Positions 1 through 21,190 of a DNA stretch of 21,190 bases are shown here, piece by piece. How positions within the stretch are numbered: position 1 is the stretch's first letter; the number at the start of each line of letters is the position of its first letter. Location of the stretch: positions 1 through 21,190 of IMG/VR virus record IMGVR_UViG_3300031857_001646. One strand, 5' to 3'. The position numbers were made by a program, and so were the translations under genes. The notes under the pieces were generated by a model, which saw only the letters and a program-made list of their open reading frames with translations, made no database searches and was not told the origin of the DNA. This DNA comes from a virus.

Positions 1-993
1 GCAACTAGACATACTAATTATAGTAAACATTCTAGTTTAGATGAACTTTTAAAGACTTTTCATTTTGCAAAAGAGTGGTATGAAACTTATACAGCTCATC
101 GTGCAAATCCAGTGTACGATCCAGGCATTGATTTTACTGGTGGGGAGCCGACTAACAATCCTAATTTTTGGAAGTTAATTAAAGAGATTAAAAATATTGA
201 TAATCGCTGGAGACTAAGTTTAACTACCAATGGCACGTGGCATTATAAACGTATGGATACTGTGCTTGATACATTGTTTGGCCTATCAATAAGTTATCAT
301 CCAGAAGCAGATAAAAAATTAAAGGATCGTGTTTTAAAAAACATTGTTGAAATTGCTCAGACTAATCTGTGGTTACAAGTTAACGTGATGCTTCATGTTG
401 ATTACTGGGATGAAGTTGTACAAGTATGTGACTTTTTAGATTCTAAAGGAATCAAATATAATCCTGTTCCTATTGGCGATGGCAATAAGGCTATTAGCGG
501 ATGGTTCATCGACGCAGATGGAAACAACAGACGTACAAGCCATGTTTACAACAAAGAACAACAAGAATGGTTTTGGAAGAAAACTAACTTTAAAGGTTCA
601 GCTAGCGACAGCAATGAAGGTACGAACATTGGTCGTAAATGTTGTGGAGGTAGATGCTTAGTAGGAAAAGTAGATGATGAATGGCAAGATGTAAAATTAG
701 TCGACAATCATTTCAAAGGATGGAGCTGTACAGTTGATTGGTACTTCCTACATATTAATCAAGAATACGGAGATATATTCCATCATCAAACTTGCCGAGC
801 GTTACACGGTGAAAAGATAGGTGCTATTGGTAATCTTAAAGATAGCGAACAACTTATTATAGATTTAAAAGAACGTTTAAAAAACCCAACACCCATCATT
901 TGTCCAAATCAACGATGTGGATGTGGCATGTGTACACCTAAAGCAAAAGACGAAAAGGATTTTAAAGTAATATGGGCCTCACTAGTCAAATAA
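1..993 (+). CDS. Radical SAM protein, 5'-truncated by window edge
   Basis: The reading frame is open from base 1 without a start, so the gene begins outside the window. What remains is about 330 residues. The motif FTGGEP (bases 130-147) is the radical-SAM 'GGEP' SAM-binding motif and is followed by a TTNG-type strand. The CX3CX2C cluster-binding motif must lie upstream of base 1 and cannot be checked. The C-terminal third is rich in cysteine (KCCGG, GWSC, QTC, CPN..CGCGMC), as expected for a SPASM-type auxiliary Fe-S region. Radical SAM enzymes use a [4Fe-4S] cluster and SAM to start radical chemistry; the substrate here is not evident. The gene overlaps the next radical SAM gene by 22 bases, suggesting co-translation. 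The GGEP region resembles that of the gene at 7810-8781. Confidence 0.85.
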   Translation, partial: ATRHTNYSKHSSLDELLKTFHFAKEWYETYTAHRANPVYDPGIDFTGGEPTNNPNFWKLIKEIKNIDNRWRLSLTTNGTWHYKRMDTVLDTLFGLSISYHPEADKKLKDRVLKNIVEIAQTNLWLQVNVMLHVDYWDEVVQVCDFLDSKGIKYNPVPIGDGNKAISGWFIDADGNNRRTSHVYNKEQQEWFWKKTNFKGSASDSNEGTNIGRKCCGGRCLVGKVDDEWQDVKLVDNHFKGWSCTVDWYFLHINQEYGDIFHHQTCRALHGEKIGAIGNLKDSEQLIIDLKERLKNPTPIICPNQRCGCGMCTPKAKDEKDFKVIWASLVK

Positions 994-2027
994 TTCCGAT
1001 TATAAAAGACCTACAGGGAAAGTTCTGCGAACGCCCGTTTAAGTCAATCGCCATCAAAGAAGATGGCAGTTGTTGGCTATGCTGTAGTTCCTGGCTACCA
1101 ACTCAGATTGGTAACCTTTACGATAATACGTTAGAGGAAATATGGCACGGAGAGAAAGCAACTGAAATTAGACAATCAATATTAGACTACAGTTTTAAAT
1201 TTTGTAATCACTCTGTATGTAATGACATTGCTGACAACAGTTTACCGGATAGGGAAGGTACTCCCGTTGTAGACGAATACCCATCACAAATATTTTTTGA
1301 AAATGACTTGAGTTGTAACCTAAGTTGCCCAAGTTGTAGAACTAAAAAAATATACGATACAAGCGGTCCGGAGTATGAACGTAAAAAAGAATTACATGAA
1401 AAGATTATTAATTTTATTTTTGACAAACCGCACGATAAAAGAATTGTATTAGAAATTACCGGTAGTGGAGATCCGTTTGGATCAAAGATATTTCGAGATT
1501 TCTTAACAACATTTGACCCGACTCCGTGGCCTAATGTTATATTAGATATACAAACTAACGGTGTTTTGCTTACGCCGACAAACTGGAAACGTATAGAAAA
1601 GTGGCATAGCAAAATTAGAGCGTTACGTATTAGTTTTGATGCATCGACAGAAGAAACATATAATATTGTTAGACAAGGCGGCAATTGGCCAACTTTGTTA
1701 TTAAACTGTGATTATATAAACAGTAAAGTGGCAAACAGACCTAACATCTATGTTATGACACAATTTGTTGTACAGGATCTTAATTATAAAGAAATGCCCG
1801 ACTATGTTAAACTAATTTTAGAAAGGTATCCAAATTTTTATAGTATTGGATTTCAGTTAGCTATAGATTGGAATACATGGGACGAGCAGACATACAAACA
1901 AAGAACTGTATGGAGTAACGTACATCCTGAATTTGCAAAATTTCAAAGAGTTCTAAAAGATCCAATTTTTAAAAATAATAAAATTAGACTGAATAATTTA
2001 GCAAGTGTGATAGTTCAGGAAAAGTAG
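972..2027 (+). CDS. Radical SAM protein with N-terminal SPASM/twitch-like Cys region
   Basis: This 351-residue protein has two parts. Residues 19-83 carry Cys at 19, 34, 37, 38, 78 and 83 around a 'GNLYDNTLEEIWHGE' segment, which is characteristic of SPASM/twitch auxiliary-cluster domains but sits here before the catalytic domain. The radical SAM core follows, with C115, C119 and C122 in CX3CX2C spacing and a degenerate SAM motif (TGSGDP instead of GGEP, about residues 163-168). The TNG strand (LDIQTNGVLL) and SFDAS strand are typical of the barrel. The ATG at 972 lies inside the end of the upstream radical SAM gene. The stop is TAG, followed one codon later by TAA. The 3' end overlaps the convergent gene at 1984-3378 by 44 bases. 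The substrate is unknown; a peptide or protein is a reasonable guess for this architecture, but only a guess. Confidence 0.85.
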   Translation: MGLTSQIIPIIKDLQGKFCERPFKSIAIKEDGSCWLCCSSWLPTQIGNLYDNTLEEIWHGEKATEIRQSILDYSFKFCNHSVCNDIADNSLPDREGTPVVDEYPSQIFFENDLSCNLSCPSCRTKKIYDTSGPEYERKKELHEKIINFIFDKPHDKRIVLEITGSGDPFGSKIFRDFLTTFDPTPWPNVILDIQTNGVLLTPTNWKRIEKWHSKIRALRISFDASTEETYNIVRQGGNWPTLLLNCDYINSKVANRPNIYVMTQFVVQDLNYKEMPDYVKLILERYPNFYSIGFQLAIDWNTWDEQTYKQRTVWSNVHPEFAKFQRVLKDPIFKNNKIRLNNLASVIVQEK

Positions 2028-3378
2028 ACTTAAAGTCTGTTCCTCGAGAAGTTTCTAACGTTTCTATATACTCTTTAAATGCTGGCAGTTGTGCAGAATG
2101 ATCCTCGGCGTCCATAAAGTCTAGTACTGCTTGCCAGCGTTTCCACCCGTAAGGATTGTTCTTCCAAAAGTCTTCGTCTTGTCTATAGTTCTCGTGTAAC
2201 CAATTAGCAAGTTCAGCAAAGCTTCTACGCACTTCTGCTTTATCCGCCGCTGGCAGTAATCTAATACTAAGGAATGTTGGAATGTACAACAAGTGCATAT
2301 TAACAATTCCACCGCCAGCTTGTATTCCACCAACTGTATTTTCTAAATTAACTTTCTTAAAGTTCTGCGTAATCTTCCACTTAGCAAAGTCTGCTAAGTG
2401 TTTAATGTTTAATATCTGTATAGCTGTGGCAATACTAACTTGGATGTTGTCGGGAGTGTTGTCCAGTTTGTGAAGGTTTCGCTCGATAGTATCCCAATCA
2501 CTAGGATAACGTATATAATAATTGCGGTCACCGACAGCATCAATGCTAAAGCCGACTTTAACTTTTTTAAATTTTTTCCATAGCTCGATAATTTCATCAT
2601 CTACTAATAATCCATTTGTGTTGTAACGTATAAGAATTTTGTCGGCATATCCTTGACGAATAATTTCTTCGAGGAACCATTTATGTTCACGAATCATTAG
2701 TGGTTCGCCGCCAGCAAAGTATACTTGCTTTAGATTAGGAATCTGTGCGTACATCTCCTTCCAGAAATCTGGATTTTCATGCCATTTATTATTGAAATCT
2801 TTTCTATCCCAAGCCATTTGTTCTTTAAGTTCTTTAGCCTGAAATAATGGATATATCTTTTTATGTTCGCCTACCCATTGACTGCTGTCGTGCGGACTAC
2901 ACATAACACACTTGAGGTTACAAGTATGACCTAAACGTAAGTCTAAGTAAACAAGGCGTTCAGGTATTGTGCCATCTTCTTCTGTTTGTTTAATAAGCTC
3001 TTCGACATCAATACCGTCTTCCATCCAAGAACCTGTTTCCCAAATGCGTTTACTAGCAACACCTTTAGATTCTTCAGCAATACACTTACTACAACTAGCA
3101 GGTATCTTTCCTTCCAACATAGTCAAGCGTACATCCTTCATGTACTCGTTGTTCCAGGCACTCATAGGAGTTTCACGTCCAAAGTTTGCTGGCTGACCTC
3201 GTTCGTTCTTTACTAGCCCGACTGTATGATTCTCTCCTGCACCGCTTGCGTTAGCACTACAGCATAGTCGCATATCTCCATTAGGACGGGTGGCAAAATG
3301 TATCCATGGCAATATGCAGAAAGTCTTGCTCCCTGATACTACTTCAATTTTGTCTTGCCATTGTTTAATTTTGTTCAT
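1984..3378 (-). CDS. Twitch-domain-containing radical SAM protein (N-terminal twitch)
   Basis: This 464-residue protein starts with a twitch/SPASM-like segment (C21, 'RPNGDMRLCC' with C39/C40, then 'TPMSAWNNEYMKDVR' and C96/C99). The radical SAM core contains C153, C157 and C160 (HTCNLKCVMC) and the SAM motif AGGEP at about residues 222-226. YNTNG and FSIDAVG strands complete the barrel signature. The order twitch-then-radical-SAM matches the family annotated as 'twitch domain-containing radical SAM protein'. It is the last gene of the nine-gene minus-strand unit and its ATG overlaps the stop of the 60-residue gene by 4 bases (ATGA). Its 3' end overlaps a convergent radical SAM gene. The reaction is unknown. 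Confidence 0.88.
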   Translation of the reverse strand: MNKIKQWQDKIEVVSGSKTFCILPWIHFATRPNGDMRLCCSANASGAGENHTVGLVKNERGQPANFGRETPMSAWNNEYMKDVRLTMLEGKIPASCSKCIAEESKGVASKRIWETGSWMEDGIDVEELIKQTEEDGTIPERLVYLDLRLGHTCNLKCVMCSPHDSSQWVGEHKKIYPLFQAKELKEQMAWDRKDFNNKWHENPDFWKEMYAQIPNLKQVYFAGGEPLMIREHKWFLEEIIRQGYADKILIRYNTNGLLVDDEIIELWKKFKKVKVGFSIDAVGDRNYYIRYPSDWDTIERNLHKLDNTPDNIQVSIATAIQILNIKHLADFAKWKITQNFKKVNLENTVGGIQAGGGIVNMHLLYIPTFLSIRLLPAADKAEVRRSFAELANWLHENYRQDEDFWKNNPYGWKRWQAVLDFMDAEDHSAQLPAFKEYIETLETSRGTDFKSTFPELSHLLNYSV

Positions 3379-3557
3379 GCAGGTGTATCTTGTAATATAT
3401 TAAAAAAATCAGATCCCATGTGCATTTCAACAATGTTTCTTAAATTAGGATTCTCATACATATCTCTTAGCTTATTAGATAATACAACATTTTGTCGTTG
3501 TATCTCCATGAACTTATCTAAATAAAACGGATCCGTAATGATTACTTTTTCTTCCAT
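3375..3557 (-). CDS. 60-residue protein embedded in the radical SAM operon
   Basis: I do not recognise this protein. It is 60 residues, acidic at the start (MEEKVIITDPFYLDKF), probably largely helical, and has no Cys, no signal peptide and no membrane segment. It lies 4 bases after the upstream 2OG-oxygenase gene and shares an ATGA overlap with the downstream twitch radical SAM gene, so it is translated as part of the unit. No clear Shine-Dalgarno sequence is visible, consistent with coupling. It could be an accessory or recognition subunit. It is also the only gene in the unit short enough to be a peptide substrate, but it lacks an obvious leader/core boundary. The tight overlap on both sides argues that it is real. 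Confidence 0.6.
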   Translation of the reverse strand: MEEKVIITDPFYLDKFMEIQRQNVVLSNKLRDMYENPNLRNIVEMHMGSDFFNILQDTPA

Positions 3558-3561
3558 AATG

Positions 3562-4179
3562 TTACCAAATGTTAAACAAATATTTTGGAACTAACCCACA
3601 ATTAGTTCCGGCGTGCCATAAACTACGGCTATCCCAACGATATACAGTTCCTTGGGGTTGGTTATAAAAACATTGGTCGTCAGCTATAAACACATGACCA
3701 AATGCTGGCTTGCCCATATGACAATGCCAACGAGGTTTAGTTGGTTCTTTACTCAGTCTAGCTTCATCGTCATTCACGTCCCAATGCCACGGTGCAAAGT
3801 ATCCAGGCCATATTCTACTGATCCAACAAGAATGTACTTTTTCTAATCCAACATATTCAGCAAACGTATCTACAATACTTTGATCAAAATTGTGGCCAGG
3901 AAAAAACATTTCCCATTCAACTGTTCCACCTTCAGCAGGAGTTTTATAACCAGCTGCTTCCCACATATCAGTTATAGGACTTAATCCTGGAATAGGATCA
4001 CCTGCTTTGTGTTTAGGCCCAATATTATTGGGAGAAATGTTTCTAGGTATTTCTGGCATCCATTCAGTAAATTCTGGAAGTAGTTCGTGTTCTGCTCGAT
4101 GCACTATTTGAACTGTAGAAAGTTCTAATATTAATTTATCCCAATCTATTATATCACATATTCCAACACGTTCAATCAT
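3562..4179 (-). CDS. 2OG/Fe(II)-dependent oxygenase-like protein (cupin fold), copy 2
   Basis: The protein has 205 residues when started at the ATG at 4179, which overlaps the stop of the preceding gene (ATGA). A longer in-frame start at 4230 would run deep into that gene and is less likely. The facial-triad pattern is visible: H132-W-D134 (APWHWDVND) and the distal H189 (SLWHAGTNCG). This resembles aspartyl/asparaginyl beta-hydroxylase-like and related phage 2OG oxygenases, which hydroxylate using Fe(II), O2 and 2-oxoglutarate. It is a clear paralogue of the neighbouring gene: both have a PGxxFD segment, PxHWDV, and HAGTNCG followed by P-x-YLF at the C-terminus. The substrate is unknown. The assignment rests on motifs only. 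Confidence 0.75.
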   Translation of the reverse strand: MIERVGICDIIDWDKLILELSTVQIVHRAEHELLPEFTEWMPEIPRNISPNNIGPKHKAGDPIPGLSPITDMWEAAGYKTPAEGGTVEWEMFFPGHNFDQSIVDTFAEYVGLEKVHSCWISRIWPGYFAPWHWDVNDDEARLSKEPTKPRWHCHMGKPAFGHVFIADDQCFYNQPQGTVYRWDSRSLWHAGTNCGLVPKYLFNIW

Positions 4180-4751
4180 TGTCGTGGTCTCCCTAAAAAA
4201 TGAAATAAGTATTGAGGCCACATACCGCAATTGGTTCCAGCATGATAATCCCTATAGTGATCCCACTCATATACTAAATGCTGTTCAACTAAGTGAAAGC
4301 AATCGTCTTTTAATATCAGTATGTTTCCAAAATGCGGCTTGTCAATAAAACAAACATAACGAACCAGTGGTCCTAACTTTAGCCACTCTTCTTCATGGTC
4401 TTCGACATCCCAGTGATAAGGCACACACCGACCCGGCATTACCTCACTGACAAAAACTCTCAAAGGATCTGCATTTACTAAATCAGCAAATTTTTCCTGA
4501 ACAGAAATATCAAAATGTTCACCTGGATAGTAATCCCACCATTCAATGTTGGATAAGTTATAATGAGCCTTTTTCCAATTGCCGATAACTTCCTTGTAAG
4601 ATTTTAATAAGGCAGTGTCATCTTCCCAATTAGACTCTGAGCGATCTACAACACTAGTAACTGTATTGTGGTCACCGGTGCGAGGCTGAATATTTTTAAT
4701 AATATCGTCCCAGTCAATTATTCCTAACGTAGATCCTACCTGCTTAGGCAT
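4176..4751 (-). CDS. 2OG/Fe(II)-dependent oxygenase-like protein (cupin fold), copy 1
   Basis: Started at the ATG at 4751, the protein has 191 residues; this start overlaps the end of the kinase-like gene by 8 bases. The upstream in-frame extension to 4835 lies inside that gene and is probably not translated. The iron-binding pattern is H113-W-D115 (PYHWDVED) and H170 (DYHAGTNCG). The layout matches its tandem paralogue at 3562-4179, with an IDWD motif near the N-terminus of both (residues 12-15 here). Two adjacent paralogues suggest a duplication followed by divergence to two positions or two substrates. Function beyond a probable hydroxylase is not supported by sequence alone. Confidence 0.75.
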   Translation of the reverse strand: MPKQVGSTLGIIDWDDIIKNIQPRTGDHNTVTSVVDRSESNWEDDTALLKSYKEVIGNWKKAHYNLSNIEWWDYYPGEHFDISVQEKFADLVNADPLRVFVSEVMPGRCVPYHWDVEDHEEEWLKLGPLVRYVCFIDKPHFGNILILKDDCFHLVEQHLVYEWDHYRDYHAGTNCGMWPQYLFHFLGRPRQ

Positions 4752-5430
4752 CAAACATCTCCTTATATATGAATCCCATATCTTCGTTGCCCCACTTAAC
4801 GTGTACACCAAGTGATTGCTTGAACATTGTTTCAAGATTATATTTACCGCTAACTAACTCGCCTGTCTCATCTAAACGGAATTGTGCTGTACTGTGTATA
4901 ATGCCGTCCATGTACTTTGCTTCAATAAACGGGTCACTAACTTCTACGCATCCATACCAGTCAATAGTACGTAACTGATCATCTGTGTCAACATAAAAAC
5001 AATGGGGGTACATTGTAAGTTTATACACTCCGCTGTTATATGCGTCTAGTAGCATATTTGAAACTTGTAGTCTCCAATTGTCTGGCATAGGGCCTTTATT
5101 GCCGTTTATAAGTGCGTTACAACTAATTCCCCAATTGTAGAATATGCGTTTGTTAGCATAATCAATATCAACTATAGTTGGACTATAAGGTTTGTTTTTA
5201 AATCTATTAACGTATTCGACTTCTTTATCAAAAAAGTATTCAACAACATCTTGCGTATAGCCTACGCGGTCGGGTTGCCATATACGCTGATAATTGTTTT
5301 GCCAATCGTAATTAGCACAGAACGTTTTCCCGTCTGGACTTATTAACGGCTCATATGTCTGCTGAGACATACAATTAGGCGTGCCATCGTTATCATATTT
5401 GTAAAAAGGTTTCCAATCACTTATTATCAT
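4744..5430 (-). CDS. Protein-kinase/APH-fold-like protein, function uncertain
   Basis: The protein has 228 residues. Residues around DKEVEYVNRF, then PTIVDIDYANKRIFYNWG, look like the N-lobe of aminoglycoside-phosphotransferase or kinase-fold proteins. A later segment, YPHCFYVDTDDQLRTIDW, has the spacing of a catalytic loop followed by an 'IDW' metal-binding strand. The classical HxD catalytic motif is not clearly present, so it may be a pseudokinase or an unrelated fold. The gene overlaps its neighbours by 14 bases upstream and 8 bases downstream, inside the modification cluster. A small-molecule or protein kinase role would fit, but the evidence is weak. Confidence 0.45.
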   Translation of the reverse strand: MIISDWKPFYKYDNDGTPNCMSQQTYEPLISPDGKTFCANYDWQNNYQRIWQPDRVGYTQDVVEYFFDKEVEYVNRFKNKPYSPTIVDIDYANKRIFYNWGISCNALINGNKGPMPDNWRLQVSNMLLDAYNSGVYKLTMYPHCFYVDTDDQLRTIDWYGCVEVSDPFIEAKYMDGIIHSTAQFRLDETGELVSGKYNLETMFKQSLGVHVKWGNEDMGFIYKEMFDA

Positions 5431-6250
5431 ATAAATGATCTCGAGGACTCCATCCTACCCTGGGCCTATCACTAAAAAAGCAACTGGCAATCCATTTGGT
5501 TCCCGATGTAATCCTTTTGCTTTCGTGTATTGTTGACCAATTGGTTGCTTCATCATACCCTTGTTCAAAATATAAAAAAGATCCGACCTTAGGATGTATA
5601 GTTACGTTGTGTTTAGGAAAGTATGTTTCTCCGCCTACGAAGTCTGTATTAAGATAAAAGATTCCTGTACCAACTCTATCTCCACCATTTTTGTAATAAT
5701 TAATCTGTCGTGGATCATACGGGTAGTCATGATGGTAAGCAAGGAACTGTCCGGTTTCGTAATTGTAAACATCGATGGCTTCAATATGGCTATACGGAAT
5801 TCGTGCGGCCTGCACTATAGCAGTTGCTAATACATCATAGTCGTAAGGATTAACTCCTAAACTAATACCTCTGTTTTCAACTTCTTCTGTAACCTGAGCA
5901 TAAGACTCAACGCGACTTTGATATCCGCTATTTCCGTTCATGCCAGATCGTGTATGCTTGGCTATCAAACTGGCACAAAACTCAGCTGTCAACATATTGT
6001 CAAATACGCTAATCCGAGGAAACTCCAATAACTTGTGTTCTTCTAGTTGGATAACTGTAATGTTTTTTGCAACTAGTCCAGTATCTGTTTCTATACGGTC
6101 AAAGGTCACACGTTGTAACTCAAACATAGTCTGGGGATCATTTGTTATGTCCCATCGTTCTGCATAGATGTTTGCGTTGTCTGTGTCAGCCGTAATGAAG
6201 CCATACTTTTTAGCATCATTATACCATTTTACTATTCCTGTTTCCATCAT
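5417..6250 (-). CDS. Cold-shock domain fused to prolyl-4-hydroxylase-type 2OG oxygenase
   Basis: This is a 277-residue two-domain protein. Residues 1-68 form a cold-shock domain: TGIVKWYND at the start and the RNP1-like KKYGFIT at 14-20. Residues 75-262 form a P4H-type dioxygenase, with the HxD iron ligands H173-H-D175 (AYHHDYP), a GGETYF strand, the distal H242 and the 2-oxoglutarate-binding K252 exactly ten residues later. Cold-shock domains bind single-stranded nucleic acid, and P4H domains hydroxylate protein or peptide side chains. The fusion suggests a hydroxylase brought to RNA, ssDNA or a ribonucleoprotein. Two ATGs, at 6250 and 6247, are both possible. The stop of the upstream radical SAM gene lies 5 bases before 6250. 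Confidence 0.88.
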   Translation of the reverse strand: MMETGIVKWYNDAKKYGFITADTDNANIYAERWDITNDPQTMFELQRVTFDRIETDTGLVAKNITVIQLEEHKLLEFPRISVFDNMLTAEFCASLIAKHTRSGMNGNSGYQSRVESYAQVTEEVENRGISLGVNPYDYDVLATAIVQAARIPYSHIEAIDVYNYETGQFLAYHHDYPYDPRQINYYKNGGDRVGTGIFYLNTDFVGGETYFPKHNVTIHPKVGSFLYFEQGYDEATNWSTIHESKRITSGTKWIASCFFSDRPRVGWSPRDHLYDNK

Positions 6251-6255
6251 CTATC

Positions 6256-7233
6256 CTAATTAAACTGCTCATTGAATTTATCAATTTTTCCGCATTGTCT
6301 ACTACACTCGCGAATTGGAGTACTACTCCAACTATTAGAAATAATATCAAATGACTTACTAACAAAAATTTCATCTAATCGTTTGTCTTTTAACGAATGA
6401 AATTTTACTCCACTATCTAACATATCAATTCTTGAAGGATGAATTGGAAGCATGGCATTATAATCTAGCCAACAACAGGGAATTAGTTGCCCTTTAGCAT
6501 TAACATATATACTTTTTTCTTTAAGAACTTTACAGGAAATTTCTGTTGTTTCTTCAAGTACATTACCTAGCAACTTAGAAATATTTTTACTTTTAACCGA
6601 TGGCAACAACACATGGCTTGTTGAACCGTCTTTGTTTAATACATTTAATTTGTCTTCCCTAAAACGAGAAGTATGTTTAAATTTAAAATCACTGAAGCCT
6701 AACTCTTGGCTTAGCTTACGGCACTGTTCAACTTGATGTTCGTTATGTTCAAATACTAACATGTGCCATTCAGCTGTGCCGCCAGCTTGTATAAAGTTAT
6801 AGGCGTTATGTATAATTTTATCAAAGTCTGTGCCAATGCGATATAACGTGTGAGTGTCTTCTAATCCATCAATACCAAATATAACTTTAACATTAGTCTG
6901 CGCTAACTGTTGCCACCATTCTTTATTCCTGGCACTGCCATTAGTGTTCATTCCAAGAGTTATAGCAGGATTTACTGTGCGTAGGAATTGAAATATTTCT
7001 AAAGTATCTCGAGCAATAATCGGATCACCCAAGTTGCCGCACATAAACAATCTATCCAATTGTTTAATAAAGTCTATAGGAAACCATTCTTTAAATTGAG
7101 CTAAAGAAATTTCATCTAACTTTAACCAAGGATTATCAAGACCTTGTATGTTTCTAGCACACATAGGACAACTAGCTTGACATTTACTAGTTAATTCTAA
7201 GTGGACTGATTTAATATCTTCTAAATTATACAT
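6256..7233 (-). CDS. Radical SAM protein with C-terminal SPASM-like region
   Basis: This 325-residue protein has C18, C22 and C25 (TSKCQASCPMC) in CX3CX2C spacing, then GNLGDP in place of GGEP (about residues 66-71), MNTNG and FGIDG strands. The C-terminus carries a cysteine cluster (SC, 'LIPCCW', 'RECSRQCG') typical of SPASM domains that bind auxiliary [4Fe-4S] clusters. In characterised SPASM proteins the substrate is usually a peptide or protein. The start at 7233 overlaps the methyltransferase gene by 8 bases. It is the canonical domain order, in contrast to the two N-terminal twitch proteins nearby. Confidence 0.88.
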   Translation of the reverse strand: MYNLEDIKSVHLELTSKCQASCPMCARNIQGLDNPWLKLDEISLAQFKEWFPIDFIKQLDRLFMCGNLGDPIIARDTLEIFQFLRTVNPAITLGMNTNGSARNKEWWQQLAQTNVKVIFGIDGLEDTHTLYRIGTDFDKIIHNAYNFIQAGGTAEWHMLVFEHNEHQVEQCRKLSQELGFSDFKFKHTSRFREDKLNVLNKDGSTSHVLLPSVKSKNISKLLGNVLEETTEISCKVLKEKSIYVNAKGQLIPCCWLDYNAMLPIHPSRIDMLDSGVKFHSLKDKRLDEIFVSKSFDIISNSWSSTPIRECSRQCGKIDKFNEQFN

Positions 7234-7819
7234 TGCGACCTATTACCATCCAACGGTCATATAGTTGTGTCTTTAAACTTCCAGACCACAGTTCCGTTAA
7301 ATGACTTTGTTTTCTAAATTCATCTAGAGTTTGTGCAATCCTAACATGTTCCGGAATAGCATAGTTATTGCTTTGTAGTACAACTAGACTGTCCTTAGGA
7401 AGTCTTGCTAACCAAGTTTCGTATTGGTCTTGTGTAATATGTTCACAGCTGGTGTTGATAATAACATCGCCAGATACTGGTACTGAACACATGTCCGCTG
7501 TTATTGCCCTAAAGCGACCATTTTGTTCTTCCATCTTATTCATCATAGTAGCAATAGGTTCGCAAGTTGGATCAACATCAACGCTACAAATGTAATGTGT
7601 AGGGATGTTACTTTGAAATATCATACTGGCTAATACGCCAACCCACCCGCCGTGTATATCTATTCTTACACTATGATGTATATGTTCATCTAAGCAATCA
7701 ATCAGCCATTCTTTGCTACGCAGTTGTCCTTGCCAGAAAGCATCCATAGTCCGCATAGGATTTGGACTTTGGCGGACTGCGTTCATCCAATAGTGTAAGT
7801 GTTCGGTGTCTATTTGCAT
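7226..7819 (-). CDS. Class I SAM-dependent methyltransferase-like protein
   Basis: The 197-residue protein shows a Rossmann methyltransferase pattern. Motif I is DIHGGWVGV at residues 54-62, the acidic end of strand 2 is SVDVDP (79-84), an ADM segment at 108-110 would contact adenine, and INTSCEHI (121-128) follows strand 4. The motif I glycine pattern is slightly unusual. It probably transfers a methyl group to a small molecule, protein or RNA; the sequence does not say which. It overlaps the first gene of the unit by 10 bases and the next radical SAM gene by 8, so it should be expressed with both. Confidence 0.72.
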   Translation of the reverse strand: MQIDTEHLHYWMNAVRQSPNPMRTMDAFWQGQLRSKEWLIDCLDEHIHHSVRIDIHGGWVGVLASMIFQSNIPTHYICSVDVDPTCEPIATMMNKMEEQNGRFRAITADMCSVPVSGDVIINTSCEHITQDQYETWLARLPKDSLVVLQSNNYAIPEHVRIAQTLDEFRKQSHLTELWSGSLKTQLYDRWMVIGRNV

Positions 7820-8781
7820 TTTGGTATTTTACTATCAGCCGAACTTACACAACTTGGTGTTACACAGCGTCTAGCCTCTTTAAATAGTTCGAAGTTATCT
7901 ATAGTACCTAACGGTTCATCGTGGCAACTATAACTTCGTTTGACTTCAGTTCCTCTTATTATAACACTTTGATAACCACTATTACAAGTCCAATTGGTAA
8001 ACTTATTAAATCCAAATGCATTAAATCTTTCTGCTTGATCAAACAAGTGTTCTCTACCATCTGCTTCGTATAATGCTATCTGATAAACATCTTCTCCATT
8101 GGCACGTTGAGGGAATCCTTCACGCATCTTCTGTATCATATCTTCGGTATAGCCATCTACAACCGCACTCGCCTGCGGATTACTTTGCGGCTTGAGTGTT
8201 ACATTAATACCGCGCTTGTGAAAGCGTTCCATACGTTCATACAATTCGTAAAACTTTTCTGGCACCATTACTTGATTAATAGTAACGTGTACTAGTTCAT
8301 ACTGCAACTGTAAGCACTTGTCACCAAACTCTTGTTCTTTAGCAAATTCGTCATGAAAGCTGGCTGTAATACTTCTGCGTTGTAACAAGTCTGTATTCTT
8401 ACACCAAGTGTTCCACCATTTACTACCAGGACTTAAATTAGTAGTCATGTGTATACTTTGGTACGTTGATTCCTTTTCGTCCAAATGTTTAACAAGATCA
8501 TTCAACTGTTTATAAGCAGTTGGCTCACCGCCGCTGAACGACCAATGGAACTGGTTAAACCCATTAGCTCGTGCTTGACGCTTAATCTCGTCTACAGTGG
8601 CTTTATACACTTCAAGCGGTTGGTGATCCAATTTATCACTGCGGGCATAGGGCCAACAGTAACTACAGTTATAATTACAAAAACGTCCCAAAATCCAACT
8701 AGTAGAAAATAATGGACGATCTAACATCGTGCGCTGTCCAAACTTAATAATTTGATCAAATGGTATTTGGTTAAAGTTCAT
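7810..8781 (-). CDS. Radical SAM protein (first gene of minus-strand unit)
   Basis: This 323-residue protein has C35, C39 and C42 (RFCNYNCSYC) with an aromatic before the third Cys, then FSGGEPTAY (SGGEPT at about 83-88) and an MTTN strand. The C-terminus has further cysteines (NWTCNSG, YSCHDEP, RCVTPSC, PKCK). It therefore looks like a full radical SAM enzyme with a possible auxiliary cluster. It is the promoter-proximal gene of the cluster and ends with TAG. It resembles the truncated gene at the left edge in GGEPT context and C-terminal cysteines. I see no convincing sigma70 promoter in the 70 bases upstream on this strand. Confidence 0.9.
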   Translation of the reverse strand: MNFNQIPFDQIIKFGQRTMLDRPLFSTSWILGRFCNYNCSYCWPYARSDKLDHQPLEVYKATVDEIKRQARANGFNQFHWSFSGGEPTAYKQLNDLVKHLDEKESTYQSIHMTTNLSPGSKWWNTWCKNTDLLQRRSITASFHDEFAKEQEFGDKCLQLQYELVHVTINQVMVPEKFYELYERMERFHKRGINVTLKPQSNPQASAVVDGYTEDMIQKMREGFPQRANGEDVYQIALYEADGREHLFDQAERFNAFGFNKFTNWTCNSGYQSVIIRGTEVKRSYSCHDEPLGTIDNFELFKEARRCVTPSCVSSADSKIPKCK

Positions 8782-8822
8782 TAGACATATTTAACTTATG
8801 TTATGAAGGGTACCAAAATAAC

Positions 8823-8851
8823 TTGACTTTACCCATAAACGAATATATACT
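8823..8851 (+). promoter_or_regulatory. Sigma70-type promoter for the tRNA-like gene
   Basis: TTGACT (8823-8828) and TATACT (8846-8851) are separated by exactly 17 bases. The expected start point, about 7 bases after the -10 box, falls on G8858, the first base of the tRNA-like acceptor stem, so the transcript could have almost no 5' leader. It may also drive the genes from 9000 to 10955. Confidence 0.75.
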
Positions 8852-8857
8852 TACAAT

Positions 8858-8975
8858 GTAGACGTGAGTGGAACTTGGTATACCTCCTCCAATGGCATGT
8901 AACAAACTGCCGGCGGAGGGCTAGGGTCTAACCCTTAGGGTGACTTTGTAGGTTCGAATCCTACCGTCTACACCA
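8858..8975 (+). tRNA. Abnormally long tRNA-like gene, Leu-type ends, anticodon unclear
   Basis: The ends are clear: a perfect 7-bp acceptor stem (GTAGACG with CGTCTAC at 8965-8971), discriminator A, encoded CCA at 8973-8975, and a perfect T arm (GTAGG, loop TTCGAAT, CCTAC, 8948-8964). The segment GTGGAACTTGGTATAC (8868-8883) resembles a Leu-tRNA D arm. At 118 bases it is about 30 longer than a class II tRNA. The middle forms two hairpins. One pairs CCTCC (8883-8887) with GGAGG (8915-8919), with an inner GGCA/TGCC stem. The other is CTAGGG-TCTAA-CCCTTAG (8921-8938) with one bulged T. Neither is a normal 5-bp stem with a 7-base loop. If the second hairpin were the anticodon arm, the loop would read GTCTAAC with anticodon CTA; if it is the variable arm, the anticodon arm is enlarged. 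A functional tRNA, an intron-like insertion or a tRNA-like structure are all possible. Confidence 0.65.
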
Positions 8976-8999
8976 TTTTTAACACACAGAGAGGCAGAA

Positions 9000-9314
9000 A
9001 TGAAAAAGGCACTTTTAGTATTGCTACTTGTTTCAAATACAGCGTGGGCATGGAACTGGCAAGATCCTGAATCAAAATTCGACGCTACTAAAAACGAAGT
9101 CATGGATGTTAAATTACGTTGGGTAGTTGTTAAAGATATCGATGCCGCTTGTAATGCAGAAAACAAAAAGCGTGGCGGCGGAGTTTTCCGTTTTAACGTT
9201 CAAGCCTGTTCTTTTTGGCAGGGTAAAGAATGTATTATTATGACACCTAAAATGGCTAGTATTCATAATCTAGGACACGAAGTTTTACATTGTTTTAGAG
9301 GCGCATATCATTAA
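9000..9314 (+). CDS. Small secreted protein with HExxH motif
   Basis: The 104-residue product begins with a typical Sec signal peptide (MKKALLVLLLVSNTAWA, cut near residue 17). The mature part contains two potential disulfide cysteines in mid-chain and ends with LGHEVLHCFRGAYH, where HEVLH matches the zinc-metallopeptidase HExxH motif. A third ligand is not obvious, though the final His is a candidate. It would act in the periplasm or outside the cell. A Shine-Dalgarno-like AGAGAGG precedes the ATG. Its stop overlaps the next start (TAATG). No named family is recognised. Confidence 0.7.
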   Translation: MKKALLVLLLVSNTAWAWNWQDPESKFDATKNEVMDVKLRWVVVKDIDAACNAENKKRGGGVFRFNVQACSFWQGKECIIMTPKMASIHNLGHEVLHCFRGAYH

Positions 9315-9859
9315 TGAAAAAAGTAGCATCGAGCCCTGAACGACACACCTTCCAAAAAGAAGGAGCAATTGCACGGGCAGAAGAAAAAGGCGAAGAGCCT
9401 AACCAAGCATACATTGACATGTGGGATCAGATTAAGATCGACGAAGCTAACAAGATCCACGATCCAAAATGGCAAAAGAACAATATGGAGTACGATCTCC
9501 GTAGTAGTAAAGAGCTTTGCGACAAAGTTAAACAATCGGACAACTATGCTCAAAACTTATATGCAGCCATGTGTAATATGGAATGGCGTAAGCGAGATTT
9601 TTTGCCTGAAATGAAAGAAGAAAATTGGGGTTGCAGTTGGAGGCATGCAGGCGGCATAATTGCCGACATGCGTGAACAAGGCGACTATATTGATTGGTAC
9701 TGTAGTGGCATTGGCAATGAAGAATTGGGCAACGGCTTAACTGGAGCCATACCAGATACTGCCGATGGTCGAAACTACGTGCCTGAAGGTGTTGTTACTG
9801 AGGAAATTGAATTAGACTTAAACCGTTTAGGATGGCGACCTATTCCTTACGAAGATTAA
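9314..9859 (+). CDS. Conserved hypothetical phage-type protein
   Basis: This 181-residue soluble protein starts at an ATG overlapping the upstream stop. The N-terminal half is charged and helical. The C-terminal half has a distinctive stretch, RDFLPEMKEENWGCSWRHAG followed by GDYIDWYCSG, rich in Trp, Cys and Gly, which looks like a conserved core. I do not recognise a characterised family. It has no signal peptide, unlike its upstream neighbour. Confidence 0.75.
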   Translation: MKKVASSPERHTFQKEGAIARAEEKGEEPNQAYIDMWDQIKIDEANKIHDPKWQKNNMEYDLRSSKELCDKVKQSDNYAQNLYAAMCNMEWRKRDFLPEMKEENWGCSWRHAGGIIADMREQGDYIDWYCSGIGNEELGNGLTGAIPDTADGRNYVPEGVVTEEIELDLNRLGWRPIPYED

Positions 9860-9877
9860 GAACTTTAAAGTAAATAT

Positions 9878-10060
9878 ATGATGGAAGATAAAGAAAAATT
9901 CGTTTTTACAGCTGAAGATATATTTCAGGAAATCCCAGGTGATCCTGATAATGTCATGATGAAATTCCCAGACGAAGTGTTAGCACTTACTGGCTGGAAA
10001 GAAGGAGATACCTTGGATATTAAAATAGAAGACGGTAAAATTATCGTTAATAAGGTATAA
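9878..10060 (+). CDS. AbrB/MazE/SpoVT-like swapped-hairpin protein
   Basis: The 60-residue product has an unstructured acidic N-terminus and then a C-terminal segment: MMKFPDEVLALTGWKEGDTL, continuing DIKIEDGKIIVNK. The pattern (P-x-E-V-hydrophobic, GWKEGD, then two short beta strands) is that of the AbrB/MazE DNA-binding fold, seen in transition-state regulators and antitoxins. No toxin partner is adjacent; the next gene is IF-1, so a classical toxin-antitoxin pair is unlikely. Starts at 9878 and 9881 are both ATG. Its stop overlaps the IF-1 start (TAATG). Confidence 0.7.
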   Translation: MMEDKEKFVFTAEDIFQEIPGDPDNVMMKFPDEVLALTGWKEGDTLDIKIEDGKIIVNKV

Positions 10061-10278
10061 TGGCTAAAGACGATATCATCGAATTAGTAGGGTCTGTTGA
10101 AGAAGTGTTACCTGGAAACATGTTTAGAGTTAAGGTAGATAATATGCCTAATACGCTACTGTGTTACATGGGTGGGAAATTAAAACAACACAAGATTAGA
10201 ATCATATTAGGCGACAATGTTAAAATTGAAGTTAGCCCATACGATTTGTCAAAAGGTAGAGTAACATATAGGTTGTGA
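10060..10278 (+). CDS. infA: Translation initiation factor IF-1
   Basis: The product has 72 residues, the same length as bacterial IF-1, and aligns from end to end: MAKDD-IIEL.GSVEEVLPGNMFRV at the N-terminus, GGKLKQHKIRIILGDNV in the middle and PYDLSKGRVTYR at the C-terminus, the signature end of IF-1. IF-1 is an S1/OB-fold protein that binds the A site of the 30S subunit and assists IF-2 and IF-3. The stretch replacing the usual variable loop (DNMPNTLLCYM) differs from host versions. A phage copy could bias initiation toward phage messages or act as an RNA chaperone. It lies between an AbrB-like gene and a metallopeptidase-like gene and overlaps both by a few bases or nearly so. Confidence 0.95.
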   Translation: MAKDDIIELVGSVEEVLPGNMFRVKVDNMPNTLLCYMGGKLKQHKIRIILGDNVKIEVSPYDLSKGRVTYRL

Positions 10279-10280
10279 CA

Positions 10281-10955
10281 ATGAACTCAATAATGGAAAC
10301 TGTTTGTTTAATTTGTACACATGTTAGACATAAAACTAAACAAGACACTAGTTTTCCAAAGTTGTTGGTTGAACTACGCCGTGAATTTAAACGTGCGGGA
10401 TTAGATGTAAAAATAAAATCACAATCAAAAAAGTTTCTCGACACAGAGGAATTTTATGTTAACGCATATTACGATCCTGAAGATGACAAAAATAGAGAAA
10501 CCCCAATTGAAATAATAATATATCACAATTTTGATAAAGATGTTATCTGGAGCCGTCGACAAATAACAGATTTGCTTATTCAAGTATTCGATGCCACAAT
10601 ACACGAATTCAAACATCAGCGACAAAGTCGAAAACGTGGTTATAAAGAATTTCATATACGGGCCGATGCCGAACATGAATTCCACGAATACTTAAAAGAT
10701 CCCGATGAGCTGGATGCTTATGCGTTAAGCATTACTATCGAGCTTTGCCGAACAGTTGGCAAATTTAGAGCATTACGATACATGCCAAAATTTACTACTT
10801 TGGCAAGATTTAAAGTTAACAAAGAATTTGCTAGTCCAAATCTCAATGCATACGTGAGCCATTTTGAAACGCCCGTAAGTCCATTATTAAGAAAACTTGC
10901 CAAAAAAGTTTATGTCCGATTGAAAAAGATTGACACGGACTTCATTTTCATGTAA
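10281..10955 (+). CDS. Zinc-metallopeptidase-like protein (HExxH), copy A
   Basis: From the ATG at 10281 the protein has 224 residues; a GTG at 10275 overlapping the infA stop is an alternative start. The motif TIHEFKHQ places HExxH at residues 108-112, and PDELDAYA (141-148) supplies a probable third ligand, E143. The C-terminal region (YVSHFETPVSPLLRKLAKKVYVRL) is basic and helical. It has the same plan as the protein at 20065-20793: a YY/D strand before an IEI strand, HExxH, a DxDE-x-x-A-x-A motif, then a helical tail with an aromatic-x-x-F segment. No signal peptide is present, so it would act in the cytoplasm or virion. The last 26 bases contain a promoter -35 and -10 for the next unit. 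Confidence 0.72.
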   Translation: MNSIMETVCLICTHVRHKTKQDTSFPKLLVELRREFKRAGLDVKIKSQSKKFLDTEEFYVNAYYDPEDDKNRETPIEIIIYHNFDKDVIWSRRQITDLLIQVFDATIHEFKHQRQSRKRGYKEFHIRADAEHEFHEYLKDPDELDAYALSITIELCRTVGKFRALRYMPKFTTLARFKVNKEFASPNLNAYVSHFETPVSPLLRKLAKKVYVRLKKIDTDFIFM

Positions 10956-10958
10956 AAT
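10930..10958 (+). promoter_or_regulatory. Sigma70-type promoter for the 10994-16945 unit
   Basis: TTGACA (10930-10935) and TAAAAT (10953-10958) are 17 bases apart. The promoter is embedded in the final codons and stop of the upstream HExxH gene. The ATG at 10994 lies 35 bases after the -10 box, the same distance as for the promoter at 16947. Confidence 0.75.
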
Positions 10959-10993
10959 ACAAAGTATATTAACTCACACACAGAGCGAGCGAA

Positions 10994-11686
10994 ATGGCTA
11001 ACAAAGAGTTCCCTACCCAACAAGTATTAGAGCTGGCCTGTGCGGCCCAACGAGTAAACGGTGCTTACCTCAAAGAAGCCGAAGCAATATATACAACCGA
11101 TGGTGTGTATATGTACTCAAAACAAATGAACAAAATTTTGATGTTGTGTACATTAGATCCTACCATTTGGACTGCCGATCCTAAAGATGCTCCTATGCCA
11201 CTTAAGGTACTACCTGAAGATACAGCACAAGCAGAAGAGATCAAAAAACATTTTCGAAAATTTATGTTTAGTGCTATTGAAGGCGAGAATGATTTTCAAA
11301 CCAACATCAACAGTATTCTTAGTAGTGATACAGTTAAACAAAATCAATTTGGGTATGTAGCCTGCCTACCAAGCGTTCATGTTAGAGATGTTGCACAAAC
11401 CAAAGTTAAACGTGCGGCTCAACAAGTCGAAGAAGGACCGTTGGCAGAAATTGGTAGTACCATTAAGGATTTGGACGCAGAAATTATTTCATCAATTAAG
11501 TCAAAAAACTTTGAAGGCTACAATATAGATGCTATAATCAACAGTAAGATGGTATCTTGGATGAGTAAAACGGATCTTAAGCTAGGGCCTTGCGTATTAG
11601 TCAAAGCCAAAGTTAAAGATTGCAATAAGCATTGGAAACATCAAAATGATGTTACTAGATTACACTATGTAAAGGCGGCACAATAA
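10994..11686 (+). CDS. Hypothetical protein, first gene of the central unit
   Basis: This 230-residue soluble protein is not recognised. It has no signal peptide or membrane segment. Its N-terminal half contains short aromatic strands (AIYTTDGVYMY) and its C-terminal half has a helical, charged region followed by LKLGPCVLVKAKVKDCNKHW. It directly follows a strong promoter and so should be an abundant early product. The leader resembles that of the gene at 9000, with a shared CACACAGAG element just before the ribosome-binding region. Its stop overlaps the next ATG (TAATG). Confidence 0.75.
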   Translation: MANKEFPTQQVLELACAAQRVNGAYLKEAEAIYTTDGVYMYSKQMNKILMLCTLDPTIWTADPKDAPMPLKVLPEDTAQAEEIKKHFRKFMFSAIEGENDFQTNINSILSSDTVKQNQFGYVACLPSVHVRDVAQTKVKRAAQQVEEGPLAEIGSTIKDLDAEIISSIKSKNFEGYNIDAIINSKMVSWMSKTDLKLGPCVLVKAKVKDCNKHWKHQNDVTRLHYVKAAQ

Positions 11687-11907
11687 TGTATAAGACAATC
11701 TACACAGAAGTTGAAGTAGACGTCGACTTGAGCGATTTTGATACCGACGATCTAATCGAAGAATTAGAGTCACGTGGTTCAGGAGTATTGGACTATGGCG
11801 ATGGTAAAGATGTGCTAAATGCTATCTACGAAAAGCGCAGGCTTGGACAAGATTATCAAATAGAATTGGATCAACTTATTTGGCTAGGATTGGGGAAAGT
11901 ACTATGA
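11686..11907 (+). CDS. Small acidic hypothetical protein
   Basis: The 73-residue product starts with TEVEVDVDLSDFDTDDLIEE, a strongly acidic strand-turn-helix segment of a type common among phage small proteins. The C-terminal half (LNAIYEKRRLGQDYQIELDQ) is helical. It could be a DNA mimic or binding partner because of its acidity, but nothing shows this directly. It overlaps the preceding stop (TAATG) and the next start (ATGA). Confidence 0.7.
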   Translation: MYKTIYTEVEVDVDLSDFDTDDLIEELESRGSGVLDYGDGKDVLNAIYEKRRLGQDYQIELDQLIWLGLGKVL

Positions 11908-12260
11908 GTGGATGGAATACAATTCAAAGAATCAAACGTGTCGAGCAAGCGATTGACGAGCTAGGCTTTAAGTTTAGCAAGAGCAAGCACAGTGATTGGA
12001 CGGAAGATCATGGTGCTCTAAGTCTTGTGCCAAAAGACCACGAAGCACTGCCAATATACAGCCGTGATGCGGAACTGTTTGTCGGTAGTCTAGAACGTCT
12101 AGAAGATTGGCTTGCTGGTGTTAAGTGGGCACGTGACTACGATATGATGTTGCGTATCAGTACTGATGACAAACGTGGTACCGCAGAGCAAAAGGAACGC
12201 AACCGACAATTGATGCGTACACTTAAAGAAGGCAAACGAGTAGAAGGTACTGTAGAATGA
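11904..12260 (+). CDS. Hypothetical protein
   Basis: The ATG at 11904 overlaps the preceding stop (ATGA) and is preferred to the TTG at 11880, giving 118 residues. The N-terminus has a helix (IQRIKRVEQAIDELGF), the middle has strands (GALSLVPKDHEALPIYSRDAEL) and LEDWLAGVKWARDYD is amphipathic. The C-terminus is basic. No family is recognised, and the protein looks cytoplasmic. Confidence 0.72.
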   Translation: MSGWNTIQRIKRVEQAIDELGFKFSKSKHSDWTEDHGALSLVPKDHEALPIYSRDAELFVGSLERLEDWLAGVKWARDYDMMLRISTDDKRGTAEQKERNRQLMRTLKEGKRVEGTVE

Positions 12261-12511
12261 GTAAGGCAAAACATAAACCGTATCAATGGATTGATGGTGA
12301 GACTGCGGATCGCATTACTAGTCTTAACTTAAAAGACTATCGCTCCTATCTTAAAAAAGAATTAGCCGAATGGAAAAAGAATCCCAAGACAGAAGATAAT
12401 CCAGACGGGTACTGGTTGCACCCTGAAGACGTAAGCGGTAACATACGCAGGATTGAAGCATTGAATTTAATTATCAACGACTTTATTGAAACATCGGATG
12501 AGATAAAATGA
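12257..12511 (+). CDS. Small hypothetical protein
   Basis: The 84-residue product has a basic N-terminus, then a helical LKDYRSYLKKELAEWKKNP and a short HPEDV segment before a final helix (RRIEALNLIINDFI). It is flanked by ATGA overlaps on both sides, which supports its reality and coupled translation. No family is recognised. Confidence 0.7.
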   Translation: MSKAKHKPYQWIDGETADRITSLNLKDYRSYLKKELAEWKKNPKTEDNPDGYWLHPEDVSGNIRRIEALNLIINDFIETSDEIK

Positions 12512-13122
12512 GACAAGAACTAGACGCACAGTTGTGTGAGAAATATCCAAAGATGATGATTAACCGCAACAAGAACATGCAGGAAACTTGTATGTGTTGG
12601 GGATTTGAATGTGGTGATGGTTGGTTTAATATCCTTGATCAACTCATGGGTAATATTCAACACCACATTGATTGGAAAGAGAAACAGCGAAAGTGGGCAA
12701 TGGATTATAACGAAATGGCTGCGCAGGCCAAAGCAGGTAACTTTGATTTGTTTGAAGAAACTATGAAGGCACTGCCTAACGACGAGCACAAAGAAAAACG
12801 TCTTGCTGAAATTGTTGCTGGAGACTTTAGACCAGTTCCAGAATCGATTCCACAAGTAACACTAGACCAAGTTAAAGAAAAGTTTGGTACACTACGTTTT
12901 TATTACTCAGGCGGTAATGATATTATTGATGGCATGGTACGTATGGCAGAAAGTATGAGTGGTGTTACTTGCGAAGAGTGTGGTAATGTCGGTGAACGCC
13001 GTGGAGGCGGATGGGTACATACATATTGTACTCCTTGCGAAGAAGCACGTGAAATTAAACGTGCTAAAGAGATGGAAGAATGGGAACAGCGTAAACTACT
13101 TAAAGAAGGATTTGAAGAATAA
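12508..13122 (+). CDS. Zinc-ribbon-containing conserved phage protein
   Basis: The 204-residue protein has an N-terminal Cys-rich start (ETCMCWGFECGDGW, residues 26-39) and a conserved core, VKEKFGTLRFYYSGGNDIID (122-141), followed by MAESMSGVTCEECG. C155, C158, C174 and C177 form a CX2C-X15-CX2C zinc ribbon. Such proteins are common in phage genomes without an assigned role; nucleic-acid or protein binding through the ribbon is the usual inference. The C-terminal tail is a charged helix. Overlaps ATGA before and TAATG after. Confidence 0.8.
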   Translation: MRQELDAQLCEKYPKMMINRNKNMQETCMCWGFECGDGWFNILDQLMGNIQHHIDWKEKQRKWAMDYNEMAAQAKAGNFDLFEETMKALPNDEHKEKRLAEIVAGDFRPVPESIPQVTLDQVKEKFGTLRFYYSGGNDIIDGMVRMAESMSGVTCEECGNVGERRGGGWVHTYCTPCEEAREIKRAKEMEEWEQRKLLKEGFEE

Positions 13123-13295
13123 TGGAAAAATTTATGGAATGGTTTGGTCGTAACCGTATAACGATTGGATATACTATTGGCGGCATCAATGTGTTAAATG
13201 GAGTTGCAAGTGTGGCTCTCGGAGACATAATGAGCGGCGTATTTTTTATTGTGCTAGGTTCAGCAATTATTTTTGATTCAAAGGTGTTCAAATGA
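13122..13295 (+). CDS. 57-residue two-helix membrane protein
   Basis: This small gene begins at an ATG overlapping the preceding stop (TAATG) and ends in a TGA overlapping the next ATG (ATGA). The product has a short basic N-terminus (MEKFMEWFGRNR) and two hydrophobic stretches, about residues 13-33 and 37-52, consistent with a membrane hairpin. No family is recognised. The position on both sides of translational-coupling overlaps argues strongly that it is expressed. Confidence 0.75.
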   Translation: MEKFMEWFGRNRITIGYTIGGINVLNGVASVALGDIMSGVFFIVLGSAIIFDSKVFK

Positions 13296-13909
13296 TTACT
13301 ATGAAAGAATGGATGGAATTAGTTGACTATAAAATTACCGAAGGCGGTGATTATGGCTGGCAATGTTTTGGTCCTAACAGCTATCGACTAGATAGTTGGA
13401 ATGGTGTCCACGGTGTAGGTGGATACAGTTTTAGCATCGTGTTTAGTACTAAAAGTCAAAAGGTCTACGAAGTAAGCGTATGCGATTATACTAATGATCG
13501 TGCTTATCGCATGATTAATCCAAAGAATCAAGAAAAGCATCGCAAAGAAGCAGAAGCTCGCAATGTTAATTTGAACGAAGCCTGGGACGATGTTGACTAT
13601 GTGGACTTGGATGTAGTAGACGACTTTATCCAAAAGTGCTTGGCTATTCGAGCAGGTGAGGACTATGATACCCGTGTGCAAGTTCCGGTTGACTTTTCGG
13701 ATGAAGAACTGTTACAATACATGAAACTAGCGCACGAACGTGATATGACTTTTAACGAACTTGTTGAAGAAGCTTTGCGTCATGCTTTAGTAGAAATTGA
13801 AGCTGGACGTCTTACTAAAGAAGATGCTCAAAAATTTATTTTAGAGAGCAAAGGGAAACCTTGGCCATTTGCGAAAGAAGAAAGTGATGAAGATAAAGTT
13901 GGTCAGTGA
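13292..13909 (+). CDS. Hypothetical protein with C-terminal ribbon-helix-helix-like region
   Basis: The protein has 205 residues. Residues 1-125 look like an alpha/beta domain with YGWQCFG and SFSIVFSTKSQKVYEVSVCDY strands. Near residue 130 a segment begins: VQVPVDFSDEELLQYMKLAH followed by ERDMTFNELVEEALRHAL. A strand, a helix and a helix beginning TFNELVEEAL is the pattern of MetJ/Arc ribbon-helix-helix proteins, which bind DNA as dimers. The 3' end overlaps the phosphoesterase gene by 23 bases. Possibly a regulator; the fold call is moderate. Confidence 0.7.
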   Translation: MITMKEWMELVDYKITEGGDYGWQCFGPNSYRLDSWNGVHGVGGYSFSIVFSTKSQKVYEVSVCDYTNDRAYRMINPKNQEKHRKEAEARNVNLNEAWDDVDYVDLDVVDDFIQKCLAIRAGEDYDTRVQVPVDFSDEELLQYMKLAHERDMTFNELVEEALRHALVEIEAGRLTKEDAQKFILESKGKPWPFAKEESDEDKVGQ

Positions 13910-14747
13910 TTTACATTTGGAATTTTCGGATTGTTATATCAACAATGACGAAGGTGCCGATGTATTGATTCTAGGTGGTGATATTTGTATTGCCCAGGAT
14001 CTCCACGACCACCCTGAGCCAGCTAATACTGCGGACCAGGCCGCTATTGCTAACGGCACTGGATTGGGTCGTAGGCAGATGACAGCCCAGCGTTTTAGAG
14101 ATTTCTTCAAGCGTTGCAGTTTTCAGTTCCCCCATGTAATTTACATCATGGGTAATCACGAGTTCTACAATGGCAAGTTTTATGCTGGTATCAACTATAT
14201 GCGTGAGGAGTGTGCCAAATACCCTAACGTGTATATGTTAGAGCAGGACATGAAGATTATCGACGATGTTGTGTTTGTTGGTGGAACACTGTGGACCAAC
14301 ATGAACCGGCGTGATCCGCTTACCATGCATGCCATCGAAGGTATGATGAACGACTTTCGTATCATTCGGAACGATGCTAGGAACTATGCGGCTATGAGTG
14401 CGTTGGATGTTGCTATTCGTCACGACAAGACTCTTGCCTACATCGAGCACATTGTCCATGAGCATAGAAATAAGAAATGTGTAGTGGTTGGGCATCACAG
14501 TCCTAGTTTTCAAAGTGTGCATCCAACGTATGCTCACGAAAATTTGATGAATGGTGGTTACCACAGTGACTTGAGTGAATTCATTTTGGATCACCCACAG
14601 ATTAAACTGTGGACACATGGTCACACTCATCATCCGTTTGATTACATGATTGGTGAAACCAGAATTGTTTGTAACCCACGTGGTTATGAAAATGATGGTT
14701 ACAGCGAAGACACAGGTTGGAACCCTAACATAGTATTGGAAGTATAA
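13887..14747 (+). CDS. Calcineurin-like metallophosphoesterase
   Basis: From the ATG at 13887 the protein has 286 residues (a TTG at 13869 is less likely). All metallophosphoesterase motifs are present in order: SDLHLEF with D8 and H10, LGGD at about residue 32, MGNHEF with N90 and H91, VVGHHSP, and THGHTHHP, followed by NPRGY. These bind a dinuclear metal centre and hydrolyse phosphomonoesters or diesters. An insertion rich in Gln and Arg lies between the second and third motifs. The substrate is unknown; nucleotides, nucleic acids or phosphoproteins are all handled by this superfamily. Confidence 0.92.
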   Translation: MKIKLVSDLHLEFSDCYINNDEGADVLILGGDICIAQDLHDHPEPANTADQAAIANGTGLGRRQMTAQRFRDFFKRCSFQFPHVIYIMGNHEFYNGKFYAGINYMREECAKYPNVYMLEQDMKIIDDVVFVGGTLWTNMNRRDPLTMHAIEGMMNDFRIIRNDARNYAAMSALDVAIRHDKTLAYIEHIVHEHRNKKCVVVGHHSPSFQSVHPTYAHENLMNGGYHSDLSEFILDHPQIKLWTHGHTHHPFDYMIGETRIVCNPRGYENDGYSEDTGWNPNIVLEV

Positions 14748-15259
14748 TGTTTGATACAATGCCGTTGACACACGTTAGTCATTTTAAAGACTTCAAACGA
14801 GTTTGTCGAATTAATGACTATTGTGGCGAATGGGTGTACGATCGTATTGACTCAGCTATAATGTATGCAGATCATTATAGCTGGGTCTACTTCATTACTG
14901 TAAACGGTATTGTTTATAAAATTGGAGAAACATCTATGCCACTAGGTATTCGAATGTCCGACGGCCAACCTAAAAAAGGAACTAAATGTCGTTTTGGTCG
15001 ATACCGAAATCATAAAGGCACATATACCTACGACACAGACGAATACTGTAGAAATGAGCTTAGAAGCATTATTAATGATAAAAATAATCTTGTTGAATTT
15101 TGGGCGTATAAATGCCCAATGATTAAACAAACATTAACTATGGCTGGTGAAACTATTAGTGTAGAATCCCAGCTACATAAGGCTTTAGAAAAAGCGTTAC
15201 TTGATCAGTTTGAGAGAATAACTGGTGCATTACCAAAATTAAATAAAGGAAAAGCATAA
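14747..15259 (+). CDS. GIY-YIG-like endonuclease domain protein
   Basis: The 170-residue protein has WVYFITVNGIVYKIGET (residues 46-62), matching the GIY-YIG core of two strands, with the tyrosines conserved and the second motif reading YKIG. R69 follows at the expected helix, and RYRNH comes later. Near the C-terminus LEKALLDQFERITGALPKLN (147-166) matches the catalytic-Glu helix and the G-x-x-P-x-x-N ending of the family. This resembles T5orf172-type or restriction-type GIY-YIG proteins rather than an intron endonuclease. It might cut host or competitor DNA. Its start overlaps the phosphoesterase stop (TAATG); ATG 14759 is an alternative. Confidence 0.78.
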   Translation: MFDTMPLTHVSHFKDFKRVCRINDYCGEWVYDRIDSAIMYADHYSWVYFITVNGIVYKIGETSMPLGIRMSDGQPKKGTKCRFGRYRNHKGTYTYDTDEYCRNELRSIINDKNNLVEFWAYKCPMIKQTLTMAGETISVESQLHKALEKALLDQFERITGALPKLNKGKA

Positions 15260-15429
15260 TGACAGAAGAAAAACGACCAACAGTAGTTGAGATGCTAAGA
15301 ACCACTGGCATGAATACTGCTGAATTTATGGATAAGGTTGCAGCTCATATTGAAACATTAGAGCAAGAAGTTATCCGCCTACGTCAACGTGTTCAAGAAA
15401 TGGAATTGAGTAATGCCGACACTGAGTGA
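15259..15429 (+). CDS. 56-residue coiled-coil protein
   Basis: This short gene starts at an ATG overlapping the GIY-YIG stop (TAATG) and ends inside the next gene (17-base overlap). The product has a short N-terminal segment (RPTVVEMLRTTGMNTAEF) and then a heptad-like helix, MDKVAAHIETLEQEVIRLRQ, continuing to RVQEMEL, with hydrophobics at a and d positions. It probably forms a coiled-coil dimer or binds a partner. No family is recognised. Confidence 0.65.
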   Translation: MTEEKRPTVVEMLRTTGMNTAEFMDKVAAHIETLEQEVIRLRQRVQEMELSNADTE

Positions 15430-15736
15430 ACAGGACTTTAAGCTATTTAAAAAATGGCTTAAAGGACATTTGGCTTTTGGTCCGGTCACTGTTACTTTTA
15501 CCAAAAAAGACGGAACCGAACGAGTTATGGAATGTACAACCAGTCCATCTCTTGTTCCGGTTGACTTAACCGAAGAAATACACTATACTAACACAAATGA
15601 TCCAATAGACTTTCCTAAACTAAAAAAAGAAAGAAAAGTAAATGAAGACGTTTGTCCAGTTTATGATTTGGAATCAAAACATTGGAAGAGCTTTCGCTGG
15701 GATTCACTTAAACAGATTAGATTGGAAATAAAATGA
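15413..15736 (+). CDS. Hypothetical protein
   Basis: The 107-residue product begins MPTLSEQDFKLFKKWLKGHL, then GPVTVTFTKKDGTERVMECTTS, a beta hairpin followed by a conserved-looking EEIHYTNTNDP stretch, and ends VCPVYDLESKHWKSFRWDSL. This end recalls small phage proteins of the WYL/SH3-like 'R.F..DsI' type, but I cannot assign a family. Overlaps ATGA with the next gene. Confidence 0.7.
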   Translation: MPTLSEQDFKLFKKWLKGHLAFGPVTVTFTKKDGTERVMECTTSPSLVPVDLTEEIHYTNTNDPIDFPKLKKERKVNEDVCPVYDLESKHWKSFRWDSLKQIRLEIK

Positions 15737-16173
15737 AAATCGGACTAAGCTACAGTCGTTGCATTCGTGACATTGTAGATGGTAAAGTAAACATCGATGA
15801 TGTATTGGTGTTAATCACTCGTACAGATTTTGATCCGCATGATAACGATCAATGGCAGGGGATTTGGTTGGGTTACGGTGGTGGCACTGATAATGCTTAC
15901 AGTCGAGGTTTCTTTGCCCACAGCAATCCAGAATGGGCAGGCTATCACGACGAAGATCAATTCCGTAGTGTCAGTATTGAACTTTGGGAATCCGGTAAAC
16001 TACATCAGCCACGCAAGTTTGGCGCACATCCGCAACGTCGGCCAGAGATTTGGTTAGAAGCAGTTCTACCAAGTAGTGAACTAGAAACTAATCCGGCCGC
16101 AAAAGCCGCTTGGGATAAATTCCAAATGATTGCGGGTTTGACCAACGTAGAATTAGATGACAAATACAAATGA
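15733..16173 (+). CDS. Conserved hypothetical protein
   Basis: The 146-residue protein begins MKIGLSYSRCIRDIVDGKVN, has ITRTDFDPHDNDQWQGIWLG in the first half, and later a basic, aromatic segment (QPRKFGAHPQRRPEIWLEAV). No catalytic motif is evident. It looks like a compact cytoplasmic phage protein. ATGA overlaps on both sides tie it to the small gene before it and to the lipoprotein gene after it. Confidence 0.72.
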   Translation: MKIGLSYSRCIRDIVDGKVNIDDVLVLITRTDFDPHDNDQWQGIWLGYGGGTDNAYSRGFFAHSNPEWAGYHDEDQFRSVSIELWESGKLHQPRKFGAHPQRRPEIWLEAVLPSSELETNPAAKAAWDKFQMIAGLTNVELDDKYK

Positions 16174-16424
16174 GATTTTTAATCCCATTGTTGGTAGTTT
16201 TGGTTGCAGGGTGTAGCAACAGCGCATCACTGCCTACTTATGAGCAATTAGTAAACTATCCGCTTTCTTGTAAACTTAAAAACGAACAATTCCGAGAATT
16301 AAAACAAATTCAAGGTAAGAAAAACTTTTCACAAGATCCTGATCAATTATCCGACCAAGACAGAAGGTACAATGCCTTGCTTAAAGAGCATCTTTGGTGG
16401 TATGTTTATAATTGCGAACAATGA
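16170..16424 (+). CDS. Small lipoprotein
   Basis: The 84-residue product has a lipoprotein signal peptide with lipobox LVAGC, so C15 would be lipidated after cleavage; Ser at +2 is compatible with outer-membrane sorting. The mature part is short and polar, with two Cys (SCKLKNEQ and the last YNCEQ) that may pair. It is not recognisably an outer spanin, since no Pro-rich stretch is present and no inner spanin precedes it. Its stop overlaps the next start (ATGA). Confidence 0.75.
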   Translation: MRFLIPLLVVLVAGCSNSASLPTYEQLVNYPLSCKLKNEQFRELKQIQGKKNFSQDPDQLSDQDRRYNALLKEHLWWYVYNCEQ

Positions 16425-16945
16425 AAAAATTACTCGTACTCCTAGCGTTAACTAGCCAATTTGCATTGGCCGAAGATTGCCAAGTCCGCCAGGCTAGTAA
16501 AGTTACAGCTGAACGAAAAATGGGCAATATTGACGATTTGGTTAAAATTAAAAGTAACCAAAAATGTCGTGTTAAATTTAGCATTGTAGTTGACGGCGAG
16601 AAGCATAATGTAGATTGGACGCACGAAGATTATGGTGACCCGGAAATCAGTTGCCAAAAAGCCATTGAATACGGCATGAGTGAACTGAACATGCGGTTAG
16701 GAGGCAATTTCCAAAGCGAATCAATGCTAGTATGCGGAGATGGTTCAAGACGAACTCGTCCTTTAAAAATTGGTGACGAAGGTTTGGAAAATGAGTTTGG
16801 TACTGTAGCCAATAAAAAATACTTCCAATTTAAGGGAGCCAATTGTCGATATTTTAGCGAACGTTATAACAACGGCAAACTTCAATTTTCCAAAGGAGTG
16901 ATTTGTCAAAATGATCAGCTTTGGACAGTTGTGGACAAATGGTGA
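16421..16945 (+). CDS. Secreted protein of unknown function
   Basis: Starting at the ATG at 16421, which overlaps the lipoprotein stop, the product has 174 residues and a clean Sec signal peptide (MKKLLVLLALTSQFALA) cleaved before EDC. The mature domain has six or more Cys, suggesting disulfides in the periplasm, and beta-rich segments (KCRVKFSIVVDGEKHNVDWT and NCRYFSERYNNGKLQFSKGV). The TTG start at 16412 would spoil the signal peptide. It is the last gene of the central unit; a consensus promoter starts 2 bases after its stop. Confidence 0.75.
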   Translation: MKKLLVLLALTSQFALAEDCQVRQASKVTAERKMGNIDDLVKIKSNQKCRVKFSIVVDGEKHNVDWTHEDYGDPEISCQKAIEYGMSELNMRLGGNFQSESMLVCGDGSRRTRPLKIGDEGLENEFGTVANKKYFQFKGANCRYFSERYNNGKLQFSKGVICQNDQLWTVVDKW

Positions 16946-16946
16946 C

Positions 16947-16975
16947 TTGACAATCGAAACACTTTCGCATATAAT
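16947..16975 (+). promoter_or_regulatory. Perfect consensus sigma70 promoter for the envelope unit
   Basis: TTGACA (16947-16952) and TATAAT (16970-16975) are both exact consensus hexamers, with a 17-base spacer. The first ATG, at 17011, is 35 bases beyond the -10 box. This should be a very strong promoter for host RNA polymerase and would drive 17011 to at least 18459. Confidence 0.88.
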
Positions 16976-17010
16976 ATACACATGTTCAACAAACATAGAA
17001 GGCAAATATT

Positions 17011-17139
17011 ATGAAGGCATTTATAGCAGGCACAATTTTTGGACTAGTTCTAGCTACTGTTGGTTTTTCCGGCATTGCTAAGATTATGGACAAAGGCGTA
17101 GACACAGTTAAAACACACAGTCAGGAGTTGGCAAAATGA
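17011..17139 (+). CDS. 42-residue single-pass membrane peptide
   Basis: This gene directly follows the consensus promoter. The product has one hydrophobic stretch, FIAGTIFGLVLATVGFSG (residues 4-21), and a polar C-terminal tail ending in SQELAK. No lipobox is present. It overlaps the entericidin-like gene by four bases (ATGA). A membrane anchor or small regulator is possible; no family is recognised. Confidence 0.68.
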   Translation: MKAFIAGTIFGLVLATVGFSGIAKIMDKGVDTVKTHSQELAK

Positions 17140-17270
17140 AAACAGTTGTAGCACTTATTTTGGCTATTAATGTAGCCGCTTGTAGTACATCCGCCGGTAT
17201 GGTAAAAGGCCTTGGTGAAGACATCAAAGCTGGTACCGACTGGACGGCTTCTAAAATCAAATCCAACTAA
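17136..17270 (+). CDS. Entericidin-like small lipoprotein
   Basis: The 44-residue product has a lipoprotein signal with the lipobox VAAC (C16), followed by a short mature peptide, STSAGMVKGLGEDIKAGTDW, ending in SKIKSN. The pattern T-x-x-G-x-x-K-G-x-G-E-D-I-x-x-G is that of the entericidin A/B (EcnA/EcnB) family of very small cell-envelope lipoproteins, in which EcnB is described as a bacteriolytic 'toxin' and EcnA its antidote. Only one copy is present. In a phage it could affect envelope integrity at lysis or be a host-derived moron. The start overlaps the previous gene by four bases. Confidence 0.75.
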   Translation: MKTVVALILAINVAACSTSAGMVKGLGEDIKAGTDWTASKIKSN

Positions 17271-17279
17271 GGACTTAAA

Positions 17280-17840
17280 ATGAAAAAACTATTAACTGTT
17301 TTACCTATTGTTGCTGTATTGGCGGCTTGTGGTACAACTGATCCATATGGCAAAAGAGCCGATATGGAACGTGAACGTCAAGAACGTCAAGTAGAACGTG
17401 TTATTGACAAAGCACCAAAATGGATGATAGATCTTCCAGTTAGTAACTCTGCCGTATATGCATCTGGCACTAGTTCTAGTGGCGACTATTCGATGGCCTT
17501 GTTGAAAGCTAAAGCAGATGCATATGGTAAAATCTGTATGACTGCTGGCGGAACTGCAAGTCAGCGTACCAAAGTGTACAAGGCAGACACAGCAAATACT
17601 AGTTCAGAATTGAGTGAGTTGGTTCTTCGTACTTCTTGCGACAAAGTCGATTTAACTGGTGTGGAAGTTCCTAAAGACGGCATTAAAATGGTGCAAGAAG
17701 GAAATCGGTTTCGTGCGTATGTACTAGTAGTATTGCCAACTGGTGATGCTAACATTCTACGCAAGGCTAAAGAGCAAGCCAAGCTCAACGAGATTACTGC
17801 TCGTCGTGCGCCAGAAGCATTTAAAGAACTGGATAATTAA
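17280..17840 (+). CDS. LPP20-like lipoprotein
   Basis: The 186-residue protein has a lipoprotein signal peptide with LAAC (C17). A charged linker is followed by APKWMIDLPVSNSAVYASGT, then an Ala-rich helix (ALLKAKADAYGKIC), and later FRAYVLVVLPTG. This matches the LPP20 lipoprotein type: a 'P-x-W' start, a strand giving x-A-x-G-x-x-x, a helix rich in Ala, and a final V-x-V strand. The protein probably sits at the outer membrane. Function in the family is poorly defined. A good ribosome-binding site (AAGGA) lies before the ATG, and the stop overlaps the next start (TAATG). Confidence 0.75.
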   Translation: MKKLLTVLPIVAVLAACGTTDPYGKRADMERERQERQVERVIDKAPKWMIDLPVSNSAVYASGTSSSGDYSMALLKAKADAYGKICMTAGGTASQRTKVYKADTANTSSELSELVLRTSCDKVDLTGVEVPKDGIKMVQEGNRFRAYVLVVLPTGDANILRKAKEQAKLNEITARRAPEAFKELDN

Positions 17841-18286
17841 TGATTAGAGAATATATCAACATTGTTGAATCGTTAGGCAAAGGAATTACTGACGATTGGT
17901 TTAAAGATGGTGGGTTTAAAACCTTTAAACGGCCAGCTAAAGAAAAATATGAAATTGCATCCGAGCCTGGTACTATCGATACCTTAGAAGGTCCAGTCAA
18001 CTACCCCAAAGGGTTTTATATTATGACTGGCCCCAAAGGCGAGCAATATCCGATTAGTCCTGAAAAGTTCAATGAACTTAAAGACGATTTAGGTGACGGT
18101 ATTTGTACACCTAAAAAGATTATGAAGATTGCTAAACTTGCAGATCACTCAGGAACAGTTGACACCAGCTGGGGTGAGAAGCTACATTACAATCCGGGTG
18201 AAGATGTTATTGTACGTCACGGTGAAAATGATTACGGTGTTGTAAAGAAAGATATCTTTGCTCAAACTTACGAGACTCCAAAATGA
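17840..18286 (+). CDS. PGDYG-domain-like protein, apparently with two repeats
   Basis: The 148-residue protein contains two similar units. Residues about 52-75 include YPKGFYIMTGPKGEQYPISP then EKF. Residues about 115-145 include YNPGEDVIVRHGENDYGVVK then KDIFAQTYE. The second resembles the PGDYG motif seen in phage and bacterial small proteins (Y-x-P-G-x-x-I-V, then a WG/YG-V strand, and F-x-x-T-Y-E at the end). Between them lies a helical, Lys-rich segment. The role is unknown. It overlaps the LPP20-like gene (TAATG) and the next small membrane gene (ATGA). Confidence 0.65.
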   Translation: MIREYINIVESLGKGITDDWFKDGGFKTFKRPAKEKYEIASEPGTIDTLEGPVNYPKGFYIMTGPKGEQYPISPEKFNELKDDLGDGICTPKKIMKIAKLADHSGTVDTSWGEKLHYNPGEDVIVRHGENDYGVVKKDIFAQTYETPK

Positions 18287-18459
18287 TTAAAATTATATTA
18301 GCATTTTTAGTTGTATTTGGTGTTTGTTATTTTGGTATTAAAGGTTACAGAGATTTGTCTGGAAAGGATAAATGGGCATTGACAAAATTACTAGGTTATA
18401 GTATACTTGTCGCATCACTAACACTAGTGATAATGACTGTAATCGTAATTCTTTTTTAA
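18283..18459 (+). CDS. 58-residue two-helix membrane protein
   Basis: The product begins MIKIILAFLVVFGVCYFGIK, one membrane helix, then a short charged loop (YRDLSGKDKW) and a second helix from about residue 38 to the end (YSILVASLTLVIMTVIVILF). Both termini would face the same side. It starts in an ATGA overlap with the previous gene, and a promoter for the next gene lies inside it. It precedes the SPFH gene by eight bases and may be its membrane partner. Confidence 0.72.
   Translation: MIKIILAFLVVFGVCYFGIKGYRDLSGKDKWALTKLLGYSILVASLTLVIMTVIVILF
18379..18407 (+). promoter_or_regulatory. Internal sigma70 promoter upstream of the SPFH gene
   Basis: TTGACA (18379-18384) and TATACT (18402-18407) are 17 bases apart, inside the 58-residue membrane gene. 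It would give the SPFH, Cys-rich and ClpP genes their own transcript, starting near 18414. The exact -35 and spacing match the other four promoters in the window. Confidence 0.6.
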
Positions 18460-18467
18460 GGTATCAC

Positions 18468-19277
18468 ATGAAACGTATTTTTACTCTCTCTATTCTTGCC
18501 GCTGCAATTCTTGCCACAGGCTGTACCCGTATTGAAACTGGTGAAGTCGGTGTCCGGGTTGGCTTTGACAAACAAGTCCAGCAAGGCGAACTGCTACCCG
18601 GTTCGTTCAATCAGGTCCTAATTGGTGATGTTCTTACATTCCCAATTAAAGACGTTAACGTCAAACTTGAGGATATGACTCCAGTAGCCAAAGATAACAG
18701 CACAATGAAAGACTTTGATGCTGTGGTTATCTATAACATTAATCAAGCACAAGTGGCTGAACTGTACAGTCAAAAGAGTCAAGCATTCCATGCTCGACAC
18801 AACGGCGACATCTACTTGATGTATAACTACATTGTTCAAACTACTCGTAATGCTATCTACAAAGAAGCACGTAAGTACGAAGCATTGGACATGGCGGACA
18901 ATCGTCAAACAATGGAACAGAGCATTAAAGAGCAAATTCAAAAGTCGCTTGCTGAAGAAAAGCTAGACGGCAGTTTGGTTGTTGGTCAGGTGTTGATTCG
19001 TAATATTGTGCCTGCAGATTCGGTTGTTGCTTCTGCTAACGATTTGGTTCGTTCAAAGAATGAGCTCAAGCAAAAGGAAGTTGAAGTTAAGACTGCTGAA
19101 GCAGAAGCTCGTCGTATTGCGGCGCTTAACACAAACGCTGGCGCTATCCAATATATGGATGCTCAAGCACGTATGAAGCAAGCTGATGCATCACTTAAGA
19201 TGGCAGAGGCAGTGGCTAGTTTTAAGGGTAATACTCTTGTAATTGGCGCTGGTGCTAATGTAAACGTAGGCAAGTAA
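18468..19277 (+). CDS. SPFH/band-7 (prohibitin-like) lipoprotein
   Basis: The 269-residue protein has a lipoprotein signal peptide (lipobox ATGC, C19) rather than the usual N-terminal membrane helix of HflC or prohibitins. Residues 20-180 form the SPFH domain: TGEVGVRVGFD, then GDVLTFPIKDVNVKLEDM, AVVIYNIN and VLIRNIVPAD. A long coiled-coil follows, rich in Lys, Glu and Ala (NELKQKEVEVKTAEAEARRI). The Gly-rich tail is GNTLVIGAGANVNVGK. SPFH proteins form ring or cage assemblies that sequester or regulate membrane proteases such as FtsH. A lipid anchor means it would face the periplasm. ClpP lies downstream. The function in infection is inferred only. Confidence 0.88.
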   Translation: MKRIFTLSILAAAILATGCTRIETGEVGVRVGFDKQVQQGELLPGSFNQVLIGDVLTFPIKDVNVKLEDMTPVAKDNSTMKDFDAVVIYNINQAQVAELYSQKSQAFHARHNGDIYLMYNYIVQTTRNAIYKEARKYEALDMADNRQTMEQSIKEQIQKSLAEEKLDGSLVVGQVLIRNIVPADSVVASANDLVRSKNELKQKEVEVKTAEAEARRIAALNTNAGAIQYMDAQARMKQADASLKMAEAVASFKGNTLVIGAGANVNVGK

Positions 19278-19278
19278 A

Positions 19279-19422
19279 ATGGACGATCCACGCTGTTGCG
19301 GCTCCGGTGCTTGCATTATTAATAGTGAAGGCGAGTGCTGGTGCGGACAGCGTTGGGATGGCGAGAAGATGTGCTTTCCCAAAGTAGAAACTGAAAATAA
19401 AGAAAAGGAAGATAATGCCTAA
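19279..19422 (+). CDS. 47-residue six-cysteine protein
   Basis: The product begins [20 protein letters not shown] and continues with [12 protein letters not shown] before a charged tail. The six Cys (6, 7, 12, 20, 22, 32) with Gly spacing suggest a small metal-binding knot, perhaps Fe-S or zinc, rather than a disulfide peptide, since there is no signal sequence. It lies between the SPFH and ClpP genes, overlapping the latter by eight bases. From memory, small bacterial proteins starting with a similar 'DDPRCCGSG' exist in proteobacteria, which would hint at host origin; I could not check this. Confidence 0.7.
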
Positions 19423-20005
19423 TTTAGTACCAATGGTTATCGAGCAAGAAGCTCGCGGAGAACGTAGTTACGACATTTACAGTCGTCTACTTAAAGATCG
19501 TATTGTAATGCTAGATACGGATGTTAACGAGCACTCTGCTAGTTTGCTTGTGGCACAGTTGCTCTTTTTGGAGAGCCAAGGAAATGAAGATATTACCATG
19601 TTTATCAACAGCCCAGGCGGAGTCGTTACCGCAGGCATGGCGATTTACGATACTATGCAGTTTATCAAGCCTGATGTTTCTACTGTGGTTATGGGTCAAG
19701 CCTGCTCTATGGGATCACTATTGGCTACTGCGGGTGCTAAAGGTAAGCGTAAAATGCTTCCTAATGCTCGCCACATGATTCACCAACCAAGTGGAGGCGC
19801 CGGTGGCCAAGCTACAGACATGGAAATCCAAGTTGAAGAGATTCTAAAAATGAAGAAGAATTTGACTCAAATTTACGTAAACCATAATTCAAAGGGCAAG
19901 ACTTTTGAACAATTTAAAAATGACATGGAACGTGATAAATTTATGAGTGCAGAAGAAGCCCTAGAATACGGTTTGATTGACGAAATTATCTCAAAACGCC
20001 CATAA
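19415..20005 (+). CDS. clpP: ATP-dependent Clp protease proteolytic subunit
   Basis: The 196-residue length and sequence match ClpP throughout. The catalytic triad is visible: Ser98 in [10 protein letters not shown], His123 in [10 protein letters not shown], and Asp174 in [17 protein letters not shown]. The oxyanion-loop NSPGG (66-70) is intact. There is little or no N-terminal propeptide compared with bacterial ClpP. ClpP forms a 14-mer chamber that needs an AAA+ unfoldase; none is encoded here, so it would rely on host ClpX/ClpA or one elsewhere in the phage. Phage ClpP homologues can also act as prohead-type proteases. It overlaps the Cys-rich gene, suggesting coupling to the SPFH unit. 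Confidence 0.93.
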
Positions 20006-20025
20006 AGTACGCATATAACTGAAAT

Positions 20026-20068
20026 CCATAGTACACTATAAATAGTAATGTATAGGAGTGTACTATGG
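20026..20068 (+). promoter_or_regulatory. Perfect 12-bp inverted repeat sequestering a start codon
   Basis: Bases 20026-20037 are the exact reverse complement of 20057-20068. The 19-base loop holds the late-promoter-like box and part of the Shine-Dalgarno sequence, and the ATG of the following gene (20065-20067) lies in the 3' arm. In a transcript reading through from clpP, the start codon and the end of AGGAG would be paired. Confidence 0.8.
20037..20044 (+). promoter_or_regulatory. T4-type late-promoter box TATAAATA
   Basis: This is an exact match to the T4 late promoter core. A transcript starting some 6-7 bases beyond it would lack the 5' arm of the surrounding inverted repeat. No -35 element is needed in T4 late promoters. 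The position, just before a gene with a good AGGAG site, supports a functional role. Confidence 0.6.
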
Positions 20069-20793
20069 CCCGTCAGGCGTTTAACTGGTCCTTGTTGGAT
20101 CGAAATACATTGTACTCAATGCTGCATCAGCTAAAATCCGAATTAGTTGATCGCAGGCTACCTATAGGCGAAATTACCAGCATTATCAGCCAACATATTA
20201 AGTCACATCTTCCTATTAAGGTAAAGAGTAGTAGATTCAATCCTGTTAAAAAGGGTGAAATATGGGTCGGTGGAGCATACTATTCCGACTTAGATAAAAC
20301 AGGCAGAAAGCGTTTTATCGAAATTGAACTAGCATATCCCCCTAAAACTGCCACTATGCGTATGAGCAACTATCGTTGGGAACGGGTGTGTCAGCTATTC
20401 GCCGATACTGTGCTACACGAAATCATTCATACACGCCAATATCGTGCTAGGAATTTTAAAGATATTCCAGGATACCAGAGTACTGCCTATTATGCTCGAA
20501 CTCGTAAAGAACAAGAATATTATGGCGACAGGGACGAAATGGGCGCACATGCCTTTAACCTGGCCCAAGATATGATTGACAAATTTGGTTGGGATACTCG
20601 AGAAATCAAAACTTATTTAGATTCAAAAGTTCCAAAACGTGTTCGTCCAAACGGTTGGGGACGTTTTATGAAAGCATTTGAGTATGATCACAACCATCCA
20701 AAAGTTTGCCAAATGAAGCGTAAAATAATGAATCAATTAGAATATGCTTACGAAGGTAAACCATTTAAGACTACAAACCACTTGACATACTGA
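20065..20793 (+). CDS. Zinc-metallopeptidase-like protein (HExxH), copy B
   Basis: The 242-residue protein has HEIIH (residues 118-122, VLHEIIHTRQY), followed by YYGDRDEMGAHAFNLA (152-167), where E158 is a likely third zinc ligand. The tail (GWGRFMKAFEYDHNHPKVCQ) is followed by a basic helix. It shares with the protein at 10281 the strand pattern (AYYSDLDKTGRKRFIEIEL against AYYDPEDDKNRETPIEIII), the HExxH and the D-E-x-x-A-x-A motif. No signal peptide is present. A strong AGGAG ribosome-binding site sits 6 bases before the ATG, but site and start are in a hairpin. A late virion or maturation role would fit the late-promoter box, as inference. Confidence 0.78.
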   Translation: MARQAFNWSLLDRNTLYSMLHQLKSELVDRRLPIGEITSIISQHIKSHLPIKVKSSRFNPVKKGEIWVGGAYYSDLDKTGRKRFIEIELAYPPKTATMRMSNYRWERVCQLFADTVLHEIIHTRQYRARNFKDIPGYQSTAYYARTRKEQEYYGDRDEMGAHAFNLAQDMIDKFGWDTREIKTYLDSKVPKRVRPNGWGRFMKAFEYDHNHPKVCQMKRKIMNQLEYAYEGKPFKTTNHLTY

Positions 20794-20810
20794 TAGTTAA
20801 GTTGTATAAT
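20782..20810 (+). promoter_or_regulatory. Perfect consensus sigma70 promoter for the ligase gene
   Basis: TTGACA (20782-20787) and TATAAT (20805-20810) are exact, with a 17-base spacer. The -35 overlaps the last codons of the metallopeptidase-like gene. The ligase ATG is at 20843, with GGAG at 20834-20837 as ribosome-binding site. Confidence 0.88.
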
Positions 20811-20842
20811 ATACACTTATACAGTTAATTATTGGAGTAAAC

Positions 20843-21190
20843 ATGAGCGTTTGTGCCAGCCACATTTGGGATTTAGAAACCCACAATTCCCGTTTAGACA
20901 AAGAAGCAATTATTAAAGTTATTGCCGAAAGTAGCGACCATGCTAAAGAATTCTTTGAAGGTTGTCGACTTGCATTAGATCCAATGATAACTTTTGGACT
21001 TAAACAAATACCGGAGAAAACTGATGAAGATGGTGCTGGCCTACCTTGGGATAGTTTTACTCTCGCTCTTACTGGCTTTGTTACTCGCAATGTCACCGGT
21101 AATACAGCGAGGGATATGATTCAAGCAATGATGAAATCAGCCACTAAGAAAGAGTGGAATGGTTGGTATCGTCGTATCCTTATTAAAGAC
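20843..21190 (+). CDS. Probable ATP-dependent DNA ligase, N-terminal part (cut by window edge)
   Basis: The frame is open to the last base, giving 116 residues. The segment LALDPMITFGLKQIP is followed by GAGLPWDSFTLALTGFVTRN, then VTGNTARDMIQ and WYRRILIKD at the edge. An R-x-(L/V)-TG-N-x-A segment followed by a helix and RR-h-h-h-(R/K)D is the arrangement in the N-terminal DNA-binding domain of T4-type DNA ligases (T4 gp30 has KLTGNAA and RRVMMRDLECG). The adenylation motif KxDG lies beyond the window, so the call depends on this domain only. A ligase behind a consensus promoter fits early phage replication genes. Confidence 0.72.
   Translation, partial: MSVCASHIWDLETHNSRLDKEAIIKVIAESSDHAKEFFEGCRLALDPMITFGLKQIPEKTDEDGAGLPWDSFTLALTGFVTRNVTGNTARDMIQAMMKSATKKEWNGWYRRILIKD

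Follow-up and report, generated by a model that had tools for sequence, protein, structure and literature searches.

The window (the whole stretch of DNA analyzed here, 21,190 nucleotides, positions 1 to 21,190 of IMG/VR record IMGVR_UViG_3300031857_001646) begins at a contig end and opens with a dense array of radical SAM (rSAM), oxygenase and methyltransferase genes (Table 1). All the genes named in the original prediction, which was made from the sequence of the window, were present where it had placed them.

Table 1. Features at the left end of the window
Feature	Position	Strand	Evidence and remarks
RS1, radical SAM protein	1..993	+	PF04055; 5' end missing at contig end
RS2, radical SAM, N-terminal SPASM-type cluster domain	972..2027	+	PF13186 8e-11; CNLSCPSC
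RS3, N_Twi radical SAM	1984..3378	-	NF033640 408.5 bits; CNLKCVMC
orf60, small conserved protein	3375..3557	-	13 homologues
oxB, HxD...H 2OG oxygenase, Asp/Asn-hydroxylase-like	3562..4179	-	family alignment; longest ORF start 4230
oxA, oxB paralogue	4176..4751	-	family alignment; longest ORF start 4835
kinA, protein-kinase-fold protein, 228 aa	4744..5430	-	AlphaFold pLDDT 94 and Foldseek
CSDox, cold-shock domain and 2OG-Fe(II) oxygenase fusion	5417..6250	-	PF00313 4e-11; PF13640 (2OG-FeII_Oxy_3) 1e-9
RS4, radical SAM/SPASM	6256..7233	-	PF04055 above cut-off
MT, class I SAM-dependent methyltransferase, family absent from Pfam	7226..7819	-	AlphaFold and Foldseek
RS5, radical SAM, leading gene of the island operon	7810..8781	-	PF04055; CNYNCSYC
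Promoter of tL, sigma-70 type	8823..8851	+	TTGACT-N17-TATACT
tL, tRNA-like RNA, Leu-type body, encoded CCA, no anticodon loop	8858..8975	+
Phage IF-1 (translation initiation factor)	10060..10278	+	PF01176 3.5e-19

Enzymes encoded in the window

PF04055 matched five times in the window, in agreement with the five rSAM enzymes that had been predicted. The CX3CX2C motif was read in RS2, RS3, RS4 and RS5; RS1 is cut, and a full copy on a related contig (IMGVR_UViG_3300042691_014091) has the motif as CNYDCTYC at residue 25. The curated cut-off of NF033640 ("twitch domain-containing radical SAM"), 170 bits, was passed by RS3, and the other four scored under it, RS2 with a partial match of 68 bits. 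RS5 gave distant NCBIfam matches to viperin/MoaA/QueE-type rSAMs. The nine minus-strand genes are coupled as predicted: when the starts of relatives were used for oxB and oxA, neighboring genes overlapped by 4 to 14 bases or were separated by gaps of 4 to 5 bases.

Each of the three predicted 2OG oxygenases has an HxD motif and a distal His. In an alignment of the oxA/oxB family, H149, D151, R167 and H206 were invariant in 23/23 sequences, and a sequence-profile search gave oxB a weak PDB match to a beta-hydroxylase (E = 0.16). Pfam is silent on the methyltransferase, but its AlphaFold model (pLDDT 89) resembles class I methyltransferases, with NodS as the best Foldseek match (E = 2e-9). A cellular origin of the MT family was rejected, as none of 38 pattern matches in genome_contigs was confirmed. 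The kinase fold of kinA was a new observation: Foldseek returned kinases at an E value of 1.9e-5, with 246 matches below 0.001. By eye, the catalytic loop looks degenerate and the HxD...N pattern was not seen in the alignment; an active kinase is therefore doubtful, and a WbdD/RIO-type kinase was rejected although the fold fits. Sequence-profile searches for the closest solved structures of the oxygenase, MT and kinase-fold families gave nothing significant.

The island beyond the window

The same genes occur on the related contig mentioned above, which is 63.5 kb long and carries 12 rSAM genes, 11 of them in its last 22 kb. These 22 kb also contain a class I methyltransferase, two proteins with a kinase fold, no fewer than six 2OG-oxygenase-like genes, and PP-loop, SGNH, SDR, GNAT and amidinotransferase-like genes; a 2OG-AGAT pair closes the island, so that a multi-rSAM cluster with an amidinotransferase, as in Campylobacter phages, is found on this relative. 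The cluster is one edge of a larger island, which runs about 13 kb past the left end of the window, an extension that was not part of the original prediction. An A-type Fe-S carrier-like gene was seen by eye on the 63.5-kb contig.

Related loci were gathered via RS4 (197 relatives in viral contigs) and oxB, and the counts that follow therefore describe relatives of this island, not phages at large. Two to 14 rSAM genes were found on 61 of 62 nonredundant viral contigs, which is more than a chance grouping, and the 62nd ends at the gene; rSAM genes reach 15 on contigs other than the 63.5-kb one. Since the neighborhood is kept across phages, homologues are not single and scattered, and the check proposed with the original prediction came out in its favor. 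Gene order is conserved in blocks: RS5-MT-RS4-[CSDox-kinA-oxA-oxB]-RS3, RS1-rS6-rS7-PPloop, oxC-SDR-SDR, GNAT-kinB, and oxygenase-oxF-AGAT. MT was present on 54 of the 62 contigs, SGNH on 21, PP-loop on 20, kinase-fold genes on 17 and the oxA/B type on 16. The core is RS5, MT, RS4 and RS3, and the remaining genes are accessory, across many phages. With such a set in hand, the question of what the island does can be tested by expressing a defined operon. Distant islands additionally have carbamoyltransferase, epimerase and aminotransferase genes. Consistent with the predicted phage-like genome, tail-fibre-like genes share the contig with the island; they adjoin islands on other contigs too, and some are very long. 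Searches for an isolated phage close to this one gave weak protein and DNA matches only.

Uncharacterized rSAM clusters of a comparable kind are already in the literature, from Campylobacter phages, pelagimyophages and a T4-like marine genome; reports of dense phage rSAM clusters go back to 2010 and assign no function. The earlier statement that no characterized phage pathway has this composition is right, but phage rSAM clusters with an amidinotransferase had been described in 2010 (PMC2853527). The T4-related Campylobacter phages CP220 and CPt10 have an interchangeable rSAM module, with 11 to 12 clustered rSAM proteins per phage and a putative glycine amidinotransferase in each variable cluster (PMC2853527). 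Clustered rSAMs with an amidinotransferase are thus shared with our island. However, identity to RS4 is 25% at best and that of single genes is 25 to 30%, the order differs, and the annotation there lists neither 2OG oxygenases nor kinase-fold proteins nor the MT family. For the T4-like environmental marine genome TARA_ERS488813_N000010, 12 rSAM genes are described together with an Fe-S carrier (PMC5332604), and by this description it resembles the 63.5-kb contig in the number of rSAM genes and in the carrier-like gene. In pelagimyophages, rSAM cassettes lie in a hypervariable host recognition cluster with tail fibres (PMC7029224); these genes are described there only as cassettes, and the island composition is not analyzed.

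A tRNA-like RNA beside RS5

Divergent from RS5 lies tL, a tRNA-like RNA of 118 nt that the original prediction did not include; it has a strong sigma-70 promoter to itself. The IF-1 gene belongs to the operon downstream of tL and is a neighbor outside the island. We found 75 versions of tL; the phage contigs that carry them are as long as 345 kb. The strict promoter consensus occurred at the same placement in 47 of them, compared with 34 of 15,000 random positions. All seven pairs of the acceptor stem were kept in 73 versions and CCA in 74, and covariation exceeded that of shuffles. A conserved anticodon loop was found in 0/75; the arm varies in length and is capped by a tetraloop in about 41. 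The 7-nt loop with an anticodon that marks a canonical tRNA is thus absent from tL, and ARAGORN called no tRNA apart from one version, called as tRNA-Pro. The leucine identity nucleotides A14/A15, G18 G19, A20a, U48 (A15-U48) and A73 were present in 75/75 versions, a count in which the D- and T-loop nucleotides are to some extent dictated by the search pattern, which required those of the D loop but neither A73 nor U48. Of 25 tRNA genes from E. coli, only the four tRNA-Leu genes had the same set. To judge from these nucleotides, tL looks chargeable with leucine, and it resembles tRNA-Leu in identity and not in decoding.

As far as Rfam, ARAGORN and literature searches show, this RNA family is undescribed. 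Rfam (4,227 families) gave no match in the window at E values up to 1, and a cellular tL was rejected, with exact pattern matches in 0 of 84,980 species. The phage T4 RNAs rnaC and rnaD are likewise small stable RNAs, and the 3' end of rnaC is T-arm-like; they were rejected as family members because rnaC scored 16 bits and rnaD was unmatched, against 89 to 115 bits for tL. The stretches of CP220 and CPt10 that were searched contained no tL detectable by model R1. The Bacillus cereus pseudo-tRNA tRNA-Other is a nontranslational tRNA-like element flanking an island (PMC3399842). It differs in being a single case on a bacterial chromosome and part of a larger regulatory RNA, whereas tL occurs in many phage versions and is preceded by a promoter of its own. 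If charged, tL would be a new viral use of aminoacyl-tRNA; if not, it would be a new, tRNA-shaped noncoding RNA of phages.

RS5 was the immediate divergent neighbor of tL in 54/70 loci, at a spacing of 38 to 102 nt. In 15/70 loci tL has another neighbor, and many islands have no detected tL; tL was therefore rejected as an obligatory component of the island, as each occurs without the other. On the RS5 tree, tL adjacency needs five changes, which group into roughly a single gain plus losses. Since the arrangement arose about once, it does not prove a functional link.

What the island may make

Large tailed phages have an auxiliary biosynthetic island of mosaic make-up, and the window holds one end of it. 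In many related phages, about a dozen distinct rSAMs stay with a methyltransferase, several 2OG oxygenases, proteins of kinase fold and accessory enzymes; their order is partly fixed, and tail-fibre genes often lie next to them. Because rSAM enzymes and iron oxygenases form such a conserved island, the large, uncultured bacterial viruses that carry it probably make a chemical product.

One candidate role, which we regard as rather unlikely, is posttranslational: SPASM rSAMs and hydroxylases would modify a protein or peptide, of the phage or of its host, with a virion protein such as a tail fibre as one example. The SPASM/twitch rSAMs, the Asp/Asn-hydroxylase-like oxygenases and the very long tail-fibre genes adjoining islands would suit it. 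Against it, as had been predicted, no RiPP precursor, exporter or leader-binding domain was recognizable. No small ORF in the island gaps of the 62 contigs behaved as a precursor peptide, and neither a precursor, an exporter nor a cellular home was found for the island. The window's one conserved small ORF, orf60, is in locus L089 the C-terminal fused domain of a CSD-oxygenase and was therefore rejected as a poor precursor candidate; a 74-aa family beside MT was rejected because it is confined to distant islands and is not found in phage records. No RiPP maturase matched above a Pfam or NCBIfam cut-off, NCBIfam peptide-maturase matches being far below theirs, and the carbamoyltransferase, epimerase and aminotransferase genes also argue against protein modification. 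Slightly less probable again is a tRNA-dependent pathway, in which host LeuRS would charge the nondecoding tL and the rSAM/2OG/methyltransferase set would modify its leucine. The invariant identity nucleotides, the frequent pairing with RS5 and the RNA-binding cold-shock domain fused to one oxygenase are consistent with it, as is the finding that the anticodon arm of E. coli tRNA-Leu is dispensable for charging, although it is needed for LeuRS editing (PMC9976931). The tL loci with other neighbors, the islands without tL, the nearly single gain of adjacency, the partly pattern-fixed loops and the lack of an Acetyltransf_6 (PF13480, FemAB-type) domain in 22 contigs (0/22) speak against it. Its fullest form, a dedicated leucyl-tRNA feeding leucine, or an analogue that escapes editing, to the island to yield a modified amino acid or aminoacyl product, seems less likely still; it would mean tRNA-dependent biosynthesis in viruses with a purpose-built carrier tRNA.

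Modification of nucleic acids or nucleotides, as phage DNA hypermodification or RNA modification, is improbable. A QueC-like PP-loop gene (E = 0.005), a QueD-like gene seen by eye elsewhere on the contig, the cold-shock domain and the nearby tRNA-like RNA point that way; no DNA glycosylase, thymidylate/dCMP hydroxymethylase or TGT-type partner was recognized in the island, and we know of no DNA-modification pathway that uses nearly as many SPASM-type rSAMs. General metabolic help to the host, through oxygen-independent reactions at low oxygen, was proposed for CP220 and CPt10 (PMC2853527). Here it is most improbable, as oxygen-requiring 2OG enzymes are mixed with the rSAMs and no primary-metabolism rSAM in the window exceeded a family cut-off.

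We tentatively prefer a reading in which surface glycans of the phage or host receive a group that the island has tailored, of sugar, aminocyclitol or amino acid type. The enzymes would work one after another on a single small scaffold of such a type, through radical steps, hydroxylation, methylation and amidino transfer; the product would be attached to a phage adhesin or a host surface glycan and might affect recognition or superinfection. Asp/Asn-hydroxylase-like oxygenases and SPASM-type rSAMs suit peptide modification equally well, and Pfam recognized no glycosyltransferase in the window's own island, where only a weak Glyco_transf_10 match was seen (E = 0.03). A putative glycosyltransferase family seen next to distant islands gave nothing significant in a sequence-profile structure search and was therefore not counted as evidence. 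The comparative context leans toward sugar or small-molecule tailoring, and the carbamoyltransferase, epimerase and aminotransferase genes of distant islands, the adjoining tail-fibre-like genes and the position of the pelagimyophage cassettes also favor the preferred reading. The island amidinotransferase is 41% identical to the "inosamine amidinotransferase" of cyanophage S-SCSM2R, which adjoins a 2OG oxygenase; the same operon holds an rSAM, an AHBA-synthase-like gene and five glycosyltransferases. The 2OG oxygenase-amidinotransferase pair and the rSAM are shared features, while the cyanophage operon differs in being dominated by glycosyltransferases and having one rSAM. In CP220, the rSAMs, the amidinotransferase and two sugar-transferase-fold proteins adjoin.

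Genes of the radical SAM island

Gene starts in the window, an IMG/VR virus record of 21,190 bases, were taken from a simple ORF caller. All eleven genes of the cluster predicted at 1-8781 were present, and radical SAM (rSAM) matches were found in five of them, as originally proposed. The CX3CX2C motif was seen in the four rSAMs expected to carry it (RS2, RS3, RS4 and RS5). The fifth, RS1, was indeed cut by the contig end, and CNYDCTYC is present in the complete copy that a relative carries. An NCBIfam profile search identified RS3 as a clear NF033640 protein (408 bits); RS1, RS2, RS4 and RS5 are divergent rSAMs with scores under every curated cut-off. The three claimed 2OG oxygenases were recovered as two H/D/H paralogues (oxA and oxB) and a cold-shock-domain fusion (CSDox). 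The putative methyltransferase, MT, had no Pfam match; in structure (model pLDDT 89) it matches methyltransferases of class I, in agreement with the prediction. A 228-aa gene between the oxygenases has a predicted kinase fold (model pLDDT 94).

The same genes, with essentially 100% identity, are on the viral contig G001 (IMGVR_UViG_3300042691_014091; 63,549 bases), where the island runs on past the window's left end. There were 12 rSAM matches on G001; its last 22 kb held 11, together with at least six oxygenase-like genes. Several accessory-gene names on G001 came from weak profile matches or motifs seen by eye, and for the smaller accessory genes any function given here is tentative. Tail-fibre-like genes are also found on G001, one of 3884 aa.

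Features of the window and of the contigs compared with it
Feature	Contig	Position	Strand	Description
orf60	window	3375-3557	-	separate small gene
oxB	window	3562-4230		oxygenase, paralogue of oxA; H, D and H invariant
oxA	window	4176-4835		oxygenase, paralogue of oxB; H, D and H invariant
CSDox	window			third oxygenase; cold-shock domain joined to 2OG-FeII_Oxy_3
tL promoter	window	8823-8851	+	sigma-70, TTGACT-N17-TATACT
tL	window	8858-8975	+	acceptor GTAGACG...CGTCTAC-A-CCA; T arm GTAGG-TTCGAAT-CCTAC
IF-1	window	10060-10278	+	phage translation initiation factor (PF01176, 3.5e-19), kept in relatives; in operon beginning just downstream of tL
HExxH-like pair	window	10275-10955, 20065-20793	+	paralogues with motifs HEFKH, HEIIH; possible metallopeptidases by motif; no Pfam match for 20065-20793
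SPFH/Band 7	window	18468-19277	+	lipoprotein
ClpP-like	window	19415-20005	+	protease, same phage region as SPFH/Band 7 lipoprotein
Accessory genes	G001	last 22 kb		tentative names: QueC-like PP-loop, SGNH-like, GNAT-like and two SDR-like proteins
Further genes	G001	last 22 kb		second kinase-fold paralogue; amidinotransferase, C-terminal part
orf60 fusion	L089	10985-12016		C-terminal domain of cold-shock/oxygenase protein
74-aa protein	L050	9777-10001		strongly conserved, also in relatives; core ATNNNIYKFNKEAHHNSQNWY
Carbamoyltransferase	L110	13701-15221		beside island of this 202-kb viral contig (15 rSAM matches)
PLP aminotransferase	L110	16959-17972		beside same island
tL relative	G035/L259	4118-4229		divergent, 54.8 bits
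T4 rnaC	L263	1409-1547		3' end is a T-arm-like hairpin

Conservation and possible product of the island

To look at conservation of the neighbourhood, as the original prediction had suggested, viral contigs were searched with RS4 (197 relatives, the best 80 of which were used) and with oxB (13 relatives). The homologues were not single and scattered. Whole contigs of these relatives held 2 to 15 rSAMs. Among the 62 contigs left after removal of redundancy, 61 had at least two rSAMs (the remaining one, L068, stops at the gene) and 54 had the MT family. As RS4 or oxB served to retrieve the loci, these figures cover relatives of the window's island only. Gene order was partly fixed, running RS5, MT, RS4, then CSDox, a kinase-fold gene (kinA), oxA and oxB, then RS3; on the opposite strand it ran RS1-rS6-rS7-PPloop, followed by oxC, SDRs, GNAT, a second kinase-fold gene (kinB) and more oxygenases. 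When 84,980 cellular genomes were searched by pattern, no MT relative was confirmed.

Phages rich in rSAMs are already known, and the window's island is a further variant among these. Campylobacter phages CP220 and CPt10 have 11 and 12 rSAMs, and every variable cluster in them includes a putative glycine amidinotransferase (PMC2853527). In a marine genome of T4-like type, 12 rSAMs occur along with an Fe-S carrier (PMC5332604), and pelagimyophages have rSAM cassettes located in the host recognition cluster (PMC7029224). These sets were described without functional characterisation.

No precursor peptide was found in the island, in line with the claimed absence of a recognisable RiPP precursor. 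orf60 was ruled out because it is fused to an oxygenase in L089, and other conserved small ORFs were not specific to the island. In distant islands only, a 74-aa protein lies between MT and RS4 and is possibly a partner or substrate.

The G001 island is closed by a 2OG-amidinotransferase pair, which by comparison would be the best hint to the product. Cyanophage S-SCSM2R has a related pair, its amidinotransferase 41% identical to that of G001, and the operon holding this pair also includes five glycosyltransferases, one rSAM and one AHBA-synthase-like gene; in CP220, an amidinotransferase sits among rSAMs and two sugar-transferase-fold proteins. Distant islands have in addition carbamoyltransferase, epimerase and aminotransferase genes. 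Because of these amidinotransferase contexts, the distant-island genes and the pelagimyophage cassettes, we favour, tentatively and at somewhat less than even chances, a role in tailoring a group of sugar, aminocyclitol or amino acid type that is destined for a surface structure of phage or host; every link between the enzymes and a product is inferred.

The tRNA-like RNA tL

A tRNA-like RNA, tL, lies between RS5 (start 8781, minus strand) and a plus-strand gene at 9000. In this region, ARAGORN called no tRNA, and Rfam families gave no match with an E value as high as 1. More than a dozen other versions were present in the protein-fetched loci (by acceptor and T arm only), and scanning viral contigs with a DNA pattern yielded at least 120 stretches. 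We compared the 75 distinct versions among the matches listed, so that at least 75 exist. All seven acceptor pairs were kept in 73 of these, with many compensatory changes; A73 was found in 75 and CCA in 74. When 35 sequences were aligned, 10 of the 19 pairs had changes on both sides, more than in any of 500 shuffles or any slid control. The anticodon arm varied in length, and no conserved anticodon was found among the 75 versions. In about 41 of the 75, the arm was capped by a tetraloop (GNRA, UUCG or CUUG) on a stem of three or more pairs, by a simple pattern count in which a few may lie elsewhere and two-pair cases are left out. None of 84,980 cellular genomes contained an exact match to the pattern. 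The Bacillus cereus pseudo-tRNA (PMC3399842) and T4 rnaC are partial parallels, but tL is not of the former kind, nor does it belong to the rnaC family, since rnaC scores only 16 bits. We conclude that tL is a previously undescribed phage tRNA-like RNA in which a tetraloop-capped arm replaces the anticodon loop.

When the D region of tL was compared with 25 tRNA genes, the four for E. coli tRNA-Leu were the closest. Covariance-model scores were 89-115 bits for tL and 36-37 bits for E. coli tRNA-Leu, the top among cellular tRNAs. The leucine determinants A14/A15, G18 G19, A20a, U48 and A73 were present in all 75 listed versions, an agreement that is partly circular for the D and T loops, as the search pattern required these but neither A73 nor U48. 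Of the 25 E. coli tRNAs, the full set was present in the four tRNA-Leu and in no other. According to a review (PMC9976931), leucylation in E. coli is decided by A73 and D/T-loop contacts rather than by the anticodon or variable arm, and tRNA-Leu variants without the anticodon arm are still active, the arm being needed for editing. We predict that tL is charged with leucine.

A strict sigma-70 consensus occurred at the place equivalent to the tL promoter in 47 of the 75 listed versions, compared with 34 of 15,000 random positions. RS5 was the nearest upstream gene of at least 150 aa, and divergent, in 54 of the 70 tL loci with room to see, 38-102 nt from the tL pattern. A necessary link between tL and the island has evidence against it: 15 of the 70 loci had another neighbour, many island contigs, most of them fragments, had no tL above 55 bits, and the adjacency is clustered. 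On the RS5 tree it needed only five changes and was strongly clustered; therefore, it may date from roughly a single event and have been inherited since. The divergent relative on G035/L259, likewise without an anticodon loop, has no encoded CCA and has a promoter-like sequence upstream; it lies apart from the island, within a phage tRNA array with 26 or more genes.
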